Source of the DNA: Streptomyces vietnamensis
GTDB lineage: Bacteria; Actinomycetota; Actinomycetes; Streptomycetales; Streptomycetaceae
DNA length: 64,000 nt
Direction: 5' to 3'
NCBI RefSeq assembly: GCF_000830005.1
Contig: NZ_CP010407.1
Coordinates: 2,027,001-2,091,000 of the forward strand
The translations under genes were made by a program, and so were the position numbers. Shown piece by piece: positions 1 to 64,000 of the stretch (the stretch's first letter is position 1; the number at the start of each line of letters is the position of its first letter). The notes beneath the pieces were generated by a model, which ran no database searches, was not told the origin of the DNA, and saw only the letters and a program-made list of their open reading frames with translations.

Positions 1-122
1 CCGTCGAGGTCGCCGACATCGACCGCGCGGTCCGGCTCTCCCGCCGGGTCACCGGACTGACCCTGGCCGCCTGCGTGGGCGGCCGCATGATCGCGAGCGC
101 GCTGAAGCGGAGGAACGCATGA
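1..122 (+). CDS. cobD: CobD/CbiB adenosylcobinamide-phosphate synthase, C-terminal fragment
   Basis: The window opens inside a gene. Reading from base 3, the last 39 codons run VEVADIDRAVRLSRRV and on to ALKRRNA, ending in TGA at 120-122. The ADI-RAVRLSRRV signature close to the C-terminus is typical of CbiB/CobD, the membrane enzyme that joins aminopropanol (or its phosphate) to cobyric acid. The stop overlaps the ATG of cobQ in an ATGA arrangement, which implies translational coupling and one operon. The N-terminal bulk lies outside the window, so the family call rests on this short tail plus the cob context. Confidence 0.7.
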   Translation, partial: VEVADIDRAVRLSRRVTGLTLAACVGGRMIASALKRRNA

Positions 123-1627
123 GGGGTGGGGGGCTGCTCGTCGCCGGGACCACGTCCGACGCGGGCAAGAGCGTCGTCACGGCCGGCATCTGCCGCTGGC
201 TGGTCCGGCAGGGCATCAAGGTCGCGCCGTTCAAGGGACAGAACATGTCCCTGAACTCCTTCGTCACCCGGGAGGGCGCCGAGATCGGCCGCGCGCAGGC
301 CATGCAGGCACAGGCCGCCCGGGTGGAGCCGAGCGCCCTGATGAACCCGGTGCTGCTCAAGCCCGGCAGCGACCGCTCCAGCCAGGTCGTCCTGATGGGC
401 AAGCCGGTCGGGGAGATGAGCGCCCGCGGCTACCACGGGGGCAGGCAGCAGACGCTCTTCGAGCCGGTGATGGCGTGCCTGGAGGAACTCCGGGGCACGT
501 ATGACGCCGTGATCTGCGAGGGGGCGGGGAGTCCGGCCGAGATCAACCTGCGGCGCACGGACATCGTGAACATGGGCATCGCGCGCGCCGCGAAGCTGCC
601 CGTCGTCGTGGTCGGGGACATCGACCGGGGCGGGGTCTTCGCCCAGTTCTTCGGGACGACGGCGCTGCTCGCGCCGGAGGACCAGTCGCTGGTGGCGGGC
701 TACCTCGTGAACAAGTTCCGGGGCGACGTGACGCTCCTTGAGCCGGGTCTCGACATGCTGCACGGGCTCACCGGGCGCCGGACCTTCGGTGTCCTGCCGT
801 ACGCGCACGGGCTCGGCATCGACGAGGAGGACGGCCTGCGGGTCTCGCTGCGGGGCACCGTCCGCGAGTCGGTCGTCGCGCCGCCGGTCGGCGCGGACGT
901 GCTGCGGGTCGCGGTCTGCGCGGTCCCGCTGATGTCGAACTTCACCGACGTGGACGCGCTGACGGCGGAGCCGGGTGTGATCGTGCGGTTCGTGGACCGG
1001 CCGGAGGAGCTGGCCGACGCGGATCTCGTGGTCGTGCCGGGCACCCGGGGCACGGTCAAGGCCCTCGCCTGGCTGCGCGAGCGGGGCCTCGCGGACGCCC
1101 TCGTCCGGCGCGCGGCCGAGGGCCGGCCGGTGCTCGGCATCTGCGGCGGCTTCCAGGCGCTCGGCGAGCGCATCGAGGACGAGGTCGAGTCGAAGGCCGG
1201 TGTCGTGGACGGGCTCGGGCTGCTGCCCGTACGGGTGCGGTTCGGGGTCGAGAAGACCCTCGCCCGGCCGGTCGGCGAGGCGCTCGGCGAGCAGGTCGAG
1301 GGGTACGAGATCCACCACGGCGTCGCCGACGTGCGGGGTGGTGAGCCGTTCCTCGACGGATGCCGGGTCGGCTCCGTGTGGGGCACCCACTGGCACGGCT
1401 CGCTGGAGAGCGACGGGTTCCGGCGGGCGTTCCTGCGGGAGGTCGCGGCGGCGGCGGGACGACGGTTCGTACCGGCCCCCGACACCTCGTTCGGCGCACT
1501 GCGCGAGGAGCAGCTCGACCGGCTCGGCGACCTGATCGAGGAACACGCGGACACGGACGCTCTGCTGCGGCTGATCGAGCAGGGCGCTCCGGAGGGGCTG
1601 CCGTTCGTGCCGCCGGGTGCGCCGTGA
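119..1627 (+). CDS. cobQ: Cobyric acid synthase (glutamine-hydrolysing)
   Basis: This 502-residue CobQ/CbiP enzyme amidates adenosylcobyrinic a,c-diamide at four side chains using glutamine and ATP. The N-terminal dethiobiotin-synthetase-like ATPase domain starts with a P-loop variant (AGTTSDAGKS, residues 9-18), followed by the family signature PFKGQNMSLNSF. The C-terminal class I glutamine amidotransferase domain has the nucleophile in GICGGFQALG (Cys342) and the late histidine in GTHWHGSL. Length is normal for the family. The ATG overlaps the cobD stop. It is the second gene of a run of five collinear cobalamin genes. Confidence 0.96.
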   Translation: MRGGGLLVAGTTSDAGKSVVTAGICRWLVRQGIKVAPFKGQNMSLNSFVTREGAEIGRAQAMQAQAARVEPSALMNPVLLKPGSDRSSQVVLMGKPVGEMSARGYHGGRQQTLFEPVMACLEELRGTYDAVICEGAGSPAEINLRRTDIVNMGIARAAKLPVVVVGDIDRGGVFAQFFGTTALLAPEDQSLVAGYLVNKFRGDVTLLEPGLDMLHGLTGRRTFGVLPYAHGLGIDEEDGLRVSLRGTVRESVVAPPVGADVLRVAVCAVPLMSNFTDVDALTAEPGVIVRFVDRPEELADADLVVVPGTRGTVKALAWLRERGLADALVRRAAEGRPVLGICGGFQALGERIEDEVESKAGVVDGLGLLPVRVRFGVEKTLARPVGEALGEQVEGYEIHHGVADVRGGEPFLDGCRVGSVWGTHWHGSLESDGFRRAFLREVAAAAGRRFVPAPDTSFGALREEQLDRLGDLIEEHADTDALLRLIEQGAPEGLPFVPPGAP

Positions 1628-1676
1628 GCGGCCGCGCGGTCCAGGAATCCGTACGTACCGAAGGAGTGACCACCCG

Positions 1677-3707
1677 ATGAGCACCCGGTATCCGTTCACC
1701 GCCGTCGTCGGCATGGACGATCTGCGGCTCGCGCTGCTGCTCAACGCCGTCAGCCCGGCCGTGGGCGGGGTGCTCGTGCGGGGCGAGAAGGGGACCGCCA
1801 AGTCCACCGCCGTCCGTGCGCTCGCCGAGCTGCTGCCGGAGGTCCCGGTGGTCGCGGGGTGCCGGTTCAGCTGTGACCCGGCCTCCCCCGACCCGGGCTG
1901 CCCGGACGGGCCGCACGACGACGCGCCCGGCACCGTCCGTCCCGCGCGGATGGTCGAGCTGCCCGTCGGCGCCTCCGAGGACCGGCTCGTCGGCGCGCTC
2001 GACATCGAGAAGGCGCTCGCCGAGGGCGTGAAGGCCTTCGAGCCGGGGCTCCTCGCCACCGCGCACCGGGGGATCCTGTACGTCGACGAGGTCAACCTGC
2101 TGAGCGACCACCTCATCGACCACCTGCTCGACGCCGCCGCCATGGGCGCCTCCCACGTCGAGCGCGAGGGCGTCTCCGTACGGCACGCCGCCCGCTTCCT
2201 GCTCGTCGGGACCATGAACCCCGAAGAGGGCGAGCTGCGGCCGCAGTTGCTCGACCGCTTCGGCCTCACCGTCGAGGTCGCCGCCTCCCGGGACCCCGAG
2301 CAGCGCGTCGAGGTCGTCCGGCGGCGGCTCGCCTTCGAGGACGACCCCGCCGCCTTCGCCGCCCGCTGGGCCGGCGAGGAGGCCGCGCTGCGCGAACGGA
2401 TCGTCACCGCCCGGGCGTTGCTGCCGCAGGTGACCCTCGGGGACGCGGTGCTGCTCCAGATCGCCGCGACCTGCGCGGCGTTCGAGGTGGACGGCATGCG
2501 CGCCGACATCGTGATGGCCCGCACCGCGACCGCGCTCGCCGCCTGGGCCGGGCGGACCGAGGTGACCTCGGAGGACGTACGGCAGGCCGCACTCCTCGCC
2601 CTCCCCCACCGCCGGCGGCGCTCGCCGTTCGACGCGCCCGGCCTCGACGAGGACAAGCTCGACGAGACCCTGGAGCAGTTCAAGGGCGATGACGAGGATC
2701 CGGAGCCCGAGCCGGACGGGCCCGGTGACGGCGGCCCGGACGGTGGTGGCGGCGGGGGCGTTCCGCCGCAGAGTGACGGGCCCGAGGGGCCTGCGCCCGA
2801 GTCCGCCGAGGTCCCGGAGAGCGCGCCCGCGCCTGCCCCGCAGGGCGCCGGCGCCGGTGAACGCGCCGCCGTCAAGGCCGGCGAGCCCTTCCGTACGAAG
2901 GTGCTGAGCGTCCCCGGTCTCGGCGAGGGCGCGGCCGGGCGCCGCTCCCGGGCCCGCACCGAGCACGGCCGTACCACCGGATCCACCCGGCCCCGGGGCG
3001 CGCTGACCAAGCTGCACCTGGCCGCGACCGTGCAGGCCGCCGCCCCGCACCAGCGGGCGCGCGGCCGGTCCGGGCCCGGTCTGGTGGTCCGCCGGGACGA
3101 TCTGCGGCAGGCGACCCGGGAGGGGCGCGAGGGGAATCTCGTGCTCTTCGCCGTGGACGCCTCCGGGTCGATGGCCGCCCGGCAGCGGATGAGCGCCGTG
3201 AAGGGCGCCGTGCTCTCGCTGCTGCTCGACGCCTACCAGCGGCGCGACAAGGTCGGCCTCGTCACCTTCCGGGGGCGGGACGCCGAGGTCGCGCTGCCGC
3301 CGACCTCGTCCGTGGACGCGGCCGCCGCCCGCCTGGAGAAGCTGCCGACCGGAGGCCGTACGCCGCTGTCCGCCGGGCTGCTCAAGGCCCATGACGTACT
3401 GCGGGTCGAACGGCTCCGTGACCCCTCGCGCCGCCCGCTGCTCGTCGTCGTGACCGACGGGCGGGCGACCGGCGGCGGCGCCGACCCGGTGGCGCTCGCG
3501 GCCCGCGCGGCGCGGCTGCACGCCGCCGACGGCACGGCGAGCGTGGTCGTGGACTGCGAGACCGGGCCGGTGCGGCTCGGGCTCGCGGGGAACCTGGCGC
3601 GCGAACTCGGCGGCACCGCCGTGACCTTGGACGAGCTGCGCGCCGACTCGATCGCCGGCCTCGTCAGAGACGTACAAGCAGACAACGCCACCAGGAGGGC
3701 CGCTTAA
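1677..3707 (+). CDS. Mg/Co-chelatase-type AAA+ and VWA protein (ChlI-ChlD fusion)
   Basis: A 676-residue protein joins a ChlI-like AAA+ module to a ChlD-like VWA module. The Walker A is GEKGTAKSTAVRAL near residue 30, and the Walker B region is ILYVDEVNLL. An acidic/proline/glycine-rich linker spans about residues 335-405. The VWA MIDAS motif is DASGSMA (Asp494). In cobalamin clusters such proteins are taken to be motor subunits for cobalt insertion with CobN. No cobN lies in this window, so the partner is inferred. The ATG at 1677 has AAGGAG ten bases upstream; an in-frame GTG at 1617 has no comparable site. The stop TAA overlaps the ATG of cobO. Confidence 0.88.
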   Translation: MSTRYPFTAVVGMDDLRLALLLNAVSPAVGGVLVRGEKGTAKSTAVRALAELLPEVPVVAGCRFSCDPASPDPGCPDGPHDDAPGTVRPARMVELPVGASEDRLVGALDIEKALAEGVKAFEPGLLATAHRGILYVDEVNLLSDHLIDHLLDAAAMGASHVEREGVSVRHAARFLLVGTMNPEEGELRPQLLDRFGLTVEVAASRDPEQRVEVVRRRLAFEDDPAAFAARWAGEEAALRERIVTARALLPQVTLGDAVLLQIAATCAAFEVDGMRADIVMARTATALAAWAGRTEVTSEDVRQAALLALPHRRRRSPFDAPGLDEDKLDETLEQFKGDDEDPEPEPDGPGDGGPDGGGGGGVPPQSDGPEGPAPESAEVPESAPAPAPQGAGAGERAAVKAGEPFRTKVLSVPGLGEGAAGRRSRARTEHGRTTGSTRPRGALTKLHLAATVQAAAPHQRARGRSGPGLVVRRDDLRQATREGREGNLVLFAVDASGSMAARQRMSAVKGAVLSLLLDAYQRRDKVGLVTFRGRDAEVALPPTSSVDAAAARLEKLPTGGRTPLSAGLLKAHDVLRVERLRDPSRRPLLVVVTDGRATGGGADPVALAARAARLHAADGTASVVVDCETGPVRLGLAGNLARELGGTAVTLDELRADSIAGLVRDVQADNATRRAA

Positions 3708-4315
3708 TGCCGCAGGGACAGCCGACCGTCGTGCCCGACGACGGTCTCACCACCCGTCAGCGCCGCAACCGGGCACTGGTGATGGTGCACACCGGCGTCG
3801 GCAAGGGGAAGTCGACGGCCGCGTTCGGCATGGCGCTGCGCGCCTGGAACCAGGGCTGGCCGATCGGGGTGTTCCAGTTCGTCAAGTCCGCCAAGTGGAA
3901 GGTCGGCGAGGAGAACGCCCTCAAGGCGCTCGGCGAGACCGGCAAGGGCGGCACGGTCACCTGGAACAAGATGGGCGAGGGCTGGTCCTGGATCCAGCGC
4001 GAGGTCGCCGAGGGCGAGCAGTCCCACGAGGACAAGGCCCGCGAGGGCTGGGAGCAGGTCAAGCGGGACCTCGCCGAGGAGAAGTACAAGTTCTACGTCC
4101 TCGACGAGTTCGCCTACCTGCTGCACTGGGGCTGGATCGACGTCAAGGAGGTCGTCGAGGTGCTGCGCGACCGGCCCGGGCAGCAGCACGTCGTCATCAC
4201 CGGCCGCAACGCGCCGCAGGAGCTCCTCGACTTCGCCGATCTCGTCACCGACATGTCCAAGGTCAAGCACCCGATGGACGCCGGTCAGAAGGGCCAGCGG
4301 GGCATCGAGTGGTAG
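3707..4315 (+). CDS. cobO: Cob(I)yrinic acid a,c-diamide adenosyltransferase
   Basis: This 202-residue CobA/CobO-type adenosyltransferase transfers the adenosyl group of ATP to the cobalt of the corrin. The nucleotide loop HTGVGKGKSTAAFGMALRA (near residues 25-43) and the later VLDEFAYLLHWGW and ITGRNAPQELLDFADLVTDM stretches are family signatures. The C-terminus (KHPMDAGQKGQRGIEW) is complete. The ATG sits inside the TAATG junction with the chelatase gene, and its last codons overlap the GTG start of cobB. The pathway is therefore tightly coupled at translation. Confidence 0.96.
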   Translation: MPQGQPTVVPDDGLTTRQRRNRALVMVHTGVGKGKSTAAFGMALRAWNQGWPIGVFQFVKSAKWKVGEENALKALGETGKGGTVTWNKMGEGWSWIQREVAEGEQSHEDKAREGWEQVKRDLAEEKYKFYVLDEFAYLLHWGWIDVKEVVEVLRDRPGQQHVVITGRNAPQELLDFADLVTDMSKVKHPMDAGQKGQRGIEW

Positions 4316-5691
4316 CACGTCTCGTCATCGCCGCGCCGTCCTCCGGCGCGGGCAAGACCACGGTCGCGACCGGCCTGATGGCCGCGTTCGCCGGCCGTGG
4401 TCTGGCCGTCTCCCCGCACAAGGTCGGCCCCGACTACATCGACCCCGGCTACCACGCGCTCGCGACCGGCCGCCCGGGCCGCAACCTCGACGCGTACATG
4501 TGCGGTACGGGGCTGATCGCGCCGCTCTTCCTGCACGGGGCGCGCGGCTGCGACCTGGCCGTCGTCGAGGGGGTCATGGGCCTGTACGACGGGGCCGCCG
4601 ACCAGGGCGAGCTGGCGTCCACCGCGCAGGTGGCGAAGCTGCTCAAGGCGCCGGTCGTCCTCGTCGTGGACGCGTCCTCGCAGTCGCGGTCGGTGGCGGC
4701 GCTCGTGCACGGGTTCGCGTCCTGGGATCCGGAGGTGCGGATCGGGGGCGTGATCCTCAACAAGGTCGCGTCGGACCGGCACGAGCATCTGCTGCGGGAG
4801 GCGCTCGGGGAGTCGGGGGTGCCGGTGCTCGGCGTCCTCCGGCGGGCGCCCGCCGTCGCGACGCCGTCCCGGCACCTCGGCCTGGTGCCGGTCGCCGAGC
4901 GGCAGGCCCAGGCGGTGGAGGCGGTGGCCGCGCAGGCGGAGCAGGTTCTCGCCGGGTGCGACATGGAGGCGCTGCTGGCGCTGGCCCGCAGCGCGCCTGA
5001 GCTGCACGCCTCGTTGTGGGCAGGCGTTCCGCAGGGCGGAACGGGTGGGCACAACCCGACCACCGGCCCGCAGACGGCCGACAAGCCTGGCCGTAAACCG
5101 ATCATCGCCGTCGCCGGCGGGGCGGCGTTCACGTTCTCGTACGCCGAGCACACGGAGCTGCTCCAGGCCGCCGGCGCCGAGGTCGTCACCTTCGACCCGC
5201 TCCGGGACGAGGCCCTGCCCGAGGGGACGAGCGGGCTCGTCATCGGCGGCGGCTTCCCCGAGATGTACGGCGAGCAGCTGTCCGCCAACGAGCCGCTCCG
5301 GAAGGCCGTCGCCGAGCTCGCCGCGTCCGGCGCGCCCGTCGCCGCCGAGTGCGCCGGGCTGCTCTACCTCGCGCGGTCGCTCGACGGCCACCCGATGTGC
5401 GGGGTGCTCGACGCCGACGCGCGCATGTCGGAGCGGCTCACGCTCGGCTACCGGGACGCCGTCGCCGTGAGCGACAGCGTCCTCGCTCCGGCCGGGGCAC
5501 GGCTGCGGGGACACGAGTTCCACCGCACCGTCATCGAGCCGGGTGCCGGGCCGCTGGCGGCCTGGGGCCTGCGGCAGCCGGAGCGGCGGGTGGAGGGCTT
5601 CGTGCAGGGCGGGGTGCACGCCAGCTATGTGCACACCCACTGGGCGGGGTCCCCCGAGGTCGCCGCGCGGTTCGTGGAGCACTGCGCGTGA
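4309..5691 (+). CDS. cobB: Cobyrinic acid a,c-diamide synthase with a repeat-derived linker
   Basis: CobB/CbiA amidates the a and c side chains of (hydrogeno)cobyrinic acid. The GTG at 4309 overlaps the cobO stop by seven bases and gives a normal 460 residues; no ATG fits. The N-terminal ATPase domain begins APSSGAGKTTVATGL and contains HKVGPDYIDPGYH. The C-terminal triad-type amidotransferase domain has AAECAGLLYLARS (Cys348) and the late VHTHWAG. Between the domains, about residues 236-250 (SLWAGVPQGGTGGHN) are encoded by a dispersed 43-bp palindromic repeat that also occurs in intergenic regions here. The insertion keeps the frame and lies in a linker, so activity is probably preserved. 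Confidence 0.94.
   Translation: MVARLVIAAPSSGAGKTTVATGLMAAFAGRGLAVSPHKVGPDYIDPGYHALATGRPGRNLDAYMCGTGLIAPLFLHGARGCDLAVVEGVMGLYDGAADQGELASTAQVAKLLKAPVVLVVDASSQSRSVAALVHGFASWDPEVRIGGVILNKVASDRHEHLLREALGESGVPVLGVLRRAPAVATPSRHLGLVPVAERQAQAVEAVAAQAEQVLAGCDMEALLALARSAPELHASLWAGVPQGGTGGHNPTTGPQTADKPGRKPIIAVAGGAAFTFSYAEHTELLQAAGAEVVTFDPLRDEALPEGTSGLVIGGGFPEMYGEQLSANEPLRKAVAELAASGAPVAAECAGLLYLARSLDGHPMCGVLDADARMSERLTLGYRDAVAVSDSVLAPAGARLRGHEFHRTVIEPGAGPLAAWGLRQPERRVEGFVQGGVHASYVHTHWAGSPEVAARFVEHCA
5013..5055 (+). repeat. 43-bp palindromic repeat core inside cobB
   Basis: An outer arm GTTGTG pairs with CACAAC, and an inner arm GTTCCGC pairs with GCGGAAC. The same core recurs near 29.3, 29.5, 36.05, 36.2 and 41.4 kb. 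Here it is read as protein in the interdomain linker of CobB. Only the core is present; the flanking module found in the intergenic copies is absent. Confidence 0.85.
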
Positions 5692-5693
5692 GC

Positions 5694-6422
5694 TCAGCCG
5701 CCGGAGACGCCCACCACGAGCCAGATGAAGGCCACGCCCGCCACCGTGCACAGCAGGGTGGAGCGGGCGGGGTGTTCGTGGTGGGCCTCCGGCAGGATCT
5801 CGGCGGCGGCGAGGTAGAGCAGGGCGCCGCCGAAGAAGCCGAGATAGCAGCCGAGCAGTTCCTCCGGAAGGGTGAACAGGGTGGCGAGTCCGGCGCCGAC
5901 GAGCGGGGCGACGGCGTCCGCGACGAGCATCGCGAGGGCCTTGCGGCGGGCGTTCCCGTAGAGGCTCGTGATCGTGTACGTGTTGAAGCCGTCGGCGAAG
6001 TCGTGGGTGATGACGGCGAGGGCGACGGTGGCGCCCATGCCGCCGCTGACCTGGAAGGCCGCGCCGAGCGCGATGCCGTCCATGAGGCTGTGGAGGACCA
6101 TCGCGGCCGCCGCCGTCAGGCCGACCTGGGGAATCCTTTCGTCGGCGCCGACGCCGTGCGCCGCCCGGCGGACGGCGAGGAGCCGCTCGACGACGTGGGC
6201 GAAGAGGAAGCCGCCGACGAACAGCAGCAGGGCCTCCGGGACGCCGAAGACCTTCCTCCCCGCGGCCTCCAGGGCCTCCGGCAGGAGGTCGAGTCCGACG
6301 ACGCCGAGCATCAGTCCGCCGGCGAGGCCGAGGACGAGGTGGCGGCGGTCGGTGACGCGTCCGGCGACCCAGCCGCCGAAGAGCGTCATGAGGAACGCGC
6401 CGAGCGCGACGACTACAGCCAT
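5694..6422 (-). CDS. ZIP family divalent metal transporter
   Basis: This 242-residue polytopic membrane protein of the ZIP (ZupT/GufA-like) family would import Zn2+ or another divalent cation across the cytoplasmic membrane. About seven to eight hydrophobic segments are visible. The two metal-site helices carry HSLMDGIALG and HDFADGF, and EILPEAHHEH near the C-terminus adds further metal ligands. It converges on cobB with two bases between stops and lies between cobB and the cobE/cobC pair. Cobalt or zinc supply to the pathway is therefore possible but unproven. Its start codon lies only six bases from the best start of the divergent gene, leaving almost no room for two promoters. Confidence 0.9.
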   Translation of the reverse strand: MAVVVALGAFLMTLFGGWVAGRVTDRRHLVLGLAGGLMLGVVGLDLLPEALEAAGRKVFGVPEALLLFVGGFLFAHVVERLLAVRRAAHGVGADERIPQVGLTAAAAMVLHSLMDGIALGAAFQVSGGMGATVALAVITHDFADGFNTYTITSLYGNARRKALAMLVADAVAPLVGAGLATLFTLPEELLGCYLGFFGGALLYLAAAEILPEAHHEHPARSTLLCTVAGVAFIWLVVGVSGG

Positions 6423-6428
6423 GGGCCT

Positions 6429-7094
6429 TTGCTATCCGATGGCCCGGCGACCGCGCACCTCGGCGTCGGGGCCCGGTCGGGCACGCCGGTGGGCGAGATC
6501 CTCGCGCTCGTCGACGCGGTCCTGCGGGAGGCGGGCCTGACGCGCGCGGAGGTCGGGTCGCTGGCCACGCTCGACGCGCGGGCGGCGGAGCCGGGGATCG
6601 TGGCGGCCGCGGCGGCGCTCGGGGTGCCGGTGCGCGGGTTCACGGCCGGGGAGCTGGCGGCCGTACCCGTACCGCATCCCTCGGAGCTGCCGCTGGCCGC
6701 GACGGGCACGGCGTCCGTGGCGGAGGCGGCGGCGCTGCTTGCGGCGGGGGCGGACGGGCGCGCGTGGCCGGTGGGGGCGGCGGGACTGGTGGGGCTGGAG
6801 AGGCCTGAGGGGCCGGCGGGATCAGAGGGGTCTGAGGGGCCTGAGGGGTCTGAGGGGCCGGCGGGGCCGCCCGCCGGGCGGGGCGGGGGCGTCCTGTCCA
6901 CGGGCCCGGAAGGCGTCGTTCTTCTCGTCCCGAAGCGGAAATCACAGCGCGCGACCTGTGCAATCGCCGCATTTGCACCGTTTCGTTCGAACCAAGTGAC
7001 GTCCGTCGCACGGTTGTTGCCCTTGACTCACGGGTACATCGCTGGCGAGCCTGGCTCACCCCCCACCATCCCCACCCCCCACACGACGGCGGCC
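6429..7094 (+). CDS. cobE: CobE/CbiG C-terminal-like domain, in frame with cobC
   Basis: Translation gives LGVGARSGTPVGEILALVD, then LATLDARAAEPGIVAAAAAL, then GTASVAEAAALLAAG, then VVLLVPKRKSQRATCAIA. This is the full consensus course of the CbiG C-terminal/CobE family, a small protein of the corrin ring pathway. A low-complexity insert rich in PEG/SEG (about 6770-6890) separates the last two blocks. The best start is TTG at 6429; no ATG or GTG fits and no clear ribosome site exists, so the 5' end may be altered. The family normally ends just after the AIA block. Here no stop follows, and the frame runs on through about 45 codons of poor codon bias into cobC at 7095. It could be a genuine CobE-CobC fusion or a gene that lost its stop. 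Confidence 0.7.
6804..6866 (+). repeat. 9-bp tandem repeat in the cobE-like domain
   Basis: Imperfect tandem copies of TCTGAGGGG / CCTGAGGGG encode a Glu-Gly-Pro/Ser-rich low-complexity insert between conserved blocks of the CobE-like domain. Replication slippage is the likely origin. Confidence 0.7.
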
Positions 7095-8153
7095 ATGGAC
7101 ACGCACACGGATACCGACGCCCACGACCTGCGCCACCACGGTGACGCCGAGGTCCGGGACGAGAAACTCATCGATCTGGCGGTCAACGTCCGGACGAACA
7201 CCCCGCCGGACTGGCTGAGAGAGCGCATCGCGGACTCGCTGACGGGTCTCGCGGCCTATCCGGACGGCCGGGCCGCGCGGGCGGCGGTCGCCGAGCGGCA
7301 CGACCTGCCGTCGAACCGGGTGCTGCTGACGGCCGGCGCGGCGGAGGCGTTCGTGCTGCTCGCGCGGGCGCTGCCGGTGCGGCGGCCGGTGGTGGTGCAC
7401 CCCCAGTTCACCGAGCCGGAGGCGGCGCTTCGGGACGCCGGGCACGAGGTGGGCCGGGTGCTGCTGCGCGAGGAGGACGGTTTCCGGCTCGATCCGGCGA
7501 TGGTTCCGGAGGACGCGGACCTGGTGGTGATCGGGAACCCGACGAATCCCACCTCCGTGCTGCATCCGGCCGCCTCGATCGCCGCGCTCGCCCGTCCGGG
7601 GCGGGTCCTGGTGGTGGACGAGGCGTTCATGGACGCGGTGCCGGGCGAGCGGGAGTCGCTGGCCGGGCGGACCGACGTGCCGGGGCTCGTGGTGCTGCGG
7701 AGCCTCACCAAGACCTGGGGGCTCGCCGGGCTGCGGATCGGGTACGTGCTCGCCGAGCCGGAGACGATCGCGGCCCTGGAGCGGACGCAGCCGCTGTGGC
7801 CGGTGTCGACGCCCGCCCTGGTGGCGGCGGAGGCCTGCATGTCGCGGGCGGCGCTCGCGGAGGCGGAGCACGCGGCGCACCGGATCGGCGTGGAGCGGGC
7901 CCATCTGCTCGCCGGGCTCGCGGAGTTCGACGAGGTGCGGACGGTGGCGGGGGCCGAGGGCCCCTTCGTACTGCTGCGGATCGACGGGGCGGACGCGGTA
8001 CGGGAGCGGCTGCGGTCGCTGGGGTTCGCGGCCCGCCGGGGCGACACGTTTCCGGGCCTCGGCCGGAACTGGCTGCGGCTCGCGGTCCGGGACCGGGTGA
8101 CGACGAACCGTTTCCTGCAGGCGCTGGACCAGGCGCTGCTGATCGGCGGCTGA
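7095..8153 (+). CDS. cobC: CobC-type PLP-dependent aminotransferase / threonine-phosphate decarboxylase-like
   Basis: From ATG 7095 the product is 352 residues, a fold-type I PLP enzyme of the HisC-like CobC family. Family members make the aminopropanol arm precursor of the nucleotide loop from L-threonine phosphate. The PLP lysine is Lys206 in SLTKTWGLAGLRIGY, preceded by NPTNPTS and VVDEAFMDA; a conserved arginine lies in WLRLAVRD near the end. The same frame is open upstream through the CobE-like domain, so a fused product cannot be excluded, but the CobC family usually begins close to this ATG. A strong hairpin follows the stop. Confidence 0.85.
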   Translation: MDTHTDTDAHDLRHHGDAEVRDEKLIDLAVNVRTNTPPDWLRERIADSLTGLAAYPDGRAARAAVAERHDLPSNRVLLTAGAAEAFVLLARALPVRRPVVVHPQFTEPEAALRDAGHEVGRVLLREEDGFRLDPAMVPEDADLVVIGNPTNPTSVLHPAASIAALARPGRVLVVDEAFMDAVPGERESLAGRTDVPGLVVLRSLTKTWGLAGLRIGYVLAEPETIAALERTQPLWPVSTPALVAAEACMSRAALAEAEHAAHRIGVERAHLLAGLAEFDEVRTVAGAEGPFVLLRIDGADAVRERLRSLGFAARRGDTFPGLGRNWLRLAVRDRVTTNRFLQALDQALLIGG

Positions 8154-8171
8154 CACCCGGGGCGTACGCGG

Positions 8172-8220
8172 AAGGGCCCGGGGAGGGCGGTGTCGTCACC
8201 GCCGCCCTCCCCGGGCCCTT
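8172..8220. terminator. Strong hairpin terminator after cobC
   Basis: A 17-bp perfect stem (AAGGGCCCGGGGAGGGC with its complement) encloses a short loop that can itself pair (GGTG/CACC). It sits between the cobC stop and the end of the opposing LAETG gene, so it can serve both strands. Confidence 0.85.
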
Positions 8221-8262
8221 GTTCCCCCTCCTGGCGCCCCCCGGCGCTTCCCCCTCGGGCCG

Positions 8263-9261
8263 TCAGCCGCGGTTGCGGGCGCGCGAGCGGGTCACGGCGA
8301 GGGCGCCGCCGCCGGCGACGAGGAGGGCGAGCGCCCCGCCCGCGATGTACGGGGTGGTGGAGCTGGAGCCGGTCTCGGCGAGGTTCTCGGTGGGCGTGGT
8401 GCCGCCGTTGTTCGTCTTGATGCCGCCGGCGTCGCTCGGCTTGACCGAGGGCTGCTGCGTGGGCTGCCCGGTCGGCTGGTGCGTGGGCTGCCCGGTCGGC
8501 TTCTCGGTGGGCTTCTCCGTGGGCTTCTCGGTCGGGGCCGCGCCCTTGGGCGTCTCGCAGGTGGCCTCGGCGAGGGTCACCGTGCCGTTGACCTCGGCGA
8601 CGCCGAGCTTCAGCGGGTTGACCTCCACCTTGAGTTCGAGGGCCGTGGCCGCGGCGGTGCGGGAGGTCGTGGACGTACGGGAGAGGTCCAGGGTGACCTG
8701 TCCGACGCCCGGCACGCTCACCCGGGTCCGGCCGGCCGCGGACAGGGTGGTCTTCTTGCCGAACACGGTGACGTGGCCGAGGACGTTGGACTGGGCGACC
8801 GGCTTCTTCCCCACCTCGCACAGCGCCTTGGACGTGACCTTCTCGACTTCGATGAGCGAGAGCAGCGGGATGCCGGGGACGTGGACCCGGGCCTTGACGA
8901 GGTTGACGTACCCCTCGGCCTTCTTCTCGTCCACGGTCGCGTCCGCGGTGGCGACGTCGGCCTTGAGGAGGTCGATCGGCTCCCCGCCCTCGGCCCCCTG
9001 CACCTTCACGGAGAGCGCGGTCTCGTTCTCGCTCTCGGGCGCCTTGACCTCGTTGAGGGAGGCCCGCACCGGCACGTTCACGGTCTTGCCGAGGAGGGAG
9101 ACGTCAAGGCCGGCCCGCAGCACGGCGGCGGTGGCGCGCCCTTCGCCGCCCGTGGCGTGCGCCGCGGGGGCCGCGAGGAGCACGGGTCCGACGGCCAGGG
9201 CGGCGACGGTCGCGGCGGCGGCGGTGCGACGTACGGGCATGCGGAAGGTGTTGCTGTTCAA
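8263..9261 (-). CDS. Secreted LAETG surface protein (sortase E substrate)
   Basis: A TTG at 9261 (GGGGG ten bases upstream) gives 332 residues; ATG 9240 would give 325. The N-terminus is a Sec signal with a hydrophobic core ending in AAPAAHA. The middle, about 220 residues of beta-rich repeats with four cysteines or fewer, matches no enzyme I recognise. A Thr/Pro-rich linker of TEKP and GQPT units follows at about residues 255-285. The C-terminus has LAETG, a hydrophobic helix and an Arg-rich tail, the anchoring signal for the class E sortases of Streptomyces. It would be covalently attached to peptidoglycan. Function is unknown. Confidence 0.85.
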   Translation of the reverse strand: MNSNTFRMPVRRTAAAATVAALAVGPVLLAAPAAHATGGEGRATAAVLRAGLDVSLLGKTVNVPVRASLNEVKAPESENETALSVKVQGAEGGEPIDLLKADVATADATVDEKKAEGYVNLVKARVHVPGIPLLSLIEVEKVTSKALCEVGKKPVAQSNVLGHVTVFGKKTTLSAAGRTRVSVPGVGQVTLDLSRTSTTSRTAAATALELKVEVNPLKLGVAEVNGTVTLAEATCETPKGAAPTEKPTEKPTEKPTGQPTHQPTGQPTQQPSVKPSDAGGIKTNNGGTTPTENLAETGSSSTTPYIAGGALALLVAGGGALAVTRSRARNRG

Positions 9262-9579
9262 AATGGTGGAACCCCCACAGGAGACATGGCGTCGCCGGCC
9301 GCTCACCACGGGGACGGTGGGTCGGCACGGCCTCGGCGACTTGAGACACCGGAATCTTTACGCACGGAGAGTGAACCGGCAGTCGCCTGACGTGAGTTCA
9401 CTCCAAAGGGGGGTTTCCGTGTTCATTTTCGATTTTTCTCCATACAACCATTCCCTGTTGTCCCGCGTGTTTCGTACGGGGTGGTGCGCGCGGGATGGGT
9501 GAGAACGAGCCGGGTCGGGCCCGGGTCACGGATCGTCAACCCGGCGACGGTGGCGGATCCCGGACTCCTGTAGCCTAAT
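9262..9579. other. Divergent intergenic region, LAETG gene / iron-regulated pair
   Basis: About 320 bases of noticeably lower GC, with T-rich stretches around 9400-9470, separate two divergent genes. No ORF with coding bias is visible. It should carry both promoters; the only site I can name is the iron box at its right end. Confidence 0.6.
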
Positions 9580-9598
9580 TTAGGCCAGCCTAACCTAA
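9580..9598. promoter_or_regulatory. Iron box (DmdR/IdeR-type operator)
   Basis: TTAGGCCAGCCTAACCTAA fits the actinobacterial iron-box consensus (TTAGGTTAGGCTNACCTAA) with few changes. It lies 15 bases before the GTG of the acylase gene, overlapping a TAGCCTAATTT stretch that may serve as a -10 region. It predicts repression by Fe2+-loaded DmdR1/IdeR and expression under iron limitation. Confidence 0.85.
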
Positions 9599-9613
9599 CC
9601 CGAGAAGGGCTCC

Positions 9614-11686
9614 GTGAGCATCGAGGTCTACCGGGACGCCTGGGGCGTCCCCCATCTACGGGCCGCGGACCCGGACGGACTCGCCTTCGCCCAGGGGCGG
9701 GTCACCGCCCGCGACCGCGCCTGGCAGCTGGAGGTCGAGCGGCACCGGGCGCAGGGCACCACCGCCGCCTTCCTCGGCGCCGCCGAGCTCGGCTGGGACG
9801 CCTTCGTCCGGCGGGCCCGGCTCGCCGACACCGCCCGCCGCTGCTTCGCACGGCTCGAAGAGACCGACGCGCCGACGGCCGCGTGGGTACGCGCGTACGT
9901 GGACGGGGTCAACGACGGTCTCGCCGAAGGCGCCGACCGCGCACCCGAGTTCGCGCGGACCGGCCTCGCGCCCGGCCGGTGGGAGCCGTGGACGCCGCTC
10001 GCCGTCTGGCTCTCGACCCACATCCTCTTCGCCGGCTTCCCCACCAAGCTGTGGCGGGACGAGGTCGCCCGGCGGCTCGGCGAGGAGTGGACGGAACTCT
10101 TCGCGACGGACGGCCCGGGAACCGCCGGCTCCAACGGCTGGGTGGTCTCCGGCGAACGGACCGCGAGCGGGGCGGCCCTGGTGGCCGGCGACCCGCACCG
10201 GTTCGTCGAGGCGCCGGGCGTCTACCAGCAGATCCGGCTCGCCTGCCCCGCGTACGACGTGGTGGGCCTGGCCGTGCCCGGCGTCCCCGGACTCGCCCAC
10301 TTCGGCCACACCGGGCCGGTGGCCTGGGCGATCACCAACGCGATGGCGGACTACCAGGACCTGTACCGGGAACGACTGCGCCGGCTCCCCGACGGGAGCG
10401 TGGAGGCCCTCGGCCCGGACGGCTGGGCCCCGGCGGCCGTACACCGGGAGACGATCGAGGTCGCGGGCGCGGAGCCGGTGGTGATCGAGGCGATCGAGAC
10501 GGCCCGGGGGCCGGTGGTCGTCGACACGGACGGTGGCGCGGCCGACGGCTGGGAGGCCCTCGCCCTGCGGTACCCGCCCCGGGTCACCGGGGAGCTCGGC
10601 TTCGGGGTGCTGCCCGCGCTGCTCCGCGCCCGGACCGTCGCCGACGTGGACGCCGCCCTCGACTGCTGGGTCGAGCCGGTGAACGTCGTCCAGGCCGCCG
10701 ACACCCGGGGCGGCCTCCTGCACCGGGTCGCCGGCCACGTGCCCGTACGGAACCGGACCAACTCCCTGCGCGTCGTGCCCGCTTGGGACCCGGCGCACGC
10801 CTGGGCCGACGCGCCCGCGCCGCTGCCCCGCGCCGAGGTCCGCGGGCACGCCGTGATGGCCAACGCCCGGGGCCTGGCCGCGCCCCTGGGCGTCGAGTTC
10901 GCCCCGCCGCACCGGGCGGACCGGATCGAGGAGCTGCTCGGCGCCTCGGCGGCCTGGACCCCGGAGACGACGGCCGCGGTCCACGCGGACACCGACAACC
11001 CCTCGGCGGCCCGCCTCCTGGAGGCGGTACGACGCGCGGGCGAGGGCCTCTCCCCCGCCGGCTCCGACGTCCGGGAACGGCTGCTCGCCTGGGACCGGCG
11101 GATGGACGCGCAGAGCACCGACGCCGGTCTCTACGCGGCCGTGCGCGGGGCCGTCGTACGCCGCCTCGCCGCGCACGAGGCCTTCGCGGCGCTGCGCGAA
11201 CCCGCCCCGTACCCCGAGCTGTTCCGGCCCTGGCTGCTCCTCGGGCCGCGCGTCGCGTACGCCCTGGAGACGCTGCTCGTGGCCGGGCCCGTGCCCGCCG
11301 GGGACGTCGACCGGATCGTGCGCGAGGCGCTCGACGAGGTCGGCGCCGGCGAGCCGCCCGCCGCCTGGGGCGTGACGCACCGGCTGGCGCCCTGGCAGGC
11401 GCTGCCCGATCCCGACGACGGGCAGTGGCCGGGGCTCGGCGGGGACCACGACTGCGTGCTGTCCACGTCCAGCGTGCCCGGGTGGACCGACCGCAGCGCC
11501 CGCGCCTCCGCCGCCCGGTACGTCTGGGACCTCGCCGACCGGGAACGGAGCCGCTGGATCGTGCCGTTCGGCGCGTCCGGCGTCCCCGGCGACCCGCACC
11601 ACCGCGACCAACTCCCCCTGTGGCTGCGGGGCGAACTCGCCCCCGTCACCACCGACTGGCAGAAGCTCACGAAGGAGCAGGGATGA
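9614..11686 (+). CDS. Penicillin acylase-family Ntn hydrolase, iron-regulated
   Basis: This 690-residue member of the penicillin amidase (S45) family would self-cleave before Ser173 in GTAGSNGWVVSG, giving an alpha chain of about 172 residues and a beta chain of about 518. Later conserved Asn/Arg stretches include FGHTGPVAWAITNAMADYQDLY. No signal peptide is visible, so it looks cytoplasmic, unlike classical penicillin acylases and PvdQ. GTG 9614 follows AGAAGGG. It lies 15 bases after an iron box and overlaps a siderophore-type acetyltransferase gene. This suggests removal or exchange of an acyl group on a siderophore or its precursor; that role is inference. Acyl-homoserine lactone or antibiotic hydrolysis are alternatives. 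Confidence 0.85.
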   Translation: MSIEVYRDAWGVPHLRAADPDGLAFAQGRVTARDRAWQLEVERHRAQGTTAAFLGAAELGWDAFVRRARLADTARRCFARLEETDAPTAAWVRAYVDGVNDGLAEGADRAPEFARTGLAPGRWEPWTPLAVWLSTHILFAGFPTKLWRDEVARRLGEEWTELFATDGPGTAGSNGWVVSGERTASGAALVAGDPHRFVEAPGVYQQIRLACPAYDVVGLAVPGVPGLAHFGHTGPVAWAITNAMADYQDLYRERLRRLPDGSVEALGPDGWAPAAVHRETIEVAGAEPVVIEAIETARGPVVVDTDGGAADGWEALALRYPPRVTGELGFGVLPALLRARTVADVDAALDCWVEPVNVVQAADTRGGLLHRVAGHVPVRNRTNSLRVVPAWDPAHAWADAPAPLPRAEVRGHAVMANARGLAAPLGVEFAPPHRADRIEELLGASAAWTPETTAAVHADTDNPSAARLLEAVRRAGEGLSPAGSDVRERLLAWDRRMDAQSTDAGLYAAVRGAVVRRLAAHEAFAALREPAPYPELFRPWLLLGPRVAYALETLLVAGPVPAGDVDRIVREALDEVGAGEPPAAWGVTHRLAPWQALPDPDDGQWPGLGGDHDCVLSTSSVPGWTDRSARASAARYVWDLADRERSRWIVPFGASGVPGDPHHRDQLPLWLRGELAPVTTDWQKLTKEQG

Positions 11687-12243
11687 CCACCGCCGTACAC
11701 GTCCAGACCGTCGAGGGCTTCGGAACCGTCACGGTCCGCCCGGTCGACCCCGACGGCGACGCCCCGCTCCTGCACGGCTGGGTCAACGAGGAGCGGGCCC
11801 GCTTCTGGGGCATGGCCGGGACCACCGTCGAACAGGTACGGGAGATCTACGCGCACCTCGACTCGCTGACCACGCACCACGGTTACCTGGTCGGCCGGGA
11901 CGGGGAGCCGGTCGCCCTCTTCCAGACGTACGACCCCGGGGCCGACCGGGTGAGCGAGTGCTACGAGGTGCGGCCGGGCGACATCGGCGTACACCTGCTC
12001 GTCGCGCCGGGCCTCGCCCCCGAGCCGGGCTTCACCGGCCGGCTGCTCGTCGCGCTCGTCGACTTCTCGCTGAAGGACCGCACCCGGATCGTGATCGAGC
12101 CCGACGCCGCCAACGAGAAGGCGATCGCCCGCATGGTGCGGGCCGGTTTCGAGCTGGGCCCTGAGGTCGTGCTCCCCGAGGTGGACCTGCCGGAGGTCTT
12201 CATCCCGGAGAAGCGGGCCCGGTTGGCGTTCCTGAGCCGCTGA
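11683..12243 (+). CDS. GNAT acetyltransferase of the IucB/AlcB/MbtK siderophore type
   Basis: A 186-residue protein with the features of hydroxamate-forming acyltransferases: WVNEERARFWGMAG near residue 28, HGYLVGRDGEPVALFQTYDP, PGDIGVHLLVAPG, and VIEPDAANEKAIARMVRAGF. These enzymes acylate N6-hydroxylysine or a similar hydroxylamine during siderophore assembly. The ATG overlaps the acylase stop (ATGA) with AAGGAG just upstream, so the two are translated together from the iron-box promoter. No lysine/ornithine monooxygenase or NIS/NRPS gene is nearby. The partner pathway must therefore be encoded elsewhere. Confidence 0.85.
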   Translation: MTTAVHVQTVEGFGTVTVRPVDPDGDAPLLHGWVNEERARFWGMAGTTVEQVREIYAHLDSLTTHHGYLVGRDGEPVALFQTYDPGADRVSECYEVRPGDIGVHLLVAPGLAPEPGFTGRLLVALVDFSLKDRTRIVIEPDAANEKAIARMVRAGFELGPEVVLPEVDLPEVFIPEKRARLAFLSR

Positions 12244-12286
12244 CGGGCCGGGGCTGGGCTCGGCCCGGCCCGGCCGGCCGACCGGC

Positions 12287-12323
12287 CGGGGGCCCGCCCC
12301 TCGGCCCGGTCACCCGGCCCCCG
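12287..12323. terminator. Possible bidirectional terminator
   Basis: CGGGGGCC pairs with GGCCCCCG across a 21-base loop, inside a GGCC-rich 90-bp spacer between convergent genes. The stem is short, and other foldings are possible. Confidence 0.35.
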
Positions 12324-12337
12324 ACCGGTGGGGGCGC

Positions 12338-13423
12338 TCAGCCCACGACCCTGCCGTTGACGACGATCCGGCGCGGTGCCGCGAGGACGCGGACGTCCGC
12401 GCGCGGGTCCTCGCCGTAGACGACGAGGTCGGCCGGGGCGCCCTCCTCCAGGGAGGGGCGGCCCAGCCAGGCCCTGGCCCCCCAGGCGGTGGCCGCGAGC
12501 GCGTCGATCGGCGGGATCCCGGCCTTCGTCAGCTCCTCGACCTCCTCGGCGACCAGGCCGTGGGCGAGGGAGCCGCCCGCATCGGTGCCGACGAAGACGG
12601 GCACGCCCGCGTCGAAGGCGGCGCGGACGGTGTCGTACCGGCGCTCGTGGAGCCGGCGCATATGGGCCGACCAGCGGGGGAACTTCTCCTGCCCGCCGTC
12701 GGCGAGGTGCGGGAAGGTCGCGATGTTGACGAGGGTCGGGACGATGGCGACGCCCCGCTCCGCGAAGAGCGGGATCGTCTCCTCGGTGAGCCCGGTGGCG
12801 TGCTCGATGCAGTCGATGCCGGCCTCGACGAGGTCCCGGAGCGAGTCCTCGGCGAAGCAGTGGGCGGTGACCCGGGCGCCGAGCCGGTGCGCCTCCGCGA
12901 TGGCCGCCTCGACCTCGGCGCGCGGCCAGCAGGCCGTGAGGTCGCCCGCCTCCCGGTCGATCCAGTCGCCGACGAGCTTGACCCAGCCGTCGCCGCGGCG
13001 GGCCTCGCGGCCGACGTACGCCACGAGGTCGGCGGGCTCGATCTCGTGGGCGTAGTTACGGATGTAACGGCGGGTGCGGGCGATGTGCCGGCCCGCCCGG
13101 ATGACCTTCGGGAGGTCCTCGCGCTCGTCGATCCAGCGGGTGTCGGAGGGCGAGCCCGCGTCCCGGATGAGGAGCGTCCCGGCGTCCCGGTCGGTGAGGG
13201 CCTGCTTCTCGCTGGTGGCCTCGTCGACGGGGCCGTGCCGGTCGAGTCCCACGTGGCAGTGGGCGTCGACGAGGCCGGGGAGCACCCAGCCCTCCACGGT
13301 CACGGCCTCGGCGGCGGGCCGCTCGAAGGTGATCCGGCCGTCGACGCACCACAGTTCGTCGCGTACGTCCTCCGGGCCGACGAGCACCCGCCCCTTCACG
13401 TGCAGCACCTCGTGATCGCTCAT
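12338..13423 (-). CDS. Metal-dependent amidohydrolase
   Basis: A 361-residue amidohydrolase-superfamily enzyme of the imidazolonepropionase/prolidase-like branch. Metal ligands are visible as HCH (LVDAHCHVGLD), a central WVKLVGDW lysine region, AHCFAEDS, CIEHATGL, and the catalytic aspartate in GTDAGGS. The C-terminal strand returns to the small beta domain (RIVVNGRVVG). ATG 13423 begins MSDHEVLHVKGRVLVG, the normal start of the N-terminal beta domain. The substrate cannot be read from sequence; a cyclic imide, peptide or carbamate is likely. It runs the same way as the beta-propeller gene upstream, with 34 bases between. Confidence 0.88.
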   Translation of the reverse strand: MSDHEVLHVKGRVLVGPEDVRDELWCVDGRITFERPAAEAVTVEGWVLPGLVDAHCHVGLDRHGPVDEATSEKQALTDRDAGTLLIRDAGSPSDTRWIDEREDLPKVIRAGRHIARTRRYIRNYAHEIEPADLVAYVGREARRGDGWVKLVGDWIDREAGDLTACWPRAEVEAAIAEAHRLGARVTAHCFAEDSLRDLVEAGIDCIEHATGLTEETIPLFAERGVAIVPTLVNIATFPHLADGGQEKFPRWSAHMRRLHERRYDTVRAAFDAGVPVFVGTDAGGSLAHGLVAEEVEELTKAGIPPIDALAATAWGARAWLGRPSLEEGAPADLVVYGEDPRADVRVLAAPRRIVVNGRVVG

Positions 13424-13457
13424 ACCCGCACTCTACGAGCCGTGTCGAGCGGGCGGG

Positions 13458-14540
13458 TCACGGGCGCCAGTCGGCCTCCAGGTCGTGCGAGGCGGTCTTG
13501 GTGAGCTGCTTCAGGCCGGTGCCGTCGGCCCGTACCAGGAAGAGGTGCTCGGGGTCGGCGTCGTCGGTGCCGCCCCGGGTGAAGACCAGGCGCCTGCCGT
13601 CCGGCGACCAGGAGGGGAACTTGTCGTTGGCCTGGCCCGAGGTGATCTGGCGCACCCCCGAGCCGTCGGGGCGGATGTCGTAGAGGTGGGTGAAGCCGGT
13701 GGAGTCGAGCCGGCTGAAGACGATCCGGTTGCCGCGCGACCAGTCGGGCGTCCAGTCCTGGGAGAAGGCGAGGGTGATCGGCGTCTGGGTCAGGGTGGAC
13801 AGCTCGATCCGCAGCAGCCTGCTGTTCCCGGAGGTGGTGTCCGCGCGGCTGAACGCCAGGTTCTTGCCGTCCGGGGACCACGTGGGGTGGAACTCGTCCT
13901 CCGGGGTGGTGGTGAGCCGGGTGGCGGGGGTGCCGTCGACGTCGGCCACGTAGATCTCGCGCTGGGAGTCGACCGGCCGGGAGTAGGCGATCCGCGTGCC
14001 GTCCGGGGACCAGGCGGGGTCGGAGGCGTCCTTGGTGCCGGGCACGAGCTTCAGGTCGCCACCTGAGGCGTTCATCGTCCAGATGCCGTCGATCGTGCCG
14101 TCGAGGCTGTAGCGCAGGAACGCCACCCGCGTGCCGTCCGGGGACCAGCTGGGCATCACGTCGCTGACGTCGGGGGTGTGGGTGAGCCGGACGGGCGTGC
14201 CGCCGAGCGGGGAGATCCCGTACAGGTCCTCGATGGGCTCCGCCGCGTCGTAGCGGGCGAAGACGATCGTGCGGCCTATGGTCGACCACGCCGAGACGGC
14301 CGCGACCTCCGCGTCGACGGCCCCGGACGCCCCCGATGTCCCGGACACCCCCGACGTCCCGGACGTCACCGCCGTCACCGCCGTCACCGCCGTCCCCGCG
14401 GCTCCCGCCGCTCCCGCGGCGCAGAGGGTCAGCGGCGCGGTGACGGCGAGCGCCGCGGCGGCCACCGCCGCCCGGCGCAGCAGCGCTCTGTCGTGCACGC
14501 CGGTTCTCCCGCTTCCGGTGCTTCTGACCATGGTGTCCAC
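13458..14540 (-). CDS. Secreted TolB/PD40-type beta-propeller protein
   Basis: About six repeats carry the SWSPDGTRVAF-type motif typical of TolB/DPP-IV-like PD40 blades. They are preceded by a signal peptide (Arg-rich start, hydrophobic AAVAAAALAVTAPL) and a Thr/Ser/Val low-complexity segment (TAVTAV, SGTSGVSG). GTG 14540 lies six bases after GGGAGGAA and gives 360 residues; ATG 14531 is the alternative. It is probably exported and bound to a partner or substrate; no catalytic residues are evident. The upstream amidohydrolase-like gene follows on the same strand. Confidence 0.82.
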   Translation of the reverse strand: MDTMVRSTGSGRTGVHDRALLRRAAVAAAALAVTAPLTLCAAGAAGAAGTAVTAVTAVTSGTSGVSGTSGASGAVDAEVAAVSAWSTIGRTIVFARYDAAEPIEDLYGISPLGGTPVRLTHTPDVSDVMPSWSPDGTRVAFLRYSLDGTIDGIWTMNASGGDLKLVPGTKDASDPAWSPDGTRIAYSRPVDSQREIYVADVDGTPATRLTTTPEDEFHPTWSPDGKNLAFSRADTTSGNSRLLRIELSTLTQTPITLAFSQDWTPDWSRGNRIVFSRLDSTGFTHLYDIRPDGSGVRQITSGQANDKFPSWSPDGRRLVFTRGGTDDADPEHLFLVRADGTGLKQLTKTASHDLEADWRP

Positions 14541-14724
14541 CCCATTCCTCCCGGCGGGCTCCTGCGGCACCGCTCCGGCCCGCAACATCCCACCGACAGG
14601 GCCCCGTAGGGAAGCGTCCGGGGCCGACGGTACGAGCCCTGTGACACGCTCCGAACGCCGTCGTGACGGCGCGTCGCCTCCCCGCCGGGCGGAGCGCTTA
14701 CGCTGGCACGAGCTCCATCCCGAT

Positions 14725-14762
14725 GTATGCGACACGCATACGACACGCGTGCGACACCGAAG
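14725..14762. promoter_or_regulatory. Phased 11-bp direct repeats and a palindrome before the aminotransferase gene
   Basis: CGACAC occurs three times at exactly 11-bp steps (14730, 14741, 14752), once per helical turn. The first copy lies in the palindrome GTATGCGACACGCATAC (14725-14741). The block ends about ten bases before the start of the aminotransferase gene's translation-initiation region. It looks like a binding site for a DNA-binding protein; the regulator is unknown. Confidence 0.6.
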
Positions 14763-14773
14763 AAGGAACCTCC

Positions 14774-15877
14774 GTGACCGTGACACATCCGCTGCTGGAC
14801 CTGGCCCCGCTGACCGCCGCGCACTTCGCGTCGATCGAGCGCCGGGTCGCCGCCCTGCTCTCCACGGAGCAGGACGTGGTGATCACCCAGGGCGAGGCGC
14901 TGCTGCCCCTGGAGGGGTGCATCCGCAGCGGCGCGCGGGCCGGTTCGACCGCGCTGAACGTCGTCACCGGTCCGTACGGGCAGACCTTCGGGAACTGGCT
15001 GCGGGACTGCGGGGCGACCGTGGTCGACCTGGAGGTGCCCTTCCACACGGCGGTGTCGGCCGAGCAGGTGGAGCGGGCGCTCGCCGAGCACCCGGAGATC
15101 GACTTCGTGTCGCTCGTGCACGCGGAGGCGGCGACCGGCAACACCAACCCGGTGGCGGAGATCGGCGAGGTCGTGCGGGCGCACGGCGCGCTGTTCTACC
15201 TGGACGCGGTGGCGTCGATCGGCGCCGAGCCGGTGCTGCCGGACGCCTGGGGCGTGGACATGTGCATCATCGGCGCGCAGAAGGCCATGGGCGGCCCCGC
15301 GGGCGTGTCGGCGGTGTCGGTGAGCGCGCGGGCCTGGGAGCGGTTCGCCGCCAACCCGGCCGCGCCGCGCCGCTCGTACCTCTCCCTCCTCGACTGGAAG
15401 GAGCGCTGGATCGACGGCGGCCGGAAGGCTCTGCTGCACGCTCCGGCGCAGCTGGAGATGCTGGCCCTCGAAGCCTGTGTGGAGCGGATCGAGGCCGAGG
15501 GCCTGGACGCGCTGATGGCCCGGCACGCCTCGGCGGCGGCCGCGACCCGCGCGGGCGCGCTGGCCCTGGGCGGCGGTCTGGAGCCGTACGTGTACGAGGC
15601 GAAGGACGCGGCGCCGGTGGCGACGACGCTCCGCGTGCCGGCGGGTCTCGACGCCTCGGAGCTGGTGGCGAAGGCCCTCGCGGCCGATCCGTCGCTGCCG
15701 CTGATCGCGGGCGGCGGGGCGCTTGCCAAGGAGATGATCCGGGTCAACCACTACGGGGTGGACGCGACGCCGGGTGCCGTGCAGTCCTCGCTCGCGGCCC
15801 TGGGCGCGGCGCTCGGCGAGTCGGGCCGTGCGGTGGACCTGGAGGGCGCGCGCCGGGCGGTCACGGAGGCCTGGTAG
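14774..15877 (+). CDS. Class V PLP-dependent aminotransferase
   Basis: A 367-residue fold-type I enzyme of the alanine-glyoxylate / pyridoxamine-pyruvate aminotransferase group. The PLP lysine is Lys170 in [13 protein letters not shown], with the cofactor aspartate in [10 protein letters not shown] and a substrate-binding region near [14 protein letters not shown] 14774 has AAGGAA six bases upstream. It stands alone between a divergent secreted propeller gene and a convergent flavoenzyme. Phased repeats in its upstream region suggest dedicated control. The exact amino donor is not evident. Confidence 0.88.
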
Positions 15878-15891
15878 CCGTGCGTACGGGG

Positions 15892-15920
15892 AAGGGGCGG
15901 GGGTCGGACCCCCGCCCCTT
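15892..15920. terminator. Strong bidirectional hairpin terminator
   Basis: AAGGGGCGGGGGTC is followed after one base by its exact complement, giving a 12-14 bp GC stem with A and T tracts at both ends. It sits between the convergent aminotransferase and flavoenzyme genes. Confidence 0.88.
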
Positions 15921-15935
15921 TCGCGTGCCCGGGGT

Positions 15936-17006
15936 TCAGAGCGCGGGGTAGTCGATGTAGCCCTCGGGGCCGCCGGCGTACATGGTGGCGGGGTTCGGGG
16001 AGGCGTAGGGGCCGTCGGTCTTCAGGCGGGCGGGCAGGTCGGGGTTGGCGATGAAGAGCCTGCCGTACGCGACGAGGTCGGTGGTGCCGTCCTCGATCAG
16101 GGCGAGGGACTCGGCGCCGGTCGGGTCGGCGCCGGTGGCCGGGTTGAGGATGAAGGTGCCGGCGAACCGCTTGCGCAGGTCGAGGACGAGCGGGCGGCGC
16201 TCGGGGCCGGTCTCCAGGACGTGGAGGTAGGCGATGCCGACGGGCTCGATCGCGGTGACGAGCCGGGTGTAGAGCTCGTCGGTGTCGGTCTCGCTGATGT
16301 CGTTGAGGGTGTTGGCCGGGGAGATGCGCAGGCCGGTGCGCTCGGGGCCGATCTCGGCGGCGACGGCCTTGACGACCTCGACGGCGAAGCGGATGCGGTT
16401 CTCGACCGGGCCGCCCCACTCGTCGGTGCGGTGGTTGGAGCCGGAGGCGAGGAACTGCTGGATCAGGTAGCCGTTGGCGCCGTGGATCTCGACGCCGTCG
16501 AAGCCGGCCTCGACGGCGTTGCGGGCGGCGGAGGCGAAGCCGGCGATCGCCTCGTGCACCTGGTCGCCGGTGAGCTCGCGCGGGGCGACGTAGTCCTTGG
16601 GGCCCTCGTGCGTGTAGACCTGGCCGGCGGCGGCGATCGGCGAGGGGCCGACGGGGTGGAGGTCGCCGTCGAGGATGTCGGGGTGGCCGATCCGGCCGGA
16701 GTGCATGAGCTGGGCGAAGATCCGGCCGCCGCGCTCGTGGACGGCGGTGGTGACCTCGCGCCAGGCGGCGATCTGCTCGCGGCTGTGGAGGCCGGGGGTG
16801 TTGGGGTAGCCCTGGCCCTCGGGGACGGGCTGGATGCCTTCGGTGATGATCAGGCCGGCGGAGGCGCGCTGGGCGTAGTACTCGGCGACGATCGCCGACG
16901 GGGTGCCGTCCTCGCCGTTGGCGCGGCTGCGGGTCATGGGGGCCATCGCGATGCGGTTGGCGAGGCGGGTTCCGGCGAGGTCGATCGGGTCGAATGCAGT
17001 GGTCAC
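15936..17006 (-). CDS. Old Yellow Enzyme family ene-reductase (NemA-like)
   Basis: A 356-residue FMN-dependent NADPH:alkene reductase. It has the N-terminal [13 protein letters not shown], active-site [12 protein letters not shown] with the His/Asn pair, [13 protein letters not shown], and C-terminal FMN-phosphate segments near [14 protein letters not shown]. Such enzymes reduce electrophilic enals, enones, quinones and nitro compounds. The gene is divergent from a cysteine-containing MarR regulator and shares a 116-bp promoter region containing inverted repeats. This matches the NemR/NemA logic of electrophile-induced detoxification, although the regulator family differs. Confidence 0.93.
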
Positions 17007-17030
17007 GGCTGTCCCTCACATGGAATATGT

Positions 17031-17090
17031 GGTCGGCCAACTAATTGGGCCGATGCCACTGTAACCCATTTCATTGGCCGACCAAGGTAA
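17031..17090. promoter_or_regulatory. Operator region between OYE and MarR genes
   Basis: GGTCGGCCAA (17031-17040) and TTGGCCGACC (17074-17083) are perfect inverted 10-mers about 33 bases apart. The first is also half of a near-palindrome continuing to GGGCCGA (17053). The sites lie 25-80 bases from both start codons and are good candidates for MarR dimers repressing both genes. Confidence 0.65.
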
Positions 17091-17122
17091 TCTTGTGGGG
17101 AGAGCCGTCCCGAGGAGCCCGC

Positions 17123-17647
17123 ATGTCAGGAACCGACCCCGTCTGTACCGCCCCGTCCGCGGGGCCGCAGCCCTCCGGCGCCTGCGCCGGGACCGTCAGC
17201 CACACCCTCGCGTGGGTCGCGCGGCTCCACCGGATCGCCATGGGGCGGCGGCTGCGGGACCTCGGCCTCTACCCGGGCCAGGAGCTGATGATGATGCGCC
17301 TGTGGGACTGCGGGGCGGTCCGCCAGTCGGAGCTCATCCACTCGCTCGGCCTGGACCCCTCCACGGTGACGAAGATGCTCCAGCGCATGGAGCAGTGCGG
17401 ATACGTCCGCCGCAGCCCGGACCCGGCCGACCGGCGCGCGGTCCTGGTCGAGGCGACGGAGCAGGGCCTCGCCCTGCGCGCCGGGGTCGAGGGCGCCTGG
17501 GCGGACCTGGAGGAGAGCACCCTGGCCGGGCTCGCCCCGGCCGAACGGACGGAGCTCGCCCGGCTGCTCGGCCTCGTCGGCGAGAACCTGACGAAGGAGA
17601 CGGACGAGGAGGGCGGCTGCACGTCGGGGGCGGGGGCGGTCTGCTGA
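17123..17647 (+). CDS. MarR-family regulator with N- and C-terminal cysteines
   Basis: A 174-residue winged-helix regulator with the HTH in QSELIHSLGLDPSTVTKMLQ and the wing YVRRSPDPADRRAVLVEAT. ATG 17123 follows GAGGAG by five bases. Cysteines at 8, 21, 63 and 92, plus two in the last nine residues (GGC... and ...AVC), are unusual for MarR proteins and could form redox- or electrophile-sensing pairs. The gene is divergent from the OYE reductase it probably controls. The last codons and stop are tandemly repeated downstream. Confidence 0.88.
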   Translation: MSGTDPVCTAPSAGPQPSGACAGTVSHTLAWVARLHRIAMGRRLRDLGLYPGQELMMMRLWDCGAVRQSELIHSLGLDPSTVTKMLQRMEQCGYVRRSPDPADRRAVLVEATEQGLALRAGVEGAWADLEESTLAGLAPAERTELARLLGLVGENLTKETDEEGGCTSGAGAVC

Positions 17648-17728
17648 AGGCCTGCCTGTCCGGGGCGGGGGCGGTCTGCTGAAAGCCTGCCCGTCCGGGG
17701 CCGGGGGCGGTCTGCTGGACGCCCCCCA
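17622..17728 (+). repeat. Three tandem copies of the marR 3' end (35/36 bp)
   Basis: The block containing GGGGGCGGTCTGCTG occurs three times with 35- and 36-bp spacing (CTGCT at 17641, 17676, 17712). Copy one is the end of the MarR coding sequence with its TGA; the others lie downstream, toward the convergent FrnE gene. Confidence 0.85.
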
Positions 17729-17747
17729 CCCCGGACCGGGCGCGTCA

Positions 17748-18455
17748 TCAGGCCTGCGGGACCTCGCAGGCGCCGTCCGGGCCGCAGACCTCCGCGTCGG
17801 TGCCGACCGGCTGGAGGACGCGGCCCTGCCAGGCCTGCTCCAGGGCCTGGGTGAAGACCTCGGCGGGCTGGCCGCCGGAGACGCCGTAGCGGCGGTCGAG
17901 GACGAAGAACGGCACGCCGTTGGCGCCGAGTTCGGCGGCCTCGCGCTCGTCCTCCCGTACGGCCTCGGCGTAGGCGGTCTCGTCGGCGAGGACGGCCCGG
18001 ACCTCGGCCTCGTCGAGACCGGCCTCCACGCCGAGCGCCACCAGGGTCTCGGCGTCGAAGACGGAGCGCTCCTCGGCGAAGTTGGCCCGGTAGGCCAGGT
18101 CCAGGAGCTCGCTCTGGCGGCCGCGCTCCTTGGCGAGGTGAAGCAGCCGGTGGATGTCGAAGGTGTTGCCGTGGTCGCGGCCGTCGGTGAGGTACGCGAG
18201 GCCCTCGGAGTGCGCGTTCGACGCGACGTGCGCCTCCATGGCGCGGGCCTCGTCGAGGGTGCGGCCGTACTTCTTCGCCAGCATCTCCAGGACCGGACCG
18301 GTGTCGCCCTTGGCGCGGTGCGGGTCGAGCTCGAAGGAGCGGTGCACGACCTCGACGTCGTCGCGGTGGGCGAAGGCCGCGAGCCCCTTCTCGAAGCGGG
18401 CCTTGCCGATGTAGCACCAGGGGCAGGCGATGTCGCTCCAGATCTCGACGCGCAT
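17748..18455 (-). CDS. FrnE-like DsbA-family thiol oxidoreductase
   Basis: A 235-residue cytoplasmic protein of the 2-hydroxychromene-2-carboxylate isomerase/DsbA fold. The active site is CPWC in SDIACPWCYIGKARFEKGL, near residue 11. The cis-proline region is GANGVPFFVLD, followed by YGVSGGQPAEVF, which is typical of FrnE. Two extra cysteines lie in the tail (EVCGPDGACEV). ATG 18455 follows GGAGAGAAG; no signal peptide is present. It converges on MarR and is likely part of thiol/redox housekeeping, though linkage to the OYE locus is only positional. Confidence 0.9.
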   Translation of the reverse strand: MRVEIWSDIACPWCYIGKARFEKGLAAFAHRDDVEVVHRSFELDPHRAKGDTGPVLEMLAKKYGRTLDEARAMEAHVASNAHSEGLAYLTDGRDHGNTFDIHRLLHLAKERGRQSELLDLAYRANFAEERSVFDAETLVALGVEAGLDEAEVRAVLADETAYAEAVREDEREAAELGANGVPFFVLDRRYGVSGGQPAEVFTQALEQAWQGRVLQPVGTDAEVCGPDGACEVPQA

Positions 18456-18575
18456 GTGACTTCTCTCCGAGGGGTTGCCGGTGGGGTGTACGGGGGTGTG
18501 TACGCCGTGGGGAACGCGCGCGTCGGTCCGGTTCATTCCGTTTCCGGCCCCGGTGTGAGCCGGAGCACCCCGCCG

Positions 18576-19589
18576 TCAGGCCGTGCCCGCGCCCGTCAGG
18601 CGGTTGAAGGAGGCCCGGTAGGCGCTCGGGGTGAGGCCGGTGCGGCGCAGCAGGTGCTGACGGAGGGAGTCCGCCGTGCCGAGGCCGCTCGCGCGGGCCA
18701 GCTGGTCCATGGGGAGGGAGGTGGTCTCCAGGAGTTCCTTCGCCCGCTCGACGCGCTGGTGGAGCAGCCATTGGAGCGGGCTGACGCCGGTCTCGGCGTG
18801 GAAGCGGCGGGAGAGGGTGCGGACGGACACCCCGGCGTGCCGGGCGAGGTCGGTGAGGCCGAGGGGTTCGTCGAGGTGCTCCATCGCCCACGCGCGCGTG
18901 TCGGCGAAGGAGACCCCTCGCTCGGGCGGCAGCGGGGTCTGGGTGAACTGGGTCTGGCCGCCGGGCCGGACGGGCGCGACGAGCGCGAGCCGGGCGACGG
19001 CGTTGGCGACGGCGGCGCCGTGGTCGGTGCGGATGACGTGCAGGCAGAGGTCGATGCCCGCCGCGTATCCGGAGGAGGTGAGCACGGGACCGTCCTGGAC
19101 GAAGAGGACGTCGTCCTGGAGGTCGACGGCCGGGTGCCGGGCGGCGAGCAGCGGCCGGTACGCCCAGTACGTCGTCGCCGCCCGGCCGTCGAGCAGTCCG
19201 GCCTCGGCGAGCGCGAAGGCGCCGGTGCAGATGGAGGCGATCCGCTTGCCCCCGTCGGCGGAGGCGCGCAGGACGTCGAGGACGCGCGGATCGGGATCCT
19301 CGTACGCGCCGCTGCCGGCCAGGATCACGGTGTCGGCCCCCTCGACGGCTTCGAGTCCGTGCGGGACGATCAAGTCGAGGCCGCCGGTGGTGGTGACGGG
19401 CCCGGGGTCGGGGGCGCAGATGACCGTCTCGTACCCGGGTCGGCCGTCGATCTCGACCTTGCCGAAGAGCATCTCCGGGATGGCCAGGTTGAACATCGAG
19501 ACGGGCGGGGCGGCGATCACGGCGACGCGCCGCACCCGGGAGGCGGGGGACGCTCCGGACGCGCCGGGCGAGGACGGCTTCGACGGCAT
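18576..19589 (-). CDS. GlxA-type AraC regulator with DJ-1/PfpI domain
   Basis: A 337-residue regulator: an N-terminal DJ-1/ThiJ-like amidotransferase-fold sensor domain (residues ~20-205, with the elbow SICTGAFALAEAGLL) and a C-terminal AraC double HTH (RHAGVSVRTLSRRFHAETG, ASGLGTADSLRQHLLRRTG). ATG 19589 has GGAGG eight bases upstream. It is divergent from an MFS efflux gene 70 bases away, a common arrangement of regulator and target. The inducer is unknown. Confidence 0.9.
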   Translation of the reverse strand: MPSKPSSPGASGASPASRVRRVAVIAAPPVSMFNLAIPEMLFGKVEIDGRPGYETVICAPDPGPVTTTGGLDLIVPHGLEAVEGADTVILAGSGAYEDPDPRVLDVLRASADGGKRIASICTGAFALAEAGLLDGRAATTYWAYRPLLAARHPAVDLQDDVLFVQDGPVLTSSGYAAGIDLCLHVIRTDHGAAVANAVARLALVAPVRPGGQTQFTQTPLPPERGVSFADTRAWAMEHLDEPLGLTDLARHAGVSVRTLSRRFHAETGVSPLQWLLHQRVERAKELLETTSLPMDQLARASGLGTADSLRQHLLRRTGLTPSAYRASFNRLTGAGTA

Positions 19590-19659
19590 GGCCAGAACCT
19601 CCGGTCGTATGGCATTCGAGCCACTACTGTACGGGCCTTCGGCTGACGAAGCTGGGCGC

Positions 19660-21027
19660 ATGTCCTCAACAGCCCTCTCCAAGGCCCCCGTTGTCCGTCG
19701 CGAATCCCCCGGCTCCTCCCCCGGCCCCGCCCTCGCCGCCGCCATGCTCGGCTTCGCCCTCATCACCCTCGACACCTCCGTCGTGAACGTCGCCCTGCCC
19801 GCGATCGGCGCCGACCTGCGGGCCGGGATGACGGGCCTGCAGTGGGTGGTCGACTCGTACACGCTCGCCTTCGCCGCGCTGCTGCTCTCCAGCGGAGCCC
19901 TCGCCGACCGGGTCGGGGCGAGCCGGGCGTACGGGGCGGGGGTCGTCGTCTTCGCCCTCGCCTCGGCCGCCTGCGGGCTGGCCCCCGGCCTCCCCGGACT
20001 CCTGGCGGCCCGGACGGTGCAGGGCGCGGCGGCGGCCGTGATGCTGCCGGCCTCCCTCGCCCTCGTACGGGAGGCGTACGGCGATCCGGCGCGGCGGGCC
20101 CGTGCGGTGTCGCTGTGGGCGGCGGGCGGCACGGTCGCGGTGGCGCTCGGCCCGGTCGCGGGCGGGGCGCTGACCACGGCCTGGAGCTGGCGCGGGATCT
20201 TCTTCATCAACCTGCCCCTCGGGCTCCTCGCGCTCGTCCTGCTGACCCGGGTCGCCCGCTCGGAGCGCCGGCCGGCCCCGCTGGACCTGCCGGGGCAGCT
20301 GACGGCGATGACGGCGCTCGGGGCGCTGACCTTCGCCGCGATCGAGGGCGGCACGGAGGCCTGGTGGGCGCTGGGGGTCGCGGTGGTCTCCTTCGCCGCG
20401 TTCCTGCTGATCGAGGCGCGGCGGCGGCATCCGATGGTCCCGCTCGGGCTGTTCCGTAACACGACGGTCGCGGTGGCGGTGGCGGCCGGTTCGGCGAACA
20501 GCGTGGCCTTCTACGGCATGGTCTTCGTGTTCGGCCTCTTCTTCCAGCAGGTCCTCGGGCTCTCGGCGCTCGGCGCGGGGCTGATGTTCCTGCCGATGAC
20601 GGGGCTGCTCGCCGGGGTGAACGTCCTGTCGGCGAGGGTGGCCGGGCGGTACGGGGCGCGGCTGCCGATCGTCGTGGGCCAGACGGTCGCGGTGGCCGGG
20701 CTCCTCGGCCTGCTCACCGTGGACGCGGACTCCTCGCGGGTGGCCCAGGCCCTGCTCCTCGTGCCGCTCGCGCTGGGCGCCGGGTTCTCCCTGCCGCCGC
20801 TGATCGCGGCGATGATGGAGGCGGTCCCGGCGGAGCGGGCGGGCACGGCGGCGGGCCTCCTGAACGCGATCCGGCAGACGGCGGGCGCGCTCGCCATCGC
20901 GGTCTTCGGCTCGCTCGCGGCCCAGGACATGGCGAGCGCCCTGCGCACGAGCCTCCTGATCAGCGCCGGGCTGCTGGCCGTGACGACCCTGGTCTCGCTG
21001 CGGCTGCCGCGCCGCCGGACCCGCTAG
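19660..21027 (+). CDS. MFS drug:proton antiporter (14-TMS DHA2 type)
   Basis: A 455-residue transporter with about 13-14 hydrophobic segments. It has the DHA2 signatures LDTSVVNVALPAIGADL in the first helix and WVVDSYTLAFAALLL in the second, and motif A-like LADRVGASRAYGAG. It probably exports a toxic small molecule. ATG 19660 has only a weak ribosome site. The gene is divergent from the GlxA-type regulator. Its TAG stop overlaps a second, partial copy of the 3' end of the following AraC gene. Confidence 0.9.
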   Translation: MSSTALSKAPVVRRESPGSSPGPALAAAMLGFALITLDTSVVNVALPAIGADLRAGMTGLQWVVDSYTLAFAALLLSSGALADRVGASRAYGAGVVVFALASAACGLAPGLPGLLAARTVQGAAAAVMLPASLALVREAYGDPARRARAVSLWAAGGTVAVALGPVAGGALTTAWSWRGIFFINLPLGLLALVLLTRVARSERRPAPLDLPGQLTAMTALGALTFAAIEGGTEAWWALGVAVVSFAAFLLIEARRRHPMVPLGLFRNTTVAVAVAAGSANSVAFYGMVFVFGLFFQQVLGLSALGAGLMFLPMTGLLAGVNVLSARVAGRYGARLPIVVGQTVAVAGLLGLLTVDADSSRVAQALLLVPLALGAGFSLPPLIAAMMEAVPAERAGTAAGLLNAIRQTAGALAIAVFGSLAAQDMASALRTSLLISAGLLAVTTLVSLRLPRRRTR

Positions 21028-21109
21028 GCGCCCTTGCGGTACTGGCCGGGTCCCACCCCGTAACGAGTCGCTAAGCGCCCTTCCGGTACTGGCCCGGCGC
21101 CACCCCGTA
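21024..21109 (-). repeat. Duplicated 3' end of the AraC gene
   Basis: Bases 21024-21062 repeat 21071-21109 at a 47-bp step with a handful of mismatches. Read on the minus strand, both encode YGV-PGQYRKGA followed by TAG. The outer copy is a relic lying against the end of the MFS gene. Confidence 0.85.
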
Positions 21110-21985
21110 CTCCCGCTTGAAGGCCTTGGCGAAGGCGAACTCCGAGGAGTACCCGGAGCGTTCGGCGACCGCGCGGAGGGGGAGGTCGTCGGAGCGGAGG
21201 AGGCGGCCGGCCGTGGTCATGCGCCACCAGGTGAGGTACGCGAGGGGCGGCCGTCCCACGAGGGCGGTGAAGCGGCGGGCGAAGGCGGCGCGGGAGAGGC
21301 CGCCGAGCGCGCCGAGCTCCTCGACCGTCCACGCCCTGGCGGGGTCGCCGTGCAGGGCGCGCAGGGCGCCCGCGACGGCCGGGTCGCTGAGCGCGGCCGA
21401 CCAGCCGGTGGAGCGGTCGCCGCGTTCGGCGAGCCACCAGGTGCGCAGCAGGTACAGGAGCAGGGTGTCGAGGAGGGCGGGGACGATCGCGTCGGAGCCC
21501 GGCTGGGGCTCGGCGAGTTCGGCGCCGAGCAGGTCGACGGCGGCGCGCAGCCGGGGGTGGGAGCCGACGCGTGCCGGGAGGTGCACGTACGGGGGCAGGT
21601 CGGTGAGCAGGGGGTGGGCGCGGGCCCGGCTGAGCTGGTAGGCGCCGCACAGCAGCAGGGTCTCCTCGGCGCCGACGGGTCCACGGTCGGGCCGGGTGGG
21701 CCAGGAGCCGTCGGGGGCGGGCAGGGCGTCGACGAGCGGGGTGTCGGGCCGGTCGGCGAGGCCGTGGCCGGTGCCGTGGGCGAGGAGGACGACGTCGCCG
21801 GGGCCGAGCCGGACGGGGGCGCCGCCGTCCGGGGGCAGCAGCCAGGCGGTGCCCTGGAGGACGACGTGGAATCCGGCGCCCTTGCTCGGCGGGAAGCGGA
21901 AGCCCCAGGGGGCGAAGCGGACGGTGCGGGAGGAGTGGGGGCGCCCGGTGCGCATGGCGGCGATGGCATCGCTCAGTACGTCCAT
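21071..21985 (-). CDS. AraC-family regulator (cupin-type sensor)
   Basis: A 304-residue regulator: an AraC N-terminal beta-barrel sensor (PWGFRFPPSKGAGFHVVLQG, GDVVLLAHGTGHGL) and a C-terminal HTH_18 pair (ALGGLSRAAFARRFTALVG, AERSGYSSEFAFAKAFKREYG). ATG 21985 is preferred; upstream in-frame codons read through the divergent promoter. It faces a quinone oxidoreductase gene across 90 bases and probably controls it, as is common for this AraC subtype. Confidence 0.88.
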   Translation of the reverse strand: MDVLSDAIAAMRTGRPHSSRTVRFAPWGFRFPPSKGAGFHVVLQGTAWLLPPDGGAPVRLGPGDVVLLAHGTGHGLADRPDTPLVDALPAPDGSWPTRPDRGPVGAEETLLLCGAYQLSRARAHPLLTDLPPYVHLPARVGSHPRLRAAVDLLGAELAEPQPGSDAIVPALLDTLLLYLLRTWWLAERGDRSTGWSAALSDPAVAGALRALHGDPARAWTVEELGALGGLSRAAFARRFTALVGRPPLAYLTWWRMTTAGRLLRSDDLPLRAVAERSGYSSEFAFAKAFKREYGVAPGQYRKGA

Positions 21986-22075
21986 GACCCGAACGATAGC
22001 GTGCGAGACGATCGGACATGGTGGGAAGCCGAGGAGACATGGATCGTCTTGCCGGTCCTTCCTAACGTCGAGGTC

Positions 22076-23077
22076 ATGACGACAACAGGCATGACGACGA
22101 AGGCAGTTCTGTTCCACGAGCTCGGCGGTCCCGAGGTCCTGAAGGTCGAGGAGGTGCCGCTGTCGGCGCCCGGTCCCGGGGAGGTGCTCGTCCGCGTCGA
22201 GGCGATCGGACTCAACCGCGCCGAGGCCCTGTTCCGCGCCGGCACCTACTACTACCCGGCGACACTGCCGGGTTCACGGCTCGGTTACGAGGCGGCGGGC
22301 GTGGTCGAGGCGGTCGGCGCGGGGGTCACGGCGTACGCCCCGGGCGATCCGGTGATGGCGGCGGCCAACTTCGAGTTCGGGACGTACGGCGTGCACGCGG
22401 AGCGGGTGGTGCTCCCCGAGGAGTACGTGGTGGCCCGGCCCGAGGGCGTGGACGCGGTGACCGCGGCTGCGGTCTGGCTGGGCTACTTCACCGCGTACGG
22501 AGGCATGGCGCTGACCGGCGGGCTGCGCCCCGGCGACCACGTGGTGATCACGGGCGCGTCGAGCGGGGTGGGGACGGCCGCGGTCCAGACGGCGCTGCGG
22601 GTCGGGGCCGTACCGATCGCCACCACCCGCGGCGAGGGGAAGCGGAAGCGGCTCCTCGAACTGGGGGCGGCGCACGTGGTGACCACCGACACCGAGGACC
22701 TGGTCGAGGAGGTGCGGCGGATCACCGGCGGGGCGGGCGCGGACCTGGCCTTCGACGCGATCGGCGGGCCCGGTTTCGCCCGGCTCGGGGACGCGCTGCG
22801 GACCGGTGGCACCGCCGTGCTCTACGGCTGGCTGGACCCGCGGCCGGTCGAGCTGTCGCGGAACTGGCCGCTGACCACGCACACGTACGCGAACGGGGCA
22901 CTGGCCAGGACGGCGGAGGGGCGCCGGCTCGCGGCCGGGTTCATCGGCTCGGGGCTGCGGGACGGCTCCCTGGCGCCGGTGATCGCCGAGACCTTCGACG
23001 GTCTGGAGCGGATCGCCGACGCCCACCGCCTCATGGAGTCGAACACGCACTTCGGGAAGATCGTGGTCAGGCTCTGA
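22076..23077 (+). CDS. Quinone oxidoreductase-like MDR (zinc-free) dehydrogenase
   Basis: A 333-residue medium-chain reductase of the QOR/NADPH:quinone branch. It has an N-terminal GroES-like domain (GPGEVLVRVEAIGLNRAEALFR, GYEAAGVVEAVGAGV) and a Rossmann domain with VITGASSGVGTAAVQTALRVGA. Structural zinc cysteines are absent, as expected for QOR. ATG 22076 is used; ATG 22091 is a possible alternative. It is divergent from an AraC regulator and ends 15 bases before the convergent dehydrogenase gene. Confidence 0.88.
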   Translation: MTTTGMTTKAVLFHELGGPEVLKVEEVPLSAPGPGEVLVRVEAIGLNRAEALFRAGTYYYPATLPGSRLGYEAAGVVEAVGAGVTAYAPGDPVMAAANFEFGTYGVHAERVVLPEEYVVARPEGVDAVTAAAVWLGYFTAYGGMALTGGLRPGDHVVITGASSGVGTAAVQTALRVGAVPIATTRGEGKRKRLLELGAAHVVTTDTEDLVEEVRRITGGAGADLAFDAIGGPGFARLGDALRTGGTAVLYGWLDPRPVELSRNWPLTTHTYANGALARTAEGRRLAAGFIGSGLRDGSLAPVIAETFDGLERIADAHRLMESNTHFGKIVVRL

Positions 23078-23092
23078 CCGTCCTCTGACCCG

Positions 23093-24586
23093 TCAGCGCC
23101 GGGGCAGCCCCAGCGGGTTGCCGTCGCGGAGTTCCGGCGGGAGGAGGTGGTCGGGCGTCGACTGGTACGTGACCGGGCGCAGCCAGCGCTCGATCGCGGT
23201 CGCGCCGACCGAGGTGGAGGTGGAGGTGGTGGCCGGGTAGGGGCCGCCGTGGTGCTGGGCGGGTGCGACGGCGACGCCGGTCGGCCAGCCGTTGACGAGG
23301 ACGCGGCCGGCCAGCGGGGTGAGTTCGGCGAGCAGCGGGGCCGCGTCCGGGTCCTCGTCGGCGATGTGCAGGCCGGCGGTGAGGTTGCCGGGCAGCAGGC
23401 CGAGGACGGCGGTCACCTCCTCCCGGCCGGAGTAGCGGGCGACGACGGTGACCGGCCCGAAGCACTCCTCCAGGAGGAGGTGGTGGCCGCCGTCGGCGAG
23501 CACGGCGGCGTCGACGGCGAGGACGCCGGCGCTGACGGTGTGGGCGCCGCCCGCGCCGGGAGTGACCGGGGTGTCCACGCCGGGGAGCGCGGCACGCTCG
23601 GCGACCCCGGCGACGAAGGCGTCCCGCATCCGGTGGTCGAGCATGACAGACGGTTCGGTCTCGCTGACGGCGGCGGTGAGGGCGTCGAGGAAGCGGTCGC
23701 CGTCCGCTCCGCGGGGGGCGAGGACGAAGCCGGGCTTGGTGCAGAACTGGCCGGCGCCCAGGGTCATGGAGCCGGCCAGGCCCGCGCCGATCTCCTCGGC
23801 GCGCTCCGCGGCGGCGGCCTCGGTGACCACGACCGGGTTGAGGGAGCCGAGTTCGCCGTGGAAGGGGATGGGGACGGGCCGGGTGGCGGCCGCGTCGAAG
23901 AGGGCCCGGCCGCCGCGGATCGAGCCGGTGAAGCCGGCCGCCGCGACGAGCGGGTGGCGGATCAGCTCCACCCCCGCGTCGAAGCCGTGGACGAGGACGA
24001 CGACGTCCTCGGGGAGGCCGGCCTTGGCGGCGGCCCGGCGCAGCAGGGAGGCGCAGAGCTCGGAGGTGGCCGGGTGGTCGGGGTGGGCCTTGATCACGAC
24101 GGGGCAGCCGGCCGCGAGGGCGCTCGCGGTGTCGCCGCCGGGGACGGAGAAGGCGAGCGGGAAGTTGCTCGCGGCGTAGACGGCGACGACGCCGAGCGGG
24201 ATCTTCCAGCGGCGCAGGTCGGGCCGGGGCGGGGCGGCCGCGGGGTCGGGGAGGTCGATCCGGACGTCGAGGAAGGAGCCGTCCTCGACGACCTCGGCGA
24301 AGGCCCGCAACTGGGCGGTGGTGCGGGCCAGTTCGCCGGTGAGGCGGACGGGCCCGAGGGCGGTCTCGGCGTCGGCCGCCTCGACGACGTGCTCGCCGGA
24401 GGCGTCGAGGAGGTCGGCGGCGGTACGGAGGAAGGCGGACCGGACCACGCGATCGGCGAGGGCCCCGCGGGCGGCGTGCGCGGCCCGGACGGCGTGGTCG
24501 ACCTCCTCGGCCGTGGCCTCCACCGCGACCTGCTCGCGCGGCTTCCCGGTCCGGGGGTCCACACTCCACACTGGTTCTGCCGCCAC
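23093..24586 (-). CDS. NADP-dependent aldehyde dehydrogenase, ketoglutarate-semialdehyde type
   Basis: A 497-residue ALDH of the KGSADH branch, which oxidises 2-oxoglutarate semialdehyde (also fatty aldehydes in some members). It has YAASNFPLAFSVPGGDTASAL, FTGSIRGGRALFD, the catalytic base in HGELGSLNP, and the nucleophile Cys282 in GAGQFCTKPG. I place the start at GTG 24586, with AGGGG seven bases upstream. Longer in-frame starts to 24637 would overlap two palindromic operators. It is divergent from an IclR regulator. KdgD and uronate dehydrogenase, 22 kb away, supply the matching upstream steps. Confidence 0.85.
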   Translation of the reverse strand: MAAEPVWSVDPRTGKPREQVAVEATAEEVDHAVRAAHAARGALADRVVRSAFLRTAADLLDASGEHVVEAADAETALGPVRLTGELARTTAQLRAFAEVVEDGSFLDVRIDLPDPAAAPPRPDLRRWKIPLGVVAVYAASNFPLAFSVPGGDTASALAAGCPVVIKAHPDHPATSELCASLLRRAAAKAGLPEDVVVLVHGFDAGVELIRHPLVAAAGFTGSIRGGRALFDAAATRPVPIPFHGELGSLNPVVVTEAAAAERAEEIGAGLAGSMTLGAGQFCTKPGFVLAPRGADGDRFLDALTAAVSETEPSVMLDHRMRDAFVAGVAERAALPGVDTPVTPGAGGAHTVSAGVLAVDAAVLADGGHHLLLEECFGPVTVVARYSGREEVTAVLGLLPGNLTAGLHIADEDPDAAPLLAELTPLAGRVLVNGWPTGVAVAPAQHHGGPYPATTSTSTSVGATAIERWLRPVTYQSTPDHLLPPELRDGNPLGLPRR

Positions 24587-24598
24587 CGCCACGCCCCT

Positions 24599-24633
24599 GT
24601 TCGCTACTCTGAACACCGTTCCCGTGGATGAAC
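24599..24633. promoter_or_regulatory. Two tandem GTTC-N8-GAAC operators
   Basis: GTTC-N8-GAAC occurs at 24599-24614 and again at 24618-24633, three bases apart. Both lie between the dehydrogenase start and the divergent IclR gene. Paired palindromes of this size suit an IclR dimer-of-dimers controlling the dehydrogenase. Confidence 0.75.
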
Positions 24634-24737
24634 ACATCCGGACGGGACTCTATTGACGGCCCGGCCGTCTCCACAAGGGCCCCGTCCGGCCGGGGCGGCC
24701 GGTGGGCGGCCGGACAACGGAAAAGGGGCGAGGGGCC

Positions 24738-25508
24738 ATGGCGACTGCCGACGCGGGTGGGGCACAGGTGAAGTCCGCGGTGCGGACCGTGGAACTGCTC
24801 GAGTACTTCGCGGGCCGCCCCGGAATGCACTCGCTCGCCACCGTCCAGGAGGCCGTCGGCTACCCCAAGTCCAGCCTGTACATGCTGCTGCGCACCCTCG
24901 TCGAGCTGGGCTGGGTGGAGACGGACGCGACGGGCACGCGGTACGGGATCGGGGTGCGGGCGCTGCTCGTCGGCACCTCGTACATCGACGGCGACGAGGT
25001 GGTGGCCGCCTCCCGGCCCACCCTCGACCGGCTCTCCGACGACACCACCGAGACCATCCACCTGGCGCGCCTCGACGACACCAACGTCGTCTATCTGGCG
25101 ACCCGTCAGTCCCAGCACTATCTGCGGCCGTTCGCCCGGGTCGGGCGCCGGCTGCCCGCGCACTCGACCGCGCTGGGCAAGGCGCTGCTCGCCACCCACA
25201 GCGACGAGCAGGTGCGCAAGCTGCTCCCGGAGACGCTCCCGGCGCTGACCGAGCACACGATCACCGACCGCGAGAAGCTCATCGAGGAGCTGCACGCCGT
25301 CCGCGAGCAGGGCTACGCGGTGGACCGCGAGGAGAACACCCTGGGGCTGCGCTGCTTCGGCGTCGCGGTCCCCTACCGGACCCCGGCGCGGGACGCGATC
25401 AGCTGCTCGGTGCCGGTGGCACGGCTCACCCCGGCCCACGAACAGATGATCAAGGACGCGCTGTTCGACGCGCGGGACCGACTGACGCTTGCGACCCGCC
25501 GCCTGTGA
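24738..25508 (+). CDS. IclR-family regulator
   Basis: A 256-residue regulator: an N-terminal winged HTH (SLATVQEAVGYPKSSLYMLLRTLVELGWVE) and a C-terminal IclR effector domain (RLPAHSTALGKALLAT, YAVDREENTLGLRCFGVAVP). ATG 24738 follows AGGGG. It is divergent from the KGSADH-like dehydrogenase across a region with two GTTC-N8-GAAC sites. A sugar-acid breakdown product is a plausible effector. Its 3' end is repeated in tandem downstream. Confidence 0.92.
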   Translation: MATADAGGAQVKSAVRTVELLEYFAGRPGMHSLATVQEAVGYPKSSLYMLLRTLVELGWVETDATGTRYGIGVRALLVGTSYIDGDEVVAASRPTLDRLSDDTTETIHLARLDDTNVVYLATRQSQHYLRPFARVGRRLPAHSTALGKALLATHSDEQVRKLLPETLPALTEHTITDREKLIEELHAVREQGYAVDREENTLGLRCFGVAVPYRTPARDAISCSVPVARLTPAHEQMIKDALFDARDRLTLATRRL

Positions 25509-25604
25509 CGCGCGGGGTCGGCCGGCGCTTGCGCCCCGCTGCCTGTGACGTACGGGATCGGCCTGCCCTGGCGACCCGCCGCCTGTGACGCGCGCGCTCA
25601 GGCG
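25485..25604 (+). repeat. Three tandem 40-bp copies of the iclR 3' end
   Basis: GCCTGTGACG recurs at 25501, 25541 and 25581, a strict 40-bp period. The first copy contains the IclR stop codon; the last runs into the end of the convergent cupin gene. Copies differ at several positions, so the duplication is not recent. Confidence 0.9.
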
Positions 25605-26095
25605 CGGTCGGCGAGGGCCTTCTGCCAGACCGGGCTCTCGACGTAGTGGTTGTCGTACTGCTCCGAGGAGGCCTTGATCTCCTCGACGCTCGCCTCGCCC
25701 CGCATGACGCGGCCGAGGAGGCGCAGGTAGTCGAAGCGGGCCATGCCGGGCGTGAAGACGAAGAGGACGTCGGCCTCGGCGCCGGGCGCCGCCGCGAAGG
25801 CGTGCGGGGTGTGCGGCGGGACGAGGAGGAAGTCGCCCTGGTCCAGGACGGTCAGCTCCTCGCCGACCAGGACCTGCAGCGAGCCGCCGAGCACGAAGAA
25901 CATCTCCGAGGCCTTGGTGTGGAAGTGCGCCGGGGCGCCGACCGCGCCCTTCGCGAACGAGGAGCGGTAGCTGGTGAGCTGCCCGCCGGTGGTGTCGGAG
26001 TCGGCGAGGAGGGTCATCACGCTGCTCGGGTCGGCGGTGGTCTCGGCGGTGGCGGCGCGGGTGAGGAGCGGGGCGAAGGTCTCGATCTCGTTCAT
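25598..26095 (-). CDS. Cupin-domain protein
   Basis: A 165-residue single-domain cupin with metal-binding motifs HFHTKASEMFFVLGG and LVPPHTPHAFAAAPG. ATG 26095 follows AGGGTGG. A helical extension (RFDYLRLLGRVMRGEASVEEI) follows the barrel, as in quercetinase-like or sensor-type cupins. Substrate unknown. It stands alone, convergent with IclR and divergent from a membrane protein gene. Confidence 0.82.
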   Translation of the reverse strand: MNEIETFAPLLTRAATAETTADPSSVMTLLADSDTTGGQLTSYRSSFAKGAVGAPAHFHTKASEMFFVLGGSLQVLVGEELTVLDQGDFLLVPPHTPHAFAAAPGAEADVLFVFTPGMARFDYLRLLGRVMRGEASVEEIKASSEQYDNHYVESPVWQKALADRA

Positions 26096-26260
26096 GATCA
26101 CCACCCTAGGAGGCCATTGACCTTCCCGGCAGGGGCAATCGACCGTCGGAAACATGGGTCAATCCAGGGAGAGAGGAGGAGGGCTCCTCCCCCGTGCGGC
26201 GGAGGCGGTTCACCGTTCGGCAGGAGGTGGCGGCCGGGGCCCGCGCGGGAGCGTGGAGCC

Positions 26261-27256
26261 ATGACACAGACCGCGCACCTCCCCGCCCCGGCGCCCGCCG
26301 CCGGCCACCGTCCGAACGCCGCCCGCCGGGCGCTGCGCGCCCTCGCGATCCTCGCCTGCCTCCCGTACATCTCGCTCAAGGTCGCCTGGGTGGCGGGCAG
26401 CGAGCTCGGCATCCCGGCCGGGAGCGTGCTCCTGGAGCGCCGGGAGCTGATGGCGGCCGTCAACGCGGTCTCGGTGGTCGCCGACGTCCTCGTCGTCGTC
26501 CTCGCCCTGCTCCTCACCCAGGCCTGGGGCCGCCGGTTCCCCGCCTGGCTGCTCGCCCTCCCCATGTGGGCGGCGACCGGGCTGCTCGCCCCGATCATGA
26601 CCGGCTATCCGGCGCAGCTCGCGGTCGCCCTCGTCACCGGCGACGCGAAGGCCGCCGCGCCCAGCGAACCCTTCCTGGACGAGTGGGTGTTCGGCGTCGT
26701 CTACGGCGGGTTCATCCTTCAGGGCCTCGCCCTCGGCACCCTCTTCGCCCTGTACGCCCGGGACCGCTGGAGCCATCTGTGGCAGGGTCGGCTCGGTGAT
26801 CTTTCCGCCCGCACGTCCGGGCCCGGGGCTCGGCTCCTCGCCGTGGCCGGCGCGGTCGTCGCCCTGGTGCCCGCCACGCTCCACCTGCTGTGGGCGACCG
26901 GTTCGATCACGGGCCTGTCCGCCCGGATGATCGCCGAACGCGACTCCGACGACTACGTCCTGGAGGCCGACCGGCTCGTGTTCGTCGTCGTCGCCGTCGC
27001 CTTCACCCTCTTCCTGGTGCTGCGCCGGCCCGCCCGGCTGCGGGTCCGCACCACGCTCGCCCTGGCCTGGACGGCCTCGGGTGCCGCGGGTTGCTGGGGC
27101 GCCTACCTGTCACTCGTGGCGCTGCTGCCGGATCCGGATCCGTCGAAGCACGTCCCCGGGCTCGTACAGCTGTCCTACGCTGGCGACATGATCACCGGGT
27201 TCCTGCTCGCCGCGTGCGTGGCACTGTTCCTTCGGCGGCGGAGCGCCGGGGCGTGA
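26261..27256 (+). CDS. Polytopic membrane protein co-encoded with a two-component system
   Basis: A 331-residue protein with about seven to eight hydrophobic segments and no recognisable catalytic motif. It begins MTQTAHLPAPAPAAGH with an Ala/Pro-rich cytoplasmic tail. Its TGA overlaps the GTG of the histidine kinase gene (GTGA), so it belongs to the same transcript. It may be an accessory sensor or the target of the system. I do not recognise the family. Confidence 0.8.
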   Translation: MTQTAHLPAPAPAAGHRPNAARRALRALAILACLPYISLKVAWVAGSELGIPAGSVLLERRELMAAVNAVSVVADVLVVVLALLLTQAWGRRFPAWLLALPMWAATGLLAPIMTGYPAQLAVALVTGDAKAAAPSEPFLDEWVFGVVYGGFILQGLALGTLFALYARDRWSHLWQGRLGDLSARTSGPGARLLAVAGAVVALVPATLHLLWATGSITGLSARMIAERDSDDYVLEADRLVFVVVAVAFTLFLVLRRPARLRVRTTLALAWTASGAAGCWGAYLSLVALLPDPDPSKHVPGLVQLSYAGDMITGFLLAACVALFLRRRSAGA

Positions 27257-28488
27257 GACCGGTGACGGCCCTGTTCGGGCAGCGGGCCAGGCTGCGCTGG
27301 CTCCAGCTCATCCTGGGCGGCGCGCTGTTCATGCCGTTCTGGATGGTCGGCACCCTCGTCACGGGGCCGCTGCTCGACGACGGCGGCATGTTCAACGGCG
27401 GCCTCGGGGTGCAGTTCGGGGCGTACGCGGTGGGGCTGCCGCTCGCGGCGGTCGTCGCGCTCTTCCCGCTGGCCCGGCCGATGTCGGTGGCGGCGGCGCG
27501 GGCCCTGTGCGGGGTGGCGGCGGACCGGTTCGCGGACGGACCGGCGCGCGGCCGGGAGGCCAGGGTCCGGACGGCCGGCTGGTTCACCCTCCACCTGGGC
27601 GCCGGGGCGCTGATCAGCGGGGCGACGCTCGCCCTGCCGCCGTTCGCGGTCGCCGTCATGGCGCTGCCGTTCTCGCCGGCCCTCCGGGACTCCGAACTCG
27701 GCCGGTACTGGGGGCTCGACCGGCCCTGGTGGGTCTGGGCCGCGCTCCCGGCGGGCCTGCTGATGCTCCTCGCGCTCGCCGCCGTCGCCGCCGCGACCGG
27801 CGCCCTGCTCGCCCGGCAGGCGCCCCGGCTGCTCGGGCCGAGCCCCGCGGACCGGCTCGCGGCGGCCGAACGGCGCGCCGCCGAGGCCGAGTCCCGCAAC
27901 CGGCTCGCCCGCGAACTGCACGACTCGGTCGGCCACGCCCTGAGCGCGGTCACCCTCCAGGCGGGCGCGGCCCGCCGGGTCCTGGACGGCGACAAGGCCG
28001 ACCTGGAGTTCGTACGGGAGGCGCTGACCGCGATCGAGGAGACCACCCGGCGCACGGTCGGCGAACTGGACTGGGTACTGGGCCTGTTGCGCCGGGGCGA
28101 GGAGGTCGAGGAGGGCGTGGGGCCGGGGCTCGACGCCCTGGAGGCCCTGATGCGGGGCGCCGGGCCGCGGGTGGCGCTGACGGTGGACGGGGCGCTGGAC
28201 TCCGTACCGGAGGCGCTGTCCCGGGAGGCGTACCGGATCGTCCAGGAAGGGCTGACGAACGCGGCCCGGCACGCGGGCGGCGCGCCCGTCACCGTACGAC
28301 TCGACGCCCGTACCGAGGAGTTGGAGATCACCATGGAGAACCCCCTGCCCGACCGGCCCCCGGTCACCCGGCCCGACGGCGGGCGCGGCCTGCGCGGGAT
28401 CGCCGAGCGGGCCCGGCTGCTCGGCGGCACCGCCTCCGCCGGTCCGGCCGGTGCGGTGTGGCGCCTCACGGCGAGGATCCCCCGGTGA
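27253..28488 (+). CDS. Sensor histidine kinase (HisKA_3, NarL/DesK type)
   Basis: A 411-residue membrane kinase: about four to five membrane segments in the first 190 residues, a short linker, then the HisKA_3 dimerisation domain with His223 in RELHDSVGHALSAVTLQAG. The HATPase domain has the N-box region QEGLTNAARHAGG and the G-box DGGRGLRGIAERARLLGG. GTG 27253 overlaps the membrane-protein stop by four bases. The stop overlaps the response-regulator GTG in the same way, so the three genes form one operon. Confidence 0.92.
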   Translation: MRPVTALFGQRARLRWLQLILGGALFMPFWMVGTLVTGPLLDDGGMFNGGLGVQFGAYAVGLPLAAVVALFPLARPMSVAAARALCGVAADRFADGPARGREARVRTAGWFTLHLGAGALISGATLALPPFAVAVMALPFSPALRDSELGRYWGLDRPWWVWAALPAGLLMLLALAAVAAATGALLARQAPRLLGPSPADRLAAAERRAAEAESRNRLARELHDSVGHALSAVTLQAGAARRVLDGDKADLEFVREALTAIEETTRRTVGELDWVLGLLRRGEEVEEGVGPGLDALEALMRGAGPRVALTVDGALDSVPEALSREAYRIVQEGLTNAARHAGGAPVTVRLDARTEELEITMENPLPDRPPVTRPDGGRGLRGIAERARLLGGTASAGPAGAVWRLTARIPR

Positions 28489-29147
28489 GCGCCCCGGCGA
28501 TCAGGATCGTCCTCGCCGACGACGAGCGGATGGTCAGGACGGCCCTGCGGGTCATCCTGGACGCGGAGCCCGGCCTGGAGGTCGTCGGCGAGGCGTCCAC
28601 CGGCGCCGAGGCGGTGTCGGTGGTGCGGGCCGAGCGGCCGGACGTCGTCCTCATGGACGTGCGGATGCCGGAGATCGACGGGATCCGGGCCACCGAGCAG
28701 ATCCTCGCCGGGATGGCGGAGCCGCCGCGGATCGTGGTGGTGACCACCTTCGAGAACGACTCCTACGTGTACGACGCGCTGCGCGTGGGCGCGGCCGGCT
28801 TCCTGCTGAAGCGGGCGGCGGCGGAGGAACTGGTGAGCGCGGTCCGGCTTGTCGCGCGGAGCGACTCGCTGCTCTACCCGGCGGCGGTACGGGGCCTGGC
28901 CGCCGAACACGCCCGCCGCCGGCCGCCGGTGGCACCGCCCTGGGTGGCACGGCTCACCGAACGGGAGGCGGAGGTGCTCCGCCTGGTGGCGACGGGCCTC
29001 ACGAACGCGGAGATCGCCGAGCGGATGGGGGTGGGGCCGGCGACGGTGAAGACGCATGTGGCGGCGGTCCTGTCGAAGCTGGGGGCGCGGGACCGGACGC
29101 AGGCGGTGATCCTGGCGTACGAGTCGGGCTTCACGGGAGCGAACTAA
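28485..29147 (+). CDS. NarL/LuxR-family response regulator
   Basis: A 220-residue regulator with the receiver domain first (ADDERMVRTALR; phospho-acceptor Asp58 in VVLMDVRMP; conserved Lys in FLLKRA) and a GerE/LuxR HTH at the end (LTEREAEVLRLVATGLTNAE... VKTHVAAVLSKLGARDR). GTG 28485 overlaps the kinase stop. It is the cognate regulator of the preceding kinase; targets are not identifiable here. Confidence 0.94.
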   Translation: MSAPAIRIVLADDERMVRTALRVILDAEPGLEVVGEASTGAEAVSVVRAERPDVVLMDVRMPEIDGIRATEQILAGMAEPPRIVVVTTFENDSYVYDALRVGAAGFLLKRAAAEELVSAVRLVARSDSLLYPAAVRGLAAEHARRRPPVAPPWVARLTEREAEVLRLVATGLTNAEIAERMGVGPATVKTHVAAVLSKLGARDRTQAVILAYESGFTGAN

Positions 29148-29617
29148 CCGGCCCCGCACCCGCGCGGACCCGCGCCCGTGTGGACGGCGCCCCTGCCCGT
29201 GCGGGCCCGCGCCCGTGCTGGGCGGTGTCCTTCCGCCGCCCGCCGTGTGGGCCCGTGCCCGGCTGGGCCTTCGCCCAGGTGCCGTGTGACCCGCGCCCGG
29301 CTGGGCCTTCGCCCCCGCCCGTGTGGGCAATCGTCCCGCTGGGGCGGGACGGGTGGGCACACGGGACGGTGCCCCCAGCCGGGCCTAGGCGTTTCGCGCC
29401 CTGACCCGCACCGACCGCGCGGCGCACACAGGGTGCGGGTTCAGGCACGGAAGCCTCTGGCGCCGGCAAGGGCGCCGTTCCGTTGTGCCCACCCGTTCCG
29501 CCCCGGCGGAACGCATGCCCACAACGGGGCGGGCACAGGCCCACGACGGGGCGGGCGCGGGCCCACAACGGCGGGGCGCCGGCCATCAACGGGTGGTGGG
29601 GGCTGGTCGTCGTCGGC
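29148..29617. other. 470-bp repeat-rich convergent junction without genes
   Basis: Bases 29150-29320 are degenerate GC-rich tandem blocks (CCCGGCTGGGCCTTCGCCC appears twice, 45 bases apart). Bases 29321-29527 are an inverted pair of a ~95-bp dispersed element. Bases 29528-29617 carry partial copies of GCCCACAACGGGG. No coding bias is visible in any frame. Confidence 0.8.
29321..29527. repeat. Inverted pair of a ~95-bp hairpin element (copy I)
   Basis: The left arm (29321-29412) runs from a core with outer stem GTGTG/CACAC and inner stem GTCCCGC/GCGGGAC to CTGACCCGCACC. The right arm (29432-29527, opposite strand) has a homologous order but a core with GTTGTG/CACAAC and GTTCCGC/GCGGAAC, and it contains GGAAGCCTCTGGCGCCGGC. 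The arms face each other across 19 bases, so the whole can fold as a long cruciform and also as two smaller hairpins. Confidence 0.85.
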
Positions 29618-30703
29618 TTATGAGCGCGTCGCGGTCCCGCAGCCCGCGCGGCCCTCGGCGATCGGTCCCGTCCGGTCGTACGGGTCGACCGCCTCGCCAC
29701 TCGTAGCGGGCCCTCCCCCGCCGAACTCCGGCCGGAAATAGCCGGTGGCGTTGTCGCAGCCGCCGTTCGTCATGTCGGTCTTGTACGACAGGAGACTGAA
29801 GGTGCCCTTCTCGGTGATCACCTTCGACGGGTCGTCCCAGCTCACCACGGTCTCCCGCCGCACGATCACGCGCACGACCTCGTCGCCGCCGCCGGCCGGC
29901 GCGACCGGGTACACGTACGTGACGTCGGCGGTCACCTCCAGGGCCCCGAGCCGCCCCTCCCGGAAGCTCATCCGGCCACGGGTCTTCACCACGTCGCCGG
30001 CCGGGCGCGCCTGCGCCGGGTCGAAGCGGCTGAAGAGCAGCAGCGGGTCGTGGTCCTTGCCGGGGGCGGCCAGGGAGGTCGTCACGTAGGTCTGGACGTC
30101 CTTCTGGTGCGGGTTCATCAGGGCGATCGCCTTCTCCGGGCGTCCGCCGCGCAGCACCGCCGGGTCCAGGCCGGACGCGGCGAGGAAGTCGCGGGTCCGC
30201 GCGAGGGCGCGTTCCACCTCGGCCTTCGTCATCCAGCCGGTCGCCCTGGCAGGGGGCACGGTGATGCCGGCCGTGCCGTTCGCCCAGTGGGCCGCCGGGG
30301 AGCCCCGGAAGGGCTCGTCGAGGGTGGGCCGTCCGCCCGGCTCGGCGGGCGGTGCCTGGTCCGGCCGCTCCGACTCCTGCGCGAGGGGCTTCCCGGCCGG
30401 GTCGCCGTCGCCGCCGGACCAGCCGACGAAGCCGCCCGGGTCCAGGGCCACGACGAGCAGCACGAGGCAGGCCACGAGCCCCGCCACGTACCAGCCCTTG
30501 CGCCGCCGGGGGCGCCCGGCTGGCGTGTGCGCGCGCCACGGCGTCGGCTCCGCAGGCTCGGCCCGCAGCCGGCCGGCGACCTCGCGGGCCCGCGCGGACG
30601 GCTCCTTCGGCGCGTCGCCCGCGCCCTCGACGGAGGTCCGGAGGAACTCCTCCCACACCTCGTCCGGCACGGACGAACCGTCCTGCTCCCCGCCCCTGCT
30701 CAC
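29618..30703 (-). CDS. Membrane-anchored protein of unknown function
   Basis: A 361-residue protein from GTG 30703 (GAGGAG six bases upstream). An acidic/Arg-rich cytoplasmic segment of about 68 residues is followed by one membrane helix (GWYVAGLVACLVLLVVALDP) and a ~270-residue exported domain. The cytoplasmic part begins DEVWEEFLRTSVEGAGDAP, resembling tails of other Streptomyces envelope proteins. Two or more cysteines near the end (GGCDNATGYF, AGCGTATRS) could form a disulfide. No enzyme motif was found. Confidence 0.75.
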   Translation of the reverse strand: MSRGGEQDGSSVPDEVWEEFLRTSVEGAGDAPKEPSARAREVAGRLRAEPAEPTPWRAHTPAGRPRRRKGWYVAGLVACLVLLVVALDPGGFVGWSGGDGDPAGKPLAQESERPDQAPPAEPGGRPTLDEPFRGSPAAHWANGTAGITVPPARATGWMTKAEVERALARTRDFLAASGLDPAVLRGGRPEKAIALMNPHQKDVQTYVTTSLAAPGKDHDPLLLFSRFDPAQARPAGDVVKTRGRMSFREGRLGALEVTADVTYVYPVAPAGGGDEVVRVIVRRETVVSWDDPSKVITEKGTFSLLSYKTDMTNGGCDNATGYFRPEFGGGGPATSGEAVDPYDRTGPIAEGRAGCGTATRS

Positions 30704-30803
30704 ACCGACTCCTCACCCCGTGCGTCTCGGGCCCCTCCCCAGGGCCCCCACATGATCACATGGTCCTCGGACATGAAGGTTGGCTGAGAAACGGGCCACA
30801 TCC

Positions 30804-30830
30804 GGAACGTCCGGCACCGGCCCGTTCGTC
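30804..30830 (+). promoter_or_regulatory. Candidate SigE-type (ECF) promoter before the PBP gene
   Basis: GGAAC (30804-30808) and CGTC (30827-30830), 18 bases apart, resemble ECF sigma-E promoters, slightly wide in spacing. Transcription would begin only a few bases before ATG 30843. This agrees with the absence of a ribosome-binding site there. Confidence 0.5.
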
Positions 30831-30842
30831 CCCACCAGTGCG

Positions 30843-32291
30843 ATGAACAAGACGATCAGGCACACGTCGGTCTTCGTCCTGGTCCTGGTGCTCGCCCTCC
30901 TCGGGCGGGCCACCTGGGTACAGGCGTACGAAGGCAAGGCGCTCGCGGACGACTCGAAGAACCGGCGGAAGACCATCGCGCAGTACGCGCAGCCGCTCGG
31001 GAACATCGTCGTGGCCGGTTCCCCGGTCACCGGCTCGAAGAGGACGGAGGGATCGGACCTCGCGTACAAGCGCACGTACACGGACGGCAAGCTGTACGCG
31101 GCGGTCACCGGCTACAGCTCGCAGGCGTACGGCGCCACCCAGCTGGAGGGCATCTACTCCAAGGTCCTCGACGGCACCGACGACCGGCTGAAGAACCCCG
31201 TGGACGCCGTCACCCGCAAGCAGCAGCAGCCGGGCACGGTCGTCACCACGATCGACCCGGCCGTGCAGAAGGCCGCCTACCGGGCGCTCGGGAGCAAGAA
31301 GGGCGCGGCCGTCGCCGTCGACCCGGCGACCGGCCGGATCCTCGCCATGGTCTCCACCCCGTCCTACGACCCGTCGAAGATCTCCGGGACGAACGACGGC
31401 GACGTCTGGAAGCGGCTGATGGCCGACGAGGACAAGCCGCTGGTGAACCGCGCGCTCCGGCAGCCGCTCCCGCCCGGCTCCACCTTCAAGCTGGTCGTCG
31501 CGGCCGCCGCCCTGGAGGACGGCCTGTACGGCTCCGTCGACACGGCGACGAAGAGTCCCGACCCGTACACCCTGCCGGGCACCCGGACCGTGCTGAGGAA
31601 CGAGAACGCCTCCGCGCCCTGCGAGAACGCCACGATCCGCACCGCGCTCCGCTATTCCTGCAACAACGTCTTCGGCAAGATGGCCGCCGACCTGGGGCAG
31701 GACAAGGTGAGGGCGATGGCGGAGAAGTTCGGCTTCAACGACGCCGAGCTGGACGTCCCGGTCCGCGCCTACGCGAGCGTGTACCCCTCCGGCATGGACA
31801 AGGCGCAGACGGCGCTGACCGGCATCGGCCAGTTCGACGTGACCGCCACCCCGCTGCAGATGGCCATGGTGTCGGCCGCGATCGCCAACGACGGCCTGCT
31901 CGCCGCCCCGCACATGGTCTCGGAGGTCGTCGACTCCGACGGCGACGCGCTGACCTCGTACAAGGACGGGGACACCGAGCGGATCGTCTCCTCCTCGACG
32001 GCCGAACAGCTGCGCAGCGCGATGGTGACCGTGGTGGAGAAGGGCACCGGCACCAACGCGGCGGTGGACGGCGCCGAGGTCGGCGGCAAGACCGGCACCG
32101 CGCAGCACGGCGAGAACAACAGCAAGACGCCGTACGCCTGGTTCACCTCGTACGCCAAGGACGCCTCGACCGGGAAGCAGGTCGCCGTCGCGGTCATGAT
32201 CGAGGACTCGGGCGCGGCCCGCTCCGAGGTCAGCGGCAACGGCCTGGCGGCCCCGGTGGCGCAGAAGATGATGGAAGCCGCGCTGAAGTGA
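30843..32291 (+). CDS. Class B penicillin-binding protein (PbpA-like transpeptidase)
   Basis: A 482-residue DD-transpeptidase with one N-terminal membrane anchor (TSVFVLVLVLALLGRATWVQ), a short dimerisation domain and a C-terminal transpeptidase domain. The catalytic SxxK is Ser213-Lys216 in PPGSTFKLV, SxN is YSCNNVFG, and KTG is GGKTGTAQHG. ATG 30843 matches the normal PbpA start; it has no ribosome site and may be leaderless. Unlike the pbpA partner of rodA, no SEDS gene is adjacent, so this is a stand-alone paralogue. An ECF-like promoter suggests induction by envelope stress. Confidence 0.93.
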   Translation: MNKTIRHTSVFVLVLVLALLGRATWVQAYEGKALADDSKNRRKTIAQYAQPLGNIVVAGSPVTGSKRTEGSDLAYKRTYTDGKLYAAVTGYSSQAYGATQLEGIYSKVLDGTDDRLKNPVDAVTRKQQQPGTVVTTIDPAVQKAAYRALGSKKGAAVAVDPATGRILAMVSTPSYDPSKISGTNDGDVWKRLMADEDKPLVNRALRQPLPPGSTFKLVVAAAALEDGLYGSVDTATKSPDPYTLPGTRTVLRNENASAPCENATIRTALRYSCNNVFGKMAADLGQDKVRAMAEKFGFNDAELDVPVRAYASVYPSGMDKAQTALTGIGQFDVTATPLQMAMVSAAIANDGLLAAPHMVSEVVDSDGDALTSYKDGDTERIVSSSTAEQLRSAMVTVVEKGTGTNAAVDGAEVGGKTGTAQHGENNSKTPYAWFTSYAKDASTGKQVAVAVMIEDSGAARSEVSGNGLAAPVAQKMMEAALK

Positions 32292-32422
32292 AGTGACGTG
32301 AAGTGACGGGAGACGGGGGCCGATTGGCCGCGGGTCCCCGTCGCACGATATGCAGGGTCACGCTCGTGGACCGAGCACGTATTCGATCCGCTGACCCTGC
32401 ACTCACCTCGCGGAGGACCGCC

Positions 32423-32839
32423 GTGCGCCTGCCCCGTTCCCTGTCCGGCTGGACCATGGCGGTCTTCGGCGTGCTCGCCGCCGCCCTGGGGGTGGTGGGC
32501 CTGGTCGTCCCGGACGCCCTGCTCACCGTCATGGGCTTCGAGCCGGTGCCCGCGGGCGGGCGCGCCGACGGCGACCACACCCTGGTGTTCCTGACGGCCT
32601 CCTCGATGGCCGCGCTCAACATGGGCGTCTACTACGTCCTGGCCGCCCTCGCCGACTGGAAGCCCTTCTTCCGCTGGACGGTCCCCTTCCGGCTGCTCAC
32701 CTTCACGGTCTTCACCCTGGCGGTCGTCACCGGCCGCGCCCCGTCCGGCTTCCTCGGCGTGGGCCTGTGGGAGGGGCTCGGCGCGGTGGTGACGGGGGTC
32801 GCGCTGCGGTACGAGAAGCGGGCGGTGGCGCATGCGTGA
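32423..32839 (+). CDS. Small four-helix membrane protein
   Basis: A 138-residue protein with four hydrophobic segments (starting WTMAVFGVLAAALGVVGLVV). GTG 32423 has GGAGG six bases upstream; longer in-frame starts have no such site and unlike codon use. The TGA overlaps the ATG of the HEAT-repeat gene. I do not recognise a family beyond a general resemblance to small DUF4345-like membrane proteins. Confidence 0.75.
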   Translation: MRLPRSLSGWTMAVFGVLAAALGVVGLVVPDALLTVMGFEPVPAGGRADGDHTLVFLTASSMAALNMGVYYVLAALADWKPFFRWTVPFRLLTFTVFTLAVVTGRAPSGFLGVGLWEGLGAVVTGVALRYEKRAVAHA

Positions 32840-34826
32840 GCCGGACGGGATCGACGACATCGCCTGGGGCTCCCTGGAACACGCGTACGGGGCGGCCACC
32901 GACGTCCCCGGCCTTCTCCGGGCCCTGTACCGGCCGGACGAGGCGGCGGAGGCCGCCGACGAACTCCTCACGAACATCCACCACAGCGGCGGCTGCGTAG
33001 TCTCCTCCGCCGTGGCGGCCCTTCCCTTCCTCGTCCGCGCCGCCGCCGATCCGGCCGTGACGGTCCGGGCGGACCTCCTGGACCTCGTCGCGTGCCTCGC
33101 CTGCGAGGGGAACAGAGTCGAACCGCGCTGGGTCGCCCGCGGCTGGGCGGAGGCCTGGGACGCGGCCGTCACGGTCCTCCTCCCCCTCCTCCACGATCCG
33201 TCCGCCGACGTACGACGGGCCGTCACCGAGGCGCTCGGCGAGGCCCGGCCGCGGGCCGCCGAGGTGCTCGCCCTGCTGTGGGCCCGCTGGGAGACGGAGA
33301 CCGACACCGCCGTCCGGCACGGGATCGTCGAGGCCGTGCGCGACCTCGCCCCGCACGCCGACCGGGAGCACGAGCGGACCGTCGGACGGCTGCGGGACCT
33401 GACCCGGCCGGGGGTCGAACCCGGCGTACGGCTCCGGGCCGTGGAGGCGCTGCGCGCCGCCCAGCCCGGCACCGCCGATCCACGGCACGCGCGCGTGGTC
33501 GCCGAGGTGCTGGCCGGCGGCGAGCTGGGCGGCCGGTCGGTCACGCAGGCGCTCCGGCTCCTCGGCGCCGACCGCACCGCCGTCACCGGCCTGATCGCGA
33601 AGCTCCTCGGACACGCCGACGCGACGACCCGGCGCGGCGCCCTGGAGGCGGCCGCCGGGGAGCTGGGCCGGTGGCGCTCGGCCGTACCGGCCCTGCTGCC
33701 CGCGGTGGCGGCCCTGCTCGGCGACCCGGAACCGGAGAACCGGCTCTTCGCCGCCCGGGTCCTCGGCATGTGCGGGACCGCCGCCCGGCCGTGGGCGGAC
33801 CGGCTCTCCGCGATGGTCACGGACGAGGGCGAGGCCTACCTGCCCGCCCAGGACCACGCCCTGTGGGCGCTGTCCCGGACCGGCGACCCGTGCTGCGCGG
33901 AGCCGCTGGCCCGCCGCCTCGCCGGGGAGCGGCTCGGCTTCGCGTACTGCTCGGTCCATTCGCCGAGCTGGTGGACGCACGACCTGAGCCTCCACGAGAC
34001 GCTCGGCCCGCTCGCCGCCCACGCCGAGGTGCTGCTGCCGCCGCTGCGGGCCGCGCTCGCCGCCGCCGGCTCCCTCGACGCCCGACGCGCGCTCTGCCAG
34101 GTCCTGACGGACTGGGGCCCGGCCGCCGCGCCGGCGATCCCCGAGCTGATCGGCCTCCTTGAGACCGACGGCGCCGTCTGGGCGCTCGACGCGCTCTCGG
34201 CGATCGGCCCGGAGGCCGCGGCGGCCGTGGACCGGGCGCGGCTGCGGGTCCTGCTGCGCGTCCGGCCCCCGGGCCGGCCGTTCGCGCCGGCCATGCTGGC
34301 CCTCGCGTACGGACGGCTGACGGGCGACCGGGAGCCGGCCCGCAAGCTGCTGCTCCCGAGGCTCGCGGAGCCGTACGGGGACGCCCAGGCCCTGGCCCTG
34401 CTCGGCGAGCTCGGCGCGGCGGGAGCCCCGTACACGGACCGGCTGCGGGAACTGCTCCACCGGGACGACACGGGCTGGCTGCCGCTGCGCGCCGGCGAGG
34501 CGCTGTGGCGGGTCACCGGTCGCGCCGACGAGGTGGTGCCCGCGCTGGTGGCGGCGATCGAGCCGTACACCGGCGGGGGCGTCACCCGGTCGGTCACCGA
34601 GACGGTCCGGCTGCTCGGCCGGATCGGCCCGGCGGCCGCGCCCGCCGTACCCGCGCTCCGGGCGTTCCTCGACGCGGACGAGCGGCCGGTGGAGCACGGC
34701 AGCTGGCGGTCCGTACCGGAGGACGACGAGCTGTGCGCGGCGGCGCACGCCGCGCTGCGGGCCGTCGCGGGTCCGGCGCCCCGCGGCGCCGGAACACCGC
34801 CCGACCAGGGCGATCGCCGGATGTGA
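32832..34826 (+). CDS. HEAT-repeat scaffold protein
   Basis: A 664-residue soluble protein built of roughly 12-15 HEAT/PBS-lyase-type helical repeats (for example LLHDPSADVRRAVTEALGEARP, LLGDPEPENRLFAARVLGMCG, LLETDGAVWALDALSAIG). No catalytic site is visible. It begins MREPDGIDDIAWGSLEHAYG, overlapping the small membrane protein by eight bases. The two may form a membrane-linked complex. Proteins of this type are frequent and mostly uncharacterised in Streptomyces. Confidence 0.85.
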   Translation: MREPDGIDDIAWGSLEHAYGAATDVPGLLRALYRPDEAAEAADELLTNIHHSGGCVVSSAVAALPFLVRAAADPAVTVRADLLDLVACLACEGNRVEPRWVARGWAEAWDAAVTVLLPLLHDPSADVRRAVTEALGEARPRAAEVLALLWARWETETDTAVRHGIVEAVRDLAPHADREHERTVGRLRDLTRPGVEPGVRLRAVEALRAAQPGTADPRHARVVAEVLAGGELGGRSVTQALRLLGADRTAVTGLIAKLLGHADATTRRGALEAAAGELGRWRSAVPALLPAVAALLGDPEPENRLFAARVLGMCGTAARPWADRLSAMVTDEGEAYLPAQDHALWALSRTGDPCCAEPLARRLAGERLGFAYCSVHSPSWWTHDLSLHETLGPLAAHAEVLLPPLRAALAAAGSLDARRALCQVLTDWGPAAAPAIPELIGLLETDGAVWALDALSAIGPEAAAAVDRARLRVLLRVRPPGRPFAPAMLALAYGRLTGDREPARKLLLPRLAEPYGDAQALALLGELGAAGAPYTDRLRELLHRDDTGWLPLRAGEALWRVTGRADEVVPALVAAIEPYTGGGVTRSVTETVRLLGRIGPAAAPAVPALRAFLDADERPVEHGSWRSVPEDDELCAAAHAALRAVAGPAPRGAGTPPDQGDRRM

Positions 34827-34910
34827 CGGGGTGGCGGAGGGGCCGCAGGCCCTGATTCCTAGGGCATCTGACCGATCCCCGCGGACCGCCTCAGACGCCA
34901 GCCTTCGGCC

Positions 34911-36137
34911 ATGCGTTGGTATTGGTATCTGACAGGTGTCGTCGTCTCCGGATTCGGCACGACGGCGATGTGGCTGGTCTCCGGGATCTGGGTCAAGTCG
35001 CTCACGGGCTCGGACAGCCTGGCGGCCCTGGCCTCCTTCGCCCTGTGGGCGCCCGTGCTCCTCGGGCCGCTGCTCGGCACGCTCGCCGACCGGGTGCGGC
35101 GCAGACCGCTCATGGTCGTCCTGAACCTGGCGATGGCGTGCCTGCTGCCGCTCCTGCTGTGGGTGGAGTCGGCGGACCGGGTGTGGCTGCTCTTCGCGGT
35201 CCTCGTCCTCTACGGGGCGCAGGGCTCCGTCCACGACGCGGCGGAGCAGGCCCTGATGGCGAACGTGGTCGACGAGGACCGGCTCGGCACGTTCAACGGG
35301 CTGCGGATGACGGCGAACGAGTCGATGAAGCTGATCGCCCCGCTGGTCGCGGCGGGGCTCTTCGCCGCGTACGGCGGCGGGCCCGTCGCCCTCCTGGACG
35401 CGGTGACCTTCGCGGTCGCGGCCGGCGTGTTCGCGCTGATGCCGGTCCGGGAGGCGCCTCCCGCCCGGCCGGAGTCCCGGAACTGGTGGCGCGAGACGGC
35501 CGAGGGCGTACGGCTCCTCCGGGCCTCGCGCCCGCTGCGGCCGCTGGTGGCGACGGGCGCGTTCACGATGCTGCTCGCCGGGGTGAACGGCGCCGCGATC
35601 TACGCCGTCGTGGACGAGGGGCTCGGGCACGCGCCCGCGTACGTCGGTGTCCTGTACGCGGTCCAGGGCGTGGGCTCGGTCCTCGCGGGCCTGGTCTCGG
35701 GCCCGCTGCTCCGCCGGATCCCGGAGCGGACCCTCGCCGCCGTCGGCCTGGCGCTGTTCGCGGTGGCGGTGGGGGTACGGGGAGCGCTGCCGTACGAGGC
35801 GACGGCCCTGGCGGCGAGCGCGATGATCGGCCTGGGGATGCCGTGGGTCCTGATCGCGGTGATGACGGCGGTCCAGAAGGAGGCCCCGCCGGAGGCCGTC
35901 GGCCGGGTGGCGGCGACCGCGAACACCCTGGTCATGGCGCCGAACGCACTGGCGATCGCGCTCGGCGCGGGGCTGGTCGCGGTGACGGACGCCCGGGTAC
36001 TGCTCCCGCTGCTGGCGCTGGCGGGCGTCGCCTGGGCGGCGGGCCTCGGCTTCCGTGTGGGCAATCGTCCCGCAGGGCGGGACGGGTGGGCACACGGGAC
36101 GGCGCCCTCGGCGGCGCCTCCGCCCCCTGCTCCCTGA
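34911..36137 (+). CDS. MFS transporter with a repeat-encoded C-terminal tail
   Basis: A 408-residue protein with about 10-12 membrane segments and a motif-A-like LADRVRRRPLMVVLNL, in the NreB/Bcr-like branch often seen with unknown substrates. The start MRWYWYLTGVVVSGFGTTAMWL lacks an upstream ribosome site and could be leaderless. The last 26 residues (VGNRPAGRDGWAHGT... to the end) are encoded by the left arm of a dispersed hairpin element. The native end was probably near GLGFR. The tail is cytoplasmic, so function is likely kept. Confidence 0.88.
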   Translation: MRWYWYLTGVVVSGFGTTAMWLVSGIWVKSLTGSDSLAALASFALWAPVLLGPLLGTLADRVRRRPLMVVLNLAMACLLPLLLWVESADRVWLLFAVLVLYGAQGSVHDAAEQALMANVVDEDRLGTFNGLRMTANESMKLIAPLVAAGLFAAYGGGPVALLDAVTFAVAAGVFALMPVREAPPARPESRNWWRETAEGVRLLRASRPLRPLVATGAFTMLLAGVNGAAIYAVVDEGLGHAPAYVGVLYAVQGVGSVLAGLVSGPLLRRIPERTLAAVGLALFAVAVGVRGALPYEATALAASAMIGLGMPWVLIAVMTAVQKEAPPEAVGRVAATANTLVMAPNALAIALGAGLVAVTDARVLLPLLALAGVAWAAGLGFRVGNRPAGRDGWAHGTAPSAAPPPPAP

Positions 36138-36259
36138 CCCGCACCCCAACGGCGCCGCACGACGTGGTGCGGGCTCAGGCGCGGAAGCCTCTGGCGCCGG
36201 CAGGGCGCGGGCCCGTTGTGCCCACCCGTTCCGCCCCAGCGGAACGATTGCCCACAACG
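36054..36259. repeat. Inverted pair of the ~95-bp hairpin element (copy II)
   Basis: The left arm (36054-36145) has the GTGTG/GTCCCGC core; the right arm (36166-36259) has the GTTGTG/GTTCCGC core. Each ends in (C)TGACCCGCACC or its complement, and the arms are separated by 20 bases. Total length (206 bp) and arm types match copy I. The left arm is translated as the end of the MFS protein. Confidence 0.85.
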
Positions 36260-36449
36260 GGGGCGGCACGAGGCGCCCACAACGGGCGGGGGGGCACCGC
36301 CCAGCCGAGTGCGGGCCCCACACGGGCGCGGGCGCGGCCCGCGCGGGGCGGGGGCGGCGCTCAGCCGGGTGCGGGGCCATAACGAGCGGGGCGGGCAGTG
36401 GGCGGGGAGCATGGAGGGAGGCGCGCGGGCGCAGTGGGAGGAGGGCAGG
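36138..36449. other. Gene-free spacer, mostly repeat-derived
   Basis: This stretch holds the rest of copy II of the hairpin element, then GC-rich sequence (36260-36400) with partial GCCCACAACGGG copies. A purine-rich zone leads into the phosphatase start. Codon bias is absent. Confidence 0.7.
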
Positions 36450-38516
36450 GTGACGGCCGGATCCTTCCCTGGGACGACGGGGCGGGCCGGTGTGCCCCTG
36501 GACGGCAAGGGACTCCTCGACGTGCTCGGCGTCGCCGCCGTCGTCATCGACGCCCGCGGCCGCATCGTGCTGTGGAGCCCCCAGGCGGAGACCCTCTTCG
36601 GGTTCCGCGCCGACGAGGCCCTCGGGCAGTACGTGGCCCGGCTGATCGTCGACGAGGACCACCGCGAGGAGGCGATGCGCCTCTTCGGCGAGGTGCTGCG
36701 CGGCGGCACGGCCTGGGCGGGCACCTTCCCCGTACGGCACAAGGACGGCTCCACCCGGCGGGTGGAGTTCCGCAACATGCGGCTCACCGACGACCTGGGC
36801 GACCTCTACGCCCTGGGGATCGCCGCCGACGCCGCCGCCGTCGAGCGGATCGAGACCGAGCTCGCGCTCTCGGACCGGCTGGTCTCCCAGTCGCCGATCG
36901 GCCTCGCCGTCCTCGACACCGAGCTGCGGTACGTCCTGGTGAACCCGGCCCTGGAGCGGATCAACGGCATCCCGGCCGCGGAGCACCTCGGACGGCGGAT
37001 CGGCGACATGCTGCCGATGCTCGACGCCGTGACGCTCGACTCCGCGCTGCGCACGGTGCTCAGCACGGGGACGCCGCTGCTCGACCACCCCACGGTGGGG
37101 CGGACGCCCGCGGACCCGGACCACGACCACGCCTGGACGGTCTCCCTCTACCGCCTGGAGGGTTCCGAGGGCCGCATCCTGGGCGTCGCGGCCTCGGTGA
37201 TCGACGTGACCGAGCGGCATCTGGCGGACGCGGCCGCCGACCGGTCCCGGCGGCGGCTCGCGCTCATCGCGGACGCCTCGGCCCGGGTGGGCACCACCCT
37301 GGAGGTGGAGCGGACGGCCGACGAGCTGGCCTCGGTCGTGGTGCCGGCGCTCGCGGACATCGCCGCCGTCGACGTCCTCGACTCCGTCCTGGCGGTGCGC
37401 AGGCCGGGCGCGCCCGAGGAGGGGCCCGAGCTGTTCCGCGCGCTCGCGGTGAAGGCGGAGGGCAGCACGGAGGCGCTGCCGGCGGCGGACCCGCCCGGGG
37501 AAGTCGCGATGTACGGCGCGGACCGGCTGGTCACCCGGTGCGTGCACACCGGTCTGCCGGTCCTGGTGGAGCACGTGGGCCCCGGCGACCTGGCGCGGAT
37601 CGCGCGGAACTCCGAGGCCGCCGAGCTGCTCGCGCGGGCCGGGGTCCACTCGTACCTGGCGGTGCCGCTGATCGCGCGCGGCGAGGTGCTCGGCGCGCTC
37701 GACCTCAAGCGGGACCGCAACGCGCTGCCGTTCGACGGGGACGACGTGCTGCTCGCGACGGAGCTCGCGGCGCGCGCGGCCGTCAGCATCGACAACGCGC
37801 GCTGGTACCAGAGCGTGCGGAACTCGGCGGTGACGCTCCAGCGCAGTCTGCTGCCGGGGTCTCCCCCGGAGCGGGCGGGCCTGGAGGTCGCCGCCCGCTA
37901 CCAGCCGGCGTACGCGTCGAGCGAGGTCGGCGGCGACTGGTACGACGTGATCGCGCTGCCCGACGACAAGACGGCGCTGGTCGTCGGGGACGTGATGGGC
38001 AGCGGGATCGACGCGGCGGCGACGATGGGCCGGCTGCGGACGGCGACCTGCGCGTTCGCCGACCTCGACCTGTCCCCCGCGCAGGTCCTGCGGCATCTGG
38101 ACCGGATCACGGCGGGCCTGGAGCACTACATCGCGACCTGTCTGTTCGCCGTGCACGACCCGGTGCGGCAGCGGTGCCGGATCGCGAACGCGGGCCATCT
38201 GCCGCCCGTCCGGGTCCCGGTGGACGGGCCGGCGGAGCTGGTGCGGCTCTCCACGGGGGTGCCCCTGGGGGTCGGCGGCGGCATCTTCCGGACGGCGCGG
38301 GTGCCGTTCCGGCCCGGGGACCGTCTGGTGCTCTACACGGACGGTCTGATCGAGACCCGTACCGAGGCGATCGACGATCGGCTCGCCCTGCTCGTACGCC
38401 TCCTCGACGAGGCCCGCGGGCCCCTCGAGGAGACCTGCGACCTGCTCCTGCGGGCGCTGCGTCGGCCGGGCGCGCCGGACGACGTGGCGCTCCTGATCGC
38501 CCGGAGCACGGGATGA
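36450..38516 (+). CDS. PAS-PAS-GAF-SpoIIE serine phosphatase
   Basis: A 688-residue cytoplasmic sensor phosphatase: PAS 1 (~20-135, VVIDARGRIVLWSPQAETLFGF), PAS 2 (~140-265, LAVLDTELRYVLVNPALERING), GAF (~275-440, LRARAGVHSYLAVPLIARGEVLG-like) and a PP2C/SpoIIE domain (~465-685) with metal aspartates in EVGGDWYDVIAL, VVGDVMGSG and DDVALLIA. Such proteins dephosphorylate anti-anti-sigma factors. GTG 36450 has GGAGGAGG a few bases upstream and is preferred over ATG 36411. The TGA overlaps the ATG of a second, homologous phosphatase gene. Confidence 0.9.
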   Translation: MTAGSFPGTTGRAGVPLDGKGLLDVLGVAAVVIDARGRIVLWSPQAETLFGFRADEALGQYVARLIVDEDHREEAMRLFGEVLRGGTAWAGTFPVRHKDGSTRRVEFRNMRLTDDLGDLYALGIAADAAAVERIETELALSDRLVSQSPIGLAVLDTELRYVLVNPALERINGIPAAEHLGRRIGDMLPMLDAVTLDSALRTVLSTGTPLLDHPTVGRTPADPDHDHAWTVSLYRLEGSEGRILGVAASVIDVTERHLADAAADRSRRRLALIADASARVGTTLEVERTADELASVVVPALADIAAVDVLDSVLAVRRPGAPEEGPELFRALAVKAEGSTEALPAADPPGEVAMYGADRLVTRCVHTGLPVLVEHVGPGDLARIARNSEAAELLARAGVHSYLAVPLIARGEVLGALDLKRDRNALPFDGDDVLLATELAARAAVSIDNARWYQSVRNSAVTLQRSLLPGSPPERAGLEVAARYQPAYASSEVGGDWYDVIALPDDKTALVVGDVMGSGIDAAATMGRLRTATCAFADLDLSPAQVLRHLDRITAGLEHYIATCLFAVHDPVRQRCRIANAGHLPPVRVPVDGPAELVRLSTGVPLGVGGGIFRTARVPFRPGDRLVLYTDGLIETRTEAIDDRLALLVRLLDEARGPLEETCDLLLRALRRPGAPDDVALLIARSTG

Positions 38517-41305
38517 CGGCCAGGTACCGGGGAACGAGGCGGGGGCAGGAACGGGGGCAGGCGCACCCGAAAGGGAAGGGCCGGCGGACGGGGCTGCGGA
38601 GCGTCGCCGGGCAGGTGTTCGCCCTGGAGGCGCTGATCGCGCTCCTGGTGATCGCGGTGGCGGCGTTCGTGACGTTCCAGCAGGAGCGGCGGGACACCGA
38701 GCGGGACGCCCGGATCCGCTCGCTCGCGGTCGCGGAGGGCTTCGCGCACGCGCCCGGCATCGACGCGGCGCTGACCTCGCCCGATCCGACGGCGGAACTC
38801 CAGAACCGGGCGGAGGCGACCCGGCTGGCCACGGGCGTGGACTTCATCGCGGTCCTGAGCCCCTCCGGGGTGCGGTACACCGACTCGGATCCGGCGCTGA
38901 TCGGTCAGAAGGCGAAGGGTGACCTCTCGCGGGCGGCGGTGGACGGCGAGTCGTACACGGAGCTGTTCCGGGGCGCGCCGAACGACGCCGTGCGGGCCGT
39001 GGTCCCGGTGGTGGACGCGAAGGGCCGGATCGTCGGCCTGGTCAGCAGCGGCATCGAGGTGGAGAGCATCTCGCAGTCGGTGCAGAAGCGGCTGCCGCTG
39101 CTCGTCGGCGCGGCGGGCGGCGCCCTGGCGGTCGCCGTGGGCGGGGCGGCCCTGGTGAGCGGGCGGCTGCGGCGGCAGACCCACGGGCTCGGGCCGGCGG
39201 AGATGACCCGGATGAAGGAGCACCACGAGGCGGTGCTGCACGCCGTGCGGGAAGGGGTCCTGATCGTGGGCCCCGACCACCGGCTGCTGCTCGCCAACGA
39301 CGAGGCTCGCCGGCTGCTCGGCCTGACGGCGGAGGCGGAGCGGCAGCACGTCTCGGAGCTGGGTCTCGATCCCCGTACGGTCGAGCTCCTGGAGTCGGGG
39401 CGGGCGGCGACGGACGAGGTGCACCGGGCGGGCGACCGGCTGCTCGCGGTGAGCGTGCGGCCCACCCTGCAGCACGGCTCGGAGTCCGGGTGCGTGATGA
39501 CGATGCGGGACACCACCGAGCTGGCGGCCGTGACCGGCCGGGCGGCGGTGGCCCGCGGCCGGCTCCAGCTGCTGTACGAGGCGGGGGTGCGGATCGGGAC
39601 GACGCTGGAGGTCGTACGGACGGCGGAGGAGCTGGCGGAGGTGGCGGTGCCACGGTTCGCGGACTTCGCGACGGTGGAGCTGCTCGAACCGGTGCTGCGC
39701 GGGGAGGAGCCGCCGGAGGACGTGGCCGCGTCCACGGAGATGCGGCGGACGGCGCTGAGCGGGCTGCGGCCGGACCAGCCCCTGCAGCCGGTCGGGGACA
39801 CGATCCACTTCGACGTCCGCAGCACCCCGATGGCGAAGGCTCTGAACGCGGGGTACGCGGTGGTGGAGCCGGAGCTGGCCGGGGCGGAGGGCTGGCGGGC
39901 GCAGGATCCGGAGGGGGCGGCGCAGGCCCTCGCGTACGGGATGCACTCGCTGCTCACGGTGCCGCTGCTCGCCCGTGGGGTGGTCCTCGGGATGGCGAAC
40001 TTCTGGCGGGCGGACACGCCGGAGCCGTTCGGGGAGGAGGACCTGTCGTTCGCGGAGGAGCTGGCGGCACGGGCGGCGGTCGCGATCGACAACGCGCGCC
40101 GGTTCACCCGGGAGCACGCGATGGCGGTGACGCTCCAGCGGAGCCTGCTGCCGAGGGTGCTGCCCGAGCAGAGCGCGGTGGAGGTGGCGTACCGCTACCT
40201 CCCGGCGAAGGCCGGGGTCGGCGGCGACTGGTTCGACGTGATCCCGCTGCCGGGGGCGCGGGTGGCGCTCGTGGTCGGGGACGTGGTGGGGCACGGGCTG
40301 CACGCGGCGGCGACGATGGGGCGGCTGCGGACGGCGGTGCACAACTTCTCGACCCTGGACGTGCCGCCGGACGAGCTCCTCGGCCATCTCGACGAGCTGA
40401 CGGGCCGGATCGAGGACCGGGAGGTGGAGGAGGCGAACGGCGAGGCGCGGCGGCGGGACGAGGGCATCATCGGCGCGACCTGTCTGTACGCGATCTACGA
40501 CCCGGCGTCCGGTCTGTGCCAGCTGGCGAGCGCGGGGCATCCGGGTCCGGCGCTCGTGGGTCCCGACGGGCGGGTGGAGTTCCCCGAGCTGTCGCCGGGG
40601 CTGCCGCTCGGGCTCGGTCTGGGCGACGTGCCGTTCGAGTCGACGGAGCTGCGGCTGCCGGAGGGCAGCAAGCTGGTCCTGTTCACGGACGGGCTCCTGG
40701 AGGACCACGGGCGGGACATCGACACGGGCCTCGGGATGCTGCGGTCGACGCTCGCCCAGCCGGACCGGAGCCCGGAGCAGACCTGCGCGGACGTGCTCTC
40801 GACGCTCCTCTCCCCGACGCAGCGGGACGACATCGCGCTGCTCGTGGCGCAGACCCGGCTGCTCGACCGGGACCGGATCGCCGAGTGGGAGGTGCCCCGG
40901 GACCCGTCGGCGGTGTCGCCGGTACGGAACGCGGCGGCGGCGAAGCTGTCGGAGTGGGGGCTCGACGGGCTCGCGTTCACGGCGGAGCTGATCCTCAGCG
41001 AGCTGATCACGAACGCGGTGCGGTACGGGGCCGACCCGGTGCGCGTACGGCTCCTGCACGACCGGACGCTGATCTGCGAGGTCTCGGACGGCAGCAGCAC
41101 CTCACCGCACCTGCGGCACGCGGCGACGACGGACGAGGGCGGGCGCGGCCTTTATCTGGTCGCCCAGTACGCGGAGCGCTGGGGCACGCGGTACGCCCGA
41201 CGCGGCAAGACGATCTGGGCGGAACTGAAGGTGGGCGCGGACGGCTCGGAACCGGTGGCAATGGCGGTACCGGACCTGGACGCCTTGGAGGACCTGGCCT
41301 GGTGA
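38513..41305 (+). CDS. Membrane sensor: Cache-PAS-GAF-SpoIIE phosphatase-HATPase
   Basis: A 930-residue protein. After a basic tail come membrane helix 1 (FALEALIALLVIAVAAFVTF), an extracytoplasmic Cache/DcuS-like sensor (residues ~60-190), and helix 2 (LLVGAAGGALAVAVGGAALV). These are followed by a PAS, a GAF (~345-535), and a SpoIIE phosphatase (VGGDWFDVIPL, GDVVGHGLHAAATMG, RDDIALLVA). A C-terminal GHKL ATPase of the anti-sigma kinase kind ends it (ELILSELITNAVRYG, EGGRGLYLVAQ). One chain therefore carries both activities that oppose each other on an anti-sigma antagonist. It is translationally coupled to the preceding phosphatase gene. Confidence 0.92.
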   Translation: MTARYRGTRRGQERGQAHPKGKGRRTGLRSVAGQVFALEALIALLVIAVAAFVTFQQERRDTERDARIRSLAVAEGFAHAPGIDAALTSPDPTAELQNRAEATRLATGVDFIAVLSPSGVRYTDSDPALIGQKAKGDLSRAAVDGESYTELFRGAPNDAVRAVVPVVDAKGRIVGLVSSGIEVESISQSVQKRLPLLVGAAGGALAVAVGGAALVSGRLRRQTHGLGPAEMTRMKEHHEAVLHAVREGVLIVGPDHRLLLANDEARRLLGLTAEAERQHVSELGLDPRTVELLESGRAATDEVHRAGDRLLAVSVRPTLQHGSESGCVMTMRDTTELAAVTGRAAVARGRLQLLYEAGVRIGTTLEVVRTAEELAEVAVPRFADFATVELLEPVLRGEEPPEDVAASTEMRRTALSGLRPDQPLQPVGDTIHFDVRSTPMAKALNAGYAVVEPELAGAEGWRAQDPEGAAQALAYGMHSLLTVPLLARGVVLGMANFWRADTPEPFGEEDLSFAEELAARAAVAIDNARRFTREHAMAVTLQRSLLPRVLPEQSAVEVAYRYLPAKAGVGGDWFDVIPLPGARVALVVGDVVGHGLHAAATMGRLRTAVHNFSTLDVPPDELLGHLDELTGRIEDREVEEANGEARRRDEGIIGATCLYAIYDPASGLCQLASAGHPGPALVGPDGRVEFPELSPGLPLGLGLGDVPFESTELRLPEGSKLVLFTDGLLEDHGRDIDTGLGMLRSTLAQPDRSPEQTCADVLSTLLSPTQRDDIALLVAQTRLLDRDRIAEWEVPRDPSAVSPVRNAAAAKLSEWGLDGLAFTAELILSELITNAVRYGADPVRVRLLHDRTLICEVSDGSSTSPHLRHAATTDEGGRGLYLVAQYAERWGTRYARRGKTIWAELKVGADGSEPVAMAVPDLDALEDLAW

Positions 41306-41327
41306 CGTCGCGGGCCTGCGCCCACCC

Positions 41328-41497
41328 CGTTGTGGGCATGCGTTCCGCCGGGCGGTGCCCACCCCGTTGTGGGCAATCGTTCCGCTGGGGCAAGGGGGTC
41401 CCCCCTGCTCGAGCGAAGCCGAGAGCTTGGGGGAGGGTGGGCACAACGGACGGCGCCCTTTGCCGGCGCCAGAGGCTTCCGGGCCTGAACCCGCACC
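41328..41497 (+). repeat. Half copy of the hairpin element, preceded by a decayed core
   Basis: A decayed core (41328-41364) is followed by one full right-type arm (41365-41497), which begins CGTTGTGGGCAATCGTTCCGC and ends CCTGAACCCGCACC. The arm is split by a second repeat at 41392-41434. The facing left arm of copies I and II is missing; instead the GntR-type operator begins 11 bases later. Confidence 0.8.
41392..41434. repeat. Second hairpin repeat nested inside the element
   Basis: A 43-base block with GGGGGTCCCCCC at its left, CTCGAGCGAAGCCGAGAG in the middle and TTGGGGGAG at its right. It interrupts the core of the element, replacing the expected GGAAC. Similar CTCGAGCGAAGCCGAG hairpins are, as I recall, common intergenic repeats in Streptomyces. 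Confidence 0.7.
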
Positions 41498-41507
41498 ACA
41501 CTGTGCG

Positions 41508-41517
41508 TGGTATACCA
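41508..41517. promoter_or_regulatory. TGGTATACCA operator before the CodA-like gene
   Basis: TGGTATACCA is a perfect 10-bp palindrome 41 bases before the GTG of the amidohydrolase. The same core occurs in 45658-45676, next to a GntR gene, so both are probably its binding sites. Confidence 0.7.
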
Positions 41518-41558
41518 AATGGAGCGTCAGCTGACCCCGTACCCGAGGAGCCCCCGCC

Positions 41559-42761
41559 GTGACCCCGCCGCCCCGCACCGCCACCCTGTTCCACGACGTC
41601 CGCCCCTTCGGGGGACAGACCCAGGACCTGATCGCCGTGGACGGCGAGCTCGTCGCGGGGGTCCCGGAAGGCGCCGAGGTCGAACGAATCGACGGCGCCG
41701 GCCGACTCGCGCTCCCGACCCTGGTCGACGCGCACATCCACCCCGACAAGACCTCCTGGGGCGAGCCCTGGCACAGCCGCCGCCCCGCACACGGCATCGC
41801 CGAGTACGTCGCCGGTGACGTGGAGCTGGCCCGCGCCCTGCCGACCCCGGTGGCCGAGCGGGCCCTGCGCCTCATGTCGCACGCCGCCGCCCAGGGCACG
41901 CGCGCGATGCGGGCCCACGCGGACGTGGCCCCGGCGTACGGGCTCTCCGGGATCGAGGGGGTCGCCGAGGCCGCCCGGAAGCTCGCCGGGATCGTCGACG
42001 TGGAGCTGGTCGCCTTCCCTCAGCACGGGGTGGTCCGGACCCCGGGGGTGGCCGAGCTCCTGGCGGAGGCCGCCGCGAGCGGGCTCGTCACCCACATCGG
42101 CGGCATCGACCCGGCCGGGTTCGACGCGGACGGCGGCCAGGAGGGCGACCAGCTGGGCACGGTCTTCGGGCTCGCCGAGAAGCACGGCCTCGGGCTCGAC
42201 ATCCACCTCCACGACCGGGGCGAGCAGGGCCTCGCGCCGCTGCGGGACATCGCCGCCCGTACCCGCGCCCTCGGCCTGCAGGGCCGGGTGAACGTGGGGC
42301 ACGCCTTCGCGGTCGCCGCGCTCTCCGGCGGGGAGCTCGACGAGACGGCGGACCTGCTCGCGGAGGCGGGCGTCTCGCTCACCACGGTCGCGCTGTCCGC
42401 GACGACGATCCTGCCGTTCCGGCGGCTCGCTGAGCGCGGGGTGACGGTCGGTCTCGGCTCGGACGGGGTCCGGGACAGCTGGAGCCCGTTCGGGAACGGG
42501 GACATGCTGCACCGCTCCTGGCTCGCCGCCTGGGCCCTGGACGCCCGTCTCGACGAGGAGCTGGAGGGCTGCTTCCGGCTCGCCGCCGACGGGGGCGCGG
42601 AGCTGCTCGGTCTGCCGAGGGCGGACCTGCGGCCGGGCTCCCCCGCCGACTTCATGCTCGTCGACGGCGAGTGCCTGCCGCAGGCGGTGGTGGACCTGCC
42701 CCGCCGTGACCTGGTGGTCCGGGCGGGCCGGGTGGTGGCGCGGGACGGCCGCCTGGTCTGA
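41559..42761 (+). CDS. CodA-like amidohydrolase (cytosine deaminase family)
   Basis: A 400-residue enzyme. Metal ligands are visible in LVDAHIHPDKTSWGE (HxHxDK, typical of the cytosine deaminase group), DIHLHDRGEQG, VGHAFAVA and the catalytic aspartate in GLGSDGVRDSW. GTG 41559. The TGGTATACCA site upstream and a second CodA-like gene 1.5 kb away with the same site suggest co-regulation by the GntR gene at 45.8 kb. The substrate may be a pyrimidine, creatinine-like or isocytosine-like cyclic amidine. A powerful hairpin follows the stop. Confidence 0.85.
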   Translation: MTPPPRTATLFHDVRPFGGQTQDLIAVDGELVAGVPEGAEVERIDGAGRLALPTLVDAHIHPDKTSWGEPWHSRRPAHGIAEYVAGDVELARALPTPVAERALRLMSHAAAQGTRAMRAHADVAPAYGLSGIEGVAEAARKLAGIVDVELVAFPQHGVVRTPGVAELLAEAAASGLVTHIGGIDPAGFDADGGQEGDQLGTVFGLAEKHGLGLDIHLHDRGEQGLAPLRDIAARTRALGLQGRVNVGHAFAVAALSGGELDETADLLAEAGVSLTTVALSATTILPFRRLAERGVTVGLGSDGVRDSWSPFGNGDMLHRSWLAAWALDARLDEELEGCFRLAADGGAELLGLPRADLRPGSPADFMLVDGECLPQAVVDLPRRDLVVRAGRVVARDGRLV

Positions 42762-42773
42762 GGCATCGAGGAG

Positions 42774-42819
42774 TACGGGTACGGGGCGGGGGGCCGGTCC
42801 CCCGCCCCGTACCCGTACA
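42774..42819. terminator. Long bidirectional terminator
   Basis: GTACGGGTACGGGGCGGGGG pairs with its complement around a short loop, giving an almost perfect 20-bp stem between two convergent genes. A partial repeat (ACGTACCCGTACTC) follows. Confidence 0.88.
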
Positions 42820-42830
42820 CGTACCCGTAC

Positions 42831-44300
42831 TCAGTCCCGCTCCACGTCCACCGTCGTGAGCGAGGCGTACCGCTCCGGGTCCGTGCGCCGGATGCGGAGG
42901 GCCACGAACAGACCGGCCGCCAGGACCACGGGCAGCGGCACCAGGAGGGCCGTGTTCACGGCGCCGGTGCGGCCGGTGAGCAGGTCGAAGTGGACCACGG
43001 CGAGCGCGGTGAGCAGGGCGAGGCCGGCGCAGGAGACCAGCGGCGCCCAGACGACCCGGGCGGCCGAGAGGCCCATCCGGTCGCGCCGGAAGTAGGCCCA
43101 GACGGCGAGGGCGGCGAGGGCCTGCATGCCCATGATGCCGAGGACGCCGACGCTGTTGGTCCACAGGAAGACCTCGCCGTACGGGTCGGCGGCGAGCAGC
43201 GCCCCGGCGAGGACGATGACCAGGTTGAAGCCGGTCTGGGCGATGACGGCGCCGCCGGGCGAGCCGTGCTTCCCGGAGACCGTGCCGAGGCGGCGGGGCA
43301 GCAGGCCCTCGCGGCCGAGGGCGTACAGGTAGCGGGCTCCGGCGTTGTGGAAGGCGAGCGTGGCGGCGAAGGCGCTGACGATGATGAGCCCGTGCATGGC
43401 GTCCGCCAGCCACGCGCCCGCGTAGAGCTCGGCGGCCTTGAAGGTGAGCTCCGGTCCGTCGGCGGCGCGGGCGAGCTCCACGGACCTGTCGGTGCCGAAG
43501 GCGCCCATGATCAGCCAGCAGCCGAGGGAGTAGAAGACGGCGAGGAAGCCGATCGCGATGAAGGTCGCCCGGGGCACGGTCTTGCGGGGGTCGCGCACCT
43601 CCTCGGCGAAGATCGCGGTGGCCTCGAAGCCGGTGAAGGCGCCGATGACCAGGACGAACATGCCCGCAACGCCGCCGGCGGCGAGGGTGGAGGGGGCGAA
43701 GGAGGCGGTGTCGAGGGCGGCGGTGCCGCGCTCGCCGAGGATGCCGCCGTCCATGACGACGAGCGAGAGGACCTCCAGGACCAGGGCGACGCCGAGGACC
43801 TTGGCGCTGAGCGTGACCTTCAGCCAGCCGAGCACGCCGACGGCGAGGACGCAGAGCCCGGAGAGCAGCCACCAGGGCACGTCGGTGCCGGTGGCGTCCC
43901 GTACGGATCCGGCGGCGAAGTAGCCGAAGGCTGCGGCGACGCCGGGGGTGACGAGGTTGTACGAGACGACGGCGACGTAGGCGGTGCCGACGCCGAGGGT
44001 GCGGCCGAGGCCGCGGGCGACGTACGCGTAGAAGGCCCCCGCGTTGCGGACGTGCAGGCTCATCGCGGTGAACCCGGCGGCGAAGAGGGCGAGCAGGACG
44101 CCGGAGACGAGGTAGGCGAGCGGGGCGCCGGGGCCGCCGATGCCGATGGCGAAGGGGGCGACGCCGGCGAGGACGGTGAGCGGCGCGGCGGCGGCCACGA
44201 CGAAGAAGACGAGGTCGAAGGTGCCGATGCGGCCGGCGGCGAGCTTCCCCGCCGCCTCCGGGGTCTTCGGAGCCGTACGGGAGGTGGCGTCGGTGGTCAC
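42831..44300 (-). CDS. APC-superfamily permease
   Basis: A 489-residue transporter with 12 or more membrane helices. The start region GTFDLVFFVVAAAAPLTVLAGVAPFAIGIGG is typical of amino acid-polyamine-organocation permeases, as is GAFTGFEATAIFAEEVRDPRKTVPRA. GTG 44300 overlaps the stop of the upstream amidohydrolase gene (GTGA). The pair probably imports and deaminates the same compound. A nucleobase, amine or amino acid is plausible. Confidence 0.9.
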   Translation of the reverse strand: MTTDATSRTAPKTPEAAGKLAAGRIGTFDLVFFVVAAAAPLTVLAGVAPFAIGIGGPGAPLAYLVSGVLLALFAAGFTAMSLHVRNAGAFYAYVARGLGRTLGVGTAYVAVVSYNLVTPGVAAAFGYFAAGSVRDATGTDVPWWLLSGLCVLAVGVLGWLKVTLSAKVLGVALVLEVLSLVVMDGGILGERGTAALDTASFAPSTLAAGGVAGMFVLVIGAFTGFEATAIFAEEVRDPRKTVPRATFIAIGFLAVFYSLGCWLIMGAFGTDRSVELARAADGPELTFKAAELYAGAWLADAMHGLIIVSAFAATLAFHNAGARYLYALGREGLLPRRLGTVSGKHGSPGGAVIAQTGFNLVIVLAGALLAADPYGEVFLWTNSVGVLGIMGMQALAALAVWAYFRRDRMGLSAARVVWAPLVSCAGLALLTALAVVHFDLLTGRTGAVNTALLVPLPVVLAAGLFVALRIRRTDPERYASLTTVDVERD

Positions 44301-45574
44301 GCGGCTCCTCCGGCGGACGGGACGGCGGACGGAACGACGGACGGGACGGCGGACGGGACGAGCGCCGGGTAGGTGTCGTCGGCGAAGGGGCCGACGACCT
44401 TTCCGGCGTGCAGCACGAGCAGTCTGCGGGGGTGGGCGGCGACGGCCTCGGGGACGGATCCTGCGGCGACCGCGACGAGGTCGGCGCGGGCGCCGGGGGC
44501 GATGCCGTAGTCGGTGAGGCCGAGCGCGGCGGCGGCCTCGCCCGTGACGAGGGAGGCGGCGACGGACAGTTCGGGGTCGGTCATGAGCCCGGTCCTGAGG
44601 CCGATGATCGTGGCGCGTTCGAGCATGTCGGCGGTGCCGTAGGGCCACCAGGTGTCGCGGATGTTGTCGGAGCCCGCGAAGACCCGGACGCCGTGCTCGC
44701 GCAGCCGGAGGACGGGCGGCACGGGGCCGCTCGGGCCGTTGGTCATGATCGCGACCCCGGCGGCGGCGAGGGCGGTGGCGGTGCGGTCGAGTTCGGCGTC
44801 GTCGACGGCGCCGAGGGCGTAGGCGTGGCTGACGGCGACCTTGCCGCCGAGGCCGAGGGCGGCGGTGCGGGCGGCGATGTCCCGCAGCTGGGCGGTGCCG
44901 GTCTCGCCGCCGTCGTGGAGGTGCAGGTCGATGCCCTTGCCGTGGCGCTCGGCGAGGCCGAAGACGATGTCGAGCTGCCCGTCGGGGTCGCCGTCGAAGC
45001 CCACGGGGTCGAGGCCGCCGACGAGATCGGCGCCGTCGGCGAGGGCGGCGTCGAGGAGGTCGGCGACGCCGGGCGCGGCGACGACCCCGGACTGCGGGAA
45101 GGCGACGAGCTGGATGCCGAGCCGGTCGCGGAACTTCTCGCGGACGTCGAGGAGGGCGTGCAGGTGGTCGAGGCCGGTGTCGGGGTCGACGTCGACGTGG
45201 GAGCGGACGTGTCCGGTGCCGAGGGAGACCATCCGGCGGGCGAGGGCGGCGGCCCGTTCGGCGACGGGCACCTCCTCGGTGTGGCGGGACTCGCGCTCGG
45301 CCTCGATCTGCTCCTGCAGGGTGACGGTGGCCCGGTGCGGGCGCCACGGGGCGCCGAGGAGGGTCTTGTCGAGGTGGGCGTGGCCGTCGACGAGGGCGGG
45401 CAGCAGCAGGGCGCCGCCGAGGTCGAGCGCGCCGGGCCGGGCGGGACGGCCCGGGACGTGCGGCTCGACGGTGCTCACCCTGCCGTCCGCCAGGTGGACG
45501 TCGGCGGTGCGGCCGTCGGGGAGGGTGGCCCCGAGGAGGGCGGTGGGCCTGGGCGGGGCGGAGGCCTCGCTCAT
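44297..45574 (-). CDS. CodA-like amidohydrolase (second copy)
   Basis: A 425-residue cytosine-deaminase-family enzyme: LVDGHAHLDKTLLGAP, DLHLHDGGETG, VSHAYALGA and the catalytic aspartate in FAGSDNIRDTWWP. It is only moderately similar to the 41.6-kb enzyme, so the two may act on related substrates. The last 20 residues are VPSAVPS-type repeats of low complexity. ATG 45574 follows GGAGA. It is the first gene of an operon with the APC permease and has a CTGGTAT-N5-ATACCAG operator upstream. Confidence 0.85.
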   Translation of the reverse strand: MSEASAPPRPTALLGATLPDGRTADVHLADGRVSTVEPHVPGRPARPGALDLGGALLLPALVDGHAHLDKTLLGAPWRPHRATVTLQEQIEAERESRHTEEVPVAERAAALARRMVSLGTGHVRSHVDVDPDTGLDHLHALLDVREKFRDRLGIQLVAFPQSGVVAAPGVADLLDAALADGADLVGGLDPVGFDGDPDGQLDIVFGLAERHGKGIDLHLHDGGETGTAQLRDIAARTAALGLGGKVAVSHAYALGAVDDAELDRTATALAAAGVAIMTNGPSGPVPPVLRLREHGVRVFAGSDNIRDTWWPYGTADMLERATIIGLRTGLMTDPELSVAASLVTGEAAAALGLTDYGIAPGARADLVAVAAGSVPEAVAAHPRRLLVLHAGKVVGPFADDTYPALVPSAVPSVVPSAVPSAGGAA

Positions 45575-45657
45575 GGTGTCTCCTTCGCGAAGGTATGTAC
45601 GAGTCGCAGGGGCGTGCGCCGGATCCCCCTGGTGACCGCGGCGCGGCGCAAAGGTAA

Positions 45658-45676
45658 CTGGTATACCGAATACCAG
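45658..45676. promoter_or_regulatory. GntR operator CTGGTAT-N5-ATACCAG
   Basis: A 19-bp inverted repeat (CTGGTATACCGAATACCAG) lies between the divergent amidohydrolase and GntR genes, 84 and 96 bases from the two starts. It contains the TGGTATACC core also seen at 41508. Confidence 0.8.
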
Positions 45677-45771
45677 GCAATGGCCTGGGGGCCCTCACTT
45701 CGGGACCTCCGTGAACCCGTCTGCGAAGATCGGGGAAGCAGCACCTCCCCCTCCCGACTGGAGCCCTCCCG

Positions 45772-46476
45772 ATGACCACCCCCCGCCCCGCCGCCCGCAG
45801 CACCGCCATCGGGGACACCCACCTGTCCCTGCGGGAGCGGGTGTACGTGGAGCTGCGCGAGCGGATCATCGAGGGCGACTACCCGGCGGGGCTGCGGCTC
45901 GTGGAGCGGGAGATCGCCGACGAGCTGCGGGTCTCCCGGGTGCCGGTGCGCGAGGCGATGCAGCGCCTGGAGTCGGAGGGCTTCCTCTCGGTGCAGCCGC
46001 GCCGGGGGTCGGTGGTGGCGGAGTTCGGCCCGGAGGACGCCGCGTACCTCTTCGACGTACGGGAGAACCTGGAGGGCCTGGCCGCGCGGCTCGCCGCCCG
46101 GCACGCGACCCCCGCCCCGTTGCGGGACCTGGAGCGGCTCCTGGCGCGGGCGAGGAGGGCGGCGGAGTCCGGGCGGCTGCGCGAGGCCGTCTCGCTCAAC
46201 GCCGACTTCCACCGCCGGATCGTCGAACTCTCCGGCAACCCGCTCCTGGTGGACCTGATGGCCCCGCTCGACTCCCGGCTGCGCCGCCTCTTCCGGCTCA
46301 CCTCGGCGCAGTCGGACGGCGAGCCGATGTGCGGGGCGCACGAGCGGCTCTACGAGGCGGTCCGCGACCACGACGAGGACGGCGCGGAGGCCCTGGCCCG
46401 CGCCCACGTCGCCGACACCCGCGCCTCGACGCTGCGGCTGCTCGCGGCGCTGCCGGACGCCTCCCGGGAGGCCTGA
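45772..46476 (+). CDS. GntR/FadR-family regulator
   Basis: A 234-residue regulator: winged HTH (RIIEGDYPAGLRLVEREIADELRVSRVPVREAMQRLESEGF, spanning residues ~34-75) and an FCD effector domain with metal-binding-type histidines (NADFHRRIVELSG, GAHERLYEAV, ARAHVADTRAS). ATG 45772 follows GAGCCC rather than a strong ribosome site. It is divergent from the CodA-like/permease operon and is its likely repressor. It converges on the KdgD gene through a tandem-repeat junction. Confidence 0.92.
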   Translation: MTTPRPAARSTAIGDTHLSLRERVYVELRERIIEGDYPAGLRLVEREIADELRVSRVPVREAMQRLESEGFLSVQPRRGSVVAEFGPEDAAYLFDVRENLEGLAARLAARHATPAPLRDLERLLARARRAAESGRLREAVSLNADFHRRIVELSGNPLLVDLMAPLDSRLRRLFRLTSAQSDGEPMCGAHERLYEAVRDHDEDGAEALARAHVADTRASTLRLLAALPDASREA

Positions 46477-46483
46477 CCCGCCC

Positions 46484-46582
46484 TCACGCGCGGCGCTGCT
46501 CCAGGAGGACCCGGTCTCACGCGCCGTACCGCTCCAGGAGGGCCCGGTCTCACGCGCCGTGCCGCTCCAGGAGGGCCCTGGC
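46484..46582 (-). repeat. Three tandem 33-bp copies of the kdgD-like 3' end
   Basis: TCACGCGC recurs at 46484, 46517 and 46550, exactly 33 bp (11 codons) apart. The copy at 46550 holds the real stop. Read on the minus strand the other two encode ALLERYGA-stop and VLLEQRRA-stop, echoing the native ALLERHGA-stop. Confidence 0.92.
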
Positions 46583-47458
46583 GCGCTCGACGAGCAGCAT
46601 GAGCGCGTCGACGTGCTCGGGCGCGGGCTCGCTCAGCGGGGGCCGCACTTCGCCCACGTCCAGACCGCCCCTCCGCACCGCGGCCTTGACGAGCGAGACG
46701 GCGTATCCCCGGCCCCGGGAGCGGAGTTCGACGAGCGGCCGGTAGAAGCCGTCGACGAGCAGGGCGACGGTGGCGTCGTCGCCGGAGGCGAGGGCCCGGT
46801 GGTGGGCGAGGGCGAGGTCGGGGGCGAAGCAGAAGACGGCGGAGGAGTAGCGGGTGACGCCGATGCCCCGGTAGGCGGCGGCGGTGAGTTCGGCGGTCGG
46901 CAGACCGTTGACGTAGAGCAGGTCGAGCCCCTCGGCGCGGACGGCGCTGACGATCCGCTGCATGAGGGCGAGGTCGCCGAGGCCGTCCTTGAGGCCGATG
47001 ACGCCGTCGGTGCGGGCGAGGGCGACGGCGGTGTCGGGGGTGAGGACCGCGTTGTCCCGCTGGTAGACGAGGACGTCGAGCGGGGTGGCGGCGGCGAGTT
47101 CGGCGTAGTGGCGGAGCAGTCCGGCCTGGTCGGGGACGACGAGGTACGGGGGCATGGCGAGGAGTCCGTCGGCGCCGGCCTCCTCGGCGAGGCGCGCGTA
47201 GCGGATCGCGAGGGCGGTGCCGTAGCCGGTGCCGGCGACGACGGGGACGCGTCCCGCGGTCTCCTCGACGGCGGCGGCGACGCAGTCGCGGAACTCCTCG
47301 GGGGTGAGGGCGTGGAACTCGCCGGTGCCGCAGCAGGCGAACACGGCCGCGGCGCCCGCGTCGACGCCGGCGCGGACATGGGCGCGGAAGGTGCCGAGGT
47401 CGACGGAGCCGTCGGGCGCGAAGGCGGTGACGGGGAAGAACAACAGGCCGTCGTACAT
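46550..47458 (-). CDS. KdgD-like dihydrodipicolinate synthase family aldolase/dehydratase
   Basis: A 302-residue (beta/alpha)8 enzyme of the DHDPS family. The Schiff-base lysine is Lys157 in IGLKDGLGDL; GTGEFHALTPEEF, in place of the usual GTTGE, and YQRDN are typical of the 5-dehydro-4-deoxyglucarate dehydratase branch. KdgD converts that acid to 2-oxoglutarate semialdehyde with loss of CO2 and water. ATG 47458 gives the usual start MYDGLLFFPVTAF; ATG 47470 is possible. It is divergent from uronate dehydrogenase, which supplies the same pathway. Confidence 0.85.
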   Translation of the reverse strand: MYDGLLFFPVTAFAPDGSVDLGTFRAHVRAGVDAGAAAVFACCGTGEFHALTPEEFRDCVAAAVEETAGRVPVVAGTGYGTALAIRYARLAEEAGADGLLAMPPYLVVPDQAGLLRHYAELAAATPLDVLVYQRDNAVLTPDTAVALARTDGVIGLKDGLGDLALMQRIVSAVRAEGLDLLYVNGLPTAELTAAAYRGIGVTRYSSAVFCFAPDLALAHHRALASGDDATVALLVDGFYRPLVELRSRGRGYAVSLVKAAVRRGGLDVGEVRPPLSEPAPEHVDALMLLVERARALLERHGA

Positions 47459-47511
47459 ACGTATGACCATCACCCACATACATGAACGCTGACCTTGCGC
47501 ACGCTAGAGCA

Positions 47512-47523
47512 GGCCGATCGGCC
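47512..47523. promoter_or_regulatory. 12-bp palindrome GGCCGATCGGCC in the kdgD/udh spacer
   Basis: A perfect palindrome about 54 bases from the KdgD start and 34 bases before the putative udh -35 box. It could be an operator, but GC-rich palindromes of this size also arise by chance. Confidence 0.35.
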
Positions 47524-47556
47524 GGTCAAGGCGATTGTGCCGTTCAGCCAAGGATC

Positions 47557-47586
47557 TTGACGCTCCGTCGGACGCCTTCCTAGCGT
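47557..47586 (+). promoter_or_regulatory. Promoter for the uronate dehydrogenase gene
   Basis: TTGACG (47557-47562), an 18-base spacer, then TAGCGT (47581-47586): a good vegetative-type promoter 58 bases before ATG 47644. Confidence 0.65.
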
Positions 47587-47643
47587 GTCCACGGATGTGA
47601 ATGCCGCTCAGGTGAACGCCACTCGACGGAGGAGACCCGCTCC

Positions 47644-48453
47644 ATGACCGCACCCCGCACCGTCCTGCTCACCGGCGCCGCCGGAGGCGTCGGCACGCTG
47701 ATGCGGGAGCTGCTGCCCCCGTACGGCTACGAGCTCCGCCTGCTGGACGTCAACCCCGTGCCGGGCGCTCCCGACGCGATCACCGCCGACCTCGCGGACC
47801 GCGCGGCGCTGCGCGAGGCGGTCCGGGGCGTCGACGCGATCGTGCACCTCGCGGGCATCTCCCTGGAGTCCGACTTCGAGAAGATCATGGCCGCCAACAT
47901 CGCCGGCCTCCACCACCTCTACGAGGCCGCCCGCGAGGAGGGCGTCCGGCGCGTGGTCTTCGCCTCCAGCAACCACGCGGTCGGCTTCACCCGGCGCCCG
48001 CGCGAGGGCGAGCCGCCGATCCCGGTCGACACCCCGCACCGCCCCGACACCTTCTACGGCCTCTCCAAGTGCTTCGGCGAGGACCTGGCCCAGCTCTACT
48101 GGGACCTGCACGGCATCGAGACCGTCTCCCTCCGCATCGGCTCCTGTTACCCGGAGCCCACCTCGGTACGGATGCTCTCGCTGTGGCTCAGCCCCGGCGA
48201 CTGCGCCCGCCTCCTGCACGCGGCGCTCACCGCCGAGGACGTGGCCCACACGGTCGTGTACGGCTCGTCCGCCAACACGCGCGCGTGGTGGGACCTCTCC
48301 ACGGCCAGGGCGCTCGGTTACGCGCCGGAGGACGACTCGGAGGCGTACGCGGAGAAGGTCCTCACCGAGCAGGGCCCCCTGGTGGAGGGCAGCGCCGACG
48401 ACCTCTACCTGGGCGGCCACTTCTGCGTGGACCCGCCCCGCTGGCCGCACTGA
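47644..48453 (+). CDS. NAD-dependent uronate dehydrogenase-like epimerase-fold enzyme
   Basis: A 269-residue short extended SDR. The Rossmann motif is TGAAGGVGTLM and the catalytic pair is in YGLSKCFGED, with the active-site stretch VFASSNHAVGFTRRP. That last block, plus the short length, is characteristic of uronate dehydrogenases, which oxidise D-glucuronate or D-galacturonate to the aldarolactone. ATG 47644 follows GGAGGAGA. With KdgD and the KGSADH-like enzyme it would give an oxidative uronate route. A general NAD-epimerase role is the alternative. Confidence 0.82.
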   Translation: MTAPRTVLLTGAAGGVGTLMRELLPPYGYELRLLDVNPVPGAPDAITADLADRAALREAVRGVDAIVHLAGISLESDFEKIMAANIAGLHHLYEAAREEGVRRVVFASSNHAVGFTRRPREGEPPIPVDTPHRPDTFYGLSKCFGEDLAQLYWDLHGIETVSLRIGSCYPEPTSVRMLSLWLSPGDCARLLHAALTAEDVAHTVVYGSSANTRAWWDLSTARALGYAPEDDSEAYAEKVLTEQGPLVEGSADDLYLGGHFCVDPPRWPH

Positions 48454-48657
48454 GCAGGACCGGACAGGGGTACGCAGGACCCGGCCGGACTGATACGGGG
48501 GAGCCGGCCGGGGCCCGGGCCTCGGTGCACCCTGGCGCACCTGACCCGCTCACCGTAGGCCCGGCCGAAGATCATCGCGAGCCGCGGAACGCGGCAGCTG
48601 TCCGGATTGCGCGACGGGTTGGTGCACAGGAGCACGCACCGGCGCACACGCCCGGGC

Positions 48658-49653
48658 TCAGCGCCCCGCGCGGAGCGTCCGGGACGGCGACTCGCCGAAC
48701 TTCTCCCGGTAGCGGGCCGCGAACCGGCCCTGGTGGGCGAAGCCCCAGCGCCAGGCCACCTCGCTCACGCTCACCTCGTCCGGCGCCGCCGCCCGCAGCT
48801 CCTCGCGGACCCGGTCGAGCCGGACCTCCCGCACGTACGCCATCGGCGACATCCCCACGTACTCCCGGAAGGACTCCTGGAGTCGGCGCACGCTCACCCG
48901 GGCCAGGGCCGCCAGTTCGGTGCTCGTGAACGGGTGCTCGGGGCGCTCCCGCACCGCGTCCATCGCGCGCTTGACCGGGGCCGGGCGCCGCGCCTCGCCC
49001 GGGTGGGCGAGCGCCTCGCGCCAGGGATGCTCGGCGGCCAGGAGCAGCCCGTTGAGCAGCGCCTCCTGCAGAGGTCTCGCGACCAGCTCGTGCGTGGCGA
49101 GCCCTTCCCCCGCGAGCGCCTCGGCGGCGACCTGGCGGGCGAAGCGCACCCAGCTCAGGCCGGGGCCGCGGGTGATGTCCAGGCGGGGCGCGAAGACGAG
49201 CGGCCCGCGCGGCGCCCGGCCCATCAGCTGTTCGAGGCGGTCGCGCAGTTCGGCCGCGCCGACCTTCACGGACAGGGTCCGGCAGTCCCCGCTCCAGCGG
49301 TCGAGGAAGGTGTCCCCCGCCGGGTCGAGGAGCAGCGCCTCGGTGGGGGTCGCGACGATCGTGGACCCGCCGCCCTGGCGCATCTCCATGGTCCCGCTCA
49401 GCGGCGCGTTGAGGTGGTACGCGCCGAGCTCGCCGAAGCTCATCCGGACGTCGGCCCCGCAGCTGAGGTCGCCTATGACCAGCGGCCCGAGCGCCACGGT
49501 GTCGAAGCGCGCCGCGAAGGGGCGCCGCTCCCGGTCGACGACGGCCATGCGGTTCGCGTAGTACCGCGCGTCGAGCTCCTCGCGCGCCTCGTCCACGTCC
49601 CCCGTCCGGAACGAGCTCCCACCCACGGCCTCCGCACCCCCCACAGCTCCCAT
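48658..49653 (-). CDS. AraC-family regulator
   Basis: A 331-residue regulator with an AraC_binding_2-type N-terminal domain and a C-terminal double HTH (AALARVSVRRLQESFREYVGMSP, AWRWGFAHQGRFAARYREKFGESP). ATG 49653. The upstream region contains an AT-rich patch, GAATATTCATTCG, unusual for this GC background, which may hold its promoter. Upstream lies a divergent TerD-domain gene; there is no obvious metabolic partner. Confidence 0.88.
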   Translation of the reverse strand: MGAVGGAEAVGGSSFRTGDVDEAREELDARYYANRMAVVDRERRPFAARFDTVALGPLVIGDLSCGADVRMSFGELGAYHLNAPLSGTMEMRQGGGSTIVATPTEALLLDPAGDTFLDRWSGDCRTLSVKVGAAELRDRLEQLMGRAPRGPLVFAPRLDITRGPGLSWVRFARQVAAEALAGEGLATHELVARPLQEALLNGLLLAAEHPWREALAHPGEARRPAPVKRAMDAVRERPEHPFTSTELAALARVSVRRLQESFREYVGMSPMAYVREVRLDRVREELRAAAPDEVSVSEVAWRWGFAHQGRFAARYREKFGESPSRTLRAGR

Positions 49654-49774
49654 GGACCGAAAGAATATTCATTCGACGGATCTGACCGGGAACGGCGGTA
49701 TGCGCGGCATGCCGGGGAGGCCGAACGGGTGCGGGTAAGGGAACGGCAAAGGGGGCCGGATCGTTACCCCTGGC

Positions 49775-51016
49775 ATGACCGCTATGACCCCCGGCTCGAA
49801 CCTCCCTCTCACCGCCGCGCGCGTGGCGGTGGACGTGGCCGCCCCCGTGCGGCTCGACGTCTCGGGCCTGCTGCTCGGCGCCAACGGCAAGGTCCGCTCG
49901 GACGACGACTTCATCTTCTACAACCAGCCGACCGGGCCCGGTGTCACCTACCGCTCCGGCGGCGGGGCCGCGCCCGACGCGATCCTGGTGGACACCGGCG
50001 CCCTCCCCGCCGGCATCGAGAGGATCGTCGTCACCGCGAGTCCGGACGCCGCCGGCCAGACCTTCCAGGGCATCGAGCCCACGGCCACCATCCGGAACGC
50101 GGACGACGGCACCGTGATCGCCACGTTCACGCCGCCGCAGCTGGCCACGGAGACGGCGCTCGTGGTCGTCGAGATCTATCTGCGCAACGGCGCGTGGAAG
50201 GCCCGCGCGGTGGGCCAGGGGTACGCGAACGGGCTCGCCGGCATCGCGACCGACTTCGGCATCTCGGTGGACGACGAGCCCGCCGCCACCCCGGCCCCCG
50301 TCGCCCCGCCGGTGCCGGTCGCCCCGCCGGTGCCGCCCGCACCGCCCGCGCCGCCCGTCGCCCCGGTGGACCCGCGCATCGCGGCCCCGGTGCCCCCGGC
50401 CCCGGCCGCTCCCCCGGCCGCCGCCCCCGCCTCCACGGGCAAGATCAACCTCGACAAGGGCCGGGTCAGCCTCCAGAAGAACCAGACGGTGTCCCTGGTC
50501 AAGGGCGGCCGCCCGCTACTCTCCCAGGTCAAGATGGGCCTCGGCTGGGAGCCCGCCTACCGGGGCAAGGACATCGACCTGGACGCCTCCGTCATCGCGT
50601 ACGGCCCGCAGCGCAACCACCTGGACAGCTGCTACTTCGGCAAGCTGTCCATCCTGAACGGCTCGATCAAGCACTCCGGCGACAACCTCACGGGCGAGGG
50701 CGCGGGCGACGACGAGGTGATCGTCGTCGACCTCGGCCGCCTCCCCGCCGACGCCACCGGCCTGGTCTTCACGGTCAACTCCTTCTCCGGCCAGAAGTTC
50801 ACCGAGGTCGCCAAGGCCTACTGCCGGCTGATCGACGCGGCGACGGGCGAGGAGCTGGTCCGCTTCGACCTCACCTCCGCCGAGCCGCAGACCGGCGTGA
50901 TGATGGCCAAGCTGATCAAGCAGTTCTCCGGCGAGTGGGAGATGACGGCGATGGGCGAGTTCGTGAAGTCGCGGACCGTCCGGGGCATGGTGAAGCCGGC
51001 CGCCCAGGCGCTCTGA
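49775..51016 (+). CDS. Double TerD-domain protein
   Basis: A 413-residue protein with two TerD/calcium-binding-type domains (residues ~1-170 and ~225-413) joined by a Pro/Ala-rich linker (APVAPPVPVAPPVP-type). The second domain has KINLDKGRVSLQKNQTVSLVK and DASVIAYGPQRNHLDSCYFG. TerD proteins are linked to tellurite and stress responses and to Ca2+ binding. ATG 49775, with a second ATG three codons on. No other ter genes lie nearby. It converges on acdS. Confidence 0.88.
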   Translation: MTAMTPGSNLPLTAARVAVDVAAPVRLDVSGLLLGANGKVRSDDDFIFYNQPTGPGVTYRSGGGAAPDAILVDTGALPAGIERIVVTASPDAAGQTFQGIEPTATIRNADDGTVIATFTPPQLATETALVVVEIYLRNGAWKARAVGQGYANGLAGIATDFGISVDDEPAATPAPVAPPVPVAPPVPPAPPAPPVAPVDPRIAAPVPPAPAAPPAAAPASTGKINLDKGRVSLQKNQTVSLVKGGRPLLSQVKMGLGWEPAYRGKDIDLDASVIAYGPQRNHLDSCYFGKLSILNGSIKHSGDNLTGEGAGDDEVIVVDLGRLPADATGLVFTVNSFSGQKFTEVAKAYCRLIDAATGEELVRFDLTSAEPQTGVMMAKLIKQFSGEWEMTAMGEFVKSRTVRGMVKPAAQAL

Positions 51017-51033
51017 GCGGCCGGGCCCCCGGA

Positions 51034-52050
51034 TCAGAACAGGGCGCTGTAGGCGTTGAGGGCGGGCTGGCCGCCGAGGTGGGCGTAGAGCACGGTCGAG
51101 TCCCGACCGATCTCTCCCCGGTCCACCAGGTCGACCAGGCCCGCCATCGACTTCCCCTCGTAGACGGGGTCGGTGACCATGCCCTCGGTGCGGGCGGCGA
51201 GCCGCATCGCGTCGAGGGTGGCCTCGTCCGGGACGCCGTACACCCCGGCGTGGTAGCGCTCGTCGAGCTCGACGTCGGCCGCCGTCACCTCGCGCTCGAC
51301 GCCGATGAGGGCGGCGGTGTCCCGGGCGATCCGGGTGATCTGCTCGTGCGTCGGGACGGGCTTCGCGGAGGCGTCGATGCCGATGATCCGGCGGGCCGGG
51401 CCGCCCTCCTCGGCGAGCGCGGCGAAGCCCGCGACCATGCCGGCCTGGGTGGAGCCGGTCACCGAGCAGACGACGACGGTGTCGAAGAAGACGCCGAGCT
51501 CCCGCTCCTGCTCGGCCACCTCGTAGGCCCAGTTCACGAAGCCGAGGCCGCCGAGCCGGTGGTCGGAGGCGCCGGCGGGGATCGCGTACGGCTTCCCGCC
51601 GCCCTCCTCGACCTCCCGCAGGGCCTGCTCCCAGCTCTCCTTGAAGCCGATGCCGAAGCCCGCCTTCACCAGGCGCACGTCGGCGCCCGCGAGGCGGCTG
51701 ATGAGGATGTTGCCGACCTTGTCGTAGACGGAGTCGGGCCAGTCGACCCAGCTCTCCTGGACGAGCACGCACTTGAGGCCGGCGCGGGCGGCGACGGCGG
51801 CGACCTGGCGGGTGTGGTTGGACTGGACGCCGCCGATGGAGACGAGGGTGTCGCAGCCCTGGGCGAGGGCGTCGGCGACCAGGTACTCCAGCTTGCGGGT
51901 CTTGTTCCCGCCGTACGCGACACCGGAGTTGCAGTCCTCGCGCTTGGCCCAGAGGGCGGCGCCGCCGAGGTGGTGGGTGAGCCGTTCGAGCGGGTGGACC
52001 GGGGAGGGCCCGAAGAGGAGCGGGTAGCGGTCGAAGTCGGTGATCGGCAA
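51034..52050 (-). CDS. acdS: 1-Aminocyclopropane-1-carboxylate deaminase
   Basis: A 338-residue PLP enzyme of the tryptophan-synthase-beta fold. The cofactor lysine is Lys50 in [13 protein letters not shown]. The features that separate true ACC deaminase from D-cysteine desulfhydrase are present: [30 protein letters not shown] (glutamate) and [14 protein letters not shown] (leucine). It converts ACC, the ethylene precursor, to 2-oxobutyrate and ammonia, a plant-association trait. It lies 55 bases after a GntR gene on the same strand and is probably in its operon. Confidence 0.9.
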
Positions 52051-52105
52051 AGCGGCTCCCGGTGGGTGACGGCGACGGTTCGACGGTCCTGGACGCGCGG
52101 CGGCC

Positions 52106-53110
52106 CTACGGGGCCGGGGACTTCACGGCCACGGGCTCCGTGGGCACGGGCTCCGTAGGCGCAGGCTCCGTGGGCACGGGCTCCGTAGGCGCAGGCTCCG
52201 TGGGCACGGGCTCCGCGAGCACGGGCTCCGCGAGCGCAGGCTCCGCGGGTGCGGGCTCCGTGGGCGTGGGCTCCGTGGGCGTGGGCCTCTCAGGCACGGG
52301 CTCCGTGGGCACCAGCCTCTCGGGCGCGAGCTCCGTGGGCACCGGCCTCTCGGGCGCGGGTTCCCCGGTGCCGGGCTCACGGCCCGCGGAGGGCCTTCCG
52401 CCTGCGGTCTCCCCGGCCCCCGGGGTCGGCGTCGCGGGGATGCCGGTGACCTCGGCCACCTCGATGGCGTCGTCCGCGAGGTGCTCCAGGGCGGCCCAGA
52501 TCTCCGTGGTGACCCGCACCGCCTCCTCCGCGTCCCCCGCCGCGCACGCCTCGATGAGCCGGGCGTGCAGTGCGGCCGATCCGCAGCTCCCGGCGTCGCC
52601 GAAGAGACGCCGCTCGACGCGGCGGATCAGGGGGGTGTAGCGGGCGATCGTGGCGGCGGCGGCGTGGTTGCCGCTGGCGACGACGAGGACCTGGTGGAGC
52701 TCGTCGTCGGCGTCGAGCGCGGCCTCCACGTCGGAGGCGCGGACGGCCGCCGCGAAGCGCTCGTTGGCCTCGCGCATGGTCCGGATGCCCTCGGGGCCGA
52801 GCAGCGGCACGCCGGTCCTGGCGGCGAGCTCGTGCATCACCCGCACCACCGAGGCGGCGTCCCGGACGACCCGGCTGACCGGCCGGGTGACCCGGGTGTA
52901 GCTCTGCGGCTTGGACTCGACGAGCCCCTCGTCGCCGAGCCGGGCCAGGGCCTCGCGCACGGGTGCGCGCGAGAGCCCGAGCCGTTCGGCGAGATCGGCG
53001 TCCTTCAGCGGCGCGCCGGGGGCGAGGTCCCCGCGCACGATGGCCTCGCGCAGCGCCTCGTACGCCCGGTCACGCAGCAGGGTCCGGCCCACGGGCCGCA
53101 GTGCGTCCAT
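52106..53110 (-). CDS. GntR-family regulator with a long EPVPT-repeat tail, upstream of acdS
   Basis: A 334-residue protein. Residues ~1-225 are a normal FadR-type regulator (winged HTH with [22 protein letters not shown], then FCD with histidines in [15 protein letters not shown]). The last ~100 residues are a proline-rich extension whose core (52134-52358) is 15 pentapeptides of the [10 protein letters not shown] kind. This is far beyond the family's usual 220-240 residues. ATG 53110 lies inside a 35-bp palindrome, so it may be leaderless and autoregulated. The downstream acdS is the likely target. Confidence 0.88.
52134..52358 (-). repeat. 15 tandem 15-bp units in the GntR gene
   Basis: Exactly 225 bp: fifteen units of GGCTCCGTGGGCACG type, each five codons. 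Over the first part the units alternate between two forms, giving a 30-bp higher-order period. Frame is preserved, so unit number changes would only alter tail length. Confidence 0.93.
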
Positions 53111-53140
53111 GGACTGACATGTTAGATGTCAGTCCATGGA
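53106..53140. promoter_or_regulatory. 35-bp palindromic operator over the GntR start codon
   Basis: TCCATGGACTGACAT and its perfect complement flank GTTAG (15-bp arms, 5-base centre). The left arm includes the GntR start codon. An arm this long is very unlikely by chance; an FCD-type GntR dimer is the natural ligand. Confidence 0.85.
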
Positions 53141-53174
53141 GCTGACCATAGATCAGTTTCGGCCTCAGCGGCCC

Positions 53175-54599
53175 TCAGCGACGGGGCTGGCGGCGCCAGG
53201 GGCCGGTGATCGCGACCATGATGCCCGGGGTCTGGATGTTGGCGAACAGAGTGTCGCCGTCGGGCGAGAAGGTCACGCCGGTGAACTCGCTGTCGTTGAG
53301 GTCGTTGCGGGCGATCGGGTAGGTGCGGCCCGAGTCGGTCGCGCCGAAGAGGTGCTGGACGCCCTCGCCGTCCTCGGCGATGACGAGCCCGCCGTACGGG
53401 GAGACGGTGATGTTGTCGGGGCCGTCGAAGGCGCCGTCCTCGTCCGGGGTGGCGTTCACCCCGAGGAGCACCTTGAGGGTGAGGGTGCGGCGCTTCGGGT
53501 CGTAGAACCAGACCTGGCCGTCGTGCGCGGCGCCGGGGCTCTCCTCGCGCGCGTAGGAGGAGACGATGTACGCGCCGCCGTCGCCCCACCACATGCCCTC
53601 CAGCTTGCGGGCGCGGGTGACCTGGCCGTCCGTGAACTGCTTGCGGACGGAGGTGGTGCGGGCGTCGCGGTCGGGGACGTCGACCCAGTCGACGCCGTAG
53701 ACGGTGCCGATCCGGGTGGCGCGGGACAGGTCGTCCACGAAGCGGCCCGAGGAGTCGATGCACTTGAAGGCCTGGAGCGCGCCGGCGTCGTCGGCGAGGG
53801 TGCGGAGCTTGCCGCGGCCGTGCTCGAAGTCCTGCGGCGGCACCCAGCGGAAGAGCAGCCCATTGGGGCCCGAGGCGTCCTCGGTGAGGTAGGCGTGGCC
53901 GTGCTTGGGGTCGACGACGACGGCCTCGTGGGCGTAGCGGCCGAAGGCCTTGATCGGCTTGGGTTCGAGGTTGGCGCGGCGGTCGTACGGGTCGACCTCG
54001 AAGATGTAGCCGTGGTCCTTGGTCATGCCGTTCTTGCCGGCCAGGTCCTCGGTCTCCTCGCCGGTCAGCCAGGTGCCCCAGGCGGTGCGGCCGCCGGCGC
54101 AGTTGGTGGAGGTGCCGGCGACGCCGACCCACTCGGCGACGGTGCCGTCGCGGTGCACTTCGACGACGGTGCAGCCGCCGGCCGCGGCCGGGTCGTAGAC
54201 GAGGCCCTCGGTGAGCGGGACGGGGTGCTCCCACTTGGCGCGGGGGCCCTTGAGCTCGTGGTTGTTGACGAGGTACGTGGCGCCGCGCGGGCCGTCGAAG
54301 GCGGCGGTGCCGTCGTGGTTGGAGGGCGTGAACTCGCCGGACTCCAGGCGGGTCACGCCGCTGTGGGTGACGACGCGGTACGAGAAGCCCTCGGGCAGGG
54401 CGAGCATCCCGTCGGGGTCGGCGACGAGCGGGCCGTACCCGAGGTCGTGGCCGTGACCGTGGCCTGCCCCGTACGCCTCCGGCTCGTCGGAGGCGAGCGC
54501 CTCGGGGGCGGTGGCGAGAGCCCCGACGACACCGGTGAGGGCGAGGCCCGCACCGGCGACGGCGGACTGCTTGGCGAACTCTCTGCGGTTGATCGGCAT
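53175..54599 (-). CDS. phoX: PhoX-like secreted alkaline phosphatase (DUF839)
   Basis: A 474-residue exoenzyme. The N-terminus INRREFAKQSAVAGAGLALTG has the twin-arginine signal of Tat export, as expected for PhoX, which folds with Fe3+/Ca2+ in the cytoplasm. Conserved blocks include PEGFSYRVVTHSG, NNHELKGPRAKWEHP, WGTWLTGEETED, YAHEAVVVDPKHG and DGPDNITVSPYGGLVIAEDG. ATG 54599. A three-unit PHO box lies about 54 bases upstream, predicting induction by PhoP under phosphate starvation. The neighbouring extracellular nuclease could supply phosphomonoesters. Confidence 0.88.
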   Translation of the reverse strand: MPINRREFAKQSAVAGAGLALTGVVGALATAPEALASDEPEAYGAGHGHGHDLGYGPLVADPDGMLALPEGFSYRVVTHSGVTRLESGEFTPSNHDGTAAFDGPRGATYLVNNHELKGPRAKWEHPVPLTEGLVYDPAAAGGCTVVEVHRDGTVAEWVGVAGTSTNCAGGRTAWGTWLTGEETEDLAGKNGMTKDHGYIFEVDPYDRRANLEPKPIKAFGRYAHEAVVVDPKHGHAYLTEDASGPNGLLFRWVPPQDFEHGRGKLRTLADDAGALQAFKCIDSSGRFVDDLSRATRIGTVYGVDWVDVPDRDARTTSVRKQFTDGQVTRARKLEGMWWGDGGAYIVSSYAREESPGAAHDGQVWFYDPKRRTLTLKVLLGVNATPDEDGAFDGPDNITVSPYGGLVIAEDGEGVQHLFGATDSGRTYPIARNDLNDSEFTGVTFSPDGDTLFANIQTPGIMVAITGPWRRQPRR

Positions 54600-54953
54600 G
54601 GTGGTGGGGTCTCCCTGTGGTGGCCGGATCTCGCGCGCCACCCTCCCGCGCCCCCACGAACACCGCTTGAACGCCACGGGAACACCACCGGGCATCCCGC
54701 CCGGGCGGCCCCGCGGGGCGCTCCCGCACCGGCCCGAGCATCGCTCGTCCCCGCCCCCGCCGGGGACCGCTCCGGCGGGTACCACCGGGGGCCGCCACGC
54801 CCCCAGCAGGCGCTGTCGGGGGCGCCGCACCACGGCGGGCACCGCCAGGGCGCCTCTCCGCAGCGAGCTCCCGGTCCGGAGTACCGCGCCCGGGCAGCTG
54901 CCCCGCCGGGCGCGCGCCGCGCCGAGACCGCCCCCGGCATCGGTGACCCCGCG
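54600..54953. other. Upstream region of phoX, no gene
   Basis: Apart from the PHO box at 54653-54685 this 354-bp stretch is GC-rich filler with short GGGGGC/GCCCCC palindromes. There is no convincing ORF, start site or ribosome-binding site. It ends at the stop of the next minus-strand gene, so it may also hold a terminator. Confidence 0.6.
54653..54685 (-). promoter_or_regulatory. PHO box (three 11-bp direct repeats)
   Basis: Read on the minus strand the three adjacent units are GTGTTCCCGTG, GCGTTCAAGCG and GTGTTCGTGGG, each with GTTC in the same place. This matches the Streptomyces PhoP operator architecture. The next gene downstream on that strand is phoX. Confidence 0.8.
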
Positions 54954-56423
54954 TCAGGAACCCGAAGCCCCCGACCGGGAGCGGGCCTTGAAGGCGGCCT
55001 TGCGGGCCTCCTTCGCCGCGGACTTGTCCCGGTGCAGGCGGCCCATCGCCTCCAGGACCTCCGCCGTCGCCGGGTGCTCCACCCGCCAGGCCGCCTCGAA
55101 GAAGCCGCTGTGGCGGCCGGTGAGGCCCTCGATCAGCTCCTGGAGCTCCTCCAGGTCTCCGGCCGAGTCGAGCTGGGCCGCGATCGTGTCGATCGCCAGC
55201 CAGAAGATCATCGACTCCGGCGGCGCGGGCACGTCCGCCGCGCCGCGCTCCGCGAGCCAGACCCGGGCGAGGCCGCCGAGTTCGGCGTCGTCGAGGACCT
55301 CGCGGACGGCGGGCTCCGCCTCGGCGCCGACCAGGGAGAGGGTCTGCTGGCAGTGGAGGCGGCGGAGCGGGGAGCCCGCGTCGGCGCCCCGCGCGGCGTG
55401 CAGCAGCTCGCGGGCCGCGTCGAGCGCGTCGCGGCCGGCCAGCCACGCGGCGGTCTCCTCGCGGGCCGCGGCCTCCGGATAGCCGGCGATCCCGTCGAGG
55501 AGGGCGTCGGCGCCCTTGTCCGTCAGGTCGCCGACGGCGGGCGCGTCGACGCCGGCCTCCAGCATCCGGGCCCGGACGCCGTAGAGCCCGAGCGGGGTGA
55601 GCCGGACCATGCCGTAGCGGGTGACGTCCTCGTCGTCGACGGGCGGCGCGGGCTCCTCGCCCTCCTCGGCCATCAGGGCCTCGTCGACGGGCTGGTACTC
55701 GACGAGTCCGATGGGTTCGAGGAGCCGGAACTGCTCGTCGAGCCGCATCATCGCGTCGGAGACCTGCTCCAGGACGTCGTCGGTGGGCTCGCCCATGTCG
55801 TCGGGGACGACCATCGACGCGGCGAGCGCGGGCAGCGGCACGGGGCCCTCGCCGGCGCCGCCCTCGCTGACGGTCAGCAGGTAGAGGTTGCCGAGGACGC
55901 CCTCCAGGAAGTCGGCCTCGACCTCGGGGTCCCAGTCGAGCGCCTCGAAGTCGATCTCGCCGTCCTCGCCGACGATCGCGTCCAGGTCGTCGAGGACGGG
56001 GGCGACGGCGTCGGCGAAGACGGCGTCGAAGCCGTCCAGCCAGAGGCCGAGGACGTCCTGCGGCGAACCGCCCGTGACCAGTGCGAGGTTCTCGCCGGGA
56101 CCGGCCCGCCCGGGAAGGTCCTCGTCCTCGGCGCCCTCCGCGGCCTGTCCGTCCTCGACGGCGACGAGTCCGGTGTCGACGGCGAGCCGCCAGGCGTCGC
56201 CGGCCCAGGTCTGGCCGTCCTCGTCGTCGGCGAGGCCGAGGACCTCGGCGGCTTCGGGGAGTTGCTCGTCGACGAGTTCGCCGCCCGCGTCGACCCGGGT
56301 CTCGGGCCCGGCCCAGCGGGCGAGCCGTACGGCCTGGGCGAGGAGGGGGGCGGCCAGGGCGTCCCGCGCCAGCTCCGCGTCCGCACGCAGCCGAACGGGG
56401 GGAAGGGTGGGGTGCTCTGACAT
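54954..56423 (-). CDS. Conserved acidic protein of unknown function
   Basis: A 489-residue soluble, strongly acidic protein (several EDGQAAEGAEDEDLP- and EEGEEPAPPVDDEDV-type stretches) with a lysine/arginine-rich C-terminal tail (DKSAAKEARKAAFKARSRSG). Helical segments resembling tetratricopeptide or ARM-like folds appear in the second half (LTDKGADALLDGIAGYPEAAA, ELIEGLTGRHSGFFEAAWRVEHP). No catalytic motif. ATG 56423. I do not recognise a function. Confidence 0.78.
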   Translation of the reverse strand: MSEHPTLPPVRLRADAELARDALAAPLLAQAVRLARWAGPETRVDAGGELVDEQLPEAAEVLGLADDEDGQTWAGDAWRLAVDTGLVAVEDGQAAEGAEDEDLPGRAGPGENLALVTGGSPQDVLGLWLDGFDAVFADAVAPVLDDLDAIVGEDGEIDFEALDWDPEVEADFLEGVLGNLYLLTVSEGGAGEGPVPLPALAASMVVPDDMGEPTDDVLEQVSDAMMRLDEQFRLLEPIGLVEYQPVDEALMAEEGEEPAPPVDDEDVTRYGMVRLTPLGLYGVRARMLEAGVDAPAVGDLTDKGADALLDGIAGYPEAAAREETAAWLAGRDALDAARELLHAARGADAGSPLRRLHCQQTLSLVGAEAEPAVREVLDDAELGGLARVWLAERGAADVPAPPESMIFWLAIDTIAAQLDSAGDLEELQELIEGLTGRHSGFFEAAWRVEHPATAEVLEAMGRLHRDKSAAKEARKAAFKARSRSGASGS

Positions 56424-56553
56424 CGGTGGGGTCTCCTCGGCGCGTGCGGGGGTGAAGGTGAAAGGGGCTCGGAGAGCGGTCCTCAGGGTAGACGCATCCG
56501 GGGGCCCTTCCGCCGGTTCACGGATCCGTCAGCCTTCGTACACCCGTCGACTC

Positions 56554-56583
56554 TTGACAAGTGCACTGCTCTCACAAGAGATT
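56554..56583 (+). promoter_or_regulatory. Candidate promoter for the nuclease gene
   Basis: TTGACA (56554-56559) is a consensus -35 box in an otherwise unusually AT-rich 80-bp stretch. The -10 is unclear: AGAGAT at 56577, or TAGATT at 56592 with a different -35. Confidence 0.4.
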
Positions 56584-56633
56584 GACGCGCGTAGATTCAT
56601 CTGCCGATCCTCCAAGCACCCTCGGAGCCTCTG

Positions 56634-58502
56634 ATGTCTTCCTCCATACCGAGATTCGCCGCGGTCTCCGCCGTCGTCGCCTCCGCCCTCGCCGCCGGCC
56701 TGCTCGCGGGTCCGTCGAGCGCCGCCGCGGAGATCGCCGCCACGGAGAGCGCCGCCGCGGACACCACCGCCGCCGGCGTCCGCATCCACGACATCCAGGG
56801 CACGACGCGCGTCTCCCCCCTCGTCGGCAAGCAGGTCACCGGCGTCACGGGCATCGTCACCGGCGTCCGTACGTACGGCTCGCGTGGATTCTGGATCCAG
56901 GATCCGAACGCCGACGACAACCCGGCCACCAGCGAGGGCATCTTCGTCTTCACCAGCTCCGTCCCGACCGTCGCCGTCGGCGACGCGGTCAGCCTGAACG
57001 GCACGGTCACCGAGTACGTCCCCGGCGGCCTGAACTCGGGCAACCAGTCCCTCACCCAGATCTCCAAGCCCGTCATCACGGTCCTCTCGAAGGGCAACCC
57101 GGTCCCGGCCCCCGTGACCATCTCCGCGTGGTCGGTCCCGGACGAGTACGCCCCCGAGGGCGACCCGGCCGCGGGCGGCTCGATCAACGGCCTGACGCTC
57201 GACCCCGAGACGTACGCCCTGGACTACTACGAGTCCCTGGAGGGCACCAACGTCCGGATCGACTCCTCGCGGGTGGTCGGCGCCACCGACCCGTACGCGG
57301 AGCTCTGGGTGACGGTGAAGCCCTGGGAGAACGACAACGAGCGCGGCGGCACGGTCTACGGCTCGTACGAGTCCCAGAACACCGGCCGGCTCCAGATCCA
57401 GTCGCTGACCCCGCTGGCCCAGCAGCCCTTCCCCAAGGCGAACGTGGGCGACCGGCTGACCGGCACCACCGAGGGCCCGCTCGACTTCAACCAGTTCGGC
57501 GGCTACACGCTGACCGCGCGCACCCTGGGCACTCTGGAGGACAACGGCCTGGAGCGCGAGACCACGGACAAGCAGCACAAGAACGAGCTGGCCGTGGCGA
57601 CGTACAACGTCGAGAACCTCGACCCGACCGACCCGCAGGAGAAGTTCGACGCGCTCGCGAAGGCGGTCGTCGAGAACCTCGCCTCGCCCGACATCGTCGC
57701 CCTGGAGGAGATCCAGGACAACAACGGCGCCAAGAACGACGGCACGGTCGCCGCCGACGTGACGGTGAAGAAGTTCACCGACGCGATCGTGGCGGCCGGC
57801 GGTCCGGCGTACGAGTGGCGCTCGATCGACCCGCAGAACGGCAAGGACGGCGGCGAGCCCGGCGGCAACATCCGTCAGGTCTTCCTCTTCAACCCCGAGC
57901 GGGTCTCCTTCACGGACCGCGCGGGCGGCGACGCGACCACCGCCACCGCCGTGACGGGCACCAAGGGCCGTGCCGCGCTGACCCTCTCCCCCGGCCGCAT
58001 CGACCCGGCGAACACCGCCTGGGAGGCCAGCCGCAAGCCGCTCGCGGGCGAGTTCGTCTTCCGCGGCCGCACGGTCTTCGTGATCGCCAACCACCTCACC
58101 TCCAAGGGCGGCGACGAGTCGATCGTCTCGCACCACCAGCCGCCGAACCGTTCCTCCGAGGCCAAGCGGCTGCTCCAGGCGCAGGCCGTCAACGCCTTCG
58201 TCAAGGAGATCGAGGCCGTCGACAAGCAGGCGGACGTGCTCGTCGTCGGCGACATGAACGACTTCGAGTTCTCCGGGACGACGGAGGCGATGACCGACGG
58301 CGGCGCGCTGTACCCGGCCATCACGTCGCTGCCGGAGAGCGAGCGCTACTCGTACGTGTACCAGGGCAACAGCCAGGTCCTCGACCAGATCCTGACCAGC
58401 CCGGGCGTCCACCACTTCGAGTACGACTCCGTGCACATCAACGCGGAGTTCGCGGACCAGAACAGCGACCACGACCCGCAGGTCCTGCGCTTCCGCCCGT
58501 AG
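56634..58502 (+). CDS. Secreted ExeM/NucH-like endonuclease/exonuclease/phosphatase
   Basis: A 622-residue exoprotein: signal peptide (VVASALAAGLLAGPSSAAA), an N-terminal OB-fold-like domain (VTGVTGIVTGVRTYGSRGFWIQD), then an endonuclease/exonuclease/phosphatase domain with VATYNVENLDPTD, ALEEIQDNNG, VIANHLTSKGGD, VVGDMNDFEFSG and the terminal NSDHDPQVLRF. This is the arrangement of extracellular nucleases such as ExeM. Extracellular DNA could serve as phosphate source with the nearby PhoX; no PHO box was found at this promoter. It ends 12 bases before the convergent monooxygenase gene. Confidence 0.9.
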   Translation: MSSSIPRFAAVSAVVASALAAGLLAGPSSAAAEIAATESAAADTTAAGVRIHDIQGTTRVSPLVGKQVTGVTGIVTGVRTYGSRGFWIQDPNADDNPATSEGIFVFTSSVPTVAVGDAVSLNGTVTEYVPGGLNSGNQSLTQISKPVITVLSKGNPVPAPVTISAWSVPDEYAPEGDPAAGGSINGLTLDPETYALDYYESLEGTNVRIDSSRVVGATDPYAELWVTVKPWENDNERGGTVYGSYESQNTGRLQIQSLTPLAQQPFPKANVGDRLTGTTEGPLDFNQFGGYTLTARTLGTLEDNGLERETTDKQHKNELAVATYNVENLDPTDPQEKFDALAKAVVENLASPDIVALEEIQDNNGAKNDGTVAADVTVKKFTDAIVAAGGPAYEWRSIDPQNGKDGGEPGGNIRQVFLFNPERVSFTDRAGGDATTATAVTGTKGRAALTLSPGRIDPANTAWEASRKPLAGEFVFRGRTVFVIANHLTSKGGDESIVSHHQPPNRSSEAKRLLQAQAVNAFVKEIEAVDKQADVLVVGDMNDFEFSGTTEAMTDGGALYPAITSLPESERYSYVYQGNSQVLDQILTSPGVHHFEYDSVHINAEFADQNSDHDPQVLRFRP

Positions 58503-58514
58503 CGGGAAACCCGG

Positions 58515-59228
58515 TCACACGCCCGCGTCGAGACTCAGCGCGGGCGTGTACCTCCGCACCCGGCTGCCGACGAGCCCCGGGTACGCGTGCACCCGCCGCC
58601 AGGCCTCACCGAGCGGGGCGTACTCCGCCTGCCACTCGACGTGGGCCTGCTCGGTCTCCCACTCGGCGAGGTTCAGGACGCGGGTGCCGTCGAGGGACCG
58701 GTGGAAGTGCGCGCCGATCCCGCCGTGCGCCGCCCGCTTCCCCGCGTCGTCGGCCATGGCGGTGAACACGGCCTCCACCCAGGCCTCCTGCCGCTCCGCG
58801 TCCGGCCCGTCGAAGTCGACCTCGACGACCGCGATCGCCCCGGGCAGTGCCCCGGCGCTCTCCTCGTCGAGGACGGCGGAGCGCAGCAGGGGCGCGTAGC
58901 GGCGCAGTTCCACCCGCTCGATGCCGGGGACGGCGGCGTCGATCTCGGCGTTCCGGTCGTCGCGGTGGGTGCGGACGAAGTCGTCGTAGGCCTCCGGGGC
59001 CGTCCACTGCGAGTAGTGCAGCAGCGTGTCCCCGTCCGTGCCGATGTAGACGCTGTACGAGAGCAGCCCCAGGTCGGGCCATTCCCGGCTCTCCCAGGCC
59101 TTGCGGATGGCCTCGACGGCCGCCCGCTGCCGCTCGGGGGTGGCGACCCGCCAGGTGCTGGCCAGGACGGCGCCGACGCCGGGGCGGTGGAGGTCGGGGC
59201 GGGCATCGGGGCGGGCGACGGCGTTCAT
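58515..59228 (-). CDS. Tandem ABM-domain monooxygenase, SoxR-box controlled
   Basis: A 237-residue protein with two antibiotic-biosynthesis-monooxygenase-like ferredoxin folds (residues ~20-115 and ~125-230), both containing W/H-rich strands such as LLSYSVYIGTDGDTLLHYSQW and GIGAHFHRSLDGTRVLNLAEWE. Such domains oxidise quinols or aromatic polyketides. ATG 59228 follows AGGAG. A perfect SoxR-type palindrome lies 46 bases upstream. I recall that SoxR of S. coelicolor controls a handful of redox genes, one of them annotated as a monooxygenase, so this may be that orthologue. Confidence 0.8.
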   Translation of the reverse strand: MNAVARPDARPDLHRPGVGAVLASTWRVATPERQRAAVEAIRKAWESREWPDLGLLSYSVYIGTDGDTLLHYSQWTAPEAYDDFVRTHRDDRNAEIDAAVPGIERVELRRYAPLLRSAVLDEESAGALPGAIAVVEVDFDGPDAERQEAWVEAVFTAMADDAGKRAAHGGIGAHFHRSLDGTRVLNLAEWETEQAHVEWQAEYAPLGEAWRRVHAYPGLVGSRVRRYTPALSLDAGV

Positions 59229-59264
59229 GGAGGGTCTCCTGTTCCTCGGAGGGGCTATGGCTCC

Positions 59265-59295
59265 ACCGTCCTCCCTCAACCATGGTTGAGGTCAA
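59265..59295 (-). promoter_or_regulatory. SoxR box in a 19-bp MerR-type spacer
   Basis: The 18-bp perfect palindrome CCTCAACCATGGTTGAGG (59274-59291) matches the CCTCAA-N6-TTGAGG SoxR consensus. On the minus strand it sits between a TTGACC -35 (59295-59290) and a weak GACGGT -10, 19 bases apart. That is the long spacer typical of MerR-family activation. Confidence 0.8.
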
Positions 59296-59322
59296 GGGGA
59301 TTCGCCGTGGGAGACTGCTTTC

Positions 59323-59766
59323 ATGATCCTTCGCCCCGCCACCCGCGCCGAACTGCCCGCCGTCCTCGCCCTGCTCGCCGACGAGGACGGGGTCGTGGAC
59401 CCCGGCTCGGTCGTCGTCACCGAGGCGTACGAGCGGGCCTTCGCGGACATCGAGGCCGATCCGCGCAACGAGATGCTCGTCCTGGTGGACGGGGATCTCG
59501 TCCTGGGCTGCCTCCAGGCCACGTACATCCCGGGACTCGGCAAGGGCGGCGCCGAGCGGGCCCTGATCGAGGCGGTCCGGATCAGGGCCGACCGGCGGGG
59601 CGGCGGGCTCGGCCGGGAGCTGATGGAGCGGGCCGTGGCGCGGGCGAAGGAGCGCGGCTGCGCGCTCGTCCAGCTGACCAGCAACAAGCGGCGGACGGAC
59701 GCCCACCGCTTCTACGCCTCGCTGGGCTTCGCCCGCAGCCACGACGGCTTCAAGCTGGGCCTCTGA
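59323..59766 (+). CDS. GNAT-family N-acetyltransferase
   Basis: A 147-residue acetyltransferase with the acetyl-CoA loop RRGGGLGRELMERAVARAKERGCALVQL (split here as the A motif, residues ~85-112) and the B motif HRFYASLGFARSHDGFKLGL region at the end. ATG 59323 has a weak ribosome site. It is divergent from the SoxR-controlled gene across 94 bases; whether the SoxR box also affects it is unknown. Substrate not predictable. Confidence 0.85.
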   Translation: MILRPATRAELPAVLALLADEDGVVDPGSVVVTEAYERAFADIEADPRNEMLVLVDGDLVLGCLQATYIPGLGKGGAERALIEAVRIRADRRGGGLGRELMERAVARAKERGCALVQLTSNKRRTDAHRFYASLGFARSHDGFKLGL

Positions 59767-59785
59767 CCGAAGAGGCGCCCGGCCC

Positions 59786-60523
59786 CTAGCCGAGCAGGTG
59801 CCCACCGCCGTCGACGAGGAGGACCTCTCCCGTGATGTACGAGGCGTGGGCGAGGTCGAAGACGGCCCCGGCGATGTCCTCGGGGCGGCCGACGCGGCGC
59901 AGCGGGACGACCCCGGCGACGTGCTCCTTGGCGGCGTCGGCGCCCTCCACCCCGTCGAACCAGGGGGTGTCGATGAGGCCGGGCGCGACCGCGTTGACGC
60001 GGATGTCGGGGCCGAGGGTCTTGGCGAGGAGCTTCGTCATGTGGTTGACGGCGGCCTTGGAGACGGAGTACGGGATGGAGCTGCCGCCCGGCCGGACGCC
60101 GGCCTGGGAGGAGATCGTCACGATGTTGCCGCGGGTCTTCCGCAGGTGCGGGACGGCGGCGGTGACGGTCTGCCAGACGCCGATGACGTTGACGTCGTAG
60201 AGGTGGCGCCACACCTCGGGCGAGGCGGCTTCGAGGTCGTCGTGCGGGATGAACCGGGTGGTGCCCGCGCAGTTGACGAGGAGGTCGAGGCGGCCGTACG
60301 CCTCCACGGCGGCCGCGACGAGCCCGGCGGCCTGGGCCTCGTCGGAGACGTCGGCCTGGACGTAGACGGCGTCCGGCAGTTCGGCGGCGAGGGCCTTGCC
60401 CGCTTCGACCGAGCGCCCGGAGTTGACGACGACCCGGTAGCCGGCGTCGGCGAGCCGTCGGGCGACGGCCGCTCCGATGCCCGAGGACGAGCCGGTGACG
60501 AGTGCGACGCGCTGTTCGCTCAT
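59786..60523 (-). CDS. Short-chain dehydrogenase/reductase
   Basis: A 245-residue classical SDR: cofactor motif TGSSSGIG (residues 10-17), NCAG, catalytic Ser in IVTISSQAG and YxxxK in PYSVSKAAVNH, and VDGGGHLLG at the C-terminus. Resembles 3-oxoacyl-ACP reductases, but no fatty acid or polyketide genes are close, so the substrate is open. It starts 132 bases from the divergent dapA gene. Confidence 0.92.
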   Translation of the reverse strand: MSEQRVALVTGSSSGIGAAVARRLADAGYRVVVNSGRSVEAGKALAAELPDAVYVQADVSDEAQAAGLVAAAVEAYGRLDLLVNCAGTTRFIPHDDLEAASPEVWRHLYDVNVIGVWQTVTAAVPHLRKTRGNIVTISSQAGVRPGGSSIPYSVSKAAVNHMTKLLAKTLGPDIRVNAVAPGLIDTPWFDGVEGADAAKEHVAGVVPLRRVGRPEDIAGAVFDLAHASYITGEVLLVDGGGHLLG

Positions 60524-60655
60524 GTGCGTTCTTCTCCATGTCCCCCTGTCGCGCCCGGCCGATCATGCCAGACGGCCATCGTTCACAGAAACTGAATTCT
60601 CGAACCAAGCAGATCTAAGTGGACCTTCACGGTCGCTCGCGCACAGACTTCTCGA

Positions 60656-61543
60656 ATGAACACTGAACGCCCCTTCGGGCGCGCCCTCTGCGCGATGGTC
60701 ACCCCGTTCGACGCCACCGGCGGCCTCGACCTGGACGCGGCGCGCGAGCTCGCCGCCCGGCTCGTCGCGGAGGGCTGCGACGGTCTGGTCCTCAACGGCA
60801 CGACGGGAGAGTCCCCGACCACCACGGACGCGGAGAAGGCCGCGCTGATCCGCGCGGTGCGGGACGCGGTCGGCCCCGGCCCGGCGGTCGTCGCGGGCGT
60901 CGGCACCGCCGACACCCGGCACACCGCGGAGCTCGCCCGGCAGGCCGAGGAGGCGGGGGCGGACGGACTGCTCGTCGTCACCCCGTACTACAGCCGTCCC
61001 CCGCAGGCGGCCGTCGAGGCGCACTTCCTGAAGGTCGCGGACGCGACCGGGCTTCCGGTGATGGTCTACGACATCCCCGGCCGCACCGGCACCCGGGTCG
61101 AGCCCGCGACGATGCGGCGGCTCGCCGCGCATCCTCGGATCGTGGCGGTGAAGGACTGCGCGAACGACCTGCTCGGCTCGGCCCGGCTGATCGCGGAGAC
61201 GGGGCTCGCGTACTACTCGGGCAGCGAGGAGCTGAACCTGCCGCTGTACGCGGTGGGCGGCGCCGGCTACGTCAGTACGGTGGCGAACGTGGCGCCGCGC
61301 CGGCTGCGGGCGGTCCTGGACGCCTTCGACGCGGGCGACACCGCGGGCGCGGCCCGCCTCAACGCCGAACTCCTGCCGCTGGTCGAGCTGATGATGGCCT
61401 CGGGCCTGCCGGGCACGGTGACCGCGAAGGCGCTGCTCGGCGGCCCGGTGCGCGAACCGCTGCAGCCCGCCGACCGGGAGACGGCCGACGGGCTGCGGAC
61501 GGCGCACGAGGCGCTGCTCCGGGCGGACTCCGCGTTCTGCTGA
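60656..61543 (+). CDS. dapA: 4-Hydroxy-tetrahydrodipicolinate synthase
   Basis: A 295-residue DHDPS of the lysine/diaminopimelate pathway, condensing pyruvate with aspartate semialdehyde. Motifs: MVTPF near the start, NGTTGESPTTT, the tyrosine in YDIPGRTGT and the Schiff-base Lys166 in VAVKDCANDL. ATG 60656 has no ribosome site, and the first codons (MNTERPFGRALCAM) follow an AT-rich promoter region, so a leaderless transcript is possible. It converges on dapD, another step of the same pathway. Confidence 0.93.
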   Translation: MNTERPFGRALCAMVTPFDATGGLDLDAARELAARLVAEGCDGLVLNGTTGESPTTTDAEKAALIRAVRDAVGPGPAVVAGVGTADTRHTAELARQAEEAGADGLLVVTPYYSRPPQAAVEAHFLKVADATGLPVMVYDIPGRTGTRVEPATMRRLAAHPRIVAVKDCANDLLGSARLIAETGLAYYSGSEELNLPLYAVGGAGYVSTVANVAPRRLRAVLDAFDAGDTAGAARLNAELLPLVELMMASGLPGTVTAKALLGGPVREPLQPADRETADGLRTAHEALLRADSAFC

Positions 61544-61560
61544 CCCGCGGAGTCGCCGGA

Positions 61561-62544
61561 TCAGTTGTGGCTGTGCAGGATCTCGTTCAGCCCGCCCCAG
61601 ACCGCGTTGTTCGGGCGGGCCTCGACGGCGCCGGTGACCGAGTTGCGGCGGAAGAGGATGTTGTCGCCGCCGGAGAGCTCACGGGCCTTCACGATCTGCC
61701 CGTCGGGCATGGTGACCCGGGTGCCGGCGGTGACGTACAGACCGGCCTCGACGACGCACTCGTCGCCCAGCGCGATGCCGACGCCCGCCTCGGCGCCGAT
61801 GAGGCAGCGCTCGCCGATCGAGATGATCACGTTGCCGCCGCCGGAGAGGGTGCCCATGGTGGAGGCGCCGCCGCCGATGTCGGAGCCGTTGCCGACGACG
61901 ACACCGGCGGAGATGCGGCCCTCGACCATCGAGGTGCCGAGGGTGCCGGCGTTGAAGTTGACGAAGCCCTCGTGCATGACGGTGGTGCCGGCGGCGAGGT
62001 GCGCGCCGAGGCGGACGCGGTCGGCGTCGGCGATGCGGACCCCGGCGGGCACGACGTAGTCGGTCATGCGCGGGAACTTGTCGATCGAGGTCACCTGGAG
62101 GTGCAGGCCCTCGGCGCGGGCGTTGAGCCGGACCTTCTCGATGTCGTCGACGGCGACCGGGCCGAGCGAGGTCCAGGCGACGTTGGCGAGCAGGCCGAAG
62201 ACGCCGTCCAGGCTCTGGCCGTGCGGCTTGACCAGCCGGTGGCTCAGCAGGTGGAGGCGCAGGTAGGCGTCGTGGGCGTCGAGCGGCTTCTCGTCGAGCG
62301 AGGCGATGACGGTGCGGACGGCGACCACCTCGACGCCCCGGCGGGCGTCCACGCCGAGGGCCTTGGCGGCGCCTTCGCCGAGGGCGTTGACGGCCTCGTC
62401 GGGGGTGAGGCGCTCGGTGCCGGCGGGGCCGGCCGCTTCGGTCAGCTCGGGGGCGGGGAACCAGGTGTCGAGAACGGTGCCGTCGCCGGCGATGGTGGCG
62501 AGGCCGGCGGCGACGGCGCCGGTGGTGCGAGGAGCAGTGGTCAT
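61561..62544 (-). CDS. dapD: Tetrahydrodipicolinate N-succinyltransferase
   Basis: A 327-residue DapD of the actinobacterial type: an N-terminal alpha/beta domain followed by a left-handed beta-helix of hexapeptide repeats ([54 protein letters not shown]). It succinylates tetrahydrodipicolinate in the diaminopimelate pathway. ATG 62544. It ends 17 bases from the convergent dapA stop. The pair is split between opposite strands rather than forming an operon. Confidence 0.94.
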
Positions 62545-62588
62545 GACGGAAAACCTAACGGGCGGGCCCCGGCCCGGGCCAACCGGTC

Positions 62589-63185
62589 TCAGGTGTCGGT
62601 CGGGTCCGTGGGCGGTTCCGACGAGGTCCCGGCCTGCCGTTTCGGGTCTTCGTTCAGGATCCGGGCCAGCATCTCCCGGGCGTACCCCTCGTCGTACGGG
62701 GCGCCGGTGAGCAGCACCTGGAGGCTGATGCCGTCCATGAGGGCGACCAGGGCGCGGGCGGTGACGGGTCCGGTGCGCGGGGCGAGGACGGAGACGACCT
62801 CGTCGACCCATTCGGCGGCGACGGGGCGCAGGGCGGGGCGGCGCAGGGCGGCGAGGTAGAGCTCGTACTCCAGCTCGACGCCGGTGCGCTCGGTGGACAG
62901 CCACTCCCCCATGAGCGCGGCCAGACCGGCGGCCAGATCGGGCGCGGCGATCTCGGGCCCCTGCCGGAGGCGGGCGCCGAAGGTGCCGTTGACCCGGTGG
63001 AGCGCCGCGACGAGGAGTTCGTCCAGGGAGGCGAAGTGGTACGTGGTGGAGCCGAGCGGCACGTCGGCCTCGGCGGCCACCGTGCGATGGCTGAGGCCGG
63101 CGATCCCGGCGCGGCCGACGACGGTGAGCGCGGCGTCGACGATCCGCTCGCGCCGGTCGGGGTCGTGCCTGCGGGGCCGTGCCAT
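62589..63185 (-). CDS. TetR-family regulator (efflux-linked)
   Basis: A 198-residue TetR/QacR-type repressor: N-terminal HTH ([46 protein letters not shown], residues ~11-57) and a helical ligand domain. ATG 63185 overlaps the stop of the upstream SMR gene, so the two are one operon. Twin operator sites lie before the SMR gene, consistent with self-repression. Confidence 0.9.
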
Positions 63186-63505
63186 CAGTGCGCGCCGCCG
63201 AGGTTGAGGACGACGACCCCGGCGATGATGAGGAGGATCCCGGCGATCTTGGCGACGCCCAGGCTCTCGCCGAGGAAGAGGTAGCCGATCGCGGCGACGA
63301 CGGCGGTGCCGACCCCGGACCAGATGGCGTAGGCGGTGCCGACCTGGAGCGTCTTGAGCGCCCGGGCGAGGAGCACGAAGGAGACGAGATAGCCGGCACC
63401 GGTGAGGAGGGAGGGCCAGAGCCTGCTGAAGCCCTCGCTGTACTTCATCGAGGTGGTGGCGAGTATCTCCGCCGCGATGGCGCCCGCGAGCAGTCCGTAA
63501 CCCAT
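63185..63505 (-). CDS. Small multidrug resistance (SMR) efflux protein
   Basis: A 106-residue, four-helix EmrE/QacC-type transporter. The essential helix-1 glutamate is in [43 protein letters not shown] covers helix 3 (residues ~59-82). It would export quaternary ammonium or other cations by proton exchange as a dimer. ATG 63505. First gene of an operon with the TetR repressor. Confidence 0.94.
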
Positions 63506-63507
63506 GC

Positions 63508-63541
63508 GTACGAGCGTACACAACGATGCGTACGCCCGTAC
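63508..63541. promoter_or_regulatory. Twin GTACG-N2-CGTAC operators of the SMR/TetR operon
   Basis: GTACGAGCGTAC (63508-63519) and GTACGCCCGTAC (63530-63541) are perfect inverted repeats with centres 22 bp apart, two helical turns. They lie just upstream of the SMR start codon. This is the layout expected for cooperative TetR/QacR binding. Confidence 0.8.
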
Positions 63542-63631
63542 ACTTCAACTCGATGTCCTTGGCATGTCCCGTCCCTATACCGTGTTCCGGTCACCGGTCG
63601 GGGGCGAGAAACAGGACACAGGGAGCGGGGA

Positions 63632-64000
63632 ATGTCGCACAACGCGGGGTGGGGGCCGTACGGAGACGCGTACGGCGGCGCAGCAGGAGGAGGTCCGGCC
63701 GGTCCCGGGGGGCCCGGCATGCCCGGCTGGGGCGGCTGGATGCCGCCACCGGCGCCGAAGCCCGGGGTGATCCCGCTGAAGCCGCTCGGCCTCGGCGACA
63801 TCCTCGGCGGCGCGATGTCGACGATCGGGCGGTACAAGGGACCTGTCATGGGTCTGGCGGCGGCGGTCTTCGGGGCGTACACGCTGCTCATCGGCATCGC
63901 CATCGCCGTCGCCCTGTCCGGGGTCGCCGAGGAGCTCGGCGAACTGGCCGACCTGGCCGACCGGCCCGGCACCCAGGAACCGGAGTGGCACGAGATCCGG
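63632..64000 (+). CDS. Membrane protein, N-terminal part (cut by window end)
   Basis: Translation from ATG 63632 (GGGAGCGGGG upstream) is open for 123 codons to the window edge. A Gly/Pro-rich tail (SHNAGWGPYGDAYGGAAGGG) leads to PLKPLGLGDILGGAMSTIGRYKG and a first membrane helix (VMGLAAAVFGAYTLLIGIAIAVAL). This layout is typical of actinobacterial membrane proteins annotated as glycerophosphoryl diester phosphodiesterase membrane-domain-like. Function unknown. Confidence 0.75.
   Translation, partial: MSHNAGWGPYGDAYGGAAGGGPAGPGGPGMPGWGGWMPPPAPKPGVIPLKPLGLGDILGGAMSTIGRYKGPVMGLAAAVFGAYTLLIGIAIAVALSGVAEELGELADLADRPGTQEPEWHEIR

Follow-up and report, generated by a model that had tools for sequence, protein, structure and literature searches.

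The ~206-bp element that occurs twice in the window, the 64,000-nucleotide stretch of Streptomyces vietnamensis DNA analyzed here, probably belongs (at a rough probability of 0.7) to a REP/REPIN-like, non-autonomous family of palindromic repeats of Streptomyces, one that lacks both the GTAG and the CGTC end tag and for which no Y1 transposase was found in the S. vietnamensis genome. The two hairpin types of the family pair by rule in this genome, the outer stem covaries between genomes, the sites are polymorphic among relatives, and the copies are biased in their location relative to genes. In the best reading of the sequences, the repeat may be tolerated or co-opted as a putative 3′-end hairpin.

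Family Members in the Window

In both copies (~29319-29526 and 36053-36259), two 45-nt hairpins form an L-R pair (Table 1). Direct reading of the letters bears out the two unlike inverted arms described in the initial annotation: in each copy, the L hairpin carries GTGTG/CACAC and GTCCCGC/GCGGGAC and the R hairpin GTTGTG/CACAAC and GTTCCGC/GCGGAAC. The stretch that had been assigned to right arms is indeed confined to them; GGCGCCAGAGGCTTCC-like sequence (≤3 substitutions) follows 68/82 R hairpins and 0/73 L hairpins. The core GCGGRACGGGTGGGCACA is found six times in the window at ≤3 mismatches, five of these exact (shuffles: mean 0.63, largest 3), and elements 1 and 2 were each folded as a whole, in a fold run without a shuffle control. 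We note that the window holds two members beyond the annotated pair, a single hairpin and an interrupted one.

Table 1. Hairpins and interior segments of the repeat family in the window
Feature	Position	Strand	Description
Element 1, L-type hairpin	29319..29364	+	stem CCGTGTG/CACACGG, core GTCCCGC/GCGGGAC; model R1, 58.4 bits
Element 1, interior	29365..29480	.	mosaic arm blocks, central CCCGCACC/GGTGCGGG stem, right-arm GGAAGCCTCTGGCGCC
Element 1, R-type hairpin	29481..29526	-	stem GTTGTG/CACAAC, core GTTCCGC/GCGGAAC; 60.7 bits
Element 2, L-type hairpin	36053..36097	+	66.6 bits; within 3′ end of MFS-family ORF 34911-36137
Element 2, interior	36098..36213	.	mosaic arm blocks and central stem
Element 2, R-type hairpin	36214..36259	-	62.5 bits
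Single hairpin	5012..5056	+	73.6 bits; in frame in cobB-like gene, between CbiA and GATase_3 domains
Interrupted R-type hairpin	41365..41448	+	30.8 bits; other hairpin repeat (GGGGGTCCCCCC..GGGGGA) replaces 3′ inner stem

Hairpin Architecture and Covariation

The family is built on a hairpin of ~45 nt, in which an outer stem of ~6-8 pairs is followed by a GG/GG internal loop, a C-G and an A-T pair, a second loop (nn/GG), an inner stem of 8 pairs, and a tip of 3-4 nt. The search pattern itself dictates the GG on the 3′ side and a large part of the inner stem; we therefore draw on the outer stem, left free in the hairpin searches, and, for the 5′-side GG, on a test that selects by the 3′ half only. 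With that selection, GTGGGC is present on the 5′ side in 158/159 places of S. vietnamensis and 30/31 places of other genomes, and the two places that lack it carry an insert. Across 41 distinct hairpins of other genomes, changes on both sides affect 8, 11, and 11 sequences at the three outermost pairs of the outer stem, and double-change cells total 36 against 10.0 (sd 2.3) in shuffled data. This between-genome covariation backs the selection for a hairpin that the initial annotation had suggested. It is across genomes that covariation shows; inside S. vietnamensis, the stem differences between the arms are two fixed types and would alone amount to about one event. Hairpins at shared sites are more alike (identity 0.93) than their spacers (0.66 and 0.74; 49 pairs), a comparison that is biased because the loci were chosen by the hairpin pattern.

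Two functional suggestions gained no ground. A G-quadruplex motif is present in the L hairpin and absent from the R and solo consensus, so a G-quadruplex is not a general function of the family. For a structured RNA, as proposed initially, no Rfam family reached the gathering score in 28900-36800; this 7.9-kb scan gave one match, away from the elements and below gathering.

Copy Number, Pairing, and Distribution

Genome-wide, the core has 166 matches at ≤2 mismatches, compared with 8 for the reversed control, and exact cores comprise 77 left and 80 right copies. A search with the 207-bp unit returned 84 match rows at E ≤ 0.001 (40/207 candidates scored), many of which are both strands of a single palindromic place. 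The exact cores mark 92 places: 66 hold two intact hairpins, 7 have one arm interrupted or decayed, and 19 are singles, a count that includes one locus absent from the script's pair classing. Every intact two-hairpin place is L plus R (66/66, with 0 LL and 0 RR), at a core-to-core distance of 131-143 bp, and 7/26 of the other places retain an interrupted or decayed partner. Blocks are shuffled between copies in the arm interiors. With 166 cores and a hairpin structure, the family is a short, high-copy, mostly extragenic palindrome of the REP/REPIN kind, and in S. vietnamensis it also forms an inverted doublet that is copied as a unit and folds together. The earlier proposal of duplication as a matched unit thus stands for this genome and fails in two others, where arms are unpaired: an exact partner lies 100-170 bp from 0/42 exact cores in genome G089 and 0/23 in G210. 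Since these two other species hold singles only, the basic unit is one hairpin, and the ~206-bp L-R pair derives from it as a composite that was amplified whole.

The full hairpin is patchily spread, occurring in 103/391 Streptomycetales genomes (102 of them Streptomyces; control counts zero); across the genomes, counts range from 0 to 159. No match to the unit was found in 72,556 plasmid and 50,697 phage records, nor to the hairpin pattern in viral contigs. Within S. vietnamensis, all 157 exact cores lie on the first contig; the second contig, of 287 kb, has none (p 0.007; 0/92 when counted by places, p 0.05), and only 4/92 places fall within 1.3 Mb of the chromosome ends, where 27 are expected. 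This spread over the chromosome core is what a site bound or unwound by a chromosome-organising protein might give, but we consider such a role very improbable: the position lists show no regular spacing, and 288/391 genomes do without the full hairpin.

Site Polymorphism and the Copying Agent

Several sites are filled in some genomes and empty in others. The element 2 site is filled in S. vietnamensis and 2/18 relatives (2/13 of those with both flanking genes aligned), and the element 1 site spans ~470 bp in S. vietnamensis versus ~50 bp or less in four readable relatives. One further site (L060), filled in S. vietnamensis and in genome G291, measures 19 bp in G224; a second (L082) is filled in 3/24 relatives, and a third (L107) in 0/29 best-matching other genomes. 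Of the loci in other genomes, 33/60 group into 10 sets at shared sites; many copies are therefore long established and not on the move. A precise junction, as left by insertion in one step, was not seen. The flanks are mosaics of half-motifs, and insertion with flanks is therefore inseparable from recombinational growth.

The initial annotation had envisaged a REP/MITE-like element mobilised in trans. Site polymorphism fits this proposal; a mobilising gene, sought as Y1 only, and target-site duplications did not come to light. At the assumed element ends, 0/62 copies have an exact flanking repeat of at least 3 bases. The Y1 transposase profile PF01797 (RAYT class), the only one covered by our transposase search of 40 genomes, has no match in S. 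vietnamensis and is present in 6/20 high-copy versus 4/20 low-copy genomes, which shows no link between the family and a RAYT or other Y1 agent. A RAYT/TnpA_REP gene with flanking REPs was found neither in S. vietnamensis nor at the 27 Y1 loci fetched from 10 genomes, 0 of which has a core nearby. Between hairpins only 1-3 kb apart (L180, L181, and L183), no autonomous parent was found; the seven proteins between or beside them belong to ordinary enzyme, membrane, or unknown-function families. If the element were a classical MITE, with the hairpin arms as the ends of a DDE or IS110-type transposon, the small non-coding format (~206 bp), the terminal inverted arms, and the many copies made unit-wise would be as expected. 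We nevertheless think a MITE improbable, given that the assumed ends show no target-site duplication, that half-elements are self-standing (all exact cores in G089 and G210 are single), and that none of the seven proteins is a transposase.

REPINs and BIMEs, the REP doublets of Pseudomonas and E. coli, are described in the cited passages as inverted short palindromes that are copied as a pair, fold jointly, and sit behind genes, with single REPs partly remnants of pairs (PMC3116915, PMC3733652). The Streptomyces repeat resembles them, as there portrayed, in being an inverted palindrome pair that is copied together, can form a larger hairpin, and lies behind genes, with some of its singles left over from pairs. 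It differs in its core-to-core distance, two internal loops, actinobacterial host, and the absence of any RAYT/TnpA_REP found; an unpaired GTAG end tag is shared neither in our alignment nor in the 40 nt upstream. CGTC-tagged REPs, including Rickettsia palindromic elements, are likewise presented in part of PMC3733652 as short palindromes without a dedicated transposase that also occur inside genes, all of which applies to the Streptomyces repeat so far as found. They would have an unpaired CGTC end tag, an 8-9 bp stem, and a 4-5 nt loop; in the Streptomyces repeat CG(T/C), as CGTC/CGTT, is paired in the inner stem, and stem, loop, and tail differ. A literature search by sequence strings and topic, with subscription journals outside its scope, gave no description of the Streptomyces family among the matches listed.

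The portion of PMC3116915 cited here regards REPINs as RAYT-dependent. A true RAYT-driven REPIN whose RAYT has since been lost from the lineage would account for a layout, location, and intragenic copies like those given for REPs in the excerpts above (PMC3733652, PMC3116915). Such a history appears a poor bet in view of the missing shared GTAG tag, the lack of Y1 in S. vietnamensis, and the Y1 loci without cores; moreover, the Actinobacteridae sampled in PMC6006769 have, in the part cited, only Y1 transposases of subclass 1.1 (IS200-type).

As for the REP/REPIN-like family itself, the L-type and R-type hairpins of S. vietnamensis are linked, in inverted orientation, via mosaic arms and a central stem in the ~206-bp REPIN-like palindrome, and we propose that this palindrome was copied as one unit. 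The repeat would be non-autonomous and presumably copied in trans by a putative enzyme, perhaps through a single-stranded hairpin intermediate. More tentatively, and at somewhat less than even odds, it could represent an actinobacterial population of replicating, REPIN-like palindromes that needs no Y1/RAYT enzyme for its copying and uses some other machinery able to recognise hairpins, with the hairpin tolerated even where it is inserted in frame and codes for peptide. With paired, amplified, and covarying Streptomyces palindromes for which no RAYT-class enzyme was found, the agent that copies REP-like repeats becomes open to test in a genetically tractable genus.

Position Relative to Genes

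Divergent spacers account for 0/102 resolved sites in our two main sets and for 56/216 background pairs (Fisher p 5e-11), which include 18 related 21-kb loci and are not independent; with the background restricted to gaps of at least 20 bases, the divergent share is 50/165. A third set of 30 loci, which has duplicate places and is excluded from the 102, gave 1 divergent among 26 resolved sites. In S. vietnamensis, 32/59 resolved sites are convergent versus 53/216 (p 3e-5); in other genomes the count is 11/43, with no enrichment (p 0.85). Genes were called by a GC3 heuristic, which left one or both flanks uncalled at 31/92 S. vietnamensis sites and placed 2 inside genes; among the 60 loci of other genomes, a hit was missing for 2, 9 were assigned to gene interiors, and one flank went uncalled at 6. 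With a previous version of the caller, the split was 33 convergent, 15 co-directional, 0 divergent, and 12 inside.

This location partly fits the bidirectional terminator named as a candidate in the initial annotation; the T-run of an intrinsic terminator does not appear. In 62/62 copies, no T-run longer than 1 lies within 15 nt of either end, a terminator scan found none at the elements, and a GC hairpin followed by a T-run was therefore not found. Actinobacteria also have T-less hairpin terminators, stable hairpins between convergent genes, which the Streptomyces repeat resembles in structure and placement and from which it differs as a sequence-conserved family with coding insertions.

A rival account, rather unlikely in our judgment, is a portable bidirectional 3′-end element, in which the hairpin would be retained because it terminates transcription or stabilises mRNA 3′ ends between convergent genes, and would spread by recombination or gene conversion, not transposition. 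The avoidance of divergent spacers and the convergent excess in S. vietnamensis speak for it, as does the block shuffling, which suggests conversion. By eye, the solo hairpins L069, L083, and L084 start on a stop codon or no more than a few bases from one, and the convergent L107 spacer holds other GC-rich, often hairpin-like sequence in the 15 genomes displayed of 29. Downstream of a urocanase gene, moreover, 8 genomes share a site at which the outer stem alters in matching fashion. The account is opposed by the missing T-runs, the empty terminator scan, the lack of convergent enrichment in other genomes, and the range of 0 to 159 copies, so there is no general need for the hairpin; the in-frame copies described below do not fit a terminator. 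Under the preferred REP/REPIN-like reading, the copies that persist would be chiefly those behind genes and within a protein linker, places at which a strong hairpin may be harmless or replace a local one. The effect on transcription of these natural hairpins at gene 3′ ends is measurable, and the family provides natural in-frame insertions as well.

Hairpin copies lie in frame inside coding sequence in a cobB-like gene and a UvrD-like gene, and the cobB hairpin copies were found in both orientations.

Hairpin structure and covariation

Direct reading of both ~206-bp elements confirms the two-arm design first noted: in each, an L-type and an R-type hairpin lie in opposite orientation, linked by arms plus a central CCCGCACC/GGTGCGGG stem. 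Run on the window, a covariance model trained on hairpins from other genomes finds five intact hairpins at 58-74 bits, namely, the four element arms and one further copy, together with an interrupted sixth (see table). A weak match at 52166 (21.7 bits) was taken as chance. Element 1 is bordered by half-motif arrays (CCGTGTGGGCCCGCGCC.. at left, ..GGCGCAGGCCCACAACGG at right), which likewise occupy the flanks of many other L-R copies and look like decayed older units.

The initial annotation had proposed selection for a hairpin. Covariation of the outer stem supports this, as seen in 41 distinct hairpins of other genomes (3-nt tips from a 60-locus set; other tip lengths excluded). The consensus structure has 97.3% of its cells paired, with most of the inner part fixed by the search pattern itself; the five free outer pairs are paired in 191/205 cells, and both sides are changed in 8, 11, and 11 sequences at the three outermost. 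Over all pairs there are 36 double-change cells versus 10.0 (sd 2.3) after shuffling, and slid structures pair at most 48.6%. The number of pairs showing a double change is not above the shuffles (353/500 equally high). The 3′-side GG letters were fixed by the search patterns; at places picked by the 3′ half alone, the 5′-side GTGGGC is present in 158/159 own and 30/31 other hairpins, and the two lacking it both carry an insert. Folding predictions, computed without a shuffle control, give each hairpin -25 to -30 kcal/mol on either strand and make the whole element one long hairpin at -165 to -174.

Features in the window and loci with a replaced inner stem
Feature	Position or loci	Model score
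Hairpin within cobB-like gene	5012-5056	
Half-motif array, left	29160-29320	
Half-motif array, right	29530-29590	
Interrupted sixth hairpin	41365-41448	30.8 bits
Own places with GGGGGTCCCC..GGGGGA replacement	L035, L056, L066, L085, L087, L095	
Other loci with GGGGGTCCCC..GGGGGA replacement	L185, L188, L322, L360	

Copies and pairing in the S. vietnamensis genome

Complete pattern searches return 77 left and 80 right exact cores; allowing up to 2 mismatches, there are 166 cores versus 8 for the reversed control. The exact cores, with two more from the ≤2-mismatch matches listed, define 92 places, all of which were fetched; this figure counts places having an exact core rather than every decayed copy. 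All lie on the first contig, with 0/157 exact cores on the second, and only 4/92 fall within 1.3 Mb of the chromosome ends versus 27 expected. Typing by the outer stem covered 91/92 places (the script missed locus L070) and gives 66 two-hairpin places, core spacing at two-core places being 131-143 bp, and 25 with one hairpin. Every one of the 66 is L + R, which bears out the proposal that the two arms travel as a matched pair. The covariance model adds partners at seven single places: six are broken up by a further hairpin, and the one at L037 has decayed. The partner is of opposite type at six of the seven, L066 being the exception with a third stem (GCTGTG). Weak neighboring hairpins in the same direction are also picked up by the model at L063 and L108.

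The L-type core GTCCCGC/GCGGGAC is kept in 73/73 L hairpins and the R-type core GTTCCGC/GCGGAAC in 77/82 (altered on both sides in two, on one side in two, unclear in one); outer-stem typing finds other stems in two hairpins. Across 62 aligned L-R copies the hairpins are almost invariant, and the arm blocks exist as a few variants shuffled among copies, a pattern expected from gene conversion or template switching.

In the interrupted window hairpin, at six other own places and at four further loci (see table), the 3′ inner stem has given way to another hairpin, GGGGGTCCCC..GGGGGA, whose loop mostly contains CTCGAGCGAAGCCGAGAG. The replacement falls at a nearly identical position each time, so that one palindrome sits repeatedly within another. 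L070 and L176 carry inserts of other kinds. L070 and its neighbor L071 (G000:C1 2931611 and 2932650), separated by 1 kb, point the same way; a different insert interrupts one of them, and the genes there are ordinary.

Distribution across Streptomyces

When one mismatch is allowed, 224/295 genomes of the genus contain the core, mostly a control-like handful each, and 16 genomes hold at least 15. The full hairpin pattern is specific, unlike the core alone: it occurs in 103/391 Streptomycetales genomes versus 0 for the control, and 102 of these are Streptomyces. Outside the genus there is one copy, in 1/8 genomes from the family's other genera, and other families give 0/15. Genome G224 has 33 exact cores with nine pairs at 140-143 bp, each joining a G core to an A core. 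G089 (42 exact cores, all A type) and G210 (20 G, 3 A; 23 in total) have none paired at 100-170 bp, which marks the single hairpin as the family's basic unit. At L211 (G476:C45:291300-294500) the hairpin stands in three tandem copies at 98-bp spacing.

Occupied and empty sites

Among 18 relatives compared, the element-2 site is filled in L185 (Streptomyces sp. NK15101) and L188 (S. tanashiensis), as in our genome; 13/18 align on both sides, and the L195 matches are located elsewhere. The own MFS reading frame extends into element 2. At the element-1 site the same gene ends lie ~50 bp or less apart in four readable relatives versus ~470 bp here (29147 to 29618). The L060 site measures 19 bp in G224 versus ~420 bp including the pair in our genome; G291 has the pair with one hairpin interrupted, G015 and G162 have different sequence, and three further loci align on one side only. 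At the L082 site a family hairpin is present in 3/24 relatives (for two of the 24, just one flank aligned), and that of L361 (G238), of 43 nt, looks like the fused outer halves of L and R hairpins after interior loss. The L107 site is filled in S. vietnamensis alone, with 0/29 among the best-matching other genomes of 199 searched. A check for target-site duplications found no flanking exact repeat of at least 3 bases at the assumed ends of any of the 62 copies.

We consider copying of the hairpin family in trans the best reading (probability about 0.7). PF01797, the sole transposase family searched, is absent from our genome and, counting it, from 14/20 high-copy genomes; it is present in 6/20 high-copy versus 4/20 low-copy genomes, and all 27 loci around its matches lack the hairpin core. 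The hairpins are a real, untagged REP/REPIN-like Streptomyces family. They work as REPINs do (defined in PMC3116915) but differ in the tag and RAYT tests, both negative here, and are therefore not classed as REPINs. Passages of PMC3733652 describe inverted REP dimers with often unlike partners, 3′ locations and intragenic units, as well as CGTC REPs without a transposase; neither of the terms Streptomyces and Actinobacter appears in that paper. Sections of PMC6006769 assign the sampled Actinobacteridae subclass 1.1 only, and those of PMC4681348 treat S. coelicolor palindromes with short stable transcripts without naming this family. No earlier description was found in the literature searched.

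Position relative to genes

Flanking genes were called by a GC3 gene caller. Both flanks were resolved at 59/92 own sites (32 convergent, 27 co-directional, 0 divergent) and at 43 of the 60-locus set (11, 32, and 0), and a third set, duplicates included, has one divergent site among 26 resolved. Background gene pairs (n = 216) include 53 convergent and 56 divergent, so that divergent sites in the first two sets are rarer than background (p 5e-11). That the hairpin ends transcription is a possible, if rather doubtful, candidate role; convergent sites are enriched in our genome (p 3e-5) but not in the others (p 0.85). The 60 loci are non-independent, as 33 sit in 10 shared-flank groups; a candidate eleventh (L214/L228) was excluded because its match is the element itself. 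Nine loci downstream of a urocanase gene make up the biggest group. The hairpins of eight genomes share one direction there, and their outer stems include CT/AG, CC/GG, and TC/GA; L261, one of these eight, has an additional inverted hairpin and L242 an inverted one alone. At the L107 site in L262-L291, one convergent gene pair has differing GC-rich spacers among Streptomyces; the 15 read often look hairpin-like by eye, suggesting fast turnover of terminator-like sequence.

Copies also occur inside genes. The window's single intact hairpin is in frame in a cobB-like gene, within the linker between CbiA (residues 3-187) and GATase_3 (264-445). By the covariance model, five of the best 30 cobB loci of 246 genomes (own included) have a hairpin, on the gene strand in L292 (own) and L294 and on the opposite strand in L293, L298, and L308; L239 and L243 are two more cobB loci with a gene-strand hairpin. 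The L108 hairpin is in frame within a UvrD-like helicase gene. Decayed copies in cobB-like genes leave recognizable peptides.
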